In this document: positions 1 to 64,000 of the stretch, piece after piece
Numbering within the stretch: the stretch's first letter is position 1
Layout of the letters: each line of letters opens with the position of its first letter
NCBI GenBank assembly: GCA_020437365.1
Contig: JAGQWM010000005.1
Location: 1 to 64,000 of the forward strand
DNA length: 64,000 nt
Origin: Chitinophagaceae bacterium
GTDB lineage: Bacteria > Bacteroidota > Bacteroidia > Chitinophagales > Chitinophagaceae
Direction: 5' to 3'
Made by a program: the position numbers and the translations under genes
Notes under the pieces: generated by a model
Databases searched by the model: none
Seen by the model: only the letters and a program-made list of their open reading frames with translations
Told to the model about the DNA's origin: nothing

Positions 1-99
1 TTTTTAAAAAATACAAAAAGTGACAAATCGGCTGAAATATTTCCCATTATCGAAATGGTCGGAAATTTGTACTATCAAGGCAGATAAAATGTAGTAATT

Positions 100-798
100 A
101 TGATGATGTCAAATGAGATTTTCCTGGTTTCTATCCTTTTTTTAGGGATTAGTTTTATTGTGTCTTCCATCCTGAAGAGCAAGTTCACGAAATACGGCAA
201 AATCCCGCTGGCCAATGGTCTCAGCGGCCGTGAAATAGCCGAAAAAATGCTACAGGAAAACGGTATTTATGATGTGCAGGTAACCTCGGTAAAAGGCTTC
301 CTCTCCGACCACTATAATCCGGCCAATAAAACCGTGAACCTGAGCCCCGAAGTCTATAGTGGCAGAAGTATTGCCGCAGCAGCAGTGGCGGCCCACGAGT
401 GTGGCCATGCGGTGCAACATGCACATGCTTATACGCCTTTGGTGATGCGGAGCAAACTGGTGCCGGCAGTCCAGCTCAGTTCCATGTTGGTGAATTGGGT
501 ATTGATGGCGGGCCTTATTGTGTTGGCCATGACCAAAAATCCAACGGTATTATTGATTGGCATTATCATCATGAGCATTACTGTACTCTTCTCCCTGATT
601 ACGCTTCCGGTGGAATTTGACGCCAGCAAAAGAGCCTTGGCCTGGCTGAAACATACGAATGTAACAACTTCAGAAGAGTATCCGAAAGCCAAAGATGCTT
701 TGAAATGGGCAGCCACTACTTATGTGGTAGCAGCATTGGCAGCGGTTGTAACCCTGGTGCAGTATATCATGATTTATATGGGCAGCCGCAGAAATTAA
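100..798 (+). CDS. Membrane zinc metallopeptidase, YugP type
   Basis: This is a predicted integral-membrane zinc-dependent peptidase of the YugP / Zn_peptidase_2 family; its substrate is not known. The zinc motif HECGH lies at residues 99-103 (counting from position 100), and a downstream acidic stretch, EFDASKRA, is a candidate for the third zinc ligand. One hydrophobic helix precedes the motif (about residues 5-25), two more follow it (about 128-170) and one ends the protein. The 232-residue length fits the family. The start is ambiguous between three adjacent ATG codons, the last being position 106. Its stop codon overlaps the stop of the convergent ribonuclease G gene within one TTAA. Family assignment is firm; physiological role is not. 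Confidence 0.9.
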   Translation: MMMSNEIFLVSILFLGISFIVSSILKSKFTKYGKIPLANGLSGREIAEKMLQENGIYDVQVTSVKGFLSDHYNPANKTVNLSPEVYSGRSIAAAAVAAHECGHAVQHAHAYTPLVMRSKLVPAVQLSSMLVNWVLMAGLIVLAMTKNPTVLLIGIIIMSITVLFSLITLPVEFDASKRALAWLKHTNVTTSEEYPKAKDALKWAATTYVVAALAAVVTLVQYIMIYMGSRRN

Positions 799-2351
799 TT
801 CAGCTTGATTTCTTCTTCATGCTTGTCGAAGAATTTGTATTCTGTCAAATGGTAGTTAGAGTTTTTCTCCAGTTTTGTTTTCTGGCCAAATTTTTTATTC
901 CATTTAGCCATTTTATTGCGCATAAACCAACCTTTGGATAAATAAGCATACATGATGGGATGCACCACCAATTTCAGGTTTTTGTTTTTATGGGTAATCA
1001 GGTAATCGAGATTTTTTTCTATTTCATCTTCCAGTAAGAGTGTGGATGAAATTTTTCCTGTGCCATTGCAACTTGGGCAGGCTTCCTGTGTTACAATGTT
1101 TACTTCCGGCTTCATTCGCTGACGGGTAATTTGCATCAGGCCGAATTTTGAAATGGGCAAGACGGCATGTTTCGCCCTGTCGGCATGCATAAAACTTTCC
1201 ATCTTCTCCATCAGCTTGCGTTTATTCTCAGGAAGTTTCATGTCTATAAAATCCACAACAATAATTCCGCCAAGGTCCCGCAGGCGTAATTGACGGGCTA
1301 TTTCTTCTGCCGCTTCGAGGTTGGTTTCCAGTGCATTTTGTTCCTGATTATTGCTCACACTTTTATAGCCGCTATTTACGTCAATCACATGCAATGCTTC
1401 TGTATGCTCAATAATCAGGTAAGCACCGCTATCGAGATTGACAGTTTTGCCAAAAGATGATTTGACCTGTTTGGTAATACCGAATGAATCGAAAATAGGA
1501 GAGCCGTTATTGTAAAAAGAAACGATGTCCGATTTTTCGGGAGCTATTTTCTGGATATAATTTTTAGTATCGTTGAAGATATTTCTGTCGTTAATGACAA
1601 TCTTATTGAATTCTGCATTCAATAAATCACGAAGAATGCTGTTGGTTTTTGTTTGTTCGCTCAGAATTTTGGCAGGAGCAGCAGCGCCATTCAGGTTTTG
1701 CTGAATGGTTTTCCACTTCTCGGTCAGGGAAGAAAGGTCTTCATGCATTTCAGCGGTTTTCTTTCCTTCGGCAGCGGTGCGGACGATTACCCCGAAATTT
1801 TTGGGTTTGATGGATTCCACGATTTTCTGCAACCGTTTTCTTTCTTCCGAAGAATGAATTTTGCGGGATACGGCCACAATATCGTTGAATGGTGTTAGCA
1901 CTACAAATCTTCCGGGAATAGAAATTTCGCAACTTAGCCGCGGGCCTTTGGCAGCAATGGGTTCTTTCAATATCTGAACAAGTATATGCGGTTTGCCGTG
2001 GAGTACTTCATTTATTTTTCCGGTTTTAACGATTTCAGGCTCAATGGTGAATTTCGAAAAATCCAATCCTTTCTCGGATTTATCTTTCATGGAAAGTGCC
2101 GTAAATTTCAACAGGGATTTTACATAAGGGCTCAAATCGGTATAATGCAAAAAAGCATCTTTCTCAAAACCCACATCTACAAATGCGGCATTGAGTCCGG
2201 GAATCAGTTTTTTTACTTTGCCGAGGTATAAATCGCCTACGGCAAAACGGCCATCATTACTTTCGTTGTGGAGTTCTACCAGTTTTTTATCCTCTAGAAG
2301 GGCAATTTCAACTCCCTGCGGAGCTGAATTAATAATCATTTCCTTGTTCAT
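795..2351 (-). CDS. rng: Ribonuclease E/G family endoribonuclease (RNase G)
   Basis: This endoribonuclease cuts single-stranded RNA and in relatives matures 16S rRNA and degrades mRNA. An S1 RNA-binding domain occupies about residues 35-115 (GDLYLGKVKKLIPGLNAAFV region). The two catalytic metal-binding aspartates are visible as D324 (HVIDVNSG) and D367 (VVDFIDM), spaced 43 residues apart as in E. coli RNase E D303/D346. The zinc-link cysteines are C425 and C428 (CPSCNGTG). At 518 residues it is RNase G-sized and lacks the long RNase E degradosome scaffold. The ATG at 2351 is preceded by a structured leader with a Bacteroidota-type promoter, and the tiny basic protein gene lies upstream on the same strand. 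Confidence 0.95.
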   Translation of the reverse strand: MNKEMIINSAPQGVEIALLEDKKLVELHNESNDGRFAVGDLYLGKVKKLIPGLNAAFVDVGFEKDAFLHYTDLSPYVKSLLKFTALSMKDKSEKGLDFSKFTIEPEIVKTGKINEVLHGKPHILVQILKEPIAAKGPRLSCEISIPGRFVVLTPFNDIVAVSRKIHSSEERKRLQKIVESIKPKNFGVIVRTAAEGKKTAEMHEDLSSLTEKWKTIQQNLNGAAAPAKILSEQTKTNSILRDLLNAEFNKIVINDRNIFNDTKNYIQKIAPEKSDIVSFYNNGSPIFDSFGITKQVKSSFGKTVNLDSGAYLIIEHTEALHVIDVNSGYKSVSNNQEQNALETNLEAAEEIARQLRLRDLGGIIVVDFIDMKLPENKRKLMEKMESFMHADRAKHAVLPISKFGLMQITRQRMKPEVNIVTQEACPSCNGTGKISSTLLLEDEIEKNLDYLITHKNKNLKLVVHPIMYAYLSKGWFMRNKMAKWNKKFGQKTKLEKNSNYHLTEYKFFDKHEEEIKLN

Positions 2352-2434
2352 TTCAGCGGTGCTAAATGAATGAACCTTTGTGCTTTCACTTCGGGTTGAT
2401 GGCCATCCGACTTACAGGCGGAAAGATATCCTTG

Positions 2435-2465
2435 TAAAAATATTGTTGCATGAAGAATAGAACAA
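2435..2465 (-). promoter_or_regulatory. Putative promoter of rng
   Basis: On the minus strand TTG (2465-2463) is followed after 20 bases by TATTTTTA (2442-2435). This matches seven of eight positions of the Bacteroidota -7 consensus TAnnTTTG at the expected spacing. A start near 2428 would give a leader of about 77 bases. The same bases also form an 8-bp inverted repeat (2440-2447 with 2461-2468), so a weak terminator or attenuator is an alternative reading. Confidence 0.45.
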
Positions 2466-2519
2466 TATGTACGGTCAGCAACCAACAGACTGAGAAAAGA
2501 GTTCAGTGTTTGTAATCCT

Positions 2520-2572
2520 GCGTCCAGCAACAACAGCCTGGCAACGATGCATAGACAATCGATGCCGGACGC
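2520..2572 (-). other. Long-range hairpin between the small basic-protein gene and rng
   Basis: In minus-strand RNA, bases 2572-2563 pair with 2529-2520 to give a 10-bp stem that is complete apart from one G-U wobble. The 33-base loop contains further short complementary stretches. No U-run follows, so it is not a standard intrinsic terminator. It begins about 11 bases after the stop codon of the upstream small gene and could protect that transcript's 3' end or be processed. Function is inferred. Confidence 0.4.
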
Positions 2573-2583
2573 ACAACTTTACA

Positions 2584-2679
2584 CTATTTATTTCTTTTCT
2601 TATGACGATTCTTTCTCAGTCTTTTCTTACGCTTATGCGTCGCAATTTTATGACGCTTTCTTTTTTTACCACAAGGCAT
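2584..2679 (-). CDS. 31-residue Lys/Arg-rich COX24/bS22-like ribosome-associated protein
   Basis: The reading frame starts at ATG 2679 and ends with TAG at 2584. It encodes 31 residues beginning MPCGKKRKRHKIATHKRKKR, almost entirely Lys, Arg and His. This matches the tiny Bacteroidota proteins annotated as AURKAIP1/COX24-domain proteins, related to the mycobacterial small-subunit protein bS22. A role bound to 16S rRNA is likely from family knowledge, not shown here. It is too short for most gene callers. It lies between a TPR gene upstream and rng downstream, all on the minus strand. Confidence 0.88.
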   Translation of the reverse strand: MPCGKKRKRHKIATHKRKKRLRKNRHKKRNK

Positions 2680-2714
2680 ACTCAAATAATTTTTAAATCT
2701 TGTTTACAATAATT

Positions 2715-3599
2715 TTATTTCAAATCTTGAATTCTTTTTTCGATAGCTGCTTTCAATGCCGGCTTGGTAGCCAACGGCAATGATAATTCATACCACTTGA
2801 TAGCTTTGTTTTTTTTGCCCATTCTTTCATTCACTTCTGCGAGGAGCAATAAGGCATCTAAGTTTTTCGGGTTTGTTCTGTTGATGGTTTCCAATCTTTC
2901 AATGGCTTTATCGTACTGGCCCGAAATCAGGGAGCCTTTGGCCAGCATCATCAAAGCATATTCGTTGGTACTGTCTTTATCTACGACTTCTTTTATCATC
3001 ACAATGCCCTGCATGGGTGTGGTAGCAATGTCGCCAAATAAATACGTGGCGCCCAATCCTACTTTGGCCGAATCATCATCGGGTTGCAGCTTCAAAGAAC
3101 GTTCGAACAGGTCTTTCGCCTGCAAGGCTTTCCACTGTCGCCGGGCTGTTACTTCATCAGTTTGCAAGTTCTCTAAGAACAACCGGGCGGCAAAGTTGAG
3201 GTTTTTTTTCGAATTTTCCAATCTTGCTGCTTCGGCGGTGTACCAGGCAAAGGGTTCGAAAATGCCAACCGAATCGGCCCAGAACCTGGCCAGTTGGTGA
3301 TACACATGTATTTCCTGGTTCTTTATATCGCCGCGGGAAATTGAATTTTCGAGGCGGTTGATGCGTAAGGTTTGTTCGGGAGTCAGTTGTTTTTTGGCCA
3401 GGAATAATATACTGTCGATGGTTACTGTAGTTTGCGCAGGCCCATGTTCATGACCGTCATCTTCGTGATGAACTACAGGAGCTATATTATTTTTTTTAGG
3501 AACCGTTCTGCCAAATACAACAAGGCTGATAGCTAATACTACGCCCACAAGAACGGTCATCCACTGGGGTTTTTTCACGTCAAAAAATTTGAGTGGCAA
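2715..3599 (-). CDS. Membrane-anchored tetratricopeptide repeat protein
   Basis: The protein has one N-terminal transmembrane segment (MTVLVGVVLAISLVVF, about residues 14-29), a His-rich patch (HHEDDGHEHG) and then helical TPR-type repeats to the end, for example around PKNLDALLLLAEVNERMGKK. TPR domains mediate protein-protein contacts, here probably in the periplasm or at the inner membrane. The start at 3599 is TTG; an ATG at 3560 would begin at the membrane helix itself, and no in-frame ATG was found further out. It sits between the HU gene and the small basic-protein gene on the same strand. Specific function is not recognised. Confidence 0.8.
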   Translation of the reverse strand: MPLKFFDVKKPQWMTVLVGVVLAISLVVFGRTVPKKNNIAPVVHHEDDGHEHGPAQTTVTIDSILFLAKKQLTPEQTLRINRLENSISRGDIKNQEIHVYHQLARFWADSVGIFEPFAWYTAEAARLENSKKNLNFAARLFLENLQTDEVTARRQWKALQAKDLFERSLKLQPDDDSAKVGLGATYLFGDIATTPMQGIVMIKEVVDKDSTNEYALMMLAKGSLISGQYDKAIERLETINRTNPKNLDALLLLAEVNERMGKKNKAIKWYELSLPLATKPALKAAIEKRIQDLK

Positions 3600-3645
3600 A
3601 GTTACCGGAATATGGCTTAATTATCAGGGAAAACTAAGGCAGGGT

Positions 3646-3969
3646 TTATTCATCATCTTCGGGGCCGCTATCAGCTTTTACATCGGCATCTGTCAGTTTT
3701 TTGACTTCCGCTACAAATTCCTTCGCCGGTTTGAAAGCAGGAATATAATGTTCGGGTATATGCACCGCAATATTTTTTTTGATATTACGACCGATTTTGG
3801 CGGCTCTTTTTTTAGTGATGAAACTTCCGAATCCCCGGATGTAAATATTTTCTCCCTTGGAGAGAGTGTCTTTTACCTCTTTGAACATGGTTTCCAGCGT
3901 AACGAGAACATCCACTTTGGGGATGCCCGTTTTTTCAGAAATCTGATTGACCAGATCGGCTTTTCTCAT
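3646..3969 (-). CDS. HU/IHF family DNA-binding protein
   Basis: A histone-like nucleoid protein that bends DNA. The HU/IHF signature is clear: an N-terminal helical dimerisation part (MRKADLVNQISEKTGIPK) and the beta-arm consensus around GFGSFITKKRAAKIGRN, about residues 46-62. At 107 residues it exceeds the usual 90 because of an acidic C-terminal tail (ADSGPEDDE). Start is ATG 3969. It could be HU or an IHF-like subunit; the sequence alone does not decide. It is divergent from mutY, with about 160 bases between. Confidence 0.92.
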   Translation of the reverse strand: MRKADLVNQISEKTGIPKVDVLVTLETMFKEVKDTLSKGENIYIRGFGSFITKKRAAKIGRNIKKNIAVHIPEHYIPAFKPAKEFVAEVKKLTDADVKADSGPEDDE

Positions 3970-4127
3970 TGTTGCAGGGGTTTAGTGGCAATTTGGGACA
4001 ACAATTTATAATAAAATTCTATGATAGTCAACATTATAGACAGATTTTTTTTCTAACATAGATGAAATGATTTTTGGGAAAAACAAGCTATTTTGACACC
4101 GGTTTTTACTAAACAGCCTTCATTTCC

Positions 4128-5204
4128 ATGCCCAATACCGGAAAAAACATACAAAAAGAAAAATTTACCCGCTTGCTGATGCAGTGGCACAATACTCAAA
4201 ATAATAGGCAAATGCCCTGGAAGGGCGAAAAAGACCCTTATAAAATATGGCTGAGCGAAATTATGCTGCAGCAAACCAGGGTAGAACAAGGGCTGAAATA
4301 TTACAATCGGTTTATCAAAACTTTTCCAACAGTTCAGCAATTGGCTGCAGCTAAAGATGCCAAAGTCTTTAAGCTTTGGGAAGGGCTTGGATACTATACA
4401 AGGTGCAGAAACTTATTGGCAACGGCTCGCTATATTTCAAAAGAAAGAAATGGAGCATTTCCCAAAACTTATGAAGAAATAAAATCTTTAAAAGGGGTTG
4501 GCCCTTATACTGCTGCAGCCATTGCTTCTTTTGCATTCAATCAGCCTTATGCGGTTGTAGATGGAAATGTGTTCCGGGTGTTGGCACGGGTTTTTGGCAG
4601 TAAATTACCAATTGATTCTGCCGAAGGCAAAAAATATTTTACGGCACTTGCCAATGAATTATTGCATAAAAAAGAACCGGCATTATTCAATCAGGCAATG
4701 ATGGATTTTGGCGCCGTCGTCTGTAAACCGGTTGCACCACTTTGCGAAATTTGTATCATGTCGGAAATTTGCCGGGCCAGGCAAAAAAATATAGTTGCTC
4801 AATTGCCGGTAAAAGAAAAAAAGATTCAGATAAAAAAGCGTTGGTTTTATTTTCTCGTAATTCGTTATAAAAACGAAATTTTTGTACAACAAAGAAATCA
4901 AAAGGATATCTGGCAGGGTTTATATGAATTTCCATTGCTAGAATCAACAACGCCTTTATCCCGAAAAAAAATAGAAAAAACAATTGAAGAACAGGAATGG
5001 TTGAAGGGATCAGCTTTTGAAATCATTTCCATTTCGCCTGTTTATAAACAACAGCTTACTCACCAATTTATCCAAGGCCGGTTTATTGAAATAAAGATGC
5101 CAAAAAAACCGGAGGCAAAAACTGTTTATACGTTTGTGAAAGAACGAAAGCTAAAACAATTGCCGTTCCCGAAATTTATCAACCAATACTTGCAACAAGT
5201 TTAA
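4128..5204 (+). CDS. mutY: A/G-specific adenine glycosylase
   Basis: This base-excision repair enzyme removes adenine mispaired with 8-oxoguanine. Catalytic residues appear as E44 (WLSEIMLQQT) and D145 (VVDGNVFRV), with a helix-hairpin-helix at about 120-130 (LKGVGPYTAAA). The 4Fe-4S cluster ligands are C199, C206, C209 and C215, in the standard C-x6-C-x2-C-x5-C spacing. The last 130 residues form the NUDIX-like 8-oxoG recognition domain. Length 358 is normal. It heads the series mutY-ssb-gldE-gldD, a gene order that I recall from other Bacteroidota. Start is ATG 4128. Confidence 0.97.
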   Translation: MPNTGKNIQKEKFTRLLMQWHNTQNNRQMPWKGEKDPYKIWLSEIMLQQTRVEQGLKYYNRFIKTFPTVQQLAAAKDAKVFKLWEGLGYYTRCRNLLATARYISKERNGAFPKTYEEIKSLKGVGPYTAAAIASFAFNQPYAVVDGNVFRVLARVFGSKLPIDSAEGKKYFTALANELLHKKEPALFNQAMMDFGAVVCKPVAPLCEICIMSEICRARQKNIVAQLPVKEKKIQIKKRWFYFLVIRYKNEIFVQQRNQKDIWQGLYEFPLLESTTPLSRKKIEKTIEEQEWLKGSAFEIISISPVYKQQLTHQFIQGRFIEIKMPKKPEAKTVYTFVKERKLKQLPFPKFINQYLQQV

Positions 5205-5319
5205 AATTTGAAGGCTTTTTTATTGACCTGTAACTTAACTTTTCCTTCTGTTCAAAATAAATTAACTTTAAATAAGAATAGGAACCAACAGATAATTATT
5301 TATGTAAAAGATTAAAGTT

Positions 5320-5742
5320 ATGAGAGGCGTTAACAAAGTAATACTGATTGGGAACCTGGGCAAAGACCCCGATGTACAACATTTGGATGGCAACATTGCC
5401 GTAGCCAAATTTCCATTGGCCACAACAGAATCTTTTAAAGACAGGCATGGCAAATTAGTATCGCAAACGGAATGGCATACCGTGGTGCTATGGCGTGGGC
5501 TGGCCGAACTGGCCGAAAAATATTTACACAAAAGCAGTCTTGTGTATATTGAAGGCCGGCTGAGAACCCGCAACTGGGACGATAAAGACGGCAACCGGCG
5601 GTTTGCTACCGAAGTGGTAGGCGATAACCTGATTATGCTCGATAAAAAAAATGATGCTGACTCAGGTAGTCACGATGCAGATAGCAACAACGTAGAAGAT
5701 AATGATGATAATAACGACCCTGCCGGCAGTTTACCTTTTTAA
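5320..5742 (+). CDS. ssb: Single-stranded DNA-binding protein
   Basis: It binds single-stranded DNA during replication, repair and recombination. The N-terminal OB fold starts MRGVNKVILIGNLGKDPD and runs to about residue 108. A disordered, acidic Asp/Asn-rich linker follows, ending in the hydrophobic tip GSLPF, which corresponds to the partner-docking tail (DDDIPF in E. coli). Length 140 is typical. A partial promoter box, TAACTTTA, lies at 5263-5270, so it may be transcribed separately from mutY. Confidence 0.96.
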   Translation: MRGVNKVILIGNLGKDPDVQHLDGNIAVAKFPLATTESFKDRHGKLVSQTEWHTVVLWRGLAELAEKYLHKSSLVYIEGRLRTRNWDDKDGNRRFATEVVGDNLIMLDKKNDADSGSHDADSNNVEDNDDNNDPAGSLPF

Positions 5743-5834
5743 TTATCTGTAGGAATTCAACTAACTTTACCGCCGGATTTTATCTGTACAACCGGGCGGA
5801 GCAACAGTTTTATTTTCCGGTGTTGCAATAAAAT

Positions 5835-5842
5835 TATTTTTG
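5835..5842 (+). promoter_or_regulatory. Putative -7 box upstream of gldE
   Basis: TATTTTTG fits TAnnTTTG exactly and lies 16 bases before the TTG start of gldE. No good TTG was found at the -33 position, so the assignment rests on the -7 box alone. Confidence 0.35.
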
Positions 5843-5858
5843 TATTAAAACCCATACT

Positions 5859-7214
5859 TTGGAAGGTCATTCGATAGGCTCAATTTTTTCTTCGTTACAT
5901 ATTCCCTTACTGGCAATAGATACCAGGAGCACAACCTTGCTGGTCATTTTATTACTCTGCTTGCTGGTGCTTTCCTTTGTCATTTCCGGTGCCGAAATTG
6001 CCATCATTGCCCTGGAGAAAAAAGATATTAACCTGCTCAAAACAAAATCAAATCCTGCCGCCAAAAGAGTCATCAATTTATTAGAAGAGCCGAAAGAAGT
6101 GTATGCTTCTATGATGATGGCCGGCATATTTATCAATATCTGCATAGTTGTTATTGCCAATTTCCTGATTACAAGTTTTGTCAATTTTGGCCATTTGAAT
6201 ATGGCTTTGGTCATACTGATAAAAGTATTGGCGATTGCTTTTGTACTTATTTTTTTCGCCAAAATATTGCCAAAAGTGTGGGCTACGCAACACAGTATCT
6301 GGTTTGCCTATGGCGCATCTACCATTGTATTGCCTTTGCATTTATTGTTGCGGCGAGTGAGCCGGGTAGTTTTACATTTAGTGTATTCGGTGGGAGAAAA
6401 AGCAGGAGCCAATAAAACCGATTCCATGAGTATGCAGGAATTGGATAAAGCCATTGATGCGCAGGTAAGCGAAACGGCTTCGGTGGAAGATAGAAATATA
6501 ATGAAAGGCATTGTCAAGTTTGGCAATACGACCGTCAAACAAATTATGCGTAGCCGCATAGATGTTAGCGGTATTGATTACAGCCTTACATTCAGTGCAG
6601 TCATAAAATTGGCCGAAGCATTGCATTATTCTCGTTTGCCGGTTTATAAAAATAACCTGGATGAAGTTGTGGGCATGATTTATACCAAAGACTTAATTCC
6701 GTTTTTGCAGGAAACGGATAGTTTTGATTGGCACAGCCTGATGCGCAAACCTTATTTTGTACCGGAACAAAAACTCATTGAAGATCTATTGAAAGATTTT
6801 CAGCAAAATCGCATACACTTTGCCGTTGTTGTGGATGAATTTGGCGGCACCAGCGGAATTGCTACAATGGAAGATGTATTGGAAGAAGTTATCGGCGATA
6901 TAAAAGACGAATTTGATGAGGAAGAAAATGAAAATCGCAAAATTGATGACAACAATTATATTTTCAATGGCAAAGTCATGATGCTTGATTTGTGTAGAAT
7001 TATGCATCTGCCCATAGATACCTTTGATGAGGTAAAAGGAGAAAGCGAATCACTCGGCGGTATGATTTTGGAACTGGCAGGAGAATTGCCGGCCAAAGAT
7101 ACCGTGATTCACTGCGGCGATTTTGATTTTAAAATTTTGGGTATTGAAAAAAACAGGATTCAATTAGTGAAAGTAACCATCAAACCACATCAATTGTACG
7201 ATGAAAATAAATAA
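5859..7214 (+). CDS. gldE: Gliding motility-associated protein GldE (CNNM/CBS transporter-like)
   Basis: A membrane protein of the CNNM/CorC-like class: a DUF21 region with hydrophobic helices (about residues 25-165), two CBS domains (about 205-330, including the VVVDEFGGTSGIATMEDVLE motif) and a C-terminal CorC/HlyC domain. GldE is known to act together with GldD in gliding motility and type IX secretion of Bacteroidota. The start must be non-ATG: TTG 5859 is preferred, because an in-frame stop lies at 5829-5831 and the next internal Met is beyond residue 80, inside the membrane domain. It overlaps gldD by 14 bases, indicating coupled translation. Confidence 0.93.
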   Translation: MEGHSIGSIFSSLHIPLLAIDTRSTTLLVILLLCLLVLSFVISGAEIAIIALEKKDINLLKTKSNPAAKRVINLLEEPKEVYASMMMAGIFINICIVVIANFLITSFVNFGHLNMALVILIKVLAIAFVLIFFAKILPKVWATQHSIWFAYGASTIVLPLHLLLRRVSRVVLHLVYSVGEKAGANKTDSMSMQELDKAIDAQVSETASVEDRNIMKGIVKFGNTTVKQIMRSRIDVSGIDYSLTFSAVIKLAEALHYSRLPVYKNNLDEVVGMIYTKDLIPFLQETDSFDWHSLMRKPYFVPEQKLIEDLLKDFQQNRIHFAVVVDEFGGTSGIATMEDVLEEVIGDIKDEFDEEENENRKIDDNNYIFNGKVMMLDLCRIMHLPIDTFDEVKGESESLGGMILELAGELPAKDTVIHCGDFDFKILGIEKNRIQLVKVTIKPHQLYDENK

Positions 7215-7803
7215 GCTGTTCTTTTGTGCTAGTATCATGACGCTGATTACCTATTGCTACTCTTGCAACAGCGATTATTCTGTGGGCAAAAAGAAAGGTT
7301 ATTTTCATATCGAATTCCCGGAAAAAAAATACCAGCTTTTTGACCGTCCCGGCTATCCATATAGTTTCGAATATCCGGTATATGCCAACATCACGAAGGA
7401 CAGTACCTTTTTTGATGATAAAGCCGGCGACTGGTGGATCAATATCAATTTTCCGCAATTCAACGGTCGTATTTATGTAAGCTATAAAACCATTGGCCCC
7501 AAAAATAATTTCGATTCTTTAATTCAGGATGGGTATAAACTGGCCTATAAACAACATGTGGAAATGGCTACCGGCATCCGTGACAGCCTGATGAAAACAC
7601 CCAACGGTGTAGAAGGTATTTATTTTTCGCTCGGCGGCAATACAGCTACGGCCAACCAGTTTTTCCTGACAGATTCTACCAAACACTTTTTGCGTGGAGC
7701 ACTTTATTTCAATGCTTCGCCCAATGCGGATTCATTGGGCATTGTCAATGATTTTTTAAAAGAAGATTTAAAACATCTGATTAATACGCTACAATGGAAA
7801 TAA
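7201..7803 (+). CDS. gldD: Gliding motility lipoprotein GldD
   Basis: A cell-envelope lipoprotein required for gliding and type IX secretion in Flavobacterium. The N-terminal signal ends with a lipobox (TYCYSC) and lipid-attachable C22. The mature part has the GldD-like region YFHIEFPEKKYQLFD. Length 200 fits the family. Its start lies within the end of gldE, so the two are one transcriptional unit. In some non-gliding relatives gldD is kept as part of secretion, so gliding itself is not proven. Confidence 0.92.
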   Translation: MKINKLFFCASIMTLITYCYSCNSDYSVGKKKGYFHIEFPEKKYQLFDRPGYPYSFEYPVYANITKDSTFFDDKAGDWWININFPQFNGRIYVSYKTIGPKNNFDSLIQDGYKLAYKQHVEMATGIRDSLMKTPNGVEGIYFSLGGNTATANQFFLTDSTKHFLRGALYFNASPNADSLGIVNDFLKEDLKHLINTLQWK

Positions 7804-7824
7804 TCCCGGCCGGAACCGGGATTA
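7801..7824. terminator. Hairpin between gldD and a convergent gene
   Basis: A 9-bp perfect inverted repeat, TAATCCCGG / CCGGGATTA, with a 6-base loop overlaps the gldD stop codon. Neither side has a long T-run, so it is a possible bidirectional terminator or 3'-end stabilising hairpin. Confidence 0.5.
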
Positions 7825-7847
7825 TGAAATCAAAATTGAACCCTTAC

Positions 7848-8348
7848 TTAATCTTTCACAGTTTTAACGACTACCGTTTTTTCGGTAGAAGTTTTGACAG
7901 GTGCATCTTCTATTTCATCCACTTCGTACTCATCGTCTAAAGGTGCACGGCTGAATATTTTTGCACTGATTTTTCTTTTCTTCTTTTTGATTTCCAATTT
8001 TACCTTGGGCGGCTGTTCTTTTTTTACCACTTCTTTCACTGGATTATCATTCGTTTTTACTTCAGCTTTTTTAGTGGTTGTGACAGCCGACATTTTACTG
8101 CTTTTCGTTTCAACAGTTTTTTTAGTCAGCGTTATGGGTGCTTCCTTTGCATAGCTTGTGGTTACCACTTCTTTTTGCACTACCGGTGTTGTCAGTTCCT
8201 GTTTTTTGAGGATAACCGGCACAGGTTTTTCTTTTTCAGAATACATTTTTTTAAACTCTTTTTTTTGTTTGGTTTGCGTGTAATCTACAAATCCATAAAT
8301 GCTGGCACCAATCATTAAAGCAGCACCGACGTACAAAATTGATTTCAT
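7848..8348 (-). CDS. Lys/Thr/Val-rich single-span membrane protein, function unknown
   Basis: I do not recognise a family. It has an N-terminal hydrophobic helix (about residues 4-22), then some 140 residues of low complexity rich in Lys, Thr, Val and Glu, including the very basic run KLEIKKKKRKISAK and an acidic patch DDEYEVDEIED. Charge polarity suggests a disordered tail in the cytoplasm or periplasm. Start ATG 8348. It is convergent with gldD and followed, 39 bases upstream on the same strand, by the DUF2306 gene. Confidence 0.65.
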   Translation of the reverse strand: MKSILYVGAALMIGASIYGFVDYTQTKQKKEFKKMYSEKEKPVPVILKKQELTTPVVQKEVVTTSYAKEAPITLTKKTVETKSSKMSAVTTTKKAEVKTNDNPVKEVVKKEQPPKVKLEIKKKKRKISAKIFSRAPLDDEYEVDEIEDAPVKTSTEKTVVVKTVKD

Positions 8349-8387
8349 GATAATTTGATTTAAAGGTTTTGAATTGATGTTTTATAA

Positions 8388-9062
8388 TTAAATAGAAAAG
8401 GTTTTTAAATATCTTTTGCTCTGCCGGAAAATCACCCATTCGGCAAATAACATATTACCAATGACACTGATCCATAGCGACAATTCATAATTTTCTAAAT
8501 GATTCCAACCGAACATGAAGAAAGCAATATGATATACCCGGAAAGTAACGGCTGTCATGGCCATTGCATAGCTACGTATCATCCATACTTTATGGGCAAT
8601 GACATTTCGTTTATGGATAGTTGTTAGCCCATTCAGTGTTGTAATAAACCACCAGGTGGCCATAAACATAAATAAAGCTCTTTCCCAAAAACTGCCTTTG
8701 GCAAAAAACGACATATACAATCCGGTAGGAGCGGCCAGAAACAAAACCACGAATACATAGATTTTACCAAAAAAACGATGTATGGCTTTTGATTTTTTTA
8801 AAATATATCTTGAAAACTGAACGAGTGCCGAACCGATACATAAAGCACCGGCGGAAATATGTATATAGAAACAGGCATTATAAAAATTGCTTTGAAAAAG
8901 AAAACTTCTTTCTTCTATAAAACTAAAATCTTTGCTGAAAGAGAGGTAAGGCAGTGTGTTATAAATCAATAATAAACTAAAGGCTACAATCGGTATCCAG
9001 AAAAGCATTTGAAAAAGCATCCTGGCTGATTTTTGAAATGTAAGGACTCTGGTGTTTTGCAT
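8388..9062 (-). CDS. DUF2306-type membrane protein
   Basis: A polytopic membrane protein of 224 residues with about six hydrophobic helices. Histidines conserved in this group are present in HISAGALCIGSALVQF (about residues 68-83) and in HRFFGKIYVF, which suggests possible haem or metal contact. The function of the family is unknown. Start ATG 9062. It is divergent from the DUF3109-lutB run. Confidence 0.75.
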   Translation of the reverse strand: MQNTRVLTFQKSARMLFQMLFWIPIVAFSLLLIYNTLPYLSFSKDFSFIEERSFLFQSNFYNACFYIHISAGALCIGSALVQFSRYILKKSKAIHRFFGKIYVFVVLFLAAPTGLYMSFFAKGSFWERALFMFMATWWFITTLNGLTTIHKRNVIAHKVWMIRSYAMAMTAVTFRVYHIAFFMFGWNHLENYELSLWISVIGNMLFAEWVIFRQSKRYLKTFSI

Positions 9063-9222
9063 TTTGGTTCTTTATAGTTAGTGTGATGCCGTTCCGTTTC
9101 TATTTACATATAAAATACCTGTTAGCTATTTGTTAAAGCAGCTTTCCGGCCAGGTTGTAGAAATATAAAATGGTAACTGACAGGAACTTGTACACAAATC
9201 TTACCTTAGCAAAAAATAGAAG

Positions 9223-9834
9223 GTGATTGTTATCGACAATATTTTAATCAGTGAAGACGTGGTGGATAAGCAGTTTGTCTGCGACCTGCACAGTTGTAAA
9301 GGTGCCTGCTGCGAAGAAGGTGCGGCCGGTGCTCCGCTTGATGAAGCAGAACTCAAAACAATTGATGAAATTTTTGAAAAGATAAAACCTTTTTTAACCG
9401 ATACGGCTTTGGCCGAAATAGAAATGAAAGGCCGGTATGTTTTCAACGAGGAATTTGAATGGGTAACGCCTACCGTAGATAGCGATAATGAAATTTGTGT
9501 CTATGGCATCCGCGACGAAAACGGAATTATTAAATGTGCTTTCGAGCAGGCTTATCATAATGGTTTGACGGATTGGAAAAAACCAATGAGCTGCCATTTG
9601 TATCCCATTGTGGCCAAAAAAGGAAAACATGGCGATTATGAAAGAGTCAATTACGAACCGAGAGAAAAATTTTGCGACCCGGCTTGTGTACTTGGTCTAA
9701 AATTAAAAGTGCCGGTGTATCAATTTTTGAAAGAAGCCATCATCAGAAAATACGGCGAAGCATTTTATGAAGATTTGGATTTGATTGCGAAAGGAGAGTG
9801 GGAAGAAATTGATTTTAACGAAAAAGAAAATTAA
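9223..9834 (+). CDS. DUF3109 family cysteine-cluster protein
   Basis: A cytoplasmic protein of 203 residues with cysteines spaced as in the YkgJ/DUF3109 group: CDLHSCKGACCEEG near residues 20-33, further Cys near 90 and 105, SCHLYP near 125, and CDPAC near 148. Metal or Fe-S binding is likely but unproven. The start is GTG 9223; no upstream in-frame ATG fits. It lies 6 bases before lutB and is probably co-transcribed with it. Function is not established for the family. Confidence 0.85.
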   Translation: MIVIDNILISEDVVDKQFVCDLHSCKGACCEEGAAGAPLDEAELKTIDEIFEKIKPFLTDTALAEIEMKGRYVFNEEFEWVTPTVDSDNEICVYGIRDENGIIKCAFEQAYHNGLTDWKKPMSCHLYPIVAKKGKHGDYERVNYEPREKFCDPACVLGLKLKVPVYQFLKEAIIRKYGEAFYEDLDLIAKGEWEEIDFNEKEN

Positions 9835-9840
9835 ACGAAA

Positions 9841-11220
9841 GTGAAAGAAACCGAAGCGGCATTTTTTGCAAAAAGCACTATCAAAGCGGCCAATAAAGAT
9901 CATCGCCGCAAAATCAATTTCAATATTGGGAAATACAATGCGGCTGTTCCCAATGGCAAATCGCAGTTTCTCGACCTGAACCTGGCAAGAGAAAAAGCGA
10001 AAAACCTGAAATGGAAAGCCATTGAAACGCTTGACAAGCAATTGGAAACTTTCGAAGCGAAGATGACAAAAAGGGGAGCGAAAGTCATTTGGGCCGAAGA
10101 CGCCCAACAGGCATTGGATGCCATTGGAAAAATTTGTGATGAACAATCTTGCCAATCAGTAGTGAAAAGCAAGAGTATGGTAACCGAAGAAATTAAACTG
10201 AATGAATTTTTAGCACAGAAAGGAATTGAATCCGTAGAAACAGACCTTGGTGAATACATTCAGCAGTTGGATGGTGAACCGCCTTACCATATTGTTACGC
10301 CGGCCATGCACAAGAGTAAAGAAGACGTGGCTAAACTTTTTGCCCGGAAATTACATACCGATCCCAAAGCCACGCCGGAAGAACTGACATTGATTGCCCG
10401 GGAAATTCTCAGAGAGAAATATGTAAATGCTGAAATTGGCATTACCGGTGCCAATTTTATGATTGCCGATATTGGCGGCATTGCCATTACGGAAAATGAA
10501 GGAAATGCCAGGTTGAGTTGTGCTTTCCCCAAAACGCATATTGTGGTTGTAGGTATTGAAAAAATAATTCCTTCTGTAACGGATTTAAAAATCTTTTGGC
10601 CCTTGCTTTCCACTTTTGGTACGGGACAAAAATTGACAGTGTATAATTCCATCATCACCGGTCCCCGGCAGCCGTATGAAAATGATGGCCCTGAAAATAT
10701 GATTGTCATTTTATTGGATAACGGCAGAACGAATTTGCTGGCCAATGAAAAACTCCGTGAAAGTATGTACTGCATTCGTTGTGGTGCTTGCCTCAATGCT
10801 TGCCCGGTCTATAAAAATATTGGTGGCCATAGTTACGGAACAACGTACAGCGGTCCCATTGGTGCCGTCATCACTCCGCATTTAAAAAATATGAAAGAGT
10901 GGAAACATTTAAGTTATGCATCTTCACTATGTGGCAATTGTACGGAAGTATGTGCTGTTAAAATTAATTTGCATGAACTGTTATTGGAAAACCGCCATGA
11001 ATCTATTGATGAAGGACTGGGAAAATTCCCTGAGAAAATGGCCTGGAAAATGTGGAAGCAAGCTATGTTGCGCCGCAAATGGATGAATATGGCCAACGGC
11101 AATATGAAAAACAAAGTTGTTAATTCGCTTATCAAAGGATGGAAAAAACATCGGGGCGAAATGCATTTTCCTAAGAAATCTTTTAATGAGATGTGGAAAG
11201 AACAATCAAAACAAAAATAA
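9841..11220 (+). CDS. lutB: LutB-type lactate utilisation iron-sulfur protein
   Basis: This resembles LutB of the LutABC L-lactate oxidation complex. The N-terminal two thirds form an LUD domain; the C-terminal third has two 4Fe-4S motifs, CIRCGACLNACPVYKN (about residues 309-324) and CGNCTEVC (about 360-367). Length 459 is close to B. subtilis LutB. The start is GTG 9841. A LutC-like gene lies 17.5 kb away (28735) and no LutA is visible in the window, so the electron partner is elsewhere or different. The next gene starts 30 bases downstream. Confidence 0.9.
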   Translation: MKETEAAFFAKSTIKAANKDHRRKINFNIGKYNAAVPNGKSQFLDLNLAREKAKNLKWKAIETLDKQLETFEAKMTKRGAKVIWAEDAQQALDAIGKICDEQSCQSVVKSKSMVTEEIKLNEFLAQKGIESVETDLGEYIQQLDGEPPYHIVTPAMHKSKEDVAKLFARKLHTDPKATPEELTLIAREILREKYVNAEIGITGANFMIADIGGIAITENEGNARLSCAFPKTHIVVVGIEKIIPSVTDLKIFWPLLSTFGTGQKLTVYNSIITGPRQPYENDGPENMIVILLDNGRTNLLANEKLRESMYCIRCGACLNACPVYKNIGGHSYGTTYSGPIGAVITPHLKNMKEWKHLSYASSLCGNCTEVCAVKINLHELLLENRHESIDEGLGKFPEKMAWKMWKQAMLRRKWMNMANGNMKNKVVNSLIKGWKKHRGEMHFPKKSFNEMWKEQSKQK

Positions 11221-11250
11221 ATTTCAGGATTCATTCCAACCAATCAAATT

Positions 11251-12555
11251 GTGCTCCTTTATTCTACTTCCATAACACCACGTTTGCAATACATTGTTGA
11301 TTTTTGTAGTCCTTTGATTGCCGGCAGCGGCATGACTATAACAGATAATAAAGATTTCTTTATACAGTCTGAGGAAACGAAAATCAATTACAGCGCTGAA
11401 GTCATTGAAGGAAATATTTTGCACATTATCCCTCATTATTTATTATTTGAAAAATGTATAAAAAAGCAGGAAACCGAGTGTTTTGTTTTTGAAAACCAAA
11501 AAGCATTTTTCAAAACCAATGGCGATTTTCCCTTCGATATTTTTGCGGCTATTTTTTATTTGATGAGTCGCTATGAAGAATACCTGCCACATGAAAAAGA
11601 TGCATACGGACGTTTTGCACACACCCATTCAATCGCCGGTAAAGAAGGTTTTTTGCATCTACCGCTGGTCAATATTTGGCTACAGGAATTAGTGAAAACA
11701 TTGCAGCAAAAATTTACCAACTATACGCCACCGAATCTTTCTTTTTCTTTTGTGCCCACCTACGATATTGATGAGGCATTTTCATTTCGATATAAAAGTT
11801 TCTGGCGAAATGCGGGTGGTGCCACCAAAGATTTTTTAAGGGGGAAATGGAAAAAAATCAACCTACGGCTACAAGTTTTGCGACAGCAAATAAATGATCC
11901 TTACCATTCTTTTGATTGGATAGATGCATTGAATAAAAAATATCAATTACAGCCGGTTTATTTTTTTCTTGTTGCCAAAAACAGGAGCCGGTTCGATAAA
12001 AATATTTCACCACATAAAAAAGCGATGCAGGAAATTTTGAAAGCACATTGTGAAAAATACAAAGTGGGTATTCATCCTTCCTGGCAAAGCGGCGACGATG
12101 AATCTTTATTGCAAGAAGAATTGCAAGTGTTGGAATCGATAGGCAATCAAAAAATTACACATTCACGACAACATTATATTCGGTTTACACTACCTGAAAC
12201 ATATCGAACATTATTGGCTGCTGGCATTACTTTCGATTTTTCTATGGGTTATGGCAGTATCAATGGCTTCCGTGCATCGGTAGCATCACCATTTTATTGG
12301 TACGATTTGGAAAAAGAAGAATCTACTGCATTATTATTATATCCGTTTTGTGTTATGGATGCCAATTCATTCTACGAAGAAAATTTAACAGCTTCGGCAG
12401 CGGTAGCCGAGATGAAAAAATATTTGCAGGCAGTGAAAAATGTAAATGGCTGTTTTATTTCGATTTGGCACAATACTTTTTTGGGTACAGACGCTGTATT
12501 CGCCGGTTGGCGTGAAGCCTATGAAGATTTAGTAAAAGAAGCAGTCGGCGCATAA
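11251..12555 (+). CDS. Polysaccharide deacetylase-like protein
   Basis: A 434-residue protein resembling Bacteroidota polysaccharide deacetylase-family proteins with an extra N-terminal domain (DUF7033-like). The deacetylase part begins near residue 165 with FVPTYDIDEAF, where the Asp pair corresponds to the NodB metal motif, and includes KVGIHPSW and SIWHNT, which supply candidate histidine ligands. No signal peptide is evident, so it probably acts in the cytoplasm. The start is GTG 11251. It follows lutB closely and converges on purH. Substrate unknown. Confidence 0.8.
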   Translation: MLLYSTSITPRLQYIVDFCSPLIAGSGMTITDNKDFFIQSEETKINYSAEVIEGNILHIIPHYLLFEKCIKKQETECFVFENQKAFFKTNGDFPFDIFAAIFYLMSRYEEYLPHEKDAYGRFAHTHSIAGKEGFLHLPLVNIWLQELVKTLQQKFTNYTPPNLSFSFVPTYDIDEAFSFRYKSFWRNAGGATKDFLRGKWKKINLRLQVLRQQINDPYHSFDWIDALNKKYQLQPVYFFLVAKNRSRFDKNISPHKKAMQEILKAHCEKYKVGIHPSWQSGDDESLLQEELQVLESIGNQKITHSRQHYIRFTLPETYRTLLAAGITFDFSMGYGSINGFRASVASPFYWYDLEKEESTALLLYPFCVMDANSFYEENLTASAAVAEMKKYLQAVKNVNGCFISIWHNTFLGTDAVFAGWREAYEDLVKEAVGA

Positions 12556-12560
12556 AAACA

Positions 12561-14093
12561 TCAATGTTTGAAATGCCGCATGCCGGTAAGTACCATGGCC
12601 AGGTTATTTTTTACACAGTAATCAATAGAATCTTTATCACGAATGGAGCCGCCGGGTTGAATAATCGCAGTAACCCCGTTTTCATGTGCCAGTTTTACAC
12701 TGTCATCAAAAGGGAAAAAAGCATCGCTGGCCATAACGGCCCCATGTAAGTCGAAATGAAACTGCCGTGCTTTTTCTATGGCTTGCCGCAAAGCATCAAT
12801 GCGACTGGTTTGACCGCAACCTTTTCCTACCAGTTGTTTATTTTTAACCAACGCAATCGCATTTGATTTCAAATGTTTACAAACGATATTGGCAAATGCC
12901 AGGTCGGCTTTTTCATCTTCATTGGAAGTCCTGCCACCTACTTCTTTCCAATCTGAAAAATTTCCACTATCGGCATCCTGCAGTAAAATGCCATTTAGAA
13001 AAGAACGGGAAGATGTTGTTTTTGTAAATGGATTTTTAGGTTGCTTATTTTTTAAAAGAATTCTTTTCTTTTTGGATTGCAGAATAAGTAAAGCATCCGT
13101 ATCGAAAGCCGGTGCTATCAGCACTTCAAAAAATATTTCATTGATAGCTTCTGCCGTGGCTTTGTCAACCGGTGCATTGCAAATCAATACGCCGCCGAAT
13201 GCACTTTCAGGGTCGCCGGCAATAGCGGCCTGCCAACTTTCCAGCAAATTTTTTCGTTGAGCTATACCACATACATTGGTATGTTTGAAAATCGCAAAAA
13301 CAATTTCGCCGGTGGGAATATTTTCTGTTGCATCGTATAATAATTGCATCGCCGCATCTATATCCACGAGGTTATTATACGACAATTCTTTACCATGAAT
13401 TTGGTCAAAAATTTCTTCTAAGTTGCCAAAAAATGCAGCCGCTTGGTGTGGATTTTCACCGTATCGCATTTTCTTTTCGTCGGCGGCAAATGCAGTTTTT
13501 ATGGATAATCCATGAAAATAATTGGAAATTGCTGTGTCGTATGCAGTACAAATATCGAAAGCTTTGATGGCAAAATTTCTTCTTTGGTCTAAAGTCGTTT
13601 CGTTGTTTTGTGTTTTTAAAATTTGCAATAGCGAAGGATAATCTTTTTTATGTGCCACTACAGTTACATCCTTATGATTTTTGGCAGCCGCCCGAATCAA
13701 TGACGGTCCGCCAATGTCAATTTTTTCAATAATAGCCGCTTCGTCTGATGTGGAAGCAACGGTTTCTTCGAAGGGATACAGGTCAATGATGACTAAATCA
13801 ATTTCAGGAATATTGAATTCTTTCATTTCTCTTTGATGAGTAGCATCTTCTCGTATGCCTAATATACCGCCGAACACAGCAGGGTGCAAGGTTTTTACCC
13901 GGCCACTCAAAATAGAAGGATAAGAAGTGAGTGACTCTACAGGCGTTACTTTTATACCCATTTCTTCTATAAATTTTTGGGTGCCACCGGTTGAATAAAT
14001 TTTGACGCCGGTTGCATCAAGAAGTTGTACTATTTCCTGCAAACCGTCTTTGTAAAAAACGGAAATAAGTGCCGATTGGATTTTTTTGTTCAT
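12561..14093 (-). CDS. purH: AICAR transformylase / IMP cyclohydrolase
   Basis: This bifunctional enzyme catalyses the last two steps of de novo IMP synthesis. The N-terminal MGS-like cyclohydrolase domain starts KIQSALISVFYKDGL with the motif STGGTQKFIEEMG, and the formyltransferase domain follows from about residue 200 (KKMRYGENPHQAAAFFG). I place the start at ATG 14093, giving 510 residues, because the longer frame would begin inside the promoter box at 14115-14122. Length is normal for the family. It is convergent with the deacetylase gene. Confidence 0.97.
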   Translation of the reverse strand: MNKKIQSALISVFYKDGLQEIVQLLDATGVKIYSTGGTQKFIEEMGIKVTPVESLTSYPSILSGRVKTLHPAVFGGILGIREDATHQREMKEFNIPEIDLVIIDLYPFEETVASTSDEAAIIEKIDIGGPSLIRAAAKNHKDVTVVAHKKDYPSLLQILKTQNNETTLDQRRNFAIKAFDICTAYDTAISNYFHGLSIKTAFAADEKKMRYGENPHQAAAFFGNLEEIFDQIHGKELSYNNLVDIDAAMQLLYDATENIPTGEIVFAIFKHTNVCGIAQRKNLLESWQAAIAGDPESAFGGVLICNAPVDKATAEAINEIFFEVLIAPAFDTDALLILQSKKKRILLKNKQPKNPFTKTTSSRSFLNGILLQDADSGNFSDWKEVGGRTSNEDEKADLAFANIVCKHLKSNAIALVKNKQLVGKGCGQTSRIDALRQAIEKARQFHFDLHGAVMASDAFFPFDDSVKLAHENGVTAIIQPGGSIRDKDSIDYCVKNNLAMVLTGMRHFKH

Positions 14094-14114
14094 GGAAGCT
14101 GCATTGTTGAGGCG

Positions 14115-14144
14115 CAAAACTAACTCAATTCAAATTCATCACAA
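14115..14144 (-). promoter_or_regulatory. Promoter of purH
   Basis: On the minus strand TTG (14144-14142), 19 bases and TAGTTTTG (14122-14115) match the Bacteroidota consensus TTG-N19-TAnnTTTG at every fixed position. The upstream element lies inside the last codons of comEC. The predicted start is near 14108, leaving a leader of about 15 bases before the purH ATG. Confidence 0.75.
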
Positions 14145-16215
14145 AAGCCCCTTCGGTATTTACATCATGCCAGGGAATTCCCAACACATCACAATCTTTT
14201 TTCCAATATTGGATTTTCCATTCAGGAACTGCACCATCGAAAACCACTTGTTTGATATGAAAAGATTGCACCAGGTGATTCAGGTAGAATTTTGGATTCT
14301 TGGAAACAATCAGCAGGTCGATGGTGGGCGGGTGGTTGTTTTTGACAAAAAACAAGGTTTGATCCAACAGGAGAATTTTTTTATGCCGGTACGCAATCCA
14401 ATGCCCTTGTTGCGTAAAGAATGGTAATTGATTCACAGGATTCATTCTATATAAAATGCGGGATGGTTTCAAATGAAAATTTCTTTCAAAACCTTCTGTG
14501 AGCAAGGAGCTATCGCCTACAAACCGATAGTTTCTTCCATCCACAAAATCAATAGCTGTTTTTTGTGGTACATTGTAAACTATGATTTTTTCCTGTAGCT
14601 GCGTTTTACGAATCGACGTTGTGCGTAAAAAAATAAAACCCGTTAGTGCCAGTAAGCTTATCAACAAACTTTTTGAAGATTTATGCATCAACCAATTGAT
14701 ACCGGCAATAGCAAATCCAAATAATAATATCGTTTGCCAAATACTGATTTGCATACCATCCCACAGTGAAAAACGGATGGCTTCTATGCGTTCAATATAA
14801 GAGTTCAAAGTCCAGATGAGCAAGGATAGCAATTTACCAATTACCAAAGCCAGGCCCTGCCAAAAAGAAAAAATACAAAGTAAAATTTCGCCCAATAAAA
14901 TAATACTGGCCAATGGTACGGCGACGAAATTTGTCAATAAAAATAAATTAGGAAACTGATGAAAATGATAAATACTAATTGGCACTGTAAAAATTTGCGC
15001 AGAAATGGTGACGGCATTTAGTTTCCAAATAAAATCCAAAACTTTATTTTTTATATAGAACCAATTATAAATCGGTCGCATAAAAATGACAATACTGACG
15101 ACGGCTGCATACGAAAGTTGGAAGCCGACATTCCACAACCAATACGGATTGATACAAAGTAAAATAAAAGCCGATACTGCCAGTGTATTGAAGATGGAAG
15201 GCCTTTTGGATAATGATTCGCCCAATACAATACAACTAAACATGACGGCCGACCGCAATATCGACGGGTGTGCACCGGCCAGCAAACTGAAAAGCCATAA
15301 ACCCGCAATGATGATGACCGTTCCAAGCCATTTTAATTTTTTATTTTTTTGAAGCGGACGACAAAGCAAGGATAGTAACCAATAAATTAATCCAAGATGC
15401 AAACCGGAGATAGCAATGATGTGTACCACACCGGTATTGGTATATGATTGTACCAGCGATTGGTCCAAATCGTTTTTGTAACCGATGAGCAATGCTTCTG
15501 CAAGACTCAATTCTTTTTTACTTTGAATATTGGTTCGTAATATTTGTAAAACCTTGCTACGGGTTTCATAAATAAAATTCCTGAATGTACTTGTATACCT
15601 TTTACCTGTGGCTTCAAATTCATAGGGTTTTAAATAAACCTGGTGCGTTATGCCTTGAAAAAGACAATACCGTTTGTAATCGAAGCCACCGGGATTGCCG
15701 GAATTTTTTATGGGTTGCAAAGATTTATTGAAAATAATTTGTGTGCCATAGGCGACCTGCAATGCCGTGTCTTTTTTAAAATAAATAATGATGTTCCCTT
15801 TTACCGGAATGATGGAATCATTGCGAATCAGGTATTGAACTTTGGCATTGGCCTTCATCGATTTTGTTTTGGCCACCAAAGGTTCATCCAGAACGGCCAC
15901 AACAGCTGTGTTTTCATTGTAATAATCTCCGATAAAATCCGGCGTATGCCGAATGTCGTGATGCCAACTCAACAAACAACCCAACGAGAACATGATAAGC
16001 TGAATGTTGATGCCATTGACTAATTGTAAAGTATAACGCCAAAAAAACGGCAGTAAAAAAAAGAGGATAGCCAATAAAACAGTGGTAACTAATGCGGTTA
16101 TGATAAACCGAATGGGCCATTGAAAATGCCATTGTACAAGTATGCCGGCCACCAATGCCAGTAATAATTTCAGAAAAGGTGTTTTCTTCCAAAAGCTGGT
16201 ACTAAACCTTGCCAT
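14125..16215 (-). CDS. ComEC/Rec2 family membrane protein
   Basis: A large polytopic inner-membrane protein related to the DNA-uptake channel ComEC. It has an N-terminal DUF4131 region with hydrophobic helices, then the Competence domain with the diagnostic ISGLHLGL motif near residue 267 and many helices to about residue 520. The C-terminal 170 residues are soluble but lack a visible HxHxDH metallo-beta-lactamase signature. Length 696 is in range. Start ATG 16215. The helical gene upstream is 54 bases away on the same strand. Competence in this organism is inference. Confidence 0.9.
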   Translation of the reverse strand: MARFSTSFWKKTPFLKLLLALVAGILVQWHFQWPIRFIITALVTTVLLAILFFLLPFFWRYTLQLVNGINIQLIMFSLGCLLSWHHDIRHTPDFIGDYYNENTAVVAVLDEPLVAKTKSMKANAKVQYLIRNDSIIPVKGNIIIYFKKDTALQVAYGTQIIFNKSLQPIKNSGNPGGFDYKRYCLFQGITHQVYLKPYEFEATGKRYTSTFRNFIYETRSKVLQILRTNIQSKKELSLAEALLIGYKNDLDQSLVQSYTNTGVVHIIAISGLHLGLIYWLLSLLCRPLQKNKKLKWLGTVIIIAGLWLFSLLAGAHPSILRSAVMFSCIVLGESLSKRPSIFNTLAVSAFILLCINPYWLWNVGFQLSYAAVVSIVIFMRPIYNWFYIKNKVLDFIWKLNAVTISAQIFTVPISIYHFHQFPNLFLLTNFVAVPLASIILLGEILLCIFSFWQGLALVIGKLLSLLIWTLNSYIERIEAIRFSLWDGMQISIWQTILLFGFAIAGINWLMHKSSKSLLISLLALTGFIFLRTTSIRKTQLQEKIIVYNVPQKTAIDFVDGRNYRFVGDSSLLTEGFERNFHLKPSRILYRMNPVNQLPFFTQQGHWIAYRHKKILLLDQTLFFVKNNHPPTIDLLIVSKNPKFYLNHLVQSFHIKQVVFDGAVPEWKIQYWKKDCDVLGIPWHDVNTEGAFVMNLN

Positions 16216-16269
16216 ACTGCACTTAAGTTAAAACTTTTTTGGATAACAGTAGCGCAGGGAAAATACTCA

Positions 16270-17829
16270 TTACACGTAAGATAGATTTTCGGGTATGGTA
16301 TTGTTATGTACTTGTCGTTCTACATAAGTTCGATAAGAAATATTTTCTAACCGGCTTTGCAGCCAACCACGATAATTGAAAATTGTCAAATATAATTTTT
16401 GTACACTATTGTTTTTGTGTTGCTCAATAACAGCTAATGCTTTTTTGAATTCCTGTTGTTTATCTTTTTTGTTTTTTGCATAAAAACAACGTTTCAAACA
16501 ATGTATCAATGCTATCTCAGACGGATGATTATTTTGCCGCTTATTGAAATAGGTATAAGTAGCCCTGTATTCGGCTTCAAATAAACGATCATTATCCATA
16601 CTGTAAGTAAGGATTAAAAGAAGAATGTGTGAAATGGCGGTATATTCTTCCCGGGTGCCGTCTTTGAAATAGTTGTTACCTCTTTTGATGAAAAATAAAG
16701 CATCTTCATAATTTCCCAAAACGAGGAAAGCAATGCCCAAAGAAAAATTGATTGTCCTGATTAATGAGTGTGTAAGGTAGGGTTCCCATTCTAAATATTT
16801 TGTTTTGATATTGGTATTCAGTTTTTTGACTTTATCATACTGAGCGGTTTTATTGTAAATTTTATTGAAGGCCAGAAATTTAAGGGCTTCAAAATTGGCT
16901 GATTGAAGATTATCGGTCAATTGTAGATTTGCCGGATGATTAAAACTATTAATGACGAAATCATAATCGCCATGCAGAATACCGGCATAATTTATCATGT
17001 ATAAAAGTTCAATATAAAATTCACCATCTTTTTTTATATAATGAATATGCTGGTGCCAGTCGTGAAGTGCTTGTTGTAAAAAAGGCATTGCCCTTTCAGT
17101 ATCGTTGAGTAAATAATATAAAGTGGCTTTGTTTAAATTATTATAATGGCGCAACCAAAACGAACCCATATTGTTTTCAATATCAGAGTGATTGACAACA
17201 TCAAGTAAATAAATAATGCGTTGTTTCAAATCATCCGTAATATCAAAATGGGCTTGCCGCTTCAATAAAAGGACTTCGGTATAAATGTCTCGCAGGTTAT
17301 TTAGCACCGCATAATCGTCATAAGAAATGGAGCGGTTTTTAAAAACAGAATGTAAGTCTTCATATTCTGTTTCCGGGCTGCCGGTTAAAATCATTTTTTC
17401 AAATTCAATTACCAACAAAGTGAGTAAAGGATACAATTCATTTTGGCGGGCTGTCAGTACTGTTTTTTTCCATAATGTACTGGCACCGTCCAGCAATCCT
17501 TTTTTTCTTAAAACCCTGATGAGTAAAATTTTGTTATACACTTCCTGCCCGATTGTTTTTCGGTTATCATATTGTACCAATGCATCGGTTACTATTTTTT
17601 GCAGATAATGTTTTTGAAAAGCAATGTTTTTGGCATGAATGGCCGGTGCAAATTTTTTGAGAATCGCCGTTTCATTGTATTGTTTTTGTTGGTCAATGGC
17701 CGTCAATAACCTGAGATAGATTTTGTTTTCTTTCTGGCCGGCAGCGACAAAATTTCTTTTCAGAAAAGTTTTTTCCGAAGTATTTAATGACCTGATTAAC
17801 CGCCATAAAAAATCTGAAGGGGTTTTCAT
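16270..17829 (-). CDS. All-helical repeat-like protein, function unknown
   Basis: I do not recognise a characterised family. The 519 residues have no signal peptide and no membrane helix, and consist of predicted amphipathic helices with many Tyr, Leu and Asn, resembling TPR/HEAT-like alpha-solenoids. A basic N-terminus (MKTPSDFLWRLIRSLNTSEK) and the region from 130 to 480 look repeat-like. I recall similar uncharacterised proteins in Chitinophagaceae. It lies 54 bases upstream of comEC and may be co-transcribed. A scaffold role is only a guess. Confidence 0.7.
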   Translation of the reverse strand: MKTPSDFLWRLIRSLNTSEKTFLKRNFVAAGQKENKIYLRLLTAIDQQKQYNETAILKKFAPAIHAKNIAFQKHYLQKIVTDALVQYDNRKTIGQEVYNKILLIRVLRKKGLLDGASTLWKKTVLTARQNELYPLLTLLVIEFEKMILTGSPETEYEDLHSVFKNRSISYDDYAVLNNLRDIYTEVLLLKRQAHFDITDDLKQRIIYLLDVVNHSDIENNMGSFWLRHYNNLNKATLYYLLNDTERAMPFLQQALHDWHQHIHYIKKDGEFYIELLYMINYAGILHGDYDFVINSFNHPANLQLTDNLQSANFEALKFLAFNKIYNKTAQYDKVKKLNTNIKTKYLEWEPYLTHSLIRTINFSLGIAFLVLGNYEDALFFIKRGNNYFKDGTREEYTAISHILLLILTYSMDNDRLFEAEYRATYTYFNKRQNNHPSEIALIHCLKRCFYAKNKKDKQQEFKKALAVIEQHKNNSVQKLYLTIFNYRGWLQSRLENISYRTYVERQVHNNTIPENLSYV

Positions 17830-18174
17830 ACAACTATTTTTAAAAGAAAATTTTCCTGCAAATCAATTTTTTATATTCCATATTTTTAATGGTAAACCAA
17901 ATTTAATAATTTTTTGATTAAATTAAGTAATTGAATAACAATATATTGTGATAATTGATTGACTATATAACGCCTTGATAGGCCAAATTATATTGAAATC
18001 AAAAAATTTTGCAGGCGCCGTCCAGTAGTACTTTTATTTTACCGAAGCAGAAAAAGATATTATAGATAACATTTACAAACCAAAATCAACTGCTTCGACC
18101 ACGAACCATTAACCGTTAAGCCTTGAACCCGCCATTTTATCTTTTGATGAATGACGGGTTTTGTTTTTGGGGCA
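17830..18174. other. 345-base AT-rich intergenic region with a possible gene remnant
   Basis: No intact gene is visible between carB and the helical-protein gene. On the plus strand a short frame from about 17970 to 18111 reads like protein (for example YFYFTEAEKDIIDNIY) but is broken by TAG at 18027-18029. A perfect 8-bp inverted repeat (CGAAGCAG 18043-18050, CTGCTTCG 18090-18097) lies inside it. A plus-oriented hairpin with a T-rich tail ends the region. Either a decayed gene or a small plus-strand RNA is possible. Confidence 0.4.
18126..18169 (+). terminator. Hairpin with T-rich tail, plus orientation
   Basis: An 11-base arm (18126-18136) pairs with 18150-18160 with one mismatch and is followed by TTTGTTTTT. 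This is the form of an intrinsic terminator for plus-strand transcription, yet both flanking genes run on the minus strand. It could still act as a 3' hairpin for carB, whose stop codon lies just beyond at 18175. Confidence 0.5.
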
Positions 18175-21030
18175 TTATTTACTCAGGTACATACTTCTGT
18201 CCTGGTACAATTTTCTGAAATAAGGATCTCTCAAATCTTTGATAAAGCGAATGGCTTCGCCGGTACTTTTCATTTCGGGCCCCAATTCCTTATTCACATT
18301 GGGAAATTTATTAAAACTAAAAACCGGTTCTTTGATGGCATACCCTTTGAGTTTTTTATCGAAAGAAAAATCTTTGAGCTTGTTGACTCCCAACATTATT
18401 TTGGTAGCTATATTCAAATAAGGAATCTGGTATGCTTTGGCTATAAATGGCGTGGTGCGGGAAGCTCTTGGGTTGGCTTCTATTACAAATACATTTCCGT
18501 CTTTTATGGCAAACTGAATATTAATCAAGCCACGAATTTGTAAAGCCCTGGCTATTTTTTCAGCATATTCTTCCATGGTTTGTACTACCAATGGCGTTAA
18601 GTTAAAAGCAGGTAAAACAGCATTACTGTCGCCGGAATGAATGCCGGCCGGTTCTATATGTTCCATTACACCCATAACATGAAAATCTTGTCCATCGAAG
18701 ATGCCATCAATTTCAGCTTCCTGGCAGCGGTCCAGGAAATGGTCAATCAGGATTTTATTGCCCGGCAAATGCTTTAACAAACTGACGACGGCTTTTTCCA
18801 GTTCTTCATCATTCAATACGATACGCATTCGCTGGCCACCCAACACATAAGACGGTCGAATTAAAACCGGGTAGCCCACATCGTTAGCTACTCGGATGGC
18901 TTCTTCCACATCTTCGGCAGTGCCGTATAGCGGGTAAGGTATTTCCAATTCTTTCAAACGATCGCTGAAGCGGCCACGGTCTTCGGCCATATCCATATTG
19001 TCGAAAGCCGTACCAATAATTTTAATTCCTCGCTCATGTAATTTTTGTGCCAGTTTCAATGCGGTTTGTCCACCCAATTGTACAATAACGCCTTCCGGCT
19101 TTTCATGCTCAATGATTTCACGGATATGTTCCCAATACACCGGCTCGAAATAAAGTTTATCGGCCATATCAAAATCCGTACTCACGGTTTCGGGATTACA
19201 ATTCACCATTATGGCTTCATAACCGGCTTCTTTGATGGCCATCAATCCATGCACACAACAATAATCAAATTCAATGCCCTGGCCGATACGATTCGGGCCC
19301 GAACCCAATACTATAATTTTCTTTTTATCCGACACCTTGCTTTCATTGACCGGTTGCCATTTTTTCGTATGTTCGAAACCGGTAGGCGATTCGAATGTAG
19401 AGTAGAAATAAGGAGTTTGTGCTTCGAATTCTGCCGCACAGGTATCTACCATTTTATACACCCGGCTAATGCCGAAGGCTTTTCTTTTTTCATATACTTC
19501 ATCTTCATTACCATATTTGATAATGCGACTGATTTGTTCGTCACTGAACCCATTGATTTTGGCTTCCTGCAATAATGTTTCGGGTAAATCTTCCAGCGAA
19601 TAGTTGGCCAGCTCTTTTTCTATATTGACGATGTTTTGGATTTCATATAAAAACCAACGGTCAATGCCATGTGTAGCTTTGGAAATACTGCCAACGGAAA
19701 TACCGGCCATTAATGCATCTTTGATTCTGAAAATCCGATCCCAGCGAGGTTCTTTCAAGTATTCAATCAGGTCGTTAGCATGCATCAGGCTTTTGCCATA
19801 ATACCCTAAACCAACGGCATTATTTTCTAAACTTTGACAGGCTTTTTGAATGGCTTCGGTAAAACTACGGCCGATGCCCATGACTTCGCCCACACTTTTC
19901 ATTTGCAAACCAAGATTATCGGATGCTCCTTTGAATTTATCAAAATTCCAACGTGGAATTTTTACAATAACATAATCTAAAGCCGGTTCAAAATAAGCAG
20001 AAGTCGTTTTTGTAATTTGATTTTCCAATTCATCTAAGCGATACCCAATCGCCAGTTTGGCGGCCACTTTGGCTATGGGATAACCGGTAGCTTTGGAAGC
20101 CAGTGCAGAGGAGCGGCTCACTCTTGGATTGATTTCAATGGCAATGAGTTCTTCGTTTTCGGGATTTAGTGCAAACTGAATATTGCAGCCTCCGGCAAAA
20201 TTGCCAAGGTCTCGCATAATTGTAATGGCCGTATCCCGCATATTTTGCATAGCTGTATCGCTAAGTGTCATAGCAGGAGCTACCGTAATGGAGTCGCCGG
20301 TATGCACACCCATCGGGTCTAAATTTTCTACGGTACAAATGATACAAACATTATTCGCATCGTCTCTCAGGAGTTCCAATTCAAATTCTTTCCAGCCAAG
20401 AACGGCTTTTTCTACCAGTACTTCATGAATGGGAGAAGCCTGTAAACCACGGTTCAGCGCATCATCGAGTTCGTCTTTTGATTTTACGAATCCGCCGCCG
20501 GAACCACCGAGTGTAAAAGAAGGCCGGATGACGAGGGGAAAACCAATTTCCTGTGCAAATTCTTTTCCTTCGAGAAATGAATTGGCCGTCTTGGCTTGTG
20601 CTACAAGAATGCCGAGTTGGAGCATCCACTGTCGGAATTTTTCCCTGTCTTCGGCTTTTTCTATGGCTTTGATGTCAACACCTATCAGTTTTACATTGTA
20701 CTGCTCCCACAATCCCAGGTCTTCAGCTTCTTTGGCCAGGTTCAATGCTGTTTGTCCGCCCATTGTCGCCAGCACGGCATCAATTTTATTTTCTTGCAGA
20801 ATTTGCTCAAGGCTTTCTACGGTTAAGGGCAATAAATACACTTTGTCGGCCATCATCGGGTCGGTCATAATGGTAGCCGGATTGCTGTTGATAAGAATTA
20901 CTTTTATGCCTTCTTCCCGAAGGCTGCGGGCTGCCTGCGAACCGGAATAATCGAATTCACAAGCCTGGCCAATTACAATAGGGCCTGAACCAATAATTAA
21001 AACAGATTGAATGGAATTGTCTCTGGGCAT
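18175..21030 (-). CDS. carB: Carbamoyl-phosphate synthase large subunit, short form
   Basis: It makes carbamoyl phosphate for arginine and pyrimidine synthesis from ammonia supplied by CarA. Two ATP-grasp halves are visible: the first begins [20 protein letters not shown], the second [19 protein letters not shown] near residue 555. I place the start at ATG 21030 (MPRDNSIQ), matching the usual N-terminus; a GTG 12 codons upstream adds an unconserved leader. The protein is 951 residues, about 120 shorter than E. coli CarB, and stops soon after [12 protein letters not shown], so the C-terminal MGS-like allosteric domain is absent. carA is not in the window. Confidence 0.96.
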
Positions 21031-21079
21031 TTTTTTTTTAATCCCTATGCTGCTGCAAGGGTTCACAAAACAAATTGTG

Positions 21080-21087
21080 CAAAACTA
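21080..21087 (-). promoter_or_regulatory. Putative -7 box of carB
   Basis: The minus-strand sequence TAGTTTTG is an exact TAnnTTTG match 49 bases upstream of the carB ATG. The -33 position shows TTC or TTT rather than TTG at 20-21 bases spacing. The box lies between carB and the lipoprotein gene upstream, so carB may have its own promoter. Confidence 0.45.
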
Positions 21088-21138
21088 AGGGAATAGCTTT
21101 TGAAATGGAAAGCTGTGAAGAATTAATGGAAAAAAAAA

Positions 21139-21720
21139 TTACCTGGCCGAGTGAGGCCGAGGATATTTCCGGTATTGCAATGAATACATTTTATCGTAAA
21201 TGGTTTCATTTTTTGAAAGCAGTTCGGCGACATAACTTTTTAACTCGGCCGGAGAATTATATATTTTTCTCACTGAAAAATTTTCGCTGATGGTTCTGAC
21301 AGTAATGGTATCATTTTTTTTATCTAATGCAGCAATATAATACACTGTTTTTTTTACCGGAACTTCTCTTTTTTTCTTTTGATCATATTGACTAATGGAA
21401 ATAGTCGTAACGAGGTTCATGTAGCGTTGAGAATCGATATAAGAAATGAAACCCGTAAAATAAGAAGTGTCGGGTAAAATAATATCACCTTTGATGGCTT
21501 TGCCATAGCGAATAATATGATAAGTGGAATCGGTTTCTTTGGTGAAATCCAATGCTTCAATACCAAAATAATCGCTGCCGTCTTTGATAATGCCATACCA
21601 GTATCCCAACAGACTTGTATCTACCGGTTCCACCGGATTTTCTTCCAATGCCACATTCGATTCGAAAGGGCAGGCATATAAAATCAAACTAAGTGGTATC
21701 AGCCAAAGAATTTTTTTCAT
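21139..21720 (-). CDS. Hypothetical lipoprotein
   Basis: The protein has a lipoprotein signal (MKKILWLIPLSLILYAC, lipidated C17) and about 175 mature residues of mixed beta character with no family I recognise. The motif LLGYWYGIIKDGSDYFGIEAL near residue 35 resembles lipocalin-like DUFs common in Bacteroidota, but this is only a resemblance. I choose ATG 21720 because it opens the signal peptide directly. It sits 108 bases upstream of carB and is divergent from an M23 peptidase gene. Confidence 0.75.
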   Translation of the reverse strand: MKKILWLIPLSLILYACPFESNVALEENPVEPVDTSLLGYWYGIIKDGSDYFGIEALDFTKETDSTYHIIRYGKAIKGDIILPDTSYFTGFISYIDSQRYMNLVTTISISQYDQKKKREVPVKKTVYYIAALDKKNDTITVRTISENFSVRKIYNSPAELKSYVAELLSKNETIYDKMYSLQYRKYPRPHSAR

Positions 21721-21739
21721 GGTGGTTGTTAAAAATAAC

Positions 21740-21771
21740 AAAAGATACAAAGAATGAATTTAACGATGCAA
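21740..21771 (-). promoter_or_regulatory. Putative promoter of the lipoprotein gene
   Basis: On the minus strand TTG (21771-21769) is followed after 21 bases by TATCTTTT (21747-21740), seven of eight matches to TAnnTTTG. It drives away from the oppositely oriented M23 peptidase promoter in the same 90-base divergent region. Confidence 0.45.
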
Positions 21772-21798
21772 AATACACTGTAGTTCTTGCAGCATGCT

Positions 21799-21806
21799 TA
21801 CTTTTG
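21799..21806 (+). promoter_or_regulatory. -7 box directly abutting the M23 peptidase start
   Basis: TACTTTTG matches TAnnTTTG exactly and ends four bases before the ATG at 21811. Transcription would then begin at or next to the start codon. The -33 position shows only CTG at 18 bases spacing. Confidence 0.5.
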
Positions 21807-21810
21807 TACT

Positions 21811-23517
21811 ATGAAATACAAAGTTTTATGGTTGACGTTATTCTATTTCAATTCGTTGTTTCTTGCCGCACAATCGGCTAACATTCCTACAAATTATTTT
21901 CAGAATCCCTTAGATATTTCCATGGATTTATCATCCAATTTTGGCGAATTAAGGTCAGGGCATTGGCACATGGGCCTCGATATAAGAACACATGCCCGTC
22001 CCAATTATACAGTGCATGCGGCAGCACAAGGCTACATTGCACATATTGGTATCAGGCCCGGAAGTTTCGGCCAATTTATCATTATCAATCATCCCAATGG
22101 ATTATCCACTTTATATGCGCATCTCAATTCATTTTTTCCGGAGTTACAAGCATATATAACGAAGCAGCAATATGCGAAAAAATCTTGGGCCATTGAATTG
22201 GATTTTCAACCGCAACAATTTCCCGTTCCCAAAGGTTTCATCATTGCCAAAAGCGGCAATACCGGTGGATCTCTCGGGCCGCATCTGCATTTCGAAATTT
22301 TCAATACAAAATCAGGGAAGCGATTGAATCCTTTGTTATTCAATTTCCCCATCAAGGATGACCTGAATCCACAGATTTTGAAATTGGCTATGTATGACCG
22401 TAATCTTTCTGTATATGAACAAGCCCCTGTATTCTACAATGTGAAAAATTCATCGCAGGGATTTATACTCGCCAATGAATCGATTATGAAAGTCGGCAGC
22501 AATCGTATCAGTTTTGCTATTCGGGCATTCGATAAAATGAATAGCCGTGCTAGCCGCAATGGGATTTACATGGCCAAATTATTTTTTGACAACCGTGAAC
22601 AAATCAGGTTTGTACTTGATAGTATTGATTATGACGAAACTGTTTACATCAATGCACATATAGATTACCAACATAAATACAACGGCGGCTCTTATTTACA
22701 ACATTTATCCAAACTACCCGGCGATAAAGGGCCGGTATATAAAGAAAAAGAAAGTAATGGTGTTTTGTACTTCAACGATACACTTGAACATACCGTTCAT
22801 ATCGAAGTGTATGATGCCTATGGCAATGTGTCGCAATTAAAATTTATGGTGCAATATGATTCGTCTTTGGCTGGTCAATATAATTCCGCTTCGGGCCATG
22901 AATGGGCACCTAATAAATCAAATGTATTATTGAAAAAAGGGTTTGAGTTTTTTCTTTCTCCCCAAGCATTATACGATACTGTAGAAGAAGTGTTTGATAC
23001 CAAAGCCGAAGCTACGCCTTATACATTTTCATCGGCATTTACAGTAGGCAACGATGCCTGGCCCATTCATGATGATGCCCTTGTAAGAATACAACTCAAC
23101 AAACAAGTGCCGGCACAGTGGCAGGATAAATTATTCATTGTACGCACAACAAAAAAAGGAACGACGGAAGAGAAAGCCGTGTGGGAAAAAAACTGGCTCT
23201 CGGCCAAATTCGGCAGCTTTGGAAAATTTCAAATACAAGCCGATGTACAACCGCCCGGCATCAACAACTTGGGAAAAGGCGATACCGTAAATTTAACCAA
23301 GGCCAGAAGAATTGTTTTTAAGCCAACCGATAATTTTGGTATTCAAAAATTTGATGTTTTTTTGGATGGCAATTGGTTGATGTTTACCAACGACAAATAC
23401 AAATACTGGATTTATGATTTCGACGAACGATGTGCACCCGGTGTACATGAATTAAGAGCAAGGGCAGAAGATAAAGCCGGTAATGTAACGGAAAAAACAT
23501 GGTGGTTTAGAAGATAA
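21811..23517 (+). CDS. Secreted M23 family metallopeptidase
   Basis: A LytM-type endopeptidase likely to act on peptidoglycan peptides in the periplasm. A signal peptide (about residues 1-22, ending LAAQS) precedes the catalytic domain with zinc ligands H53 and D57 (HMGLD) and the later GPHLHFEIF motif near residue 150. The remaining 400 residues are beta-rich with Ig-like features near the C-terminus (FDVFLDGNWLMFTND). The ATG at 21811 is chosen over a longer frame because it opens the signal peptide and is placed against a -7 box. The peroxiredoxin gene follows 19 bases downstream. Confidence 0.9.
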   Translation: MKYKVLWLTLFYFNSLFLAAQSANIPTNYFQNPLDISMDLSSNFGELRSGHWHMGLDIRTHARPNYTVHAAAQGYIAHIGIRPGSFGQFIIINHPNGLSTLYAHLNSFFPELQAYITKQQYAKKSWAIELDFQPQQFPVPKGFIIAKSGNTGGSLGPHLHFEIFNTKSGKRLNPLLFNFPIKDDLNPQILKLAMYDRNLSVYEQAPVFYNVKNSSQGFILANESIMKVGSNRISFAIRAFDKMNSRASRNGIYMAKLFFDNREQIRFVLDSIDYDETVYINAHIDYQHKYNGGSYLQHLSKLPGDKGPVYKEKESNGVLYFNDTLEHTVHIEVYDAYGNVSQLKFMVQYDSSLAGQYNSASGHEWAPNKSNVLLKKGFEFFLSPQALYDTVEEVFDTKAEATPYTFSSAFTVGNDAWPIHDDALVRIQLNKQVPAQWQDKLFIVRTTKKGTTEEKAVWEKNWLSAKFGSFGKFQIQADVQPPGINNLGKGDTVNLTKARRIVFKPTDNFGIQKFDVFLDGNWLMFTNDKYKYWIYDFDERCAPGVHELRARAEDKAGNVTEKTWWFRR

Positions 23518-23536
23518 AATTAAAAATTTTAAAAAC

Positions 23537-23998
23537 ATGGTAACACTGAAAGAAGGCGATAAAGCTCCTGCATTCACAGGCAAAGATCAGAACGATAAAA
23601 AAGTTTCATTAACGGCATTAAAAGGCAAAAAAATAATTCTGTATTTCTATCCGGCAGATGATACGCCTACTTGTACAGTACAAGCTTGCAACCTGCGGGA
23701 TAATTTTTCTTTGCTGAAAAAGAAAGGTTTTACCGTTATCGGTATCAGCCCCGACGAAGTCAATAAGCATAAAAAATTTGAAACCAAATATGATTTACCT
23801 TTTACATTGAATGCCGATCCATCGCATACAATTCTGAAAAAATACGGCGTTTGGGGCCAGAAGCAAATGTTTGGTAATAAGTATATGGGTGTATTGCGTA
23901 CAACTTTTGTGATAGATGAAAAAGGCATTATCTGCAAAATATTTTTAAGGCCCAAAACGAAAATACATGCTGAAGAAATTTTGGAAAGCATGTCATAA
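23537..23998 (+). CDS. bcp: Thiol peroxidase, Bcp/PrxQ type
   Basis: A thioredoxin-dependent peroxiredoxin that reduces hydroperoxides. The peroxidatic motif is visible as YFYPADDTPTCTVQA with Cys near residue 47, and the resolving Cys five residues later (C-x4-C, ACNLRD) is typical of the alpha-helix-2 PrxQ class. Length 153 is standard. Its last 32 bases overlap the start of the next gene in another frame. Start ATG 23537. Confidence 0.94.
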   Translation: MVTLKEGDKAPAFTGKDQNDKKVSLTALKGKKIILYFYPADDTPTCTVQACNLRDNFSLLKKKGFTVIGISPDEVNKHKKFETKYDLPFTLNADPSHTILKKYGVWGQKQMFGNKYMGVLRTTFVIDEKGIICKIFLRPKTKIHAEEILESMS

Positions 23999-24326
23999 CG
24001 CCCATGCAAACCGGGTAAAAATTAAAGAAAATTCATGGCTGGCAAAACTGGCTGCCAGAAAATTGAAGTCTGATAAAATGGCAATGGTCATCGGCCATAC
24101 GATTCATTTGCACAATACAACCAAAGAAGAATTTCTAAATGATGAACGCTGGCTAAGGCACGAACTGAAACATGTGGAACAATATAAAAAACACGGTGTA
24201 GCAGGTTTTCTTTGCAAATACCTTTGGCAAAGCCTCCGGCATGGCTATCATGATAATGTTTTTGAAAAAGAAGCAAGGGAGAGTGAGACGGAAATTTCCA
24301 AAATAAACTTTAAAGATTTTAATTGA
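23967..24326 (+). CDS. Small HExxH (DUF4157-like) protein
   Basis: A 119-residue basic protein with a zinc-protease-like motif, RHELKHVEQY, in which H65, E66 and H69 form HExxH. No signal peptide or membrane helix is visible. It resembles short DUF4157-like proteins of Bacteroidota. The start at ATG 23967 overlaps the bcp coding region by 32 bases; a later start would remove conserved basic residues but not the motif. Whether it is an active peptidase is unknown. Confidence 0.72.
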   Translation: MLKKFWKACHNAHANRVKIKENSWLAKLAARKLKSDKMAMVIGHTIHLHNTTKEEFLNDERWLRHELKHVEQYKKHGVAGFLCKYLWQSLRHGYHDNVFEKEARESETEISKINFKDFN

Positions 24327-24378
24327 AAATCATATAACCTTTAATTATAGAAATCGAAGGCAAAATGTTTATGTGTTT

Positions 24379-25143
24379 TTATTCATTCTTAACACAATCG
24401 CAGTGAGGACCATAATCGTCTGGTGGTGTATCAGCACAATAACAACAAGAATGATAACCGGTTTCACAAGTGGTTGAGCAGTTGTAACCACCAGTACATG
24501 AGATAGAGCAACTTGTAGAGCCTTCGCCGCCAGCAGTGCAAGGAGATCCTCCTCCTGGCGGGTCTATATTCGTTTTTTGAGCAATTTTAAAGTAATCATT
24601 TATAGATTTATTTAAATCAATATTGTTGTTTATGAATGGCCAAGGACTATTATTGAATGCAAGACCATAGCCAAAATTATTGTTCGTTATTTTTTCACTA
24701 ATTAATTTCGGAATTAAATTAAATGTTTCTGTATAATTTTTAGAATGAACAGCATAACTTGTTAGAATATTTTTATCTAAGTCGTTCACTAAAACAATGT
24801 CATATAAATACATTATCTCAACATTTTGCAGTGTCGAAATACCGGTTTTATAAGTTGATGGTTTATTTGTTTGTAAAATGAATTTATTATTGGCTGCCGC
24901 TTCATTGTTTTGTGTCAGTGCAATTATAATTTCACCACTGCCAAGGTTATATATATACGCACTACCTGAAAGCACTTTCCCAAAAATATCGGGCATGCCA
25001 AATTTGTCAGCAGGTTTTGCAATTTCACCTGTTAAATGAAAAATTTCTTTTTTTTCATTTTTATGACAGCTGGTAATAAAAATCAGGCAACTAAAAATGA
25101 CAGATAGAGCTAAAATGAATGATTTAGAAAAAATATATTTCAT
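24379..25143 (-). CDS. Lipoprotein with Cys-rich C-terminal domain
   Basis: A 254-residue predicted lipoprotein: the signal ends FITSC with lipidated C26. The middle 160 residues are of mixed character with no recognised family. After a Pro/Gly hinge (DPPGGGSP) the last 55 residues hold ten cysteines, including SCSISC, CSTTC, CCYC and CDC, giving a disulfide-rich knob. Similar GSTSC...GYHSCC patterns occur, as I recall, at the ends of other Bacteroidota envelope proteins. Base composition is more AT-rich than the neighbours, which may indicate recent acquisition. Function unknown. Confidence 0.7.
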   Translation of the reverse strand: MKYIFSKSFILALSVIFSCLIFITSCHKNEKKEIFHLTGEIAKPADKFGMPDIFGKVLSGSAYIYNLGSGEIIIALTQNNEAAANNKFILQTNKPSTYKTGISTLQNVEIMYLYDIVLVNDLDKNILTSYAVHSKNYTETFNLIPKLISEKITNNNFGYGLAFNNSPWPFINNNIDLNKSINDYFKIAQKTNIDPPGGGSPCTAGGEGSTSCSISCTGGYNCSTTCETGYHSCCYCADTPPDDYGPHCDCVKNE

Positions 25144-25221
25144 AATATATTGTATATTTGATTTAATTCTAAGCTAAGTTATTTTTACAATTAAATAAAA
25201 TAAATTTTAACGAAATGATAG

Positions 25222-25989
25222 TCAATACATTAAAATCCACTCCACTTCGCCGAATGAAAAACTTTCTTCTATAGTATGTTGTACTAATAATTCTCCGCTA
25301 GGTAAAACAGTTTTTATTTCTGCTTCAAAAACTCGGTTTTCTTTTTTGAGTTTTACTTTTTCATTTCTTTTATACAGATTCGAATTATAATTTTCAATTA
25401 ATTGTTCAAACCCATTGTTTGAAAATTCATGGCAAGCCATGTCCAGTTGTTGACAAAGTTCTTTTGCAAGATGAATTATATCGAAATTTTTTCCGGTGAT
25501 TTGTTTCAACGATACAGGATTGCGTAAATGAGAAGGAAAATTTGCCTGATTAATATTGATACCGATTCCGCAAACTGCCCAATCCCAATTTCCCGATGCT
25601 GAAATTGTATTTTCAATAAGAATTCCTCCTGCCTTTCTGTCCTGCCAATAGATATCGTTCGGCCATTTAATCTTTGTGCCTTCGCCGGCATATTTTTCGA
25701 AAAAACGAAATGCTGCCACAGCTACACAAACACTCAATTGGAATGGTTTTGAAAGGGTTATCAATTCCGGCTTTAAAATAACGGAAATAGCCATATTTAC
25801 ATCTTTTTCTGATGTCCAGCTTTTTCCCCTTTGTCCTTTGCCGGCTACCTGTTCATGTGCAAAGACTGTCATACCGGATTGTGCCATTTCCGCATGAATT
25901 TGCTGACGGGCATAGTTGTTGGTACTGTCAATCGATTGCAGTTCAATGAATGGCGAGCCGATGGGTTGTGTAGATAGAGGTTGTGGCAA
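25222..25989 (-). CDS. birA: Biotin--[acetyl-CoA carboxylase] ligase
   Basis: It attaches biotin to the carboxyl carrier protein. The biotin/ATP loop GKGQRGKSWTSEKD is visible near residues 50-63, with the upstream motif SIDSTNNYA and the catalytic-domain motif KWPNDIYW (Lys near 110). There is no N-terminal helix-turn-helix, so it is the monofunctional class without repressor activity. The start is TTG 25989 because no ATG lies upstream of the conserved PFIELQSIDST segment. Length 255 is normal. It is divergent from rsfS. Confidence 0.94.
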   Translation of the reverse strand: MPQPLSTQPIGSPFIELQSIDSTNNYARQQIHAEMAQSGMTVFAHEQVAGKGQRGKSWTSEKDVNMAISVILKPELITLSKPFQLSVCVAVAAFRFFEKYAGEGTKIKWPNDIYWQDRKAGGILIENTISASGNWDWAVCGIGININQANFPSHLRNPVSLKQITGKNFDIIHLAKELCQQLDMACHEFSNNGFEQLIENYNSNLYKRNEKVKLKKENRVFEAEIKTVLPSGELLVQHTIEESFSFGEVEWILMY

Positions 25990-26107
25990 TTAATTGCTAT
26001 TTTTGACAAAGTAAAAGAAGTTTATGGATTCGAATGAGTGATGCATCAAAATAGAAAATATATCTCATCCGAAAACATTCAATTAAAAACGAAAAATAAA
26101 TTCATAT

Positions 26108-26527
26108 TTGGAACAATTGGCCATTTTGTCCAACCGTATAAAGAACAGTAAGCCGACAGGGCCGGCAAGTGTAGCAAGGTTGAGGAAGAATTCAAAAATC
26201 ATCAAAACCATCATTGCAGCTATACAGGAAAAAAAAGGCGAGGCAATCGTCTCCCTCGATCTGCGAAAAATAAATGAAGCAGTCGCTGATTTTTTTATTA
26301 TTTGCGAAGCCGGAAACCCGGTACAAATAAAAGCGGTAGCCGACAATATTGAAAACAGGGTAACAGAAATATGTAGCGAAAAACCATTTCATCACGAAGG
26401 TTTCCAACAGTTGAAATGGGTGTTGATTGATTATGTAAATGTGGTTATACATATCATGTTGCCCGATACGAGAAAATTTTATCGATTGGAAGAGATGTGG
26501 AGCGATGCTTCCAATGAAGAATATTAA
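26108..26527 (+). CDS. rsfS: Ribosomal silencing factor RsfS
   Basis: It binds uL14 on the large ribosomal subunit and blocks subunit joining during starvation. The RsfS core is clear: KIIKTIIAAIQEKKGEAIVS, ADFFIICEAGN and HHEGFQQLKWVLIDY, then RKFYRLEEMW at the end. The exact start is uncertain: TTG 26108 gives 139 residues, and in-frame TTG codons at 26120 and 26129 are alternatives; no ATG precedes the core. ftsH follows 78 bases downstream, an order I recall from other Bacteroidota. Confidence 0.92.
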   Translation: MEQLAILSNRIKNSKPTGPASVARLRKNSKIIKTIIAAIQEKKGEAIVSLDLRKINEAVADFFIICEAGNPVQIKAVADNIENRVTEICSEKPFHHEGFQQLKWVLIDYVNVVIHIMLPDTRKFYRLEEMWSDASNEEY

Positions 26528-26605
26528 TACTATTGTTAAAAAATAAAGGCGGTGTAAATAATCTGATAGAAGTATCATTATTTAGCAGCCACATCAAAAA
26601 ATAAT

Positions 26606-28723
26606 ATGTCACAAGAACAAAATAATGATAACAGGCCACCAAGGTTTCCGAACAGACCACCGGGTGGTGGTGATCCCAATCAATCGCCGAAGAAAAAACC
26701 CAAGTTCAGTATATATTGGGTTTATGCTATCATCTTTGCCATTTTAATCGGCTTCCAGTTTTTTGGGCCTTTTTCGCCCAATATGGCAAAAATTTCCTCT
26801 TTGGATTTTCGGCACATGATTGCTAAGAATGCAGATGATGTAGCCAAATATGTGGTGATAGAAAATAAGAATAAAGTAAAAGTTTATTTATCCAAACAAG
26901 GTATCCAGGATTATGACGCCCAACTCAAAAAAGGAATCAGTGGAAAAATAAGTGAAGAAGGGCCACACATGTATTTCAAAGTCACCAGTGTAGAATCTTT
27001 TGATAAAGAGATGAGTGATTTTTATAAATCGCATCCCGATGTAAAAGAAGTACAGAAATATGCTGATACCGAAAGAGATTGGTTTGGCGGCATTTTACAG
27101 TTTTTATTACCTGTATTATTATTTGTCGGCCTGTGGATTTTATTGATGCGCAAAATGGGCGGTGGTGCCGGTGGTGGCGCCGGTGGCCCGGGCGGTATTT
27201 TTAGTATCGGCAAATCAAAAGCCACACTGTTTGATAAAGGCACAAAAGTGACCGTTACTTTTAAAGACGTAGCCGGACTCGATGAAGCCAAAGTAGAAGT
27301 GATGGAGATTGTTGACTTTTTAAAAAATCCGAAAAAATATACCAACCTCGGTGGTAAAATTCCCAAAGGAGCTTTGCTGGTAGGCCCGCCGGGTACCGGT
27401 AAAACTTTATTGGCCAAAGCAGTGGCCGGCGAAGCACAAGTGCCGTTTTTCAGCCTGAGTGGATCCGACTTTGTCGAAATGTTTGTGGGCGTAGGTGCCA
27501 GCCGTGTCCGTGACCTTTTCAAACAAGCCCGGGAAAAAGCACCTTGTATTATTTTCATTGATGAAATAGACGCCATCGGTAGAGCCCGGGGCAAAAATGC
27601 CATGATGAGCAACGATGAAAGAGAAAGTACATTGAACCAGTTGCTCGTAGAAATGGATGGCTTTGGTACCGATGTCGGTATTATCGTCGTAGCAGCTACC
27701 AACCGGCCCGATGTATTGGATACGGCTTTATTGCGGCCCGGCCGATTCGATCGCCAGATTACTATCGACAAACCCGACCTCGTAGGCCGTGAAGCTATTT
27801 TTAAAGTGCATTTAAAACCCATTAAAGTTTCCAAGTCGTTGGATGTACATAAACTGGCAGAACAAACACCCGGTTTTGCCGGTGCCGATATTGCCAACGT
27901 ATGTAATGAAGCTGCATTGATAGCCGCTCGTAAAAATAAAGAAGCCGTGGATATGCAGGATTTTCAGGATGCAGTAGATAGGGTCATCGGTGGATTGGAA
28001 AAGAAAAGTAAAATCATTTCGCCGGAAGAGAAAAAAATTATTGCATTTCATGAAGCCGGACATGCCATTTGTGGTTGGTATCTCGAACATGCCTACCCGT
28101 TATTGAAAGTAACGATTGTTCCCAGGGGATCAGCTGCTTTGGGATATGCGCAATACACACCGAAAGAACAGTATTTATACAATACAGATCAACTGCTTGA
28201 CCAAATCTGTATGACACTCGGCGGCCGTGCCAGCGAAGAAATATTTTTTAATAAAATTTCTACCGGTGCACAAAATGATTTACAACAAATAACCCGAACA
28301 GCGTATGCCATGGTAACGGTCTATGGTATGAATGGCAAATTGGGCAATGTGAGTTATTACGACCCACAACAAGAAGCCAGTTTTACCAAACCATATTCTG
28401 ACGAAACAGCGAAAATTATTGACGATGAAGTTCGCCAACTCATAGATAAAGCGTATATCAGAACAAAAGAATTGTTGACAGAAAAGAAAGAAGATGTAGA
28501 AAAACTGGCGGAGGCTTTGTTGGAAAAAGAAGTGCTTTTCCAGAGCGATGTTGAAGCATTGATTGGAAAGCGGCCATTTGAAGAGAAAAAACCCATTGCC
28601 GTAGAAGAGCCATCCGTGGAGGAAGTACAGGATGAAAATACAGAAGCAGCCATTCCCAAAAAAAAGGATGAAAAATCTACAGAAGAAGATTCGGGCAATA
28701 TAGGGTTGGCTCCATCTATTTAA
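26606..28723 (+). CDS. ftsH: ATP-dependent zinc metalloprotease FtsH
   Basis: A membrane-anchored AAA+ protease that removes misfolded and regulatory membrane proteins. There are two N-terminal membrane helices (about residues 33-50 and 160-178) flanking a periplasmic domain. Walker A is GPPGTGKT at residues 260-267, Walker B IIFIDEIDAIG follows, and the zinc site is HEAGH at 482-486. A Gly-rich linker (GGGAGGGAGGPGG) follows the second helix. Length 705 is slightly above average because of the Pro/Asn-rich N-terminus and acidic C-terminal tail. lutC starts 12 bases downstream. Confidence 0.98.
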   Translation: MSQEQNNDNRPPRFPNRPPGGGDPNQSPKKKPKFSIYWVYAIIFAILIGFQFFGPFSPNMAKISSLDFRHMIAKNADDVAKYVVIENKNKVKVYLSKQGIQDYDAQLKKGISGKISEEGPHMYFKVTSVESFDKEMSDFYKSHPDVKEVQKYADTERDWFGGILQFLLPVLLFVGLWILLMRKMGGGAGGGAGGPGGIFSIGKSKATLFDKGTKVTVTFKDVAGLDEAKVEVMEIVDFLKNPKKYTNLGGKIPKGALLVGPPGTGKTLLAKAVAGEAQVPFFSLSGSDFVEMFVGVGASRVRDLFKQAREKAPCIIFIDEIDAIGRARGKNAMMSNDERESTLNQLLVEMDGFGTDVGIIVVAATNRPDVLDTALLRPGRFDRQITIDKPDLVGREAIFKVHLKPIKVSKSLDVHKLAEQTPGFAGADIANVCNEAALIAARKNKEAVDMQDFQDAVDRVIGGLEKKSKIISPEEKKIIAFHEAGHAICGWYLEHAYPLLKVTIVPRGSAALGYAQYTPKEQYLYNTDQLLDQICMTLGGRASEEIFFNKISTGAQNDLQQITRTAYAMVTVYGMNGKLGNVSYYDPQQEASFTKPYSDETAKIIDDEVRQLIDKAYIRTKELLTEKKEDVEKLAEALLEKEVLFQSDVEALIGKRPFEEKKPIAVEEPSVEEVQDENTEAAIPKKKDEKSTEEDSGNIGLAPSI

Positions 28724-28734
28724 CTGTTCCGGCT

Positions 28735-29370
28735 ATGAATGTATCACCTGCCAAAGAAAATATTTTAAAAAAAATTCGCAAGGCGTTGAGTCAATCAACG
28801 CCTTTGCCTTTTCCGCAAAGCGAAGGCAACCAACCGGTTTTTCATCCTTTGCAACAGGAAGTTGCTATAGAATTTGCAGAACAATTCACGGCACTACAAG
28901 GAAAATTTATTTATTGTATCAACCGACAGGAACTGGCTTTTCAATTGAGTAGTTTAATTCAAAAACATCAATGGCAAAAAGTCTATTGTGTAGAAGATCA
29001 GTTGATCAGTAGTATTACAACATCTTTTGCCGATAGAATCACCCAAACCCATTTGGCCACTGCCGATGTTTCCATCACCGGATGCGAATGTCTTGTAGCC
29101 CGTACAGGCACCATCGTTTTATCATCGGCACAAATGAATGGCCGCACTACAAGTGTCTATGCGCCGGTTCATATTTGCATTGCCTTTACCCATCAATTAG
29201 TGACAGATATTGACGATGCCATTTTGCAAACCAAAGAAAAATATGGAGATAATTTTCCTTCATTGGTCAGTTTTGCCAGTGGCCCCAGCCGTACAGCCGA
29301 TATAGAAAAAACGTTGGTTGTAGGTGTTCACGGACCCAAAGAAGTCTATCTTTTTCTGGTAGAAGTATAA
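28735..29370 (+). CDS. lutC: LutC/YkgG-type LUD domain protein
   Basis: A 211-residue LUD-domain protein of the LutC type, a subunit linked to L-lactate oxidation. Diagnostic segments include ITGCECLVARTGTIVLSS and SGPSRTADIEKTLVVGVHGP near the C-terminus. It lies 12 bases after ftsH and is probably co-transcribed with it, far from lutB at 9841. Because LUD proteins are diverse, the biochemical role here is inferred from family only. Confidence 0.85.
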   Translation: MNVSPAKENILKKIRKALSQSTPLPFPQSEGNQPVFHPLQQEVAIEFAEQFTALQGKFIYCINRQELAFQLSSLIQKHQWQKVYCVEDQLISSITTSFADRITQTHLATADVSITGCECLVARTGTIVLSSAQMNGRTTSVYAPVHICIAFTHQLVTDIDDAILQTKEKYGDNFPSLVSFASGPSRTADIEKTLVVGVHGPKEVYLFLVEV

Positions 29371-29382
29371 CTTTTCATTCAC

Positions 29383-29413
29383 TTGTACAAGAGGGTGGCT
29401 TAGCGTATCTTTA
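29383..29413 (+). promoter_or_regulatory. Promoter of the GGCT-like gene
   Basis: TTG (29383-29385), a 20-base spacer and TATCTTTA (29406-29413) match the Bacteroidota promoter except for the last base. The -7 box ends four bases before the ATG at 29418. The upstream element lies inside a 10-bp perfect palindrome, CTTGTACAAG (29382-29391), which could be an operator. Confidence 0.6.
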
Positions 29414-29417
29414 GGGC

Positions 29418-29843
29418 ATGAGAAATCCCGGTGTTTTTCAACTATTCGTGTATGGCTCACTGCGCAGCGGTTTTCATAGCAATGCTTATGAATACATCAG
29501 CCGTTTTTTTAAATTCATTGGCGAAGCAAAAGTGCAGGGAAAATTGTTTGACATGGGCAGTTATCCGGCCGGTGTTCCCACTAACGAAGATGCTTATATC
29601 ATTGGTGAATTGTACCAGGCTAAAAACGAACATGAATTTGCCTGGGCCATCGGCCAGTTAGATGACTATGAAGGCGTATCGGTAGAAGCCGATGAAATGC
29701 AACTATACAGACGTGAAGTGGTGTCTGTACATTTTAATAATTCGATTTCTGCTGCCTGGGTGTATTGGTACAATGGAAGTGTGCAAGGCAAAAAAGAAAT
29801 TTCTTCAGGCGATATGTTGCAATATTTTAAATCGAAGAAATAA
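29418..29843 (+). CDS. Gamma-glutamylcyclotransferase-like protein
   Basis: A 141-residue protein of the GGCT/AIG2 fold. The substrate-binding loop VYGSLRSG is at about residues 11-18, and the catalytic-type acidic residue falls in LDDYEG near residue 79 (GQLDDYEGV). Members cleave gamma-glutamyl amides or related substrates; the natural substrate cannot be told from sequence. Start ATG 29418 lies four bases after a -7 box. hicB follows with its own box in the 16-base gap. Confidence 0.88.
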   Translation: MRNPGVFQLFVYGSLRSGFHSNAYEYISRFFKFIGEAKVQGKLFDMGSYPAGVPTNEDAYIIGELYQAKNEHEFAWAIGQLDDYEGVSVEADEMQLYRREVVSVHFNNSISAAWVYWYNGSVQGKKEISSGDMLQYFKSKK

Positions 29844-29847
29844 ATAG

Positions 29848-29855
29848 TAAATTTG
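29848..29855 (+). promoter_or_regulatory. -7 box directly abutting the hicB start
   Basis: TAAATTTG matches TAnnTTTG exactly and ends four bases before the hicB ATG at 29860, in the short gap after the upstream stop codon. The -33 position has TTT at 20 bases spacing instead of TTG. Confidence 0.5.
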
Positions 29856-29859
29856 AAGT

Positions 29860-30090
29860 ATGCTGAAAACAAGGACTTTCAGAATTGTATTAAGAAAAGA
29901 ACCGGAAGGTGCTTATACTGCCTTGGTTCCTTCTTTGCCAGGGTGTATAACTTGGGGCGAAACTGTAGAAAAAACCCTGGACATGGCAAAAGATGCAATT
30001 GAAAATTATATTGCTGTTTTACGTGAAGAAGGAGAACAGATTCCTGACGACAATGAAACATTGGAATATTCAATACAGCTTTCTGCATAA
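29860..30090 (+). CDS. hicB: HicB-family antitoxin, short form
   Basis: A 76-residue partial RNase H-fold antitoxin. The HicB signature is visible: EGAYTALVPSLPGCITWGET followed by DMAKDAIENYI. It lacks the C-terminal DNA-binding domain of longer HicB proteins, so it may not act as an autorepressor. It lies 50 bases upstream of hicA, giving an antitoxin-first order, the reverse of the classic hicA-hicB order. Start ATG 29860. Confidence 0.9.
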   Translation: MLKTRTFRIVLRKEPEGAYTALVPSLPGCITWGETVEKTLDMAKDAIENYIAVLREEGEQIPDDNETLEYSIQLSA

Positions 30091-30140
30091 ATGATTTATA
30101 CTAAGATTCCCTTTTCCTGCTACTGTGATTATCTTAAATT

Positions 30141-30344
30141 ATGAATTATTCTCCTAAAAGAATTATCCAATTACTTAAAAAAAAAGGCTACGTACTGAAA
30201 AGAACTTCAGGAAGCCATCATATTTATTATCATTCAGAACTCAAAAAAACGATTGTGGTGCCGGTACATGGAAATAAAAATATTCCGAAAGGAACTTTTA
30301 TGAGTATCTTGAAACAAGCAGATATTGGAAAAGAAGAAATTTAA
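30141..30344 (+). CDS. hicA: HicA-family mRNA interferase toxin
   Basis: A 67-residue dsRBD-like toxin that cleaves mRNA when free of HicB. The catalytic histidine lies in RTSGSHHIYY (H26 or H27), and the C-terminal fold motif VVPVHGNKNIPKGTF is intact. All features of an active toxin are present, with no frameshift. It is followed 5 bases later by lpxH, so toxin and lipid A gene may share a transcript. Confidence 0.9.
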   Translation: MNYSPKRIIQLLKKKGYVLKRTSGSHHIYYHSELKKTIVVPVHGNKNIPKGTFMSILKQADIGKEEI

Positions 30345-30349
30345 AATTA

Positions 30350-31126
30350 ATGCCGACGAAAAATATCTATTTTCTTTCTGACTTTCATTTGGGTGCACCC
30401 GATTTTGAAAGTAGCCTTGTCAGGGAAAAATTACTTGTTCAGTTTTTAGATGAAATAAAAGAATCTGCATCGGAGATTTTTCTTGTTGGCGATCTATTCG
30501 ATTTCTGGTACGAGTACCGCAAAGTGGTTCCCAAAGGCTATACTCGTTTGCTCGGCAAGCTGGCCGAATTATCCGATAAAAATATTTCGCTACATTTTTT
30601 TGTTGGTAATCATGATATGTGGATGCGGGATTATTTTCAGAAAGAACTTAATATACCGGTATATTTTGCACCGGAAGCATTTGAAAGAAACGGGAAAAAA
30701 TTCTTGGTAGGACACGGCGATGGCCTCGGTCCCGGCGATAAAGGATATAAACGGTTGAAAAAAGTTTTCAGAAACCCGGTGAGTAAATGGTTGTTTGGTC
30801 TTTTGCCGCCGGTAGTTGGCATGGGGTTGGCGCATTATTTAAGCAGAAGAAGCCGGGCACAAACCGGTGCTACGGAAGAAACATTTCTCGGCGAAGACAA
30901 AGAATGGTTACTGCTGTACAGTAAAAAAATACTGCAAACGACTTATTTCGATTATTTTGTTTTCGGTCATCGGCATTTACCCATCGATTTTCAATTGGAT
31001 GACAAAAGCAGGTATATCAACCTCGGCGATTGGATACATTATTATACTTACGTTGTTTTCGATGGTAATGATTGTAAATTGAAATCATATAAAGGCATGG
31101 AAAATAAAATCATTTATCAACGATGA
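30350..31126 (+). CDS. lpxH: UDP-2,3-diacylglucosamine diphosphatase
   Basis: It hydrolyses UDP-2,3-diacylglucosamine to lipid X in lipid A synthesis, at the inner membrane surface. Calcineurin-type metal motifs are complete: D11-x-H13 (SDFHLG), GDLFDFW with D48, GNHD (N87, H88), GHGDG (H122, D124) and FGHRH near residue 212. Length 258 is normal. It begins 5 bases after hicA and overlaps the next gene by four bases (ATGA), so the following propeller protein is translationally coupled. Confidence 0.94.
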   Translation: MPTKNIYFLSDFHLGAPDFESSLVREKLLVQFLDEIKESASEIFLVGDLFDFWYEYRKVVPKGYTRLLGKLAELSDKNISLHFFVGNHDMWMRDYFQKELNIPVYFAPEAFERNGKKFLVGHGDGLGPGDKGYKRLKKVFRNPVSKWLFGLLPPVVGMGLAHYLSRRSRAQTGATEETFLGEDKEWLLLYSKKILQTTYFDYFVFGHRHLPIDFQLDDKSRYINLGDWIHYYTYVVFDGNDCKLKSYKGMENKIIYQR

Positions 31127-31938
31127 AAAAAGGGTTCAGCTTCATATTGTGTTGCATTGTTTCAGTGCAATTTGTTTTTTCGCAATCGGATAGCTCCTTT
31201 CAATTATTGCGGGTACTGAAAGGAGATATAGTTGATTTTACAGTCGATAACCTGGACAATATTTATATTCTGAACAGCCGGAACCAAATTAAAAAAATTG
31301 ATGCCGACGGCGACTCAGTAGCCGTGTATAATGACGTAAAAAAGTTTGGCACCGTCAGCCTGATTGACGTCTCCAATCCGCTCAAACTATTATTGTATTA
31401 CAAAGATTTTGCGACCGTGGTTATGCTCGACCGTTTTTTGAATATTGTCAATACGATAGATTTACGGAAACAAAATATTTACCAGGCGGCAGCCATTGCA
31501 CAGTCTTATGATAATAAGATTTGGGTTTTTGATGAATTGGAAAATAAATTGAAAAAAATAGATGAGCATGGAGAATTACTGCTCGAAACACCTGACTTCC
31601 GCTTACTACTCGACCATGCCATCCGTCCGATAAAAATTTATGACGAAAATAAATACGTTTATCTCTATGACTCACTGAACGGTGTCAATGTATTTGATTA
31701 TTATGGCGCTTTAAAAAATAATATATTGATAACGCATTGGCAAAATTTTAAAGTGGCAGGAAAATATATTTTCGGCTCACAATCGGATACGCTTTACCGT
31801 TATAATGTTACGGACTTTATGTATGATGAATGGAAAATGCCGGCAGCCATTGCCGATTGCCGATCATTTAATTTTACTACGGCAAGAGTCTATGCGTTGA
31901 AAGAAAATGAATTGAAAATTTATTCTATTAATCAGTAG
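31123..31938 (+). CDS. Secreted beta-propeller-like protein, function unknown
   Basis: A 271-residue exported protein with a signal peptide (residues 1-20, ending VFSQ) and repeated short beta blades of the form D-N-L-D-N-I-Y-I-L and N-K-I-W-V-F-D-E, as in six-bladed propellers. I recognise no specific family. It overlaps the lpxH stop by four bases, which suggests a shared transcript and possibly an envelope role. It converges on a thioredoxin-like gene only 3 bases away. Confidence 0.72.
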   Translation: MKKGFSFILCCIVSVQFVFSQSDSSFQLLRVLKGDIVDFTVDNLDNIYILNSRNQIKKIDADGDSVAVYNDVKKFGTVSLIDVSNPLKLLLYYKDFATVVMLDRFLNIVNTIDLRKQNIYQAAAIAQSYDNKIWVFDELENKLKKIDEHGELLLETPDFRLLLDHAIRPIKIYDENKYVYLYDSLNGVNVFDYYGALKNNILITHWQNFKVAGKYIFGSQSDTLYRYNVTDFMYDEWKMPAAIADCRSFNFTTARVYALKENELKIYSINQ

Positions 31939-31941
31939 TTA

Positions 31942-32484
31942 TTATGTCTGGATGGCATCAATAATTTCTGCTAATTCTATATCGAACAAACCATATTTAC
32001 CGAATTCCACCACACGGCCCATTTCCTTACCGTCCTGCATGACAATAATTGTGGGAACGTTTTTTATATCCATTGCTGCGGCAAGGTGTTGCAAAGTTGT
32101 TTTATGCCGGTCCACGCCAATCAAAGTAACTTTCGTTTCCGGGAATCCTCCCGTTTCTAATAATTGATAGAATTTTGGAATAATATTATGCGAATCTTCG
32201 CACCAAGTGCCCATAAATACAATGAATGAAATAGCATTACCGTGTTTTCGTAAAGCAGCAACAGCTTTTGGGTAAGGCGTATAATCTTTTAAATTTTCGG
32301 CATACCAGGTAAAACTCGAATCGCTTAATAAAACTTGTTTGGAAATAATTCCTTTGAGTGATTTTTCATTCGGTCGTTCTATCAATGTCTGGTATTGTAC
32401 ATCTTCCATGGCTTTGGGTGGTTGTGCTTTGGAGAATGTGGCAAAACTGACGGCCAGTAAAAACAGGAACAATGTTTTTTTCAT
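31942..32484 (-). CDS. Exported thioredoxin-fold protein with a single active-site Cys
   Basis: A periplasmic thioredoxin-like protein of 180 residues. The signal peptide ends FSKAQ at about residue 21. The active-site region reads FMGTWCEDSHN: C95 is present but the second position is Ser, a C-x-x-S rather than C-x-x-C arrangement. The cis-Pro segment NVPTIIVMQDG is intact. CxxS proteins can form mixed disulfides or act as isomerases but usually cannot be simple reductases. The ATG at 32484 is preferred over the TTG two codons upstream. Confidence 0.82.
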   Translation of the reverse strand: MKKTLFLFLLAVSFATFSKAQPPKAMEDVQYQTLIERPNEKSLKGIISKQVLLSDSSFTWYAENLKDYTPYPKAVAALRKHGNAISFIVFMGTWCEDSHNIIPKFYQLLETGGFPETKVTLIGVDRHKTTLQHLAAAMDIKNVPTIIVMQDGKEMGRVVEFGKYGLFDIELAEIIDAIQT

Positions 32485-32551
32485 TATCAATATTTGATTT
32501 GTAAAATAACGATGAACTTTTATTGGATGAAAACCCGGTTGTTAAAGTTGC

Positions 32552-33085
32552 TTATAAATTGGCTTTAAGTTCGAGGAAGAAATTTTTTATTTTTTCCAAT
32601 GATTGAATCATATCAAATTTTTCCCGGGCTGATTTATTGTTTTTTAAAAATGTTTTGGCGCCTTCAATGGTATATTTCCTGCGACGCAGCAAGTCATATA
32701 TCATCACCAGGTTTTGGATATCAACCGGTCGAAAAAAACGGTCGCCTTTTCTGTTTTTGCGGGGTTTTAATATGTCAAACTCCGTTTCCCAATAGCGAAT
32801 CAGTGATTGGTTTTCCCGAAACATAGCGGCTACTTCGCCAATAGGGTAATATTGTTTTTTGTATAAAGTTTCTTCATCGGGTACCTGCAACAAACCGGCG
32901 TGTTCTGAAATTTCTTTCAGCGATTTTCTGCCTCTTTTCTGAGGCTGTTGTGCTGATGGTTGTTGCATTTTTTCTTCCACCCGTGCTGGTTTTTTTATGG
33001 ATGTTATCTTTTCTGTTTCCGGCTCATGCAAACTGTTCTCTTCAGTTGCAAAGTCAAAAGTGATTTGTGATAATACTTTTCCCAT
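32552..33085 (-). CDS. MerR-family transcriptional regulator
   Basis: A 177-residue regulator with a MerR winged helix (YYPIGEVAAMFRENQSLIRY, about residues 81-100, through DRFFRPVDIQNLVMIYDLLR) preceded by 75 residues of disordered, charged sequence (KKPARVEEKMQQPSAQQPQK). No metal-binding cysteines follow, so the signal is unknown. Bacteroidota often carry this type near an M23 peptidase and alaS, as here. A TATCTTTA box at 33092-33099 lies six bases before the ATG. Confidence 0.88.
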   Translation of the reverse strand: MGKVLSQITFDFATEENSLHEPETEKITSIKKPARVEEKMQQPSAQQPQKRGRKSLKEISEHAGLLQVPDEETLYKKQYYPIGEVAAMFRENQSLIRYWETEFDILKPRKNRKGDRFFRPVDIQNLVMIYDLLRRRKYTIEGAKTFLKNNKSAREKFDMIQSLEKIKNFFLELKANL

Positions 33086-33175
33086 GGTATGTAAAGATAC
33101 AAAGCGTTGTATTTTATAACTCCTCTGAACAAAGAGTGTGGAAAAAATGCGTAAACTTAATATTTACACGAAAAT

Positions 33176-34147
33176 TTAATCGAGACTTTGGTTCGATGCG
33201 GCTGCTTTTTTCAATAGCAAATCATATTGCTCGGGACTCAGGTCATTAAAAAAGAAATAAATGGGATTTATCTTTTGTCCGTTTTTATGTACTTCATAGT
33301 GACAGTGTGGCCCGGTAGATTTGCCGGTGCTGCCTACCCAACCAATGACTTCGCCCCTTTTTACCGATTCGCCATTTCTAACTTTGACTCTTACCATGTG
33401 TCCGTAAAGTGTTTCGTAACCATACCCATGATTGATGACGACATGATTGCCATAGCCATTGCCTGTATTGCCGGCAGTCGTAACAGTTCCATCGGCAGTG
33501 GCATAAATGGGAGTTCCTTGTGGTGCCGAGAAATCGAGCCCTGCATGAAATTTTGTTGTTTTATAAACAGGGTCAATCCGGTAACCAAATCCGGAGGCTA
33601 CTCTTTTCAAATCTTTATTGTTGACGGGTTGTATAGCCGGCGTATGTGCCAATAATTTTTCTTTGTCTTTTACCAAATCAGTAACTTCTATATATGATTT
33701 TTTCTGTGCAGCAATTCGGTTTTTAATATTCGACAAAGTAGTAGCGATGGAACTGACCAGTTGGTTGTCTTCGATGTTATTGATTTTTTCAATTTCCTGC
33801 TTTTCTTCTATAGCTTTGGCCCTGGCACTATCAGGAATTGGGTTGGCTTCAAAAATAGTACGGTAAATTTCATTATCCCTTGTTTCCAATTCTTTCATTT
33901 GTTGTTCGATGGATTGCAGGTCTTTTTGAAAATCCTTGAAATCATCTTTCATGGCTTTGTTTTGTTGCGCCAGCAGTCTTTCTCTTGGAGAGCCGATAAA
34001 CTGAAAAGCCACAAATGAAATGATAGCAGCCGTAACTAATGAAGCAGCCAGAAATCCGAAAATTCGCAATATTTTTACCCGCAAAGGAGTTTCCAGCTTT
34101 TCGTAGCGAAGCGTATTGGTATTATAATAATATTTTATTTTCTTCAT
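33176..34147 (-). CDS. M23 family membrane-anchored murein peptidase
   Basis: An inner-membrane-anchored peptidase likely to cleave peptidoglycan cross-links. An N-terminal cytoplasmic segment is followed by one membrane helix (about residues 33-53), a coiled-coil region (ERLLAQQNKAMKDDFKDF onward to about 155) and a C-terminal LytM domain with KFHAGLDFS, GYGNHVVINHG, YETLYGHM and GPHCHYEV. The zinc ligands HxxxD and HxH are all present. Length 323 is typical. It lies upstream of the MerR gene on the same strand and divergent from alaS. Confidence 0.93.
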   Translation of the reverse strand: MKKIKYYYNTNTLRYEKLETPLRVKILRIFGFLAASLVTAAIISFVAFQFIGSPRERLLAQQNKAMKDDFKDFQKDLQSIEQQMKELETRDNEIYRTIFEANPIPDSARAKAIEEKQEIEKINNIEDNQLVSSIATTLSNIKNRIAAQKKSYIEVTDLVKDKEKLLAHTPAIQPVNNKDLKRVASGFGYRIDPVYKTTKFHAGLDFSAPQGTPIYATADGTVTTAGNTGNGYGNHVVINHGYGYETLYGHMVRVKVRNGESVKRGEVIGWVGSTGKSTGPHCHYEVHKNGQKINPIYFFFNDLSPEQYDLLLKKAAASNQSLD

Positions 34148-34346
34148 GTAACCAAGCCTTTACCTGTTTGGGCATAAATGCAAATTGAATATTTTACCTT
34201 TGCCAACTTTGAAGGGCTAACAAATATAGCTTCTAAAATCGCAAAAATCAACCTGGAATCACCAATTGATTGTCAGCGGAAAATGAGTTAAATAAATTTT
34301 GTTTTGAATAAAGCAGCAATGCATACAGAATATTCGCCAACTATAT

Positions 34347-36974
34347 ATGATGACCAGTACTGATATAAGAAAAGCTTTCATGGATTTTTTTATTGCCAAA
34401 GGACATACGATTGTTCCTTCGGCACCTATTGTAGTAAAAAATGATCCTACGCTGATGTTTACCAATGCCGGTATGAACCAGTTTAAAGATTATTTCCTGG
34501 GCAATAAAAAAGCACCGGCTTCCCGAGTGGCAGATACCCAAAAATGTCTGCGGGTCAGTGGCAAACATAATGACCTGGAAGAAGTAGGTGTCGATACGTA
34601 TCATCATACAATGTTTGAAATGCTGGGCAACTGGAGCTTTGGTGATCCTGCCCGTCCGGCAGGCGGGTATTTTAAAAAAGAAGCCATTGCCTGGAGTTGG
34701 GAATTGCTTACAAAAGTTTATCAATTAGACAAGAGCCGTATCTACGTTACTATTTTTGAAGGTGATGCAGCAGAAGGCTTGCCCAAAGATGAAGAAGCTT
34801 ATGCTGAATGGAAAAAATGGGTAGCGGAAGACCGTATTTTAATGGGCAACCGCAAAGATAATTTTTGGGAAATGGGCGATACCGGCCCTTGCGGCCCTTG
34901 TACAGAAATTCATTACGATACAAGGCCCGAAGCGAATAATGATGGACATCAACTGGTGAATCATGATGAAACCGGTATGGTAATGGAAATCTGGAATAAT
35001 GTATTTATACAATTCAACCGAAAAAAAGATGGCAGCTTAGCTCCTTTGCCGGCCAAACATGTGGATACCGGAATGGGATTGGAAAGATTAGTGCGGGTAC
35101 TACAAAACAAACAAAGTAATTACGATACCGATATTTTTTTAGGAACCCTACAAAAGATTGCAAGTATTACAAAAATAAAATATAGTGGTAGCGACAACAA
35201 AACCGATGTTGCCTTTCGTGTATTAGCCGATCATATAAGAGCTATTTGTTTTACCATTGCCGATGGCCAATTGCCTTCCAATACAGGAGCCGGTTACGTC
35301 ATTCGAAGAATATTGCGCCGGGCCGTTCGGTATTATTATTCATATTTATCTTATCAAAAACCATTGTTATTTCAACTCGTTCCGGTCATTGCGAAGCAGT
35401 TTGAAAATGTATTTCCGGAGGTAGCAGCACAATTGGAATTTGTATCCAAAGTCATAAAAGAGGAAGAAGAAGCATTTTTAAGAACATTGGAAAAAGGATT
35501 AAAACGAGTAGATGATTTAATAGCGGAAGGAAAAATTTCAGGGAAAGACGCTTTTGAATTATATGATACCTATGGCTTCCCATTTGATTTGACAAAATTG
35601 ATTGCAGCAGAAAATAAATTATCGGTCGATGAAAAAGAATTTGCATCAGAAATGCGACTACAAAAAGAACGTTCCCGTTCGGCTACTACCATTGATGCAG
35701 AGGATTGGATAATTGAAAAAGAAGGCAACAATACATTTGTCGGCTATGATGTTCTTTCCTCGGAAACGGCGTTATTAAAATACAGGAAAATAAAAACCAA
35801 AGGGAAAGAATTGTATCAACTGGTTTTAGAAGAAACACCTTTCTATGCAGAAAGCGGCGGGCAGGTTGGCGACCGGGGACAATTGATTTTTGAAAATACA
35901 ACTGTAAAAATTTTCGATACCAAAAAAGACAACGACCTGATTATTCATTTTGCCGATAACATATCGGAGAATCTTTCGGGTAAAGTAATGGCAAAAGTAG
36001 ATGCAGATAAAAGAAAAAATACGGCACTACATCATTCGGCCACTCATTTATTACATGCTGCTTTACGTAAAGTGTTGGGTACGCATGTTGCACAAAAAGG
36101 TTCCTTGGTAAATGAAGAACATTTGCGGTTCGATTTTTCGCATTTTGCAAAAATGACCGATGAAGAAATCCAACAAGTAGAAATGTTGGTCAATAAAAAA
36201 ATAAGAGAAAACATTCCGGTTGTCATCAAAGAAATGCCCAAGGAAGAAGCGATGCAATTAGGTGCTATGGCTTTGTTTGGCGAAAAATATGGCGACAACG
36301 TTCGGGTGGTCATCATTGATCCTGCCTATTCCATTGAATTGTGTGGCGGTACACATATTGGTGCTACCGGCGAATTGGGTATTTGTAAAATCACCAATGA
36401 AACTGCGGTGGCTGCAGGCGTCAGAAGGATTGAAGCGGTTTGTGGTACATTGGCCGAATCTTATATCAATAATCAACTGAAAGAAATAGCTTTAGTGCGG
36501 CAATTTTTGAAACACCCGAAAGATGTAACCAAAGCCATCGAAAATTTAGCGGCAGAAAATAATGCATTGCGCCAAAACCTTACGGCCCTCGAAGAAAAAC
36601 AACTGGCAGCGATTGCCAAAAATTTATTGACAAAAACAACATCCATCGGAGCAATTCAATGGCTGGCACAAAAAGTAGAGGTGGATAATGCTGCTGCGTT
36701 AAAAAAATTATGTTACGACCTGAAAAGCAAAATGAACAATTTTGTAATTGTACTGACCGCCGCCATTCAGCAAAAACCATTTGTGGCTATTTGCATTGAT
36801 GAAAGTTTGGTAGAATCGAAAGGATTGGATGCCGGTAAATTGATTAAAGAAAAAGTAGCTCCCTTGATTAAAGGTGGTGGTGGCGGCCAAAAGACATTGG
36901 CTACTGCCGGTGGGCAAAATGTAGAGCAACTCGAAAAAGTGTTGGAAGTCGTGAGAGAAAGTATAAAAGATTAA
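34347..36974 (+). CDS. alaS: Alanine--tRNA ligase
   Basis: It charges tRNA-Ala and edits mischarged Ser and Gly. The N-terminal class II catalytic domain starts IRKAFMDFFIAKGH and includes MFTNAGMNQFKDYFLG. The editing domain zinc ligands are H563 and H567 (HSATH), C666 and H670 (CGGTH). The C-terminal part (residues 720-875) has the coiled-coil and DHHA1-like domain with the GGGGGQ motif. Length 875 is standard. The start is ATG 34347 or the adjacent ATG 34350. Its stop overlaps that of a convergent small gene in TTAA. Confidence 0.98.
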   Translation: MMTSTDIRKAFMDFFIAKGHTIVPSAPIVVKNDPTLMFTNAGMNQFKDYFLGNKKAPASRVADTQKCLRVSGKHNDLEEVGVDTYHHTMFEMLGNWSFGDPARPAGGYFKKEAIAWSWELLTKVYQLDKSRIYVTIFEGDAAEGLPKDEEAYAEWKKWVAEDRILMGNRKDNFWEMGDTGPCGPCTEIHYDTRPEANNDGHQLVNHDETGMVMEIWNNVFIQFNRKKDGSLAPLPAKHVDTGMGLERLVRVLQNKQSNYDTDIFLGTLQKIASITKIKYSGSDNKTDVAFRVLADHIRAICFTIADGQLPSNTGAGYVIRRILRRAVRYYYSYLSYQKPLLFQLVPVIAKQFENVFPEVAAQLEFVSKVIKEEEEAFLRTLEKGLKRVDDLIAEGKISGKDAFELYDTYGFPFDLTKLIAAENKLSVDEKEFASEMRLQKERSRSATTIDAEDWIIEKEGNNTFVGYDVLSSETALLKYRKIKTKGKELYQLVLEETPFYAESGGQVGDRGQLIFENTTVKIFDTKKDNDLIIHFADNISENLSGKVMAKVDADKRKNTALHHSATHLLHAALRKVLGTHVAQKGSLVNEEHLRFDFSHFAKMTDEEIQQVEMLVNKKIRENIPVVIKEMPKEEAMQLGAMALFGEKYGDNVRVVIIDPAYSIELCGGTHIGATGELGICKITNETAVAAGVRRIEAVCGTLAESYINNQLKEIALVRQFLKHPKDVTKAIENLAAENNALRQNLTALEEKQLAAIAKNLLTKTTSIGAIQWLAQKVEVDNAAALKKLCYDLKSKMNNFVIVLTAAIQQKPFVAICIDESLVESKGLDAGKLIKEKVAPLIKGGGGGQKTLATAGGQNVEQLEKVLEVVRESIKD

Positions 36975-37129
36975 AGCTTGAATTTTTTTCTTTCATCTTC
37001 ATCTAAAAGATGTTTGTATTTCTCCATGTTTTGCCGGTCTTTTTTGTACACCCGGTAAACATAAATGCTGAGAAAAATACAAAGTGCAAATAAAATCCCA
37101 ACAGCTACATATATCAATGTTGTCATCAT
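36971..37129 (-). CDS. 52-residue single-span membrane protein
   Basis: The frame runs from ATG 37129 to TAA at 36971. It encodes 52 residues: a hydrophobic helix (about 3-24, LIYVAVGILFALCIFLSIYV) and a charged tail (KKDRQNMEKYKHLLDEDERK). The type is common for small inner-membrane proteins, but I do not recognise it. It is too short for many gene callers. Its stop codon overlaps the alaS stop in TTAA, and its start faces the GNAT gene. Confidence 0.68.
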   Translation of the reverse strand: MMTTLIYVAVGILFALCIFLSIYVYRVYKKDRQNMEKYKHLLDEDERKKFKL

Positions 37130-37220
37130 TTCAGAGACAAATTACACTATTATTTGTGAAAAAAATAGTCAAATAAATAAAAAAACTGAAATTAGTAAAA
37201 TTACTATCTCAAAGAATCAG

Positions 37221-37739
37221 ATGGAGGCAATTATAGAGACAAAACGATTGATTTTGCGTGAATTTACACAGGATGATGCGGCACTCATCTACCAGTTAAA
37301 CCTTGACCCCAGAGTGATAGAGTACACCAAAGATCCCATTCGTGACTTGAAACAGGCCAAAGAAATACTGACCAATATTATTTTACCGCAATATACTTTG
37401 TACAAACATGGACGTTGGGCGGTACACACCAAAAATGATTTTGCCTTTATTGGTTGGTGTGGTTTAAAGTATATTAAAAAGAGAAATGAAATCGACCTCG
37501 GGTATCGTTTTATACAGGCTGCCTGGGGCAAAGGTTTTGCTACTGAAGCTGCTTTACAATGCATCGATTATGGTTTTCGCCACTTACGAATTCCTAAAAT
37601 TATAGGCCGGGCGATGCCTGAAAATACAGCCTCCATCCGGGTACTGAAAAAATGTGGAATGCAATTCGTCAATGAAACTGTCGTAGATGGCCATCCGGCC
37701 AAAACCTATGAATTGAACAATCCGTTTATCCCTTTATAA
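37221..37739 (+). CDS. GNAT family N-acetyltransferase, RimJ/RimL-like
   Basis: A 172-residue acetyltransferase with the typical opening IETKRLILREFTQDDA and the acetyl-CoA loop AAWGKGFATEA near residues 101-111, followed by RAMPENTASIRVLKKCGMQF. Targets may be an N-terminal amine of a protein or a small molecule. I start at ATG 37221, because the longer frame (from 37065) has 52 residues unlike any GNAT and overlaps the minus-strand small gene. Confidence 0.88.
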   Translation: MEAIIETKRLILREFTQDDAALIYQLNLDPRVIEYTKDPIRDLKQAKEILTNIILPQYTLYKHGRWAVHTKNDFAFIGWCGLKYIKKRNEIDLGYRFIQAAWGKGFATEAALQCIDYGFRHLRIPKIIGRAMPENTASIRVLKKCGMQFVNETVVDGHPAKTYELNNPFIPL

Positions 37740-37792
37740 AACCATTCATTTTTTTAACATTTCCGAAATGTTTCGTATTTCTAAAAAAGCCC

Positions 37793-37800
37793 TATATTTG
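37793..37800 (+). promoter_or_regulatory. Putative -7 box of the PDZ protein gene
   Basis: TATATTTG is an exact TAnnTTTG match 39 bases before the ATG at 37840. The region upstream carries CGAAATGTTTCG, an imperfect palindrome at about 37764-37775, where the -33 element would fall. A short hairpin (37802-37819) lies in the leader. Confidence 0.55.
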
Positions 37801-37839
37801 ACTACGAAACTTACCGTAGATAATTAAAATTTTATAAAA

Positions 37840-38877
37840 ATGAAACAATCAATTTGGAAAGTCAACGGCCTCATGGTGGTCTTGGCATTGATGATGCCCG
37901 CTATGTTGCTGGCGCAAAAGAAGGATAAAGAAGTCAAAGAAAATAAAGTTGTTAGGGAAGTCATCATTTCTTCTAATGGCGATGAGCCCGATAAGATGGT
38001 CATTGCAATTGATGGCGATAAGGTGACCGTAAACGGCAAACCCATCGACGATTTTAATGATGGTGATACCAAAGTAAAATATCGCAAACTCAAAGACGTG
38101 AATGCAATGGTATTTGATGGCATCAATGGGAATGGTGCTTTCAGTATTGGCAGAGATGGCGACCGTTCCAAAAGAATGACTTACATTTTTGGCAATGATG
38201 ACAAAGCCATGCTGGGCGTTTCTACTTCCAAAACTGACAAAGGCGTGGAAGTCAAAAGCATTACCAAAGAAAGTGCGGCAGAAGCGGCCGGATTGAAAGA
38301 AGGTGATGTCATTACCAAAATAGATGATAAAGAAATTAACGATCCGGATGATTTATCGAAAGCTATCCAGGAACATAAACCCGGCGATAAAGTAAAAGTA
38401 ACTTACAAAAGAGATGGTAAAAAAGATAAAGTCGATGTTACGCTGACCAAATGGAAAGGCTTAACCGGGTTTAATTATGGTTTTGGCGATTCATTTGATT
38501 ACGAAAAACTAATTCCGAAATTGTCTGAATTAAAAAAGCTGAGAGGGAATAGAATTTTTACGCAACCTTTCAATCAATACAGAATGATGTATGACAATGC
38601 ACCCAAACTGGGCATTTCTGTTCAGGATGTTGATGAAGGCAATGGCGTGAAAGTGATAAATGTAGAAGAGGAAAGCAATGCTGCCAAAGCCGGCATTCAA
38701 GAAGATGATTTGATAATAGCTGTAGATGGGCAATCCGTAAAGAACACGGATGATATTGTGAAATTGATTAAAGAAAGTAAGGATAAAAATTCCATCATGA
38801 TACAATTGAATCGGGATGGCAAAGTGATGAATATAGAAACCAAAATGCCAAGAAAAATGAGGCAGGCAGATTTGTAA
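37840..38877 (+). CDS. Periplasmic protein with two PDZ domains
   Basis: A 345-residue exported protein: signal peptide (about residues 1-26, ending MLLAQ), an N-terminal 95-residue region rich in charged residues, then two PDZ domains at about 125-205 (AMLGVSTSKTDKGV) and 250-340 (PKLGISVQDVDEGNG). No trypsin-like protease domain precedes them, so unlike DegP it cannot be a protease by itself. It may tether or chaperone periplasmic or outer-membrane proteins. A strong terminator follows, so it is monocistronic. Confidence 0.82.
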   Translation: MKQSIWKVNGLMVVLALMMPAMLLAQKKDKEVKENKVVREVIISSNGDEPDKMVIAIDGDKVTVNGKPIDDFNDGDTKVKYRKLKDVNAMVFDGINGNGAFSIGRDGDRSKRMTYIFGNDDKAMLGVSTSKTDKGVEVKSITKESAAEAAGLKEGDVITKIDDKEINDPDDLSKAIQEHKPGDKVKVTYKRDGKKDKVDVTLTKWKGLTGFNYGFGDSFDYEKLIPKLSELKKLRGNRIFTQPFNQYRMMYDNAPKLGISVQDVDEGNGVKVINVEEESNAAKAGIQEDDLIIAVDGQSVKNTDDIVKLIKESKDKNSIMIQLNRDGKVMNIETKMPRKMRQADL

Positions 38878-38898
38878 ATAAATATTATTGAATTATGT

Positions 38899-38934
38899 AA
38901 AAAAGACAGAAGCCTTTGGGTTTCTGTCTTTTTT
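38899..38934 (+). terminator. Strong intrinsic terminator after the PDZ gene
   Basis: A 13-bp perfect stem (AAAAAAGACAGAA pairing with TTCTGTCTTTTTT) with a 10-base loop and a T-rich right arm. It separates the PDZ gene from the kinase gene downstream. Confidence 0.85.
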
Positions 38935-38981
38935 CTTACCTTTTGGTAAATTTTCTTCCGCTATAAAATTTTGCACACCTT

Positions 38982-41975
38982 ATGTGTTGCTCCATTACCC
39001 GATATTGTAAACGTTCATTTTTAATACTTGTGATTATTTTAAATTGTTCAATCGCAAATGCACAAATCACCAAAAATGTTCCATACCGTGTAATAGATGA
39101 ATCCAATCGGTTAAGTGACAACAACGTTACATGTATTTATAAAGATAATACTGGCTTTCTATGGATTGGCACAGCTTCGGGACTCGATTTATTGGATGGC
39201 TCGACAATCACAGTTTTTAAAAACAGCCCGGCCGATACGAATTCAATTAGTAATAATTATATCCAATGGGTTACACAGGATAGCAGTGGATTTTTTTGGG
39301 TTGGCACTAAAAATGGGTTAAATAAATTTGATTTTCAACAACGGAAATTTTCAACTGTTGCAGTACTAGGTTATGGAAAAGTGAATAACGACGGCATCAA
39401 TGAAATTGCGGTTGACCCTTCCAATAATCTTTATGTAACCAATGGAAAAGGATTGTTTTTTTATGACCGAAAAAAAAATATTGCTTTTCCGATAGAGCTG
39501 CCTGGCATTGGCATTGATAAAGCACAGAACAACCATATTTCTCATATTGCTTTTGACAAAAATTATACTTTATGGATAAGTACTTTCAATGGTTTGTGGA
39601 GCTATTCAATTAAAACGCACCAAATTAAAAGTGAAATCAATAGAGAAAATGATAAACAATTTGCGGGGCTTTATACCAATTTTATATTTGATCGTAGTGG
39701 CAATATATGGCTCGGCACCTGGAATAGCGGGCTGAAAGAATTTAATCCTCAAACAAAAACTGTACGGAGTTTTGCTCTACCCAACGCCAATTTTGAGATA
39801 ATTGCCCTGCAGGAAATAATTGATAATAATGGAAAAGATTTAATAATCATTAATAATCAATTGCTATGTTTTGACAAACAAACAAACAAATTCATAAGTA
39901 GATTTCCGGGTAATATTTCTGCAAATACATTTTATTTTTTTACTGATGGATTGTTTTGGGTGGGCACAAAAAAGGGAATTGTTATTTTGAAATTGGGCAA
40001 AAATTATTTTCAGCAGCATTTATTCCCCAACGAGTTAACCAGTCAGAATGTAGCGTTGCAGGAATGGAAAAATAACTTACTGGTTGGCGGAGAAAATAAA
40101 AATTTTTTAAAACTATTTGATAAAAATTTAGAAATAATTGGCGATTTCAGCAATCATATTTTATTTAAAAAAATTGATTGCCTTTCCCTATTTCCCGATG
40201 GCGAGGATGATGTTGTTTGTGGTACTACAGAAGGGATTGCCCATATTAATCTGAAAAATAATTCAACACAATTTTATCATTTGCATGATACAACAAGCCA
40301 ACAGAATTTATTGAATTTTATCAGTTTCATCTTTAAAGATTCATTTGGTCAATGGTGGATTTTCCCATGGAGAAATGGTATTTGGAAAAGCGATGCAGAT
40401 TTTTTACATCCTAAAAAAGTATTTTCAGGTTTTTTAAAACGCCATGGAGTGCAAAAGCAACTGGTCATTGCAGCAGCATGCGAAGACCAAAATAGGAATT
40501 TATGGTTTGGTGATTATGATGAAGGAATAATTTTTTACAAACGGAAAACCAATACATTTTCAAAACCATTTGTTTCCTTAATGGGTGAATTTACCAATGC
40601 TTCACAGGTTCTTTATTACAAAAATTATTGTTATTCTTTTTCCGCTTCCAATATATTGAAATGGAATACCGATAGCCTGATTTTGCATACCATTCCGGTT
40701 TCGCAGGTTACTGATAAAGATATTACTTCAATGGCATTGGATAGTTTGGGGAATTTGTGGTTATCCACTGATGAGGGTCTTGTGGTGTATAACCAGGTGA
40801 AAAAAATATTCAGGCATTTTACCATTGCTGACGGTTTGCCCGCCAATAAGATGGAAGGCAATTTATTTTGTGGTAAAAATGGAACCATGTACTTCGGAAG
40901 TGTTGATTATCTCTTACAATTTCAACCTGAAAAAGTTTTGGCATCCATTGAAAAAATTCCTGCAATACGACTGACCGAATTGTTGGTCAATAATCAAATT
41001 CAAGCAGTAGATGAAAGCAGAAAACATATTTTTTCGCCCAATGCACACAATTTCATTTTTGCATGGTCGATTTTGAGTTTTGCGGATCCACTCAACAATA
41101 AGTATTATTATCAATTAAAAGGAGTTGATAAAAATTGGCGATTTGCGGGCAATATGGGCAGAGTAGAATTTGTCAATCTTTCTCCCGGACATTATACTTT
41201 GTTGCTGAAAGGTGAAAATGAAAATGGCATCAGTGCCAATAAAATATTGCAATTTGATTTTACCATACAATTGCCTTTTTGGAAAACGACTTGGTTTGTA
41301 TTTTTAATCATTGCGTTAATGGCAATTATTTTTTACGGCTTATACCGATATAGGATAAATCATATAAGGAAACTGGAAGCACTCCGAAATAGAATTTCCC
41401 TGAATTTACATGACGATATCGGCTCTACTTTAAGCTCCATTTCTATTTTAAGTGCATTGGCATTGCACAAAGAAAAAAACAGGGAAACACAGGATATTTT
41501 AGAGACAATAAAGAATAATGCCATTTCCCTGATGGATGAAATGGATGATATCGTTTGGAGCATCAACCCCAGGAATGATTCATTACATTCACTTTTTCTC
41601 AGGATAAGAAGTTTTGCAGCAAAATTATTTGAAGCTAAAAATATAAATTATAAAATAGAAATACCCAATTCCATACTGCATATAAAAATGACAATGCAAA
41701 ACAGGCAACATTTATATTTAATTTTAAAAGAAGCCATTAATAATCTCATTAAATATTCAGCCTGTTCAGAAGCTGGCATTGCAGTAAATTTTCATAAACC
41801 ATTACTGTCAATTAGTATTGAAGACAATGGCAAAGGTTTTTCTATGAATAAAGATTATGCTGGAAATGGTTTGAAAAATATGAAAAAAAGAGCTGATGCA
41901 TTAGGAGCAAATTTAAAAATTCAATCGAAAGATAATGAGGGAACTAAAGTAAACCTTACTTTAAAAATCAAATGA
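38982..41975 (+). CDS. Beta-propeller sensor histidine kinase
   Basis: A large two-component sensor. A signal or anchor segment (about 10-28) is followed by a periplasmic two-component-regulator beta-propeller with repeated N-x-LWIGT/LWLST-like blades to about residue 660, a Y_Y_Y domain to about 765, one membrane helix (about 771-793), a HisKA_3 dimerisation domain with phospho-acceptor H810 (NLHDDIGSTLS) and an HATPase_c domain with EAINNLIKYS and DNGKGF. Unlike SusR-type hybrids it has no receiver or AraC domain, so it signals through the separate regulator 51 bases downstream. Ligand unknown. Confidence 0.93.
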   Translation: MCCSITRYCKRSFLILVIILNCSIANAQITKNVPYRVIDESNRLSDNNVTCIYKDNTGFLWIGTASGLDLLDGSTITVFKNSPADTNSISNNYIQWVTQDSSGFFWVGTKNGLNKFDFQQRKFSTVAVLGYGKVNNDGINEIAVDPSNNLYVTNGKGLFFYDRKKNIAFPIELPGIGIDKAQNNHISHIAFDKNYTLWISTFNGLWSYSIKTHQIKSEINRENDKQFAGLYTNFIFDRSGNIWLGTWNSGLKEFNPQTKTVRSFALPNANFEIIALQEIIDNNGKDLIIINNQLLCFDKQTNKFISRFPGNISANTFYFFTDGLFWVGTKKGIVILKLGKNYFQQHLFPNELTSQNVALQEWKNNLLVGGENKNFLKLFDKNLEIIGDFSNHILFKKIDCLSLFPDGEDDVVCGTTEGIAHINLKNNSTQFYHLHDTTSQQNLLNFISFIFKDSFGQWWIFPWRNGIWKSDADFLHPKKVFSGFLKRHGVQKQLVIAAACEDQNRNLWFGDYDEGIIFYKRKTNTFSKPFVSLMGEFTNASQVLYYKNYCYSFSASNILKWNTDSLILHTIPVSQVTDKDITSMALDSLGNLWLSTDEGLVVYNQVKKIFRHFTIADGLPANKMEGNLFCGKNGTMYFGSVDYLLQFQPEKVLASIEKIPAIRLTELLVNNQIQAVDESRKHIFSPNAHNFIFAWSILSFADPLNNKYYYQLKGVDKNWRFAGNMGRVEFVNLSPGHYTLLLKGENENGISANKILQFDFTIQLPFWKTTWFVFLIIALMAIIFYGLYRYRINHIRKLEALRNRISLNLHDDIGSTLSSISILSALALHKEKNRETQDILETIKNNAISLMDEMDDIVWSINPRNDSLHSLFLRIRSFAAKLFEAKNINYKIEIPNSILHIKMTMQNRQHLYLILKEAINNLIKYSACSEAGIAVNFHKPLLSISIEDNGKGFSMNKDYAGNGLKNMKKRADALGANLKIQSKDNEGTKVNLTLKIK

Positions 41976-42026
41976 ATATATGATACTCGATGACACTACA
42001 ATTTTTCAAATTTGTAATCTAAAAAA

Positions 42027-42656
42027 ATGAATGTGATTAGCGTTGCCATTATAGAAGATAATGAAACATTAAGAAAATCGCTATCCGATTTATTAAATAT
42101 TGCTGAAGGAATTCAATGCATTTTGGCCTTGCCCAATTTATTGAATGTAGTCAGTGAATTTCGAAAGCAGTTACCTTCCATTGTATTAATGGATATTGGC
42201 CTGCCACATATTTCGGGCATCGAAGGAGTCAGATTAGTCAAGGAAAATTTTGATAATGTAGAAGTGATAATGTTTACAGTATTTGATGATGACGAAAAAA
42301 TATTTGACGCTATTAAAGCCGGTGCTTCAGGTTATTTATTAAAAAAGTCTTCACCGTCAGAAATTATTGAAGCTGTTTTTTCGTTGCATAATGGCGGTGC
42401 CCCAATGAGTGCTTCCATAGCCAGGAAAGTGATAAATTCTTTTCACAATAATACCAGTACGCCTAAAAAAACATTTTCATTAACAACAAGAGAAAGTGAA
42501 ATTTTGCATTCATTGGTAGATGGGTTTAGTTATCAGAAACTGGCTGAAAAATATTTTATTAGCATTAGCACTGTTCGTACACATATCAAACACATCTATG
42601 AGAAATTGCATGTGAATTCAAAAGCTGAAGCCGTAGCCAAGATTCTGAAAAACTAA
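42027..42656 (+). CDS. NarL/FixJ-type response regulator
   Basis: A 209-residue DNA-binding regulator, partner of the kinase upstream. Its receiver domain has the acidic pocket E10-D11 and phospho-acceptor D56 (VLMDIGLP), Thr at TVFDDD and Lys at LLKKSSPSE. The C-terminal LuxR-type helix-turn-helix (about 149-209) contains LTTRESEILHSLVDGFSYQK and STVRTHIKHIYEKL. Together with the HisKA_3 kinase it makes a canonical NarL-type pair. Likely targets include the OmpA-like gene 87 bases downstream (inference). Confidence 0.95.
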   Translation: MNVISVAIIEDNETLRKSLSDLLNIAEGIQCILALPNLLNVVSEFRKQLPSIVLMDIGLPHISGIEGVRLVKENFDNVEVIMFTVFDDDEKIFDAIKAGASGYLLKKSSPSEIIEAVFSLHNGGAPMSASIARKVINSFHNNTSTPKKTFSLTTRESEILHSLVDGFSYQKLAEKYFISISTVRTHIKHIYEKLHVNSKAEAVAKILKN

Positions 42657-42743
42657 TCAACAGGAAAAAATCCCGGAAATCATATTTTCATACGATTGAC
42701 TTGAGAGCTGTTTTATATTTTTTTTGTATCTAAACGAACAGCC

Positions 42744-43901
42744 ATGAAAAAGTTATTTTTTTTGATTGTATTTATTACAGTTGCCGGAACATTTAGCAGC
42801 CAGGCACAGTTTTTTAAGAAATTAAAAGATAAAGTAAAACAAGCAACGGAAGACAAAGCTGCCAAAGAAGGCGAAAATACAAATGAGAATACAAAAACCG
42901 GTAAAATAAATTCTATCTCCGGCGATGCTACAAATGGTACAGCAACAATAAAATCGTATCAGAATTATGATTTTGTTCCCGGCGATACATTAATTTTTGT
43001 ATCGAATCTGCCGGACGAGCAAACCGGCGAAATTCCTTCGCAGTTCACTATACTGGATGGGCAAATAGACATCCAGGCCGTTGATGGTGAGAATGTGATT
43101 CATATACCCAAAGGTGCCGGTGCCACTTTTACGCCAAGAATGGAAAAGCAAACTTATATGCCGGATCAATTTACAATTGAATTTGATTTTAAAAATGAAA
43201 ATTTTGGAATCAATCATTTATCGGTTGATTTTGGAAATCGGGTTTACTATGCACAAGACCCTGCTATTATGCCTGGTATTTCATTTTATAGTTCAAGTCT
43301 CACCTGGTCACTCGGCGATATGGATTATCCGGCTGATTTGCAAACCGGTACAGATAAGCCGATGATATGGCATCATTTTGCGATAGCTATTAACAATAAT
43401 ATCGGCAAAGCATATATTGACCAATATCGTGTGGTCAATGTCAATAACCTGACAGGCAAACCCAAAAATGTTACGATTCATGTAGATGGGTATGAAAATT
43501 CATTTATAAAAAATATTACCATCGCAAAAGGTGGAATAAACCTGTACAAACAAAAAACAACTCCAGCAAAAATTATCATGAAAGGTATTTTGTTTGATGT
43601 AGATAAAGCAAGTTTACGACCACAATCAATGGGTTCTATCAATGAAATATACAACCTGATGAAAAAAGATAATTCATTGAAATTTGAGATTGATGGACAT
43701 ACCGATAATACGGGCAATGGTGCACACAATCAGATTTTATCTCAACAAAGAGCAGATGCAGTTAAAACACAATTAGTCAGTATGGGAATTGATGGTAACA
43801 GGCTTACAACAAAAGGATTTGGTGATACCATGCCAATTGATACAAACGATACACCTGAAGGAAGAGCCAATAACAGGAGAGTAGAATTTGTGAAGAAGTA
43901 A
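42744..43901 (+). CDS. OmpA-family outer-membrane protein with a lectin-like middle domain
   Basis: A 385-residue exported protein: signal peptide (about 1-22), a short Lys-rich helix, a beta-rich middle region (about 75-260) resembling a concanavalin A/LamG-like fold, and a C-terminal OmpA peptidoglycan-binding domain (about 275-385) with ILFDVDKASLRPQS, IDGHTDNTGN and GRANNRRVEF. No N-terminal transmembrane barrel is visible, so it may be periplasmic or lipid-independent. It may be a target of the regulator just upstream. Start ATG 42744. Confidence 0.85.
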   Translation: MKKLFFLIVFITVAGTFSSQAQFFKKLKDKVKQATEDKAAKEGENTNENTKTGKINSISGDATNGTATIKSYQNYDFVPGDTLIFVSNLPDEQTGEIPSQFTILDGQIDIQAVDGENVIHIPKGAGATFTPRMEKQTYMPDQFTIEFDFKNENFGINHLSVDFGNRVYYAQDPAIMPGISFYSSSLTWSLGDMDYPADLQTGTDKPMIWHHFAIAINNNIGKAYIDQYRVVNVNNLTGKPKNVTIHVDGYENSFIKNITIAKGGINLYKQKTTPAKIIMKGILFDVDKASLRPQSMGSINEIYNLMKKDNSLKFEIDGHTDNTGNGAHNQILSQQRADAVKTQLVSMGIDGNRLTTKGFGDTMPIDTNDTPEGRANNRRVEFVKK

Positions 43902-43929
43902 AGATGAATTGTATCAAAAAAATGACCAA

Positions 43930-44838
43930 ATGAAAAAACTGTTTTCTTTATTTATTTTTTTGAATGTTGGTTTGTTGGCAATAGCTCAGAATAAAGCTTT
44001 AGGGAATGATTATTTTTTTATTCCAGGCGACGATGTTACTATTCCACCCGGTGGGAAAATTACACTACGTGTAAAGCAAATGGTAAATGATATACCAACT
44101 GATGCATTCATAAAAAACGAACAATGGACCATTGACGGGAAAGATTTGGCAGCACAAAATCCGAAAGAAGGTGTGTTTACATTAGAAAGGTTACAATTGG
44201 ACAGGGGCGTTTATACGGCACCGGCCGCACCACCGCCCAATAATCCTGTTATTATTACAATAAGTTTTCAGCCCGAGGGCAAAACAGAAAAAATCATATT
44301 GTATTGTTACGTTCATATTTTGAATTATGAAAACTTTTTTTACCTGAAAAAACCCAATGTTCCGGAAGGAAGTTTATTTGAATTAAAAGAGTCTCCTTTA
44401 GCCTCTTCTAGAAAAATGAGAGAAACGGCTTATTATAGTAATGATGAATGGGTGCTGGGCATACAAGGATTTAGAAAATCATCCAAAGAGGATGCAGCGC
44501 CTCAGTTAATGACAATGGGCTTAAGTTTTGTTGGCAATGCAACAGGTACTTATGAATGGTCAGTGCATGGCGATAATAAAACCGGATTGACTCCGCCTTG
44601 TAATACGGTTTCGGTGAATGGGCTTACAGATAGCGGTTCTCCATTTCTTTATATCTCTTCAGACTGTGTGGCACATGGTGATAATCATTGCAAATTGGTG
44701 ACTTTAGAAGGAAGTACAACCATTACAATTTTTGACAAAAAAAACAAAATTATAAAAGGTTATTTTTCGGGAATTTTGATTTCTCCGGAATTCGAATATG
44801 TTACAGTATCAGGTGCATTCTCAGTTTTTATGCAATAA
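43930..44838 (+). CDS. Exported beta-rich protein, function unknown
   Basis: A 302-residue protein with a signal peptide (MKKLFSLFIFLNVGLLAIAQ) followed by beta-rich sequence. A central Pro-rich segment (APAAPPPNNP, near 95) looks like a linker between Ig-like parts. I recognise no family. I start at ATG 43930 because it opens the signal peptide directly. It follows the OmpA-like gene by 28 bases and is probably in the same transcript. Confidence 0.7.
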   Translation: MKKLFSLFIFLNVGLLAIAQNKALGNDYFFIPGDDVTIPPGGKITLRVKQMVNDIPTDAFIKNEQWTIDGKDLAAQNPKEGVFTLERLQLDRGVYTAPAAPPPNNPVIITISFQPEGKTEKIILYCYVHILNYENFFYLKKPNVPEGSLFELKESPLASSRKMRETAYYSNDEWVLGIQGFRKSSKEDAAPQLMTMGLSFVGNATGTYEWSVHGDNKTGLTPPCNTVSVNGLTDSGSPFLYISSDCVAHGDNHCKLVTLEGSTTITIFDKKNKIIKGYFSGILISPEFEYVTVSGAFSVFMQ

Positions 44839-44938
44839 ACCTTAGTTTTTTTTTAAAAATCAATTTTCTATAATTCAATAGAAAGACTTTTCATTATTTG
44901 ATCAATACAATTCATCAGTTTCCTCATTTTTATTCCTG

Positions 44939-44946
44939 TATTTTTG
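44939..44946 (+). promoter_or_regulatory. Putative -7 box of gatB
   Basis: TATTTTTG matches TAnnTTTG exactly, 10 bases before the gatB ATG. No TTG is found 19-22 bases upstream, so support is partial. Confidence 0.4.
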
Positions 44947-44956
44947 CCACCGTTTT

Positions 44957-46417
44957 ATGATCGATTTTGCTTCATACGAAATTGTGGTAGGCTTGGAAGT
45001 GCATGCCCGCCTTTTGACGGCTTCGAAACTTTTTTGTGCCGATAGTAATCAGTATGGTGCTGCGCCCAATACAAATGTCAGCCCCATTACTTTAGGCCAT
45101 CCGGGCACCTTGCCCAGGTTGAATAAAAAAGCGGTTGAACTGGCCGTCAAAATGGGATTGGCTTGTCAATGTCAAATAAACAGGGAAAATTATTTTGCCC
45201 GTAAAAATTATTTTTATCCTGATTTACCGAAAGGGTATCAGATTTCTCAACAGACTGTGCCGATTTGTTCCAATGGATTTGTACCCATTACCGTTGAGGA
45301 TAAACAAAAAAATATTCGGCTGCATAGAATACACTTGGAAGAGGATGCCGGAAAAAGCCTGCATGATGTGGACGAGAAATATTCCTGCATTGATTACAAC
45401 CGGGCCGGCACGCCACTTATAGAAATAGTAACGGAACCGGATATACGCAGTAGCGAAGAAGCCTATGCTTTTGTCAACGAAATAAGAAAATTGGTCCGCT
45501 ACCTCGATGTCTGTGATGGCAATATGGAAGAGGGAAGCTTGCGCTGCGATGTCAATATTTCTGTTCGGCCAAAAGGTAGTCATCTGCTTGGCACAAGAGT
45601 GGAAATTAAAAACCTGAATTCTGTCCGCCATGTCAAAAAAGCGATTGAGACAGAAGCAGAAAGATTGATACATAAAATAGAAGCAGGCCATTCCATAATA
45701 CAAGAAACCCGCAGTTTTGATGTGCAAATCGGTACAACACATCCTATCAGGGAAAAAGAAAATGAAGATGATTATCGTTATTTTCCCGACCCGGATTTGC
45801 CGCCACTGCATTTACAGGAATCATTTATCAAAAATATCCGAAATGAGATGCCTGTTTTACCGCAGGAAAGAATAAAAAAATACATGATTGATTGGCAATT
45901 GTCAGATTATGACGCAACATTAATTACTGAAGAAAAAGCATTTGCCGATTATTTTGAACAAGTGATTTTACATACTAAAAACTATAAAGCTGCAGCCAAT
46001 TGGATGTTGGGACCGGTAAAATCCTGGTTGAATGAGCAGAAAAAAGACATCGATGCATTACCAATACTACCCGAAAAATTGGCTTCTGTCATCCAATTAA
46101 TAGATGAAGGAAAAGTTAATTTTTCGATAGCGTCAACGGCTATATTTCCGCAACTATTGCAAAATCCCTCTTTGTCGGCTGCCGAAATTGCACAAAAGCA
46201 AGATTTATTACAAGATTCAGATATGTCGTCTATCGAACCTGTTATTGATGAAATCTTAAATACATTTGCAGATAAAGTCAGTGCCTATCAAAAAGGTAAA
46301 AAAGGATTGTTGGCGTTTTTTGTCGGACAAGTTATGAAAAAGACAAACGGTAAAGCTGATCCCCAACTGACCAATACAATTTTACTGGAGAAATTAAATC
46401 ATTACACTAAAAAATAG
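44957..46417 (+). CDS. gatB: Asp/Glu-tRNA amidotransferase subunit B
   Basis: GatB, with GatA and GatC, converts Glu-tRNA-Gln or Asp-tRNA-Asn to the amide. Conserved blocks are present: EIVVGLEVHARLLTASKLFC, GHPGTLPRLNK, KNYFYPDLPKGYQISQ and RIHLEEDAGKSLHD, with the C-terminal YqeY-like tail (GQVMKKTNGKADPQLTN). Length 486 is normal. gatA and gatC are not in this window, typical of a dispersed arrangement. The next gene begins 20 bases downstream. Confidence 0.97.
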   Translation: MIDFASYEIVVGLEVHARLLTASKLFCADSNQYGAAPNTNVSPITLGHPGTLPRLNKKAVELAVKMGLACQCQINRENYFARKNYFYPDLPKGYQISQQTVPICSNGFVPITVEDKQKNIRLHRIHLEEDAGKSLHDVDEKYSCIDYNRAGTPLIEIVTEPDIRSSEEAYAFVNEIRKLVRYLDVCDGNMEEGSLRCDVNISVRPKGSHLLGTRVEIKNLNSVRHVKKAIETEAERLIHKIEAGHSIIQETRSFDVQIGTTHPIREKENEDDYRYFPDPDLPPLHLQESFIKNIRNEMPVLPQERIKKYMIDWQLSDYDATLITEEKAFADYFEQVILHTKNYKAAANWMLGPVKSWLNEQKKDIDALPILPEKLASVIQLIDEGKVNFSIASTAIFPQLLQNPSLSAAEIAQKQDLLQDSDMSSIEPVIDEILNTFADKVSAYQKGKKGLLAFFVGQVMKKTNGKADPQLTNTILLEKLNHYTKK

Positions 46418-46437
46418 AATCAATAAAAAATAAAACA

Positions 46438-47595
46438 ATGAAAAAAAATATAATTGTAATATTATGTATAGCAGTATTGGCTTCGTGTAATTCCAAAAAA
46501 GAAGATGCCAAAGGGATGGAAGTAAGCGGTGTTATAACCAATAGCCCGGGCACAAAAGTGTATCTCGAAGAAATTCCAATGGCATCCATGCAGCCTTCCG
46601 TAGTGGATTCAGCTACCATAGGGAAAGATGGAAAATATACTTTACATGCCGGCAAAGAAGAAGCCAGGGTTTATAATATAAGAATGGAAAATGCACAATA
46701 TCCGATGGCGTCTGTGATTAATGATGCTCCTAAAATAACTTTGAATATTAGCTTCAATAAAGACAATGCCAATTTTCCGGAGAGCTTCGAAATAAAAGGC
46801 TCAAAAGTAAGTCAGCAAATGAAAGATTTTATGTATGGATTTAATAATCATTTACAAGAAATATTTTTCTTGACTAAGCAAGGAGATAGTTTACAAAAAT
46901 CCGGCGCATCCGAAGAAGTCATGCGTGGTATTCAAAATAAAATAGAGCCGATTGCAGATAGCATCAAAGCCGGTGTATTGTCCGATATTGGGAAAGCCAA
47001 CAATCCTGCTTTGGCCATGTTAGAGTTAGGTTATTATCAAAGCACGGCTGGTAATCCTGCTTTTTTTCTTGTGCCATTCGATAAAGAAACCGTGAAAAAA
47101 ATTGTCAAAGATTTGACAGCCAAAAATCCGGAGCATAAAGGATTGGCTTCCATCAGTAGTACATTGGAAGGTTGGAATGGAAAAATGGCACCGGAATTCA
47201 GTATGAATGATGTCAATGGAAAAGAAATAAAATTAAGTTCGTTCAGAGGAAAATATTTGTTAGTTGATTTTTGGGCCAGTTGGTGCAAGCCATGTAGAAT
47301 GGAAAATCCCAATGTGGTAGCCGCTTACAAAAAATTCAAAGACAAAAACTTTACAATCCTGGGTGTTTCACTCGATCAACCCGGACAAAAAGATAAATGG
47401 TTAAAAGCAATAAAAGATGATCAGTTAACATGGACACAAGTGAGTGACCTTTCATTTTGGAATAGCCCGGTTGTGGGTTTATACAAAATTGAAGGTATTC
47501 CGTATAATATATTAATTGACCCTTCGGGAAAAATTATTGCTGAAAATCTCAGGGGGCCTGCACTCGAAGAAAAATTGAGTGAAGTGTTGCCTTAA
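46438..47595 (+). CDS. TlpA-like lipoprotein thiol-disulfide oxidoreductase with DUF4369
   Basis: A 385-residue lipoprotein: lipobox VLASC with lipidated C17, an N-terminal DUF4369 domain (about 25-130), a helical linker and a C-terminal TlpA thioredoxin domain with DFWASWCKPC (C283, C286) and the cis-Pro segment GIPYNILIDP. It likely reduces disulfides in the periplasm. It is common in Bacteroidota. Its stop overlaps the stop of the convergent GAF gene in TTAA. Confidence 0.93.
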   Translation: MKKNIIVILCIAVLASCNSKKEDAKGMEVSGVITNSPGTKVYLEEIPMASMQPSVVDSATIGKDGKYTLHAGKEEARVYNIRMENAQYPMASVINDAPKITLNISFNKDNANFPESFEIKGSKVSQQMKDFMYGFNNHLQEIFFLTKQGDSLQKSGASEEVMRGIQNKIEPIADSIKAGVLSDIGKANNPALAMLELGYYQSTAGNPAFFLVPFDKETVKKIVKDLTAKNPEHKGLASISSTLEGWNGKMAPEFSMNDVNGKEIKLSSFRGKYLLVDFWASWCKPCRMENPNVVAAYKKFKDKNFTILGVSLDQPGQKDKWLKAIKDDQLTWTQVSDLSFWNSPVVGLYKIEGIPYNILIDPSGKIIAENLRGPALEEKLSEVLP

Positions 47596-49985
47596 TTTTT
47601 TTCAACCAACTGTCCCGATATGATTTGGGACAGTTTGGCTTTTTTAGTAGCGGCTTCAGGGTCGTCGTAGTTTACTTCTATTCGTAATGATTTCATTCCG
47701 GTAACACCTTGCATATCTTCCAGGTCTAATTTTTCTATACCCGGTTTAATGAGATTTTTGTTTTGCATGAATTCAATATAGCCCATGTATTCTTCGGCAT
47801 CTTTGGGTTGAGAATATACGATGGCAATTTTACCGGGTTGTGTAAGCCGTTCTCCCGTATTTTTTACTTTTGCTTTGTCTATTCTTTTCTTCACAATTTC
47901 GTACCGCACATTGGTAGCACCGTCCACGTCAAATTTTCTTTCTTCAGTCCTGAAAAGAATAGCTAAAGATTGGTTATAACATAAAATCAATTGTGTTGTA
48001 CGAAGCGATGGCGTCAGTTCGGGTTCCAGTTGGTGTGTAATGATGGATGCTTTCGCCAATAAATTCAATTGCCACATACGAAGATTGCGTAAGTATATAA
48101 TGTCAAATTTTTTGCGAGGTGTAATGGATTGTCCCATATAAATATTGAACTCAACACCATCTGTTACGAATCTTTCGAAATAATGCGGATACACTTTTTG
48201 TGCCGATACCTGTTCTTTGTCAATAAACCTCGAAAGCGTTTCATTAATACGAGTGACGCTCTGTTCATATTTTTTCCGGTGATGATACCGCATACCGGTA
48301 TTAGGATCCAGCGCATCAAAATAAGCAGCAATGGCTTCTTTGGTACTGGGTTCAGTTTGTTTCAAGTGTTTGAAAACAGCAGCCACCTGCCCGGTAAAAA
48401 AATCATGTATCAATAATTCTTCATCGGATTGTAAAGTGTCAGAAGCAGCGGTTAAATATTTATCGATTTTAAATTCAACTTCCTGGAGCAAGGGCAAAGT
48501 AATATTCGTTTGTATGGCGGCAACGGTTTTTTGCGCCAGTTTCAATTGTTCTACAATGTCCATTTGAATAGACTTGGAACGTTCGACAGAAGAATTACGA
48601 ATATCAACCGCACTGTACAAAGGATGTACATCATCAAAAACAATACGTTCTAAATTGGCTTCTTCTTCCTTTTTATGTTTTTCTACAATATAGTTAAGTG
48701 ATGTTTCTGTAAATTTCCATTCAACAGAAGGTTGTACGGCAGTAAATTTTTCTTTGATGATACTATCTACATGCGAATTCAATCTTTCAAGACTTTTTTC
48801 TAACCCCAAAGTAAATAAGGGTACTGCATTTTCGATTTTACTGACATGCTGCGCTTGTAAATAGTTTTCTTTATTGGAAATGATTTCCAATAATCCAATT
48901 AACTCTCCATTATTCTTTAAAGGGTAAATAATCAGGCTTTTGGCTCCGGCATTTTGATAATATTTCAAACATTGAATTTCGTTTAATTGTTTTTCTACAA
49001 TATGCTCTACAATCAATGGCTGGTCATTTTCTTTGAAAAGCAGTTTGCAATAATCGCTGATTTCATCTTTCTCCGCTGTTGATTTCAGTTTTTTAAATAA
49101 CAAACTATTTGAATTATGAATATCTGAATACACATAATGGCCGTTGATTTTAAAAAAAGGTGTAACGCCGATATTGATATCCGGAAGTTCAATCAGGGTT
49201 TGTATTTGTTCTTCCAATTCTATATAAACATCCTGGTCGGACAATAAACTGTTGAGCAACCGATTTTTCATATTAGTAATGACTTCCTGCTCGGTCATGT
49301 CGTTGATACGCACAACAGTCAATCCCTCAAAAACAAATTGGTCCAAGGGAATTTGTTTTATCAGGTCAGAAAAGTTTAATAACCTGCTGGTGGCCGGGTC
49401 CATAATGGAAGAAGGTAGTTCGGGCAATTGATCAAGAGGCTTCACATCTATAAAACGGGCGTCGAGGCGCATTTCCATATAGCGGTAAAGTCCGGTAGTT
49501 GTGTTTTTTACAGGATAAACAATGCGCCGTGTGAGTTTACTGTTGTAATTCAGATATTTTTTTAAAATCAATCCGTAGGCGAAATGATTTTTTTCAATTT
49601 TATAAACGTCTTCTTTTTTGTTGGAAGGAATAATAATATTTCGGGTGCCGGGCTCTATTAATGTTTCCTCAAATTTTGGAGAAACATATACCGCTTCATC
49701 TTTAAATGGCATCATGATACCATACATATAATTGGCGGTAGTAGGCGGAAAAACTGCCGATAGTAATTCTTCGATTAATTCGCTGTGTTGTTCAACAATT
49801 TTATTATCCGAAATGGTATCGAGCAATTCCGGATGCGATTCAAATTGAGCTACTACCTGGCCATAAAGTTTTTTGAGTCCGGCATGGCCTTCGGCAATGT
49901 TTTTTTTCAACATCATCACCAAGGGTTTGAAGCAAAGCCGGCTGTTGAATTGATTGTCGTTAATATTTACGTCTTCATTTGACAT
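47592..49985 (-). CDS. Large GAF-domain protein without a visible output domain
   Basis: A 797-residue cytoplasmic protein. A GAF-like domain is recognisable at about residues 290-410 (AGAKSLIIYPLKNNGELIGL). The flanks (1-260 and 440-797) have no kinase, cyclase or DNA-binding motif that I can see. The C-terminal part contains conserved-looking segments such as GMRYHHRKKYEQSVTRIN and VEFNIYMGQSITPRKKFD. I recall such proteins in Chitinophagaceae and relatives with no assigned role. It may bind a small ligand. Start ATG 49985. Confidence 0.8.
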   Translation of the reverse strand: MSNEDVNINDNQFNSRLCFKPLVMMLKKNIAEGHAGLKKLYGQVVAQFESHPELLDTISDNKIVEQHSELIEELLSAVFPPTTANYMYGIMMPFKDEAVYVSPKFEETLIEPGTRNIIIPSNKKEDVYKIEKNHFAYGLILKKYLNYNSKLTRRIVYPVKNTTTGLYRYMEMRLDARFIDVKPLDQLPELPSSIMDPATSRLLNFSDLIKQIPLDQFVFEGLTVVRINDMTEQEVITNMKNRLLNSLLSDQDVYIELEEQIQTLIELPDINIGVTPFFKINGHYVYSDIHNSNSLLFKKLKSTAEKDEISDYCKLLFKENDQPLIVEHIVEKQLNEIQCLKYYQNAGAKSLIIYPLKNNGELIGLLEIISNKENYLQAQHVSKIENAVPLFTLGLEKSLERLNSHVDSIIKEKFTAVQPSVEWKFTETSLNYIVEKHKKEEEANLERIVFDDVHPLYSAVDIRNSSVERSKSIQMDIVEQLKLAQKTVAAIQTNITLPLLQEVEFKIDKYLTAASDTLQSDEELLIHDFFTGQVAAVFKHLKQTEPSTKEAIAAYFDALDPNTGMRYHHRKKYEQSVTRINETLSRFIDKEQVSAQKVYPHYFERFVTDGVEFNIYMGQSITPRKKFDIIYLRNLRMWQLNLLAKASIITHQLEPELTPSLRTTQLILCYNQSLAILFRTEERKFDVDGATNVRYEIVKKRIDKAKVKNTGERLTQPGKIAIVYSQPKDAEEYMGYIEFMQNKNLIKPGIEKLDLEDMQGVTGMKSLRIEVNYDDPEAATKKAKLSQIISGQLVEKN

Positions 49986-50088
49986 ACGCTGCGGTTGAAT
50001 AAGGCAATGATTCTATAAAATTAAGAATTTGCTGCCTTATTGCAGTCAATCAACAAATGAATCTGTTTTAGCGTACTGAAAATGCCGT

Positions 50089-51000
50089 TTACCTTCTTTG
50101 TCTTCCCAGGGTGATACCAATTTTCAGTTCGATAGTGAAATAGGAATCATTGTCTTTCGGGTCGCCACGTTGGTCGCCAGCCTTGGTTTTGGTAGTCGGG
50201 TCCAGTTCTCCTTTTCGATTGGCCAGTTGCTGTGCTATGGGTACCAGGTTTGGCGGAAGGTATTTGACAAATAATGTTGGGTCAATATAATCCGTACTTA
50301 CGTCGTCTAAATAATCGGTTTTTAAAATCCGGTGGGCAAATTCTAACCGGGCATTAATCAAATGATTGACATCGTACATGATGCCGGCGCCAAGGATATA
50401 ATTCATCTGGGTGAGTTTATACACCGGCCGGTCTTTATATTCAGCAAATCCTTGCCCTTCGGTCGATAAGGGTTGCAAAGCATACCAAATGCCATTTAAT
50501 TTTGCTTGCGGATCAAAATGATACCGGCCGATACCGCCAAGAATATAAGGGGAATAACGGGGTGTTTCTTCAAAATTAAATAATGTAATTGGATGAAATT
50601 CTACAGCCAATTGTATTTCATTGATTTTGCTTTTAAAACTCAGGTTTCTTTCATAACGGCCATGGGTAGATGCCGCCACTTTTTTTAAGATACTGTCGTA
50701 GCCGGCTACTTCGCCAAAACTGCCTTCTAGGCGAACACCAATCATGCTTTTGTACATGAGCATGCCATAAAAACCATAGCTGGGTCGAGCAGTCCGCCAA
50801 CGTAAATCTTTGATGAAACCTTTGCCTATTCCTTTTTTGCCACCGAGGTCGGTGAGGGCATTCATAACGCCACCTTTTACACCTAATTCAAATAAGAGGT
50901 CGTTATCGTAAAATTTGTCATTGTAATAATAGTATTGAGCTTTCAAGGGTTGCTGAAAAAACGCCGATACCACTACCATCAACACCACAATTTTCTTCAT
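50089..51000 (-). CDS. DUF6089-like outer-membrane beta-barrel protein
   Basis: A 303-residue exported protein with a signal peptide (MKKIVVLMVVVSAFFQQPLKAQ) and alternating hydrophobic strands typical of an 8-stranded barrel, with GVKGGVMNALTDLGG near the start and YFTIELKIGITLGRQRR at the C-terminus. It resembles the DUF6089 group of Bacteroidota. Start ATG 51000 is preferred to the TTG two codons upstream. It lies downstream of nth on the same strand and may be co-transcribed. Confidence 0.82.
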   Translation of the reverse strand: MKKIVVLMVVVSAFFQQPLKAQYYYYNDKFYDNDLLFELGVKGGVMNALTDLGGKKGIGKGFIKDLRWRTARPSYGFYGMLMYKSMIGVRLEGSFGEVAGYDSILKKVAASTHGRYERNLSFKSKINEIQLAVEFHPITLFNFEETPRYSPYILGGIGRYHFDPQAKLNGIWYALQPLSTEGQGFAEYKDRPVYKLTQMNYILGAGIMYDVNHLINARLEFAHRILKTDYLDDVSTDYIDPTLFVKYLPPNLVPIAQQLANRKGELDPTTKTKAGDQRGDPKDNDSYFTIELKIGITLGRQRR

Positions 51001-51103
51001 TGTCAATCTTTTTATGTTTTCAGAATCGAAATTAAAGTATTGACATAGGTATGGATAGAGCGAACAAGATATAAAACGGTTTATAAATTTGCAACGGAAA
51101 AGC

Positions 51104-51751
51104 TCATTTTTTATTTTGTTGTTGATAAAAACGGCAATGATTTTTTAATCCACATATTTCGCATTTGGGTTGGCGGGCCAGGCAGGTGTATCTGCCATGC
51201 AGGATGAGCCAATGATGGGCTTTGTGAATCAAATTATCAGGAAAATTTTTAATAAGTATTTTTTCGACAGCCAGTGGTGTTGTAGCAGTTTGTGGCACCA
51301 GGCCGATTCGTTTACTCACTCGGAAAACATGGGTGTCCACTGCCATATTGGGTTGCCGATCTACCACCGAAGTGATAACATTGGCCGTTTTTCGACCTAC
51401 ACCGGGCAATTGAATCAGTTCCTCTACCGTCATCGGAATCCGGGCGTTGAATTCGGCAACAACTTTTTGTGCCATTCCTATCAAATGCTTGGTTTTATTG
51501 TTGGGGTATGAAATGCTTTTAATCAATGCGAATACATCTTCATGTTTTGCTTTGCTTAATTTTTCGACTGTAGGATATTTTTTGAAAAAATCAGGTGTTG
51601 TCATGTTGACTCTCTTGTCGGTGCATTGTGCAGAGAGTATAACGGCTACCAATAGTTGAAAAGGATTTTTATAGGCTAATTCAGTTTCAGCAACGGGCAT
51701 ATTTTTTTCGAAATACTGAATAACGAAGTCGTATCGTTCGCGGCGGGTCAT
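51104..51751 (-). CDS. nth: Endonuclease III
   Basis: A base-excision repair glycosylase/AP lyase for oxidised pyrimidines. The helix-hairpin-helix with catalytic Lys is LPGVGRKTANVI (Lys near 121), the catalytic Asp lies in AVDTHVFRVSKRIG, and the 4Fe-4S cysteines follow the C-x6-C-x2-C-x5-C pattern (CLARQPKCEICGLKNHC). Length 215 is normal. The ATG at 51751 stands four bases after a -7 box. With mutY at 4128 the window holds two Fe-S glycosylases of the same superfamily. Confidence 0.97.
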   Translation of the reverse strand: MTRRERYDFVIQYFEKNMPVAETELAYKNPFQLLVAVILSAQCTDKRVNMTTPDFFKKYPTVEKLSKAKHEDVFALIKSISYPNNKTKHLIGMAQKVVAEFNARIPMTVEELIQLPGVGRKTANVITSVVDRQPNMAVDTHVFRVSKRIGLVPQTATTPLAVEKILIKNFPDNLIHKAHHWLILHGRYTCLARQPKCEICGLKNHCRFYQQQNKK

Positions 51752-51755
51752 GGCC

Positions 51756-51763
51756 TAAATGTA
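51756..51763 (-). promoter_or_regulatory. -7 box directly abutting the nth start
   Basis: The minus-strand sequence TACATTTA, seven of eight matches to TAnnTTTG, ends four bases before the nth ATG. No clear TTG is seen 19-22 bases upstream. Confidence 0.4.
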
Positions 51764-51797
51764 AGAAGTCCGGCTTATTTTTTTGGCTACACATAAA

Positions 51798-51828
51798 AAA
51801 AGCATCCTGAAAAATTCAGCATGCTTTT
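51798..51828 (-). terminator. Intrinsic terminator upstream of nth
   Basis: The arms AAAAGCAT and ATGCTTTT enclose an inner CTGAA/TTCAG pairing, forming one long hairpin. On the minus strand it is followed by a T-run. It closes the minus-strand unit containing the small 75-residue gene and separates it from nth. Confidence 0.75.
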
Positions 51829-51847
51829 GAATGATGTTTGGGTATCG

Positions 51848-52075
51848 CTATACGGCTTCGGCTTCTTCACGGGCATGTGCCAGTACATTCAGTACAACTT
51901 CTGTGCGTGGCGATACAGTAATTTTGTCCAACCTTTTCATAGCGGCAGTCAGTACTTCCAGTTTTTCCCGAAGTGCCCAATCATTTTGTAAGGCTCGGGC
52001 TATCGCTATTGTTTGTTGGGGAGAAGTTTCCTTGTATAAATACAATACAAGATCTTCAAGTGTAAAATTGGTCAT
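51848..52075 (-). CDS. Small helical protein, function unknown
   Basis: A 75-residue protein starting MTNFTLEDLVLYLYKETSPQ with predicted helices throughout. The opening DLVLYLYKE resembles the N-terminus of some anti-sigma factors, but there is no zinc-binding CxxC and no membrane helix, so this remains a resemblance. The ATG at 52075 is preferred to a TTG 12 codons upstream. It is downstream of the ftsB-like gene and has an exact -7 box (52096-52103). Confidence 0.6.
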   Translation of the reverse strand: MTNFTLEDLVLYLYKETSPQQTIAIARALQNDWALREKLEVLTAAMKRLDKITVSPRTEVVLNVLAHAREEAEAV

Positions 52076-52095
52076 TGGCAACCGGTTATTTTGTC

Positions 52096-52103
52096 CAAAA
52101 ATA
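52096..52103 (-). promoter_or_regulatory. Putative -7 box of the 75-residue protein gene
   Basis: TATTTTTG on the minus strand matches TAnnTTTG exactly, 20 bases before the ATG at 52075. The nearest TTG upstream is at 16 bases spacing, shorter than usual. Confidence 0.35.
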
Positions 52104-52184
52104 TTGTTCAAAAAAGCTTCAATGGCTTTTCTTGAATGTCCAAAATATTAACGAGGGTTACAATGTCTTATTGTGTTTTACCGG

Positions 52185-52502
52185 TTAATTCTTTGTTTTG
52201 CGGGTTTTTTCGGGCACCAAAAACAGTTCTTCATCGGCTCTTTTCATCAGGTATTTTTCCCTTGCATATTTTTCCAGGATGGCCGGATTGTTCTTAAGTG
52301 CTTCTAACTCTTTACGTTCTGCTGTTATTTGTGTAGAATAATAGTCTTTGCTGTGTTTTAATTCTTTCAATTGATGCCGCCGGTCAAGTTGTGTAAAAAG
52401 GTCGTTTTTATCTAAAAAAACAATAATAACCAGGAAGATGGAAAATGATAGAAAATATTTATTTCTTAGAAATGGCGGTATATGCTGTAAGAAACGGGTC
52501 AT
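52185..52502 (-). CDS. Septum formation initiator (FtsB/DivIC-like) protein
   Basis: A 105-residue bitopic membrane protein: an N-terminal helix (about residues 14-30, YFLSFSIFLVIIVFL) followed by a coiled coil (RHQLKELKHSKDYYSTQITA) and the family end motif EKYAREKYLMKRADEE. FtsB-type proteins join FtsL and FtsQ in the divisome. The position directly after eno matches the eno-ftsB order known from other bacteria. Start ATG 52502. Confidence 0.88.
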   Translation of the reverse strand: MTRFLQHIPPFLRNKYFLSFSIFLVIIVFLDKNDLFTQLDRRHQLKELKHSKDYYSTQITAERKELEALKNNPAILEKYAREKYLMKRADEELFLVPEKTRKTKN

Positions 52503-52538
52503 CGTAAATGGATATTTTGAGGTTTTTCAGCGATTGAT

Positions 52539-53861
<1,323 letters not shown>

Positions 53862-53887
53862 TTATTGCTACTTGCAAAGAAAAGAAT

Positions 53888-54793
53888 TTAATTGGTCAGC
53901 GATTTAAAAATGTTTTCAAGACTTTGTGTATCGCTTTGCAGCGAAACGATATTCAGGTTATGCTCCAATGCCAATTGTAATAATTGTTTTTTCACTTTGT
54001 CCGCATCATGGCATTGCAGTTGAAATAAAATATCAGCATCGCTATTGATGGCTACCACATCTGACAATTGTTCGAATAAAGCCGCATGCACAGGTTCACT
54101 GAATTTGACTTTAATGGTTTGTTGTGCGGAAGATTGATTTTGCAGTTTGCTCAATTTATCATCGGCTACCAACACGCCTTTATTGATAATGATAACCCTG
54201 TCACACATCGCTTCTACTTCCTGCAAAATATGAGAGGAGAAAAGCACAGTTTTTTGAACACCTTGTTTTTTAATAACATCCCGGATTTCGATAATCTGGT
54301 TAGGGTCCAATCCGGAAGTCGGCTCATCCAGAATTAATACTTCCGGGTCGTGCAGGAGAGCAGCGGCCAAACCTACTCTTTGTTTATATCCTTTCGAAAG
54401 TTGACCTATTTTTTTCTTTCGCTCTGCCGTTAAGCCGGTGAGTTCAATGACTTCATCTATCTTTTTTTTACTATCAGCAATATGGTGAATAGCACCTATG
54501 AATGACAGGTATTCTTTGATGTACATATCCGGATACAATGCATTTTGTTCCGGCAGGTAACCAATTTTTTCTTTTACGGAAATGGGTTTATCCTGCACAT
54601 TGACACCGCAAACCCTGGCTTCGCCTTCTGTAGCTTGCAATGAACCTGTAATGATTTTCATTGTGGTGGATTTGCCGGCGCCGTTGGGCCCGAGGAAACC
54701 AACAATTTCCCCTTTATTGATATGAAAAGAAATATCATTCACCGCTTTTTGTTCACCGTAAATTTTTAATAAGTTTTTGACTTCAATGCTCAT
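53888..54793 (-). CDS. gldA: Gliding-associated ABC transporter ATPase GldA
   Basis: An ABC ATPase of 301 residues: Walker A GFLGPNGAGKST (about 33-44), signature LSKGYKQRVGLAAALL and Walker B VLILDEPTSGLDP. The N-terminus SIEVKNLLKIYGEQKAVNDI and the C-terminal domain ending SLENIFKSLTN match the GldA type that works with GldF and GldG in Flavobacterium. Those partners are not in this window. GldA is dispensable for gliding in some relatives, so a generic exporter role remains possible. Start ATG 54793, four bases after a perfect -7 box. Confidence 0.85.
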   Translation of the reverse strand: MSIEVKNLLKIYGEQKAVNDISFHINKGEIVGFLGPNGAGKSTTMKIITGSLQATEGEARVCGVNVQDKPISVKEKIGYLPEQNALYPDMYIKEYLSFIGAIHHIADSKKKIDEVIELTGLTAERKKKIGQLSKGYKQRVGLAAALLHDPEVLILDEPTSGLDPNQIIEIRDVIKKQGVQKTVLFSSHILQEVEAMCDRVIIINKGVLVADDKLSKLQNQSSAQQTIKVKFSEPVHAALFEQLSDVVAINSDADILFQLQCHDADKVKKQLLQLALEHNLNIVSLQSDTQSLENIFKSLTN

Positions 54794-54797
54794 AAAG

Positions 54798-54830
54798 CAA
54801 ACCTACACAAAAGTTCGTTGCGGCAGGCAA
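54798..54830 (-). promoter_or_regulatory. Promoter of gldA, abutting the start codon
   Basis: On the minus strand TTG (54830-54828), 22 bases, then TAGGTTTG (54805-54798), an exact TAnnTTTG match, then CTTT and the ATG. Four bases separate the box from the start codon, so the transcript would be leaderless or nearly so. Confidence 0.65.
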
Positions 54831-54909
54831 ACCCTGCATTTTTGACGGAAACTGACAGTTGTATTACATATAATTAAATTTCGTATATTACCTTCGCCAA
54901 CTGCTGAAT

Positions 54910-55191
54910 ATGGTTAAATTTCTTGTTTTCATATTATCTCTGGGTTTTACTTTGCAAGCCACCGGTGCTGCCGATTGGTTGCAAAAAAATAAAGTGCAGT
55001 CTGTGCAATTATGTGGTGAAGAAAAAAGCGAAGTAGAAAAAAGAGTGGATAATTGCAAAAAATCTATTGACAAAATTCAAGATCACCATTTGCTGCGTGA
55101 ACAACTACAATCGCTGTACACAAATTTTGAAAACACGGTTACAGATTATCCTTCCGGTGTACGTTCCAAACCTTTTATGCCTCCACGGTAA
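54910..55191 (+). CDS. Small exported protein, function unknown
   Basis: A 93-residue protein with a signal peptide (MVKFLVFILSLGFTLQATG) and a charged, helical mature part with two cysteines (QLCGEE, NCKKS) that could form one disulfide. The C-terminus is Pro-rich (SGVRSKPFMPPR). No family is recognised. It stands between gldA (divergent) and the first SulP gene, 99 bases upstream of it. Confidence 0.62.
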   Translation: MVKFLVFILSLGFTLQATGAADWLQKNKVQSVQLCGEEKSEVEKRVDNCKKSIDKIQDHHLLREQLQSLYTNFENTVTDYPSGVRSKPFMPPR

Positions 55192-55290
55192 ATTTTCTAT
55201 GTACTTTGAGAAATGTGAGTATTTTATTTTTTGAAATAAATGCTGACGCAATGGTTTAATTTAAGTTTATCTTTTAAATGAAATGAGTAT

Positions 55291-56943
55291 ATGAAATTAT
55301 TGAAGTTTACAAAAGGAGATTTTTTTGGCGGCCTTACCGCAGGAATTGTGGCCTTACCCCTGGCGCTGGCCTTTGGTGATCAAACTGGTTTGGGTGCAGC
55401 AGCCGGTTTATACGGTGCTATTTTTGTCGGTTTACTGGCATCTATTTTTGGAGGCACACCATCACAAATTAGCGGACCCACGGGGCCCATGACTGTTATT
55501 TCTGCAGCAACAGTTGCTTTGTTTATTAGCCAGTCATCAGACGGTAGTGTAACTGCTGTAATGGGTGCCATCATTGCCAGTTTTGTATTAGCCGGCATTT
55601 TTCAAATCCTGATGGGTATTTTTAAAATCGGCTCTTTAATTAAATTTATTCCTTACCCGGTTATTTCGGGTTTTATGAGTGGCATCGGAGTTATCATTAT
55701 TTTACTGCAAATATTTCCGGCAATAGGATTGGCTTCTCCACCAACAACTATAGATGTTGTGAAAGAAATAGTACCAGCCTTGCAAAGTATCGATACTTGG
55801 GCGTTGGTGTATTCGGCGTTGACAATTTTAATCATTTACCTTTTTCCAAAAATTACTAAAGCGGTTCCCAGTACTTTAGTTGCATTAATAGCAGTAACTA
55901 TTTTATCGGTGATTTTGAATAAAGACGTGCCCATCATTGGCGATATTCCACAGGGTTTGCCACCCATTCATCTCGATGGTTTGTTGAATATTGATGCAAA
56001 ATATTATACCATGATTCTAGAAGCAGCGGCAACGCTGGCGGCGTTGGGTGCCATCGATTCACTTCTGACATCTGTTGTGGCAGATAATGTAACCAAAACA
56101 AAACACAATAGTAATAAAGAACTCATTGGCCAGGGAATTGGAAATTCGGTAGCCGGAATTTTTGGCGGTTTACCCGGTGCCGGTGCTACGATGCGTACAT
56201 TGGTAAATATTCGTTCCGGTGGCCGGCATAAAATTTCCGGGGTTATTCATGCACTGGTATTATTGACAGTTTTATTAGGCGCCGGAAAATATGCTGCATT
56301 AATTCCTAAATCAGTCTTGGCCGGTATATTAATTACGGTGGGTATCGGTATTCTCGATTATAAAGGTTTCCGTCATATTAATAAAGTGCCCGTCTCTGAT
56401 GCACTTGTGATGATTGTAGTGTTATTGGTTACGGTATTTCTCGACTTATTGATTGCCGTTGGTATCGGCATGGTCATCGCTTCTTTTATTTTTATGAAAC
56501 AAATGAGTGATATCGCCGAAGAAAAAACAAAAGTGAAAGAAATGCAGGAATTACAAGAGGAAGAAGGCTGGAGCGATGAAAAAATGCCGGAGCAGGTGAA
56601 AGACAATGTGTTGGTAAAGCATATAGAAGGGCCTTTGTTTTTTGGATTTGCTACCGGGTTTACACAAGGCATTCATGCATTGAAAAATATTCGTTTTGTT
56701 ATCATCAGAATGGAGAAAGTGCCCTATGTTGATCAATCCGGGTTGTATGCATTGGAAGATGCAATCCTGGCATTGGAACAAAAAGGTATTCATGTCTTAT
56801 TGACGGGCTTGCAACAACAACCTAAAAACAGGTTAGAAAGAATTAAAATTATTCCTTCCCTGATTGAGAAAAACAATATATTCAATAATTTTAGTAACTG
56901 TGTAGATTGGTTGCGAGAGAAAATAAATAACGATAAAGCTTAA
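55291..56943 (+). CDS. SulP family anion transporter with STAS domain
   Basis: A 550-residue membrane transporter with the SulP core (about 10-12 helices, residues 10-405), including ITAGIVALPLALAFG-type opening (GGLTAGIVALPLALAFGDQT) and GGLPGAGATMRTLVNIRSGG. The C-terminal STAS domain (about 435-550) has DQSGLYALEDAI. SulP proteins move sulfate, bicarbonate or other anions; the nearby carbonic anhydrase favours bicarbonate but does not prove it. A strong terminator follows. Confidence 0.9.
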   Translation: MKLLKFTKGDFFGGLTAGIVALPLALAFGDQTGLGAAAGLYGAIFVGLLASIFGGTPSQISGPTGPMTVISAATVALFISQSSDGSVTAVMGAIIASFVLAGIFQILMGIFKIGSLIKFIPYPVISGFMSGIGVIIILLQIFPAIGLASPPTTIDVVKEIVPALQSIDTWALVYSALTILIIYLFPKITKAVPSTLVALIAVTILSVILNKDVPIIGDIPQGLPPIHLDGLLNIDAKYYTMILEAAATLAALGAIDSLLTSVVADNVTKTKHNSNKELIGQGIGNSVAGIFGGLPGAGATMRTLVNIRSGGRHKISGVIHALVLLTVLLGAGKYAALIPKSVLAGILITVGIGILDYKGFRHINKVPVSDALVMIVVLLVTVFLDLLIAVGIGMVIASFIFMKQMSDIAEEKTKVKEMQELQEEEGWSDEKMPEQVKDNVLVKHIEGPLFFGFATGFTQGIHALKNIRFVIIRMEKVPYVDQSGLYALEDAILALEQKGIHVLLTGLQQQPKNRLERIKIIPSLIEKNNIFNNFSNCVDWLREKINNDKA

Positions 56944-56946
56944 ACG

Positions 56947-56977
56947 AAAATCCCCCGAAATCAACTCGGGGGATTTT
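56947..56977. terminator. Intrinsic terminator between SulP and carbonic anhydrase genes
   Basis: A 12-bp perfect stem, AAAATCCCCCGA with TCGGGGGATTTT, has a 7-base loop and T-rich right flank. The A-rich left flank means it can also stop minus-strand transcription from the convergent carbonic anhydrase gene. Confidence 0.85.
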
Positions 56978-56993
56978 TTTTATTCCGTATTTT

Positions 56994-57629
56994 TTAAAGG
57001 TCATCAAATTCATATAAAGGGTCAATATGTGTACCGGCTTTCATTTCACAAACGGAATGAATAACGCCATCTTTCAAACCATAGACCCAGCCATGTAAAT
57101 GTGGTATTTGGTTTTCTTTCCAGGCTCGTTGAATGATAGACGTTTTTGCCAGGTTCATAACTTGTTCCTGAACATTTAATTCTACCAATCGGTCCACCCG
57201 TTTTTCTTCATTCTTGATGGCTTCTAATTCTTTATTGTGAATACGATAAATGTCTTTGATATTGCGTAACCACATATTTAATATTTGTTTCAGGTTGTGA
57301 TTCGATGTTGCTGCTTTAACGCCACCGCAGCCATAATGGCCACAAACAATAACGTGTCTGACTTTTAAATGATGCACGGCATATTCCAAAACACTCAACA
57401 TATTTACATCTGTGTTCACCACGAGGTTGGCAATATTGCGATGAATAAAAATTTCACCCGGTTGCGTTTTGGTGATTACATTGGGTGGTACACGGCTGTC
57501 GCTACAACCAATCCATAAAAATTCTGGCTTTTGTACGTCTTTTAGTTTTTGAAAAAATTCCGGATCAACAGTTTTAATATCCGTTGACCATGATTTGTTG
57601 TTTTGTAGTAATTTTTCGTAAGAACGCAT
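56994..57629 (-). CDS. Beta-class carbonic anhydrase
   Basis: It interconverts CO2 and bicarbonate. Zinc ligands C42, H98 and C101 and the catalytic D44-R46 dyad are visible in IGCSDSRVPPN and CGHYGCGGV. Length 211 is normal for the plant-type beta class. It lies 28 bases downstream of the second SulP gene on the same strand, so hydrated CO2 and the anion transporter are probably made together. Confidence 0.96.
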   Translation of the reverse strand: MRSYEKLLQNNKSWSTDIKTVDPEFFQKLKDVQKPEFLWIGCSDSRVPPNVITKTQPGEIFIHRNIANLVVNTDVNMLSVLEYAVHHLKVRHVIVCGHYGCGGVKAATSNHNLKQILNMWLRNIKDIYRIHNKELEAIKNEEKRVDRLVELNVQEQVMNLAKTSIIQRAWKENQIPHLHGWVYGLKDGVIHSVCEMKAGTHIDPLYEFDDL

Positions 57630-57657
57630 ATTTGATTTTTTTAAAATTAATAAAAAT

Positions 57658-59286
57658 TTAGTGTATGTCTGAAAATGTTATTTCTTTTTGATAATTCCTG
57701 ACCAGCAAATGTTCTCCTCGATGTTGTAGAATTTTGGCGAACCCTTTTTCATTGCTCCGCCTATGTTTTATTTCTACTTGAATATTCTTTAAAGGAGCAT
57801 GTATGACAAAGTCTTCAATAACTTCGATTACGTCAGTATCTATAAAATCTGCCCGGGTGGCGTCTATAATTACTTTCGATTCGGCCGGTACTTTTTCCAA
57901 TTTGTTTTTGATGATGGGCTTATTTAAAAAGGAAACGTCTTTCCGTAACCGGAATAAATATTTGCTTTTATCATTGACCACAAAGACGGCAGTTTTAAAA
58001 TTACTCCTGATGACAAAAAATAACCCTACGGCAATACCAATTATTACGCCTTTCAATAAGTCAGTAGATAAAATGGCAATAATCGTAATGAGAAAAGGTA
58101 AAAACTGATCCCATCCTTTTTTGAAAAAAGCTTTGAACACAGCCGGGCTAGCCAGTTTATAACCTGTGAAAATTAAAATGGCTGCCAAGGCAGTCTTTGG
58201 AATCATATTGAGTAAAAATGGAATAAACGCCAATGATAACAATAAAAAAATACCATGATAGATAGTGGACATTTTTGTTTTGGCTCCGGCATTTACATTA
58301 GCTGAAGAACGAACAATAACACTGGTAACAGGCAATCCGCCAATCAATCCGGACACAATATTGCCCAAGCCCTGTGCTTTTAATTCACGGTTAGTAGGTG
58401 TCACTCGTTGATAAGGATCCAGGTCATCCACAGCTTCGATGCAGAGCAATGTTTCCAGGCTGGCTACCAATGCCAGCGTAATCGCAACAATAATGACTTC
58501 GGACTGAAATAAAAATTGCCAATCAGGGAATGTAAAAAAAGAGAAAAATTCATGGGCTGATTTGGCTACTGGAATTGCTACTAAATGCTCACCTTGCAAT
58601 GCAATTCCGGGATTGGATTGTATAAACATTGTATTGATCCCCACGCCTAAACAAACAATCAATAACGGAGCCGGCACTAATTTGATCCAACCTTTTTGAC
58701 GGGATACCCATTTATTCCATACAAAATATAAAACCAGGCAAAGGCCACCTATGAATAATGCAGAATTATGGATGTTTCCAAATGCAGAAAAGAAATTAGA
58801 AAATAAATTTCCGGATTGTAGTTTAACACCTTCATCAGATTCAAAATGTGAATCATCGCCCAGCAAATGTGGAACCTGATTTAAAATAAGTATGAAACCA
58901 ATAGCGGCTAACATTCCTTTAATAACACTATTCGGAATATAATCGCCAATGATACCGGCTTTGCAAAAACCAAGTATCAATTGTAATAGGCCGGCTAATA
59001 CAACAGCTACAAGAAAACCCTGGAAAGATCCAATAGTGGCAATGGCGGCTAACACTATAGCGGTAAGGCCGGCAGCAGGTCCGCTAACACTTAAATGAGA
59101 ACGGCTGGCTAACCCGACAACTAAACCGCCACAAATACCGGCAATAATACCACTTAACATAGGGGCGCCGGAAGCCAGCGCAATACCAATACATAATGGT
59201 AAAGCCACTAAGAAAACTACAATGGATGATGCCAGGTCGTTGGGCAGACTTTTTGCATAGTCTTTGGCCCGGGGACGTGGAGACAT
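57658..59286 (-). CDS. SulP family transporter paired with carbonic anhydrase
   Basis: A 542-residue SulP transporter with about 11 helices, opening DLASSIVVFLVALPLCIGIA, and containing GLIGGLPVTSVIVRSSANVN. The C-terminal STAS-like part (about 440-542) has VIIDATRADFIDTDVIEVIED. It differs in sequence from the other SulP copy at 55291. Being 28 bases upstream of carbonic anhydrase suggests bicarbonate uptake of the BicA or CA-linked type. Start ATG 59286. Confidence 0.92.
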   Translation of the reverse strand: MSPRPRAKDYAKSLPNDLASSIVVFLVALPLCIGIALASGAPMLSGIIAGICGGLVVGLASRSHLSVSGPAAGLTAIVLAAIATIGSFQGFLVAVVLAGLLQLILGFCKAGIIGDYIPNSVIKGMLAAIGFILILNQVPHLLGDDSHFESDEGVKLQSGNLFSNFFSAFGNIHNSALFIGGLCLVLYFVWNKWVSRQKGWIKLVPAPLLIVCLGVGINTMFIQSNPGIALQGEHLVAIPVAKSAHEFFSFFTFPDWQFLFQSEVIIVAITLALVASLETLLCIEAVDDLDPYQRVTPTNRELKAQGLGNIVSGLIGGLPVTSVIVRSSANVNAGAKTKMSTIYHGIFLLLSLAFIPFLLNMIPKTALAAILIFTGYKLASPAVFKAFFKKGWDQFLPFLITIIAILSTDLLKGVIIGIAVGLFFVIRSNFKTAVFVVNDKSKYLFRLRKDVSFLNKPIIKNKLEKVPAESKVIIDATRADFIDTDVIEVIEDFVIHAPLKNIQVEIKHRRSNEKGFAKILQHRGEHLLVRNYQKEITFSDIH

Positions 59287-59319
59287 AATAATATATTTAA
59301 TTGATTAAAATAAAATGAT

Positions 59320-59342
59320 AACTACAGTCATATACTGCAGTT
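59320..59342. promoter_or_regulatory. Palindrome upstream of the SulP-carbonic anhydrase unit
   Basis: AACTACAGT and ACTGCAGTT form 9-base arms with one mismatch around a 5-base centre. It lies 34 bases upstream of the SulP start with no T-run, which fits an operator better than a terminator. No regulator is known. Confidence 0.4.
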
Positions 59343-59365
59343 TAAATGCTTGCAATGAAAATCAA

Positions 59366-59725
59366 TTAAATAAAATCCGGCGGTGGCGATAATTGCTCAC
59401 CATGAAATGCTACATATAAAGATTCCGTGTAGGTGCAGAAAGCCACAGCAAGTATTTGCCCCATTTGTTTTTGCTCTACTGTATGATGGTGATATTCTTC
59501 TGCAAATGAATTCATAGAAGATGTTTTTTCCTCTGCATTGGCAAATGGATTATAATCTCCGTTTTGTGAAGTAGATTTTTTGTGTGTAGCAGAAGCCGTT
59601 TTTTTGATTTCTTGTTGATACCGGAAAACGAAAGGTGTACTAACTGTAAGCCATAACAGAGCCATCATCATAGAAAGGGCTGAAATTTTATGAAAAAAAT
59701 TAGTGTATGGCTTATTTATCTTCAA
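59366..59725 (-). CDS. Small single-span protein beside the bicarbonate genes
   Basis: A 119-residue protein with one N-terminal hydrophobic helix (about 16-35), a polar middle with histidines (EEYHHHTVEQKQ) and a short hydrophobic C-terminus (GQILAVAFCTYTESLYVAF) ending GEQLSPPPDFI. I know no function; similar short proteins with a Pro-Pro-Pro tail occur, as I recall, in other Bacteroidota. The start appears to be TTG 59725. It sits upstream of the SulP-carbonic anhydrase unit, separated by 79 bases. Confidence 0.62.
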   Translation of the reverse strand: MKINKPYTNFFHKISALSMMMALLWLTVSTPFVFRYQQEIKKTASATHKKSTSQNGDYNPFANAEEKTSSMNSFAEEYHHHTVEQKQMGQILAVAFCTYTESLYVAFHGEQLSPPPDFI

Positions 59726-59842
59726 GTGGGGCGAAAATATAGGCTGATAATTAAAAATTCAATAAAGTATGGAAAAAATTACAAATTCTTTACACAAAAA
59801 ACGATTTGATTAACTTAATCAGGGTAAAAATATTTAAAAGTA

Positions 59843-59850
59843 TATTTTTG
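59843..59850 (+). promoter_or_regulatory. Putative -7 box of nhaD
   Basis: TATTTTTG matches TAnnTTTG exactly, 11 bases before the nhaD ATG. No TTG is found at the expected -33 spacing. Confidence 0.4.
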
Positions 59851-59861
59851 ACGCCTCAATT

Positions 59862-61139
59862 ATGGTTTTATTTATAACAATTATTTTCATACTGGGATAT
59901 GTAGCCATTACGTTGGAGCATCCCTTACAGATTAATAAAGCGGCTTCAGCCATACTCACCGGTGTACTTTGCTGGACGATTTATGCATTTTTTACTTCCG
60001 ATTCACATCATGTGAATGATCACCTCACCGGCCATCTTGGCAATGTAGCAGGTATTCTTTTCTTTCTTTTAGGGGCCATGACGATTGTGGAATTAATAGA
60101 TGCCCATGATGGTTTTGAAATCATCATTGATAAAATACAAACCACCAATATTGTCAAATTAATCTGGAGTATTTCCATTATTACATTCTTTCTGTCGGCA
60201 GCACTCGATAACCTGACTACGACAATTGTTATGGTGTCTTTACTCAGAAAACTGGTAGATCGAAAAAAAGACAGGTGGCTGTTGGCAGGCTTGGTCATTA
60301 TTTCGGCCAATGCCGGTGGTGCCTGGAGCCCGATTGGTGATGTAACGACCACAATGCTTTGGATTGGCGGACAAGTCACTACCTGGAATATCATGATCAA
60401 AACATTTTTGCCCAGTTTGGTTTGTATGGCTATACCCACCGCCATTATTGCCTGGCAAATGAAAGGCAAACAAGGCGAAATTTCGAGGCCAGAGCGGAAA
60501 ACGCAAACCATAAGTAAATCAAAAGACCGCAACATCGTTTTCTTTCTTGGTGTCGGCGCATTATTGTTTGTACCTGTTTTTAAAACCATTACGCATTTAC
60601 CACCATTTATGGGAATGCTTTTTGGTTTGAGTGTGTTGTGGGTAGTAACTGAAATTATACATAGCGAAAAAGATGAAGCCGAGAAAGGCGTCTTATCAGT
60701 CAATCATGCTTTACGCAAAATCGATACGCCCAGTGTATTATTTTTCCTCGGTATTTTATTAAGTATTGCAGCCCTGGAAGTAACTGGTGTATTGACGGAT
60801 GCTGCCAGTTGGATGGATAATACTGTCGGCAATATCAATATCATTACCATGTTGATTGGTTTCTTTTCTTCTATTGTAGATAATGTGCCCTTGGTAGCTG
60901 CTGCACAAGGTATGTATAGTATGCAGGTGTATCCTACCGATCATTATTTTTGGGAGTTCCTGGCCTATTGTGCCGGTACCGGAGGTAGTTGCCTTATCAT
61001 AGGTTCCGCTGCTGGTGTGGCAGCTATGGGCTTGGAAAAAATTGAATTCTTCTGGTATTTAAAACGCATTAGTATTTTGGCTTTACTTGGCTATCTCGCC
61101 GGTGCTGCTACATATTTATTGCAAAAACAATTTGTGTAA
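59862..61139 (+). CDS. nhaD: Sodium:proton antiporter NhaD
   Basis: A 425-residue inner-membrane antiporter of the NhaD/ion-transporter superfamily, exchanging Na+ or Li+ for protons. Diagnostic segments include FLSAALDNLTTTIVMVSLLR, NAGGAWSPIGDVTTTMLW and SSIVDNVPLVAAAQGMY, with about 12 helices. Its place between bicarbonate transport genes and acs suggests a role in pH and sodium balance that could support Na+-coupled bicarbonate uptake (inference). Start ATG 59862. Confidence 0.93.
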   Translation: MVLFITIIFILGYVAITLEHPLQINKAASAILTGVLCWTIYAFFTSDSHHVNDHLTGHLGNVAGILFFLLGAMTIVELIDAHDGFEIIIDKIQTTNIVKLIWSISIITFFLSAALDNLTTTIVMVSLLRKLVDRKKDRWLLAGLVIISANAGGAWSPIGDVTTTMLWIGGQVTTWNIMIKTFLPSLVCMAIPTAIIAWQMKGKQGEISRPERKTQTISKSKDRNIVFFLGVGALLFVPVFKTITHLPPFMGMLFGLSVLWVVTEIIHSEKDEAEKGVLSVNHALRKIDTPSVLFFLGILLSIAALEVTGVLTDAASWMDNTVGNINIITMLIGFFSSIVDNVPLVAAAQGMYSMQVYPTDHYFWEFLAYCAGTGGSCLIIGSAAGVAAMGLEKIEFFWYLKRISILALLGYLAGAATYLLQKQFV

Positions 61140-61175
61140 TTTAATACATCTACAAAAGGGCAATTCCGATTTTCG

Positions 61176-61206
61176 TTGTTGAAAAATATTTGTATTCGTA
61201 CTTTTA
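61176..61206 (+). promoter_or_regulatory. Putative promoter of acs
   Basis: TTG (61176-61178), 20 bases and TACTTTTA (61199-61206) match the Bacteroidota consensus except for the last base. It would start transcription about 15 bases before the acs ATG. Confidence 0.5.
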
Positions 61207-61225
61207 GTGTACAAATAGTTGCATT

Positions 61226-63175
61226 ATGTCATATCCATATCAAATACAATCAATCGATCAGTATCATGAAGCGTATCAAAAAAGTGTAGAAGACCCGGAA
61301 GCATTTTGGGGAGCCATAGCAGCGCATTTCCAATGGCGAAAAAAATGGAGCAAAGTACTTGATTGGAATTTTAAAGAACCCAAAATTGAATGGTTCAAAG
61401 ATGCCAGGTTAAATATTACTGAAAATTGTATCGACAGGCATTTAGAGAAAATGGGGGAACAACCGGCCATCATTTGGGAGCCCAATAATCCGGATGAACG
61501 AGTCAGAACGGTAACGTATAACCGATTACATAAAAGGGTTTGCCAGGTGGCACAAATGCTGGTCAATAATGGCGTGAAAAAAGGCGACCGGGTTTGTATT
61601 TATATGGGCATGGTGCCGGAATTGGCGTATGCCGTTTTAGGTTGTGCCCGCATTGGCGCCATCCATTCAGTTATTTTCGGAGGATTTTCAGCTAAAAGTA
61701 TAGCCGACAGGTTAGCCGATGCCAATGCCGAATATATCATCACTTGCGATGGTGCTTTTCGGGGCGGTAAAGACATTCCACTCAAATCAGTGATTGACGA
61801 TGCATTGGTGGGCAATACGACTGTCAAAAAAGTGATTGTATATACTCGTACCCGCACACCGGTTTCTATGATTAAAGGAAGAGATGTTTGGTGGGAAGAT
61901 GAAATGTTGCACGCCGAAGATATTTTGGAAAAAAACGGCTCCATAAATTTTCCGGCAACAGCCATGGATGCAGAAGATCCGTTGTTTATACTTTACACGT
62001 CAGGAAGTACCGGCAAGCCCAAAGGTGTGGTACATACTTGTGGTGGTTACATGGTTTGGACCACCTACACTTTCGTAAATGTATTTCAATATACACCCGG
62101 CGATATTTATTTCTGCACAGCAGATATTGGTTGGATAACCGGGCACAGTTATATTGTTTATGGCCCTTTGGCAGCCGGCGCTACGTCAATGATGTTCGAA
62201 GGCATTCCTACCTGGCCCGATGCGGGACGTTTTTGGGATATAACGGAGAAGCACAAGGTAAATATTTTATACACGGCACCTACAGCTATTCGAAGTTTGA
62301 TGGGTTTTGGCCTCGATCCGATTCGAGGGAAAGATTTATCATCTTTAAAAGTATTGGGCACCGTAGGTGAACCCATAAATGAAGAAGCCTGGCATTGGTA
62401 CAATGAAAATATTGGCCAAAAAAAATGCCCGATTGTAGATACCTGGTGGCAAACTGAAACCGGTGGTTGCCTGATTACCAATCTTGCCGGCATTACACCC
62501 GCAAAAGCAAGTTGGGCTACTTTGCCATTACCGGGTGTGCAACCCGTGCTGGTAGATGAAGAAGGAAATGAAGCAAAACCTGCTCCTACTGCTGATGGAG
62601 CCGTCATTACTTCCGGCAATTTATGTATGAAAGCTCCATGGCCCGGCATTTTACGTACTACTTGGGGCGACCATGACCGTTGCCGTCAAACCTATTTTTC
62701 TACCTACAAAGATTTATATTTTACGGGTGATGGTGCTTTACGAGATGAAAATGGCAACTACAGAATTACCGGCAGGGTCGATGATGTGTTGAATGTGAGC
62801 GGCCATCGCATTGGAACCGCCGAAGTGGAAAATGCTATCAATATGCACGCCGGTGTTATTGAAAGTGCAGTGGTTGGTTACCCACACGATATTAAAGGGC
62901 AAGGCATTTACGCCTATATCATTGCCGAAGGCGTTAAACCGGAAGATGAAGAACGGCAACGACAAAATATTTTACAAACAGTGACCCGAATTATCGGACC
63001 GATTGCCAAACCCGATAAAATTCAATTTGTAAACGGATTGCCTAAAACCCGAAGCGGAAAAATTATGCGGCGCATCCTGCGAAAAATTGCCGAAGGACAA
63101 ACCGATAATCTCGGCGATACTTCTACACTCCTCGATCCGGCAGTAGTGGAAACCATTGCAAAAGGAAAAGTATAA
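61226..63175 (+). CDS. acs: Acetate--CoA ligase
   Basis: It activates acetate to acetyl-CoA through acetyl-AMP. The AMP-binding motif YTSGSTGKPKG is at residues 257-267, the aldolase-like WWQTETGG motif follows near 410, and the regulatory acetylation site is K612 in RSGKIMRR. Length 649 is standard. The N-terminal segment (YHEAYQKSVEDPEAFW) is the ACAS_N domain. It is monocistronic by its own promoter; regulation by lysine acetylation is expected from the family. Confidence 0.98.
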   Translation: MSYPYQIQSIDQYHEAYQKSVEDPEAFWGAIAAHFQWRKKWSKVLDWNFKEPKIEWFKDARLNITENCIDRHLEKMGEQPAIIWEPNNPDERVRTVTYNRLHKRVCQVAQMLVNNGVKKGDRVCIYMGMVPELAYAVLGCARIGAIHSVIFGGFSAKSIADRLADANAEYIITCDGAFRGGKDIPLKSVIDDALVGNTTVKKVIVYTRTRTPVSMIKGRDVWWEDEMLHAEDILEKNGSINFPATAMDAEDPLFILYTSGSTGKPKGVVHTCGGYMVWTTYTFVNVFQYTPGDIYFCTADIGWITGHSYIVYGPLAAGATSMMFEGIPTWPDAGRFWDITEKHKVNILYTAPTAIRSLMGFGLDPIRGKDLSSLKVLGTVGEPINEEAWHWYNENIGQKKCPIVDTWWQTETGGCLITNLAGITPAKASWATLPLPGVQPVLVDEEGNEAKPAPTADGAVITSGNLCMKAPWPGILRTTWGDHDRCRQTYFSTYKDLYFTGDGALRDENGNYRITGRVDDVLNVSGHRIGTAEVENAINMHAGVIESAVVGYPHDIKGQGIYAYIIAEGVKPEDEERQRQNILQTVTRIIGPIAKPDKIQFVNGLPKTRSGKIMRRILRKIAEGQTDNLGDTSTLLDPAVVETIAKGKV

Positions 63176-63229
63176 ATTATTTTTTTGAAAATACCACCCA
63201 TCGGGTATGCATTCATGCTGAACAAACTG

Positions 63230-63237
63230 TACATTTC
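63230..63237 (+). promoter_or_regulatory. Possible -7 box at the C1 peptidase start
   Basis: TACATTTC, seven of eight matches to TAnnTTTG, ends three bases before the ATG at 63241. No TTG is visible upstream at the right spacing, so this is tentative. Confidence 0.3.
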
Positions 63238-63240
63238 AGC

Positions 63241-64000
63241 ATGAAACAAATTGTCATTCTCGTTTTTCTTTTCATTGGAGCCAAAAGTTTTTCACAACAA
63301 CTTTCTATTCAAACATTGGGCTTCGAAAAAATGAAGCTCAATAACTGTACCGAAGTAAAAGACCAGTATCTGTCAGCTACCTGTTGGAGTTTTGCCGGTA
63401 ATTCATTTTTGGAAAGTGAGTTATTGAAAAATGGAAAAGGGAATTTCAACCTGAGTGAAATGTTTATTGCCCGACATTCCATGAAAAGAAAAATTGAAAG
63501 GCATTTAGCACTTAAAGGAAAAAATTTCTTTACACCCGGCGGGCAGTTTCATGATGAAATCTGGGTGATGAAACATTTTGGTATGATGCCCGAATCGGCG
63601 TACTCCGGAAAGCTTTCTGCAACAACCCATCATAATCACGGGGCGTTGGACACGGCAATTAGTCATTTTGTCAAAAAAATGCTGGCCAAAGGTGTTACCC
63701 AATTAAATGCAACGCAAAACAAATTTGTGGACAGTGTATTGGATGCCAATCTTGGTGCCATTCCCAAAACTTTTCAGTATGAAGGCAAAATTTACACGCC
63801 GCAATCTTTTTTGCAAGAAGTGTTATCTATTAATCCGGACGATTACGTAGAAATTACTTCATACACTCATCATCCGTTTTATAAAAAATTTGTGTTGGAA
63901 GATAAATACAATTGGACGGGCGATGCTTATTGGAATGTGCCTTTAGCCGATTACTCAGCTATTACAGATCAGGCATTAAAAAATGGATTTACCGTAGTGT
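63241..64000 (+). CDS. Papain-fold (C1) peptidase, bleomycin hydrolase-like, partial
   Basis: The frame is open to the window end; 253 residues are seen. A signal peptide (about 1-19, ending SFSQ) precedes the active-site segment DQYLSATCWSFAGNSF with Cys C48, followed by LSEMFIARHSM and GGQFHDEIWVMKHFGMMPES, as in the C1B group (bleomycin hydrolase/aminopeptidase C). The catalytic His and Asn should lie beyond the window. An exported form points to periplasmic or extracellular peptide breakdown. Start ATG 63241. Confidence 0.88.
   Translation, partial: MKQIVILVFLFIGAKSFSQQLSIQTLGFEKMKLNNCTEVKDQYLSATCWSFAGNSFLESELLKNGKGNFNLSEMFIARHSMKRKIERHLALKGKNFFTPGGQFHDEIWVMKHFGMMPESAYSGKLSATTHHNHGALDTAISHFVKKMLAKGVTQLNATQNKFVDSVLDANLGAIPKTFQYEGKIYTPQSFLQEVLSINPDDYVEITSYTHHPFYKKFVLEDKYNWTGDAYWNVPLADYSAITDQALKNGFTVV

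Follow-up and report, generated by a model that had tools for sequence, protein, structure and literature searches.

In a 64,000-nt stretch of a Chitinophagaceae genome (hereafter the window), we found a four-gene locus in which a dedicated two-component cassette probably activates the adjacent OmpA/lectin operon (we put the probability at roughly 0.8), with sensors that appear exchangeable and cargo that appears variable. This reading builds on features established at the level of sequence: the anatomy of the locus, its conserved neighbourhood, its placement between two unrelated genes (a PDZ gene and gatB), the conservation of a predicted operator, the rigid spacing of that operator and the agreement between operator and regulator. 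The four same-strand ORFs lie at the coordinates given in the preliminary description, and the tight packing noted there held as well (87 nt between the regulator gene and ompA; 28 nt between ompA and the gene for a 302-aa protein). The features of the locus are as follows.

38878..38981, no strand: left junction, from the PDZ-gene stop to the kinase start, with a terminator-like hairpin at 38899-38934
38982..41975, + strand: sensor histidine kinase, 997 aa, by Pfam; propeller part resembles 4a2l/3v9f/3ott by sequence
41965..41985, - strand: possible second, weak operator copy with 3 mismatches, at the kinase/regulator junction
42027..42656, + strand: NarL/LuxR-type response regulator, 209 aa; receiver with D56, GerE HTH
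42678..42697, + strand: predicted operator, type A dyad AATCATATTTTCATACGATT, 20 bp, with its centre near -43.5 relative to the inferred start
42719..42726, + strand: predicted -7 box TTTTTTTG, 20 nt after GATTG, an offset common to related promoters
about 42731, + strand: inferred transcription start, placed from the -7 box
42744..43901, + strand: exported OmpA/lectin protein, 385 aa; signal peptide, linker, lectin-like sandwich, OmpA domain
43930..44838, + strand: exported 302-aa protein, counted from ATG (the mechanical ORF begins at TTG 43909)
44839..44956, no strand: right junction, from the module end to the gatB start, with a TATTTTTGCC element that by eye resembles the pre-gatB element of many congeners

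The kinase has a signal peptide-like start, a Reg_prop propeller (86 bits in Pfam), a Y_Y_Y domain at residues 700-762 (53 bits), a single strong hydrophobic segment at about residues 769-787, and HisKA_3 (31 bits) and HATPase_c (39 bits) domains that retain the phospho-acceptor motif (H810) and the N/G-box motifs. Neither Response_reg nor HTH_18 was found by Pfam in its 997 residues; as previously described, the regulator is a separate ORF, with Response_reg (77 bits) and GerE (56 bits) domains and residues D11, D56, T84 and K106 all in place. At the family level, the pair is thus a NarL-type two-component system. It shares the HisKA_3 kinase and REC-GerE regulator with NarX/NarL, UhpB/UhpA and LiaS type systems, but differs in its propeller sensor, its predicted dedicated local target and scores below each listed NCBIfam cut-off: the regulator falls short of the NarL, MctR, MadR and UhpA equivalogs (best score MctR, 127.9 bits against a cut-off of 300; NarL, 117.9 against 250). 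Hybrid two-component systems (HTCS) of Bacteroides polysaccharide loci control neighbouring exported-protein genes. They too are Bacteroidota systems with a propeller and Y_Y_Y sensor, a likeness seen here both in Pfam and in sequence matches to the solved ectodomains 4a2l, 3v9f and 3ott; here, however, kinase and regulator are separate, the kinase is of HisKA_3 type, the output domain is GerE rather than AraC, and the inferred target is an OmpA/lectin operon. In congeners, the best kinase homologues (about 33-39% identical in the C-terminal half, top rows) lie in other genomic surroundings.

The third ORF encodes a protein with a C-terminal OmpA domain (PF00691, 85.8 bits, cut-off 27.2; residues 283-378) whose closest solved structure is the C. 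gingivalis OmpA domain 5wtp (Z 20.1, 1.8 Å, 117 aligned), which identifies it as a peptidoglycan-binding OmpA domain. OmpA/Pal-type proteins share this domain, but in the structure model a lectin-like sandwich takes the place of the beta-barrel, and the N-terminal eight-strand outer-membrane barrel of OmpA porins is absent. In the modelled N-terminal part, the signal peptide forms a helix and is followed by a linker of low confidence and then the sandwich (about residues 76-262; block-mean pLDDT 91-97 over residues 81-160). The lectin-like middle domain proposed earlier is therefore borne out by the model, in which residues 76-267 form a Concanavalin A-like / L-type lectin jelly roll matching the galectin-like 1oq1 (Z 15.6, 171 aligned, 2.7 Å) and the ERGIC-53 lectin 4ygb (Z 15.2, 162 aligned, 2.8 Å); the OmpA domain fills most of the VIA structure list, so the lectin part may also resemble families missing from it. 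No Pfam lectin family scored above its cut-off in this protein. The domain may bind a glycan.

In Chitinophagaceae, 36 of 43 loci with a close homologue of the OmpA/lectin gene (the top tier) have a response regulator within 4 kb, which in one case belongs to a hybrid, and 38 have at least one two-component gene nearby. Kinase and regulator both lie upstream on the ompA strand in 25 of the 43. Two of the five loci that lack any two-component gene are near contig ends. In one relative locus, L158, a genuine hybrid with an AraC output domain is encoded divergently from OmpA. Two-component genes accompany 8/20 mid-tier loci and, at a higher rate, 11/20 low-tier loci. The linkage between regulator and OmpA exceeds chance, given that a two-component gene was near only 1 of the 10 distant same-genus OmpA/lectin loci, which, rather than random genes, form the comparison set. 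Conserved order, whose absence the preliminary description had named as counting against a module, is thus present for the regulator and OmpA, but the four-gene order as a whole is not fixed, as the fourth gene varies. The kinase fares similarly: a propeller sensor is present in the window, but window-type regulators and operators are also found beside 7TMR-DISM-like sensors, so the module is not defined by its propeller.

The PDZ gene adjoins gatB in 20 of the 22 congeners that have it (spacing about 101-245 nt), whereas in the window the two genes are 6,079 nt apart with four genes between them. The four-gene module is thus most simply read as an insertion between the PDZ gene and gatB. The G+C of the module is slightly lower than that of its flanks (about 0.32-0.36 vs 0.36-0.39), which lends weak support. 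A terminator scan gave counts near the shuffle mean (6 vs 4.7, sd 2.0) and ranked the hairpin 3' of the PDZ gene highest. Hairpin-like repeats were likewise seen by eye 3' of congener PDZ genes.

The 302-aa protein gave no Pfam match at E <= 0.1, and its sole NCBIfam match, Riean_0653, lies below cut-off (21.5 bits against 57). Its structure model, built on a five-row alignment, has a mean pLDDT of 29.8 and no usable fold. A search of 58 genomes matched the window genome alone, and among 298 order members there were 7 other matches at E <= 0.01, all weak but one (4e-10). We had considered the protein an orphan, a view overturned when profile and neighbourhood searches revealed relatives: its N-terminal half is related to a protein 3' of OmpA in Thermoflavifilum-type loci, and its C-terminal part is 60% identical to an ORF 3' of OmpA in a Chitinophagaceae MAG. 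Relatives occur in 10/43 top-tier loci, window included, several through weak matches. Downstream genes otherwise differ between loci.

This variability also fits an antagonism or surface-defence island, in which the sensor induces a peptidoglycan-anchored lectin-like protein together with variable exported effectors, such as a CDC-like pore former in Thermoflavifilum. In L093 (the record of L247), regulator and OmpA flank a PF01289 protein (32.5 bits, cut-off 25) that has the operator at its start, a likeness to the CDCL loci of Bacteroidota, and Bacteroidota CDCLs kill bacteria according to PMC11169675. The main text of the same source mentions OmpA 0 times, however, and PF01289 did not reach its cut-off in the 8 window proteins scanned; the 302-aa protein has no Pfam match. 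CDC-like genes were dropped as a regular part of the module, being found at just 2/43 top-tier loci, L093 and (partial) L092, besides the mid-tier L209. We consider this explanation quite unlikely.

The search for a shared motif upstream of 42744, suggested in the preliminary description, yielded the 20-bp dyad at 42678-42697, which recurs before the same gene in relatives. With a leave-one-out profile, it was found in 17 of 94 scanned upstream regions with scores of at least 21, the next best being 6.7. This type A dyad was present in 16/19 loci with a window-type regulator, 0/44 with another regulator and 1/30 with none. The exact pattern matches once in the window's genome and at 14 sites in 12 chosen genomes, 13 of them in the OmpA/lectin locus; it was not found in G587, the only chosen genome with a type-B regulator. 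Across these 12 genomes, pattern matches totalled 46, of which 32 had one mismatch, and such sites elsewhere could be further targets of the regulator. For the weak second copy at 41965..41985, shuffles average 0.08 matches per window. The dyad sits a constant 20 nt ahead of a -7 box resembling TAnnTTTG, the Bacteroidota consensus at -12 to -5 given in PMC9723704; the window's box is without the TA. The TTT falls at one offset in 15/17 type-A and 9/10 type-B sites, and in 2000 shuffles the largest count at any offset was 6 and 4, respectively. A generic sigma-70 promoter scan was near its shuffle mean (44 vs 33.6, sd 7.6).

Two further dyad types (B and C) accompany other regulator lineages. 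With type B and C labels assigned partly by eye, operator type requires the minimum of 2 changes on the regulator tree, versus 11 on the OmpA tree, where labels are also non-random (shuffled mean 14.5; 11 or fewer in 5/200 shuffles). In these sequences, operator type therefore follows regulator lineage better than the OmpA tree, with support of only 63/84 for a single type A origin on the regulator tree. Because the operator is often located between regulator and ompA, joint transfer of regulator and operator could yield part of this agreement, although about 2.7-3.1 kb separate the two in L155, L165 and L166. L182 carries its own dyad, and in L092 and L093, which have window-type regulators, the dyad precedes an interposed gene rather than ompA.

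Alternatively, the dyad could be a repressor site or the site of another regulator, with the two-component genes and ompA being neighbours through a common surface-gene island. The direction of control can be read either way from sequence, and the operator also occurs in L176, where no regulator lies within 4 kb. We nevertheless judge this very unlikely, as the dyad varies with regulator lineage, fits the regulator tree better than the OmpA tree and keeps a rigid spacing to the -7 box. A chance neighbourhood of a common Bacteroidota sensor pair and a common OmpA protein is hardly credible: both families are abundant and distant same-genus OmpA/lectin genes are mostly solitary, but chance accounts poorly for a regulator within 4 kb of 36/43 close homologues and for four genes placed between two that congeners have side by side.

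The preliminary description had proposed an envelope-sensing module with its own output. The output part is well supported by the conserved neighbourhood, the location between congener neighbours and the regulator-matched operator, and the signal may be an envelope cue; the overall interpretation is partly supported. For the dedicated cassette we propose the following mechanism. The propeller/Y_Y_Y domain would read a cue outside the inner membrane, and the HisKA_3 kinase would phosphorylate the separate NarL-type regulator. A dimer of this neighbouring regulator would bind the dyad, centred near -43, and recruit RNA polymerase to the Bacteroidota -7 box in class-II-like activation, so that it probably activates rather than represses. 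The ompA gene and the following gene, which are probably co-transcribed, would be switched on together. Both products are predicted to be exported: the OmpA domain would grip peptidoglycan while the same protein presents the lectin-like domain, with the second exported protein alongside. A bolder version, which we regard as speculative and fairly unlikely, is a plug-and-play cassette for surface arming, in which regulator and cognate operator would be swapped as a pair before an invariant OmpA/lectin anchor whose promoter geometry is rigid; sensors (propeller, 7TMR-DISM, TPR, hybrid HTCS or LytTR-like) would be interchangeable, exported cargo would change and include pore-former-like proteins, and the whole would be a mobile, tunable island for interbacterial antagonism or attachment.

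In the literature searched, which omits most subscription papers, we found no published description of an OmpA/lectin two-component module and none of the target or signal of a non-hybrid propeller kinase. For such a kinase, the locus supplies a predicted target along with promoter and operator sequences and, with few predicted targets, the kinase's signal may be accessible through a single reporter. Furthermore, the dyad differs between three regulator lineages but keeps its place in the promoter, which would make these loci a natural data set on how NarL-type regulators change their DNA specificity.

The four genes of the module lie on one strand at the coordinates assigned to them in the preliminary description, with a predicted operator before the third gene.

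38982-41975, +, kinase of a two-component system (997 residues)
42027-42656, +, response regulator
42744-43901, +, ompA, encoding an OmpA/lectin protein (385 residues)
43930-44838, +, gene for a 302-residue protein
42678-42697, predicted operator (type A dyad)
41965-41985, -, weak second operator copy with 3 mismatches, at the kinase/regulator junction

The kinase comprises, in order, a hydrophobic start, Reg_prop repeats, Y_Y_Y, HisKA_3 (H810) and HATPase_c, and its single strong hydrophobic segment lies at about residue 769, between Y_Y_Y and HisKA_3. The receiver residues of the regulator (D11, D56, T84 and K106) are all present. The OmpA/lectin protein runs from a signal peptide-like start through a low-confidence linker and a lectin-like sandwich to an OmpA domain; it contains no cysteine and therefore no lipobox. 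Its structure model (mean pLDDT 77.8, pTM 0.53) reaches block means of 91-97 at residues 81-160 and 86-97 at residues 211-260. The modelled sandwich matches the 1oq1 and ERGIC-53 structures, bearing out the lectin-like middle domain first proposed from sequence. For the C-terminal part, the match is to C. gingivalis OmpA. With a signal peptide and neither lipobox nor barrel, the protein is probably periplasmic. The 302-residue protein also has a signal peptide-like start, and family searches returned no family above cut-off for it.

Among the 42 genomes of the genus searched, the PDZ gene flanking the module on the left is present in 22 others and gatB, on the right, in 23 others. The two are neighbours, ~101-245 nt apart, in 20 of the 22 congeners with the PDZ gene and lie on separate contigs in the remaining two (G010 and G639); the 19 genus genomes without a PDZ match, 17 of them <=2.1 Mb, are uninformative on adjacency. 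In the window, which comes from a 2.63-Mb genome (161 contigs), 6,079 nt separate the pair, a space taken up by the four genes. Inspected by eye, the junctions resemble those of many congeners: a hairpin follows the PDZ gene on the left, and a TATTTTTGCC element precedes gatB on the right. Insertion of the module between these genes is the simpler reading; the alternative is that the four genes were lost from the other congeners.

The 302-residue protein had zero matches in the 57 other genomes of the first search (34 congeners), and the ten OmpA relatives from the first genome set whose surroundings were read shared only ~27-29% identity. In two genomes of another Chitinophagaceae genus, we found kinase, regulator, an extra gene and an OmpA gene (56-58% identity, BLAST); there a 7TMR-DISM sensor (Pfam, locus L092) replaces the propeller, and a larger protein replaces the 302-residue one after OmpA, followed by more exported proteins. 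With a three-row OmpA profile, matches at E <= 1e-45 occurred in 102 of 394 family genomes and 48 of 101 genera. We read 43 top-tier loci, those with the closest OmpA/lectin homologues (the window, L092, L093 and 40 taken nearly in rank order), 20 mid-tier and 20 low-tier loci, and ten distant loci of the window's genus as an additional comparison set. A kinase or regulator lay within 4 kb in 38/43, 8/20, 11/20 and 1/10, respectively. Among the 38, L169 and L176 have a kinase-like match alone; a regulator lies within 4 kb at 36 of the 43, counting the hybrid of L158. Kinase and regulator are both upstream on the ompA strand at 25/43 loci, and under a stricter score a regulator lies within 1 kb at 20 of 44 (the top tier plus L076). 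Among the best 80 of 441 named loci, some of which are records already counted in the sets above, 36 have a two-component gene within 4 kb; no such gene lies within that distance of the Pontibacter, Rufibacter and Eudoraea copies.

On the suggested check of the four-gene order, a kinase or regulator near OmpA is conserved (38/43), and the fourth gene is not part of a fixed order. Because relatives of the 302-residue protein occur in 10/43 top-tier loci including the window, several matching weakly, the module is read as a three-gene core with a variable fourth position. The C-terminal part of this protein shares 60% identity with the ORF after ompA in L236, a contig of a low-coverage MAG in which the upstream part of that ORF's gene is in a different frame. 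At L161 and L167, and among the OmpA profile matches of G409, G460 and G539, two family OmpA/lectin genes lie ~8-40 kb apart on one contig, with several unknown, probably exported proteins between them at L161 and L167.

The adjacent kinase is propeller-like at 18 top-tier loci and resembles the L092 sensor at six, one of which (L185) has both kinds. Seven top-tier loci have a 661-683-residue kinase on the opposite strand, which is TPR by Pfam in L172 and likewise in L076 of the distant set. L158 (G502 C119; one record with L242) encodes a full hybrid two-component system with AraC output, divergent from an OmpA of the same clade. Sensor types were assigned by Pfam for L092, L158, L172 and L076 and by similarity for all others. 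Propeller and 7TMR-like sensors are both found with window-type regulators, those of the window's lineage. Regulators of ~250 residues, a further class, adjoin the OmpA/lectin gene at L163, L197, L204, L285, L287, L291, L292, L294, L305 and L312; by eye, their C-terminal part looks LytTR-like in L163, L197 and L204.

Listing the regulator-ompA gap sequences first revealed a dyad, and the suggested search for a shared motif upstream of ompA yielded this repeat at 17 of 94 loci. In a leave-one-out profile scan of 430 nt around the ompA starts, these type A sites scored >=21.3 (next best 6.7), each with p = 0.005, the lowest possible with 200 resamples (chance expectation ~0.5/94); 15 of the 17, picked by a regular expression, had served as starting sites for the profile, and L171 and L187 came from the profile alone. 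Where a type A site has a regulator close by (16 sites), that regulator is always window-type. Type A is present at 16/19 window-type loci, 0/44 loci with other regulators and 1/30 without a regulator (Fisher p 2.6e-12, relatedness ignored), and the separation persists within OmpA strata (8/10 vs 0/4; 8/9 vs 0/25). Other regulators accompany other dyads, CTCACACTTTTTTGTGATTG (type B) and an AATCCCC..TTT..GGGGATT-like form (type C). L157 and L245 have window-clade OmpA, yet type-B regulators and type-B-like operators. L176 (G531 C29) has a strong type-A operator before OmpA and no regulator within 4 kb; its regulator may have been lost or may act from elsewhere. The weak copy at the kinase/regulator junction may reflect autoregulation or chance.

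On a tree of 55 of 63 regulators (eight low-scoring ones excluded; 33 rows with an operator label), the three labels require 2 changes, the minimum; a tree of the matching 55 OmpA proteins requires 11. Against this contrast, a single origin of type A on the regulator tree has support of 63/84 and is present in 72% of bootstrap trees, and some branches are long. Shuffles on the OmpA tree gave a mean of 14.5 changes and as few as 11 in 5/200, so labels are non-random there too, 11 being below most shuffles. A similar pattern would arise if the regulator and the intergenic DNA had been transferred together; against this, the operator at L155, L165 and L166 is ~2.7-3.1 kb from the regulator with other genes between, and the divergent-class regulator lies ~2 kb off, beyond the kinase. 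On these sequence comparisons, we read regulator and operator as cognate pairs.

At 15/17 type-A and 9/10 type-B sites, the TTT of a TAnnTTTG-like -7 box begins precisely 24 nt past the dyad's GATTG/GATAG end; in 2000 shuffles, the top TTT count at any offset was 6 and 4, respectively. The type B box is mostly TTTA, and the window's, TTTTTTTG, lacks the TA of TAnnTTTG. The TAnnTTTG box is placed at -12 to -5 (PMC9723704). With the box at these positions, transcription would start at ~42731, with the dyad centre near -43.5. This would be the place of a class-II activator. From the position of the predicted operator, the regulator would activate the ompA operon.

Cargo includes Thiol-activated-cytolysin-like (PF01289; CDC-like) genes.

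L093:4621-6486, between regulator and OmpA, operator at gene start
L092:9635-10327, partial

L093 is from Thermoflavifilum thermophilum and is one record with L247; its CDC-like protein scores 32.5 bits to PF01289. Thermoflavifilum thermophilum DSM 14807 and Hydrotalea flava CCUG 51397 are both Chitinophagaceae (NCBI taxonomy). By similarity, mid-tier L209 has another such gene. The PF01289 match of the Thermoflavifilum protein and cargo that changes from locus to locus allow the module to be read as an antagonism system, to which we give a low probability.

Literature searches on the module, its parts and the regulator-operator pairing found no paper on the module; the nearest kinds that they brought up are CDCL systems (PMC11169675) and hybrid two-component systems (PMC11253607). 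We scanned 12 chosen genomes for the operator pattern AATCANNNNTTNATNCGATNG; a window-type regulator is encoded in 11 of them and a type-B regulator in G587. Of 14 exact sites, 13 are within the module locus, where they precede ompA, lie at the CDC-like gene (G058, G264) or precede another island gene (G413, G506). The window genome has one, before ompA, and G587 has none. The sole exact site outside the locus, G506 C25:26972-26992, is a possible second target. Allowing <=1 mismatch gave 46 sites (reversed-pattern control 4, all in G327), and the one-mismatch sites could be further targets. Taken together, the sequence evidence supports a local circuit in which mainly one operon would be controlled.
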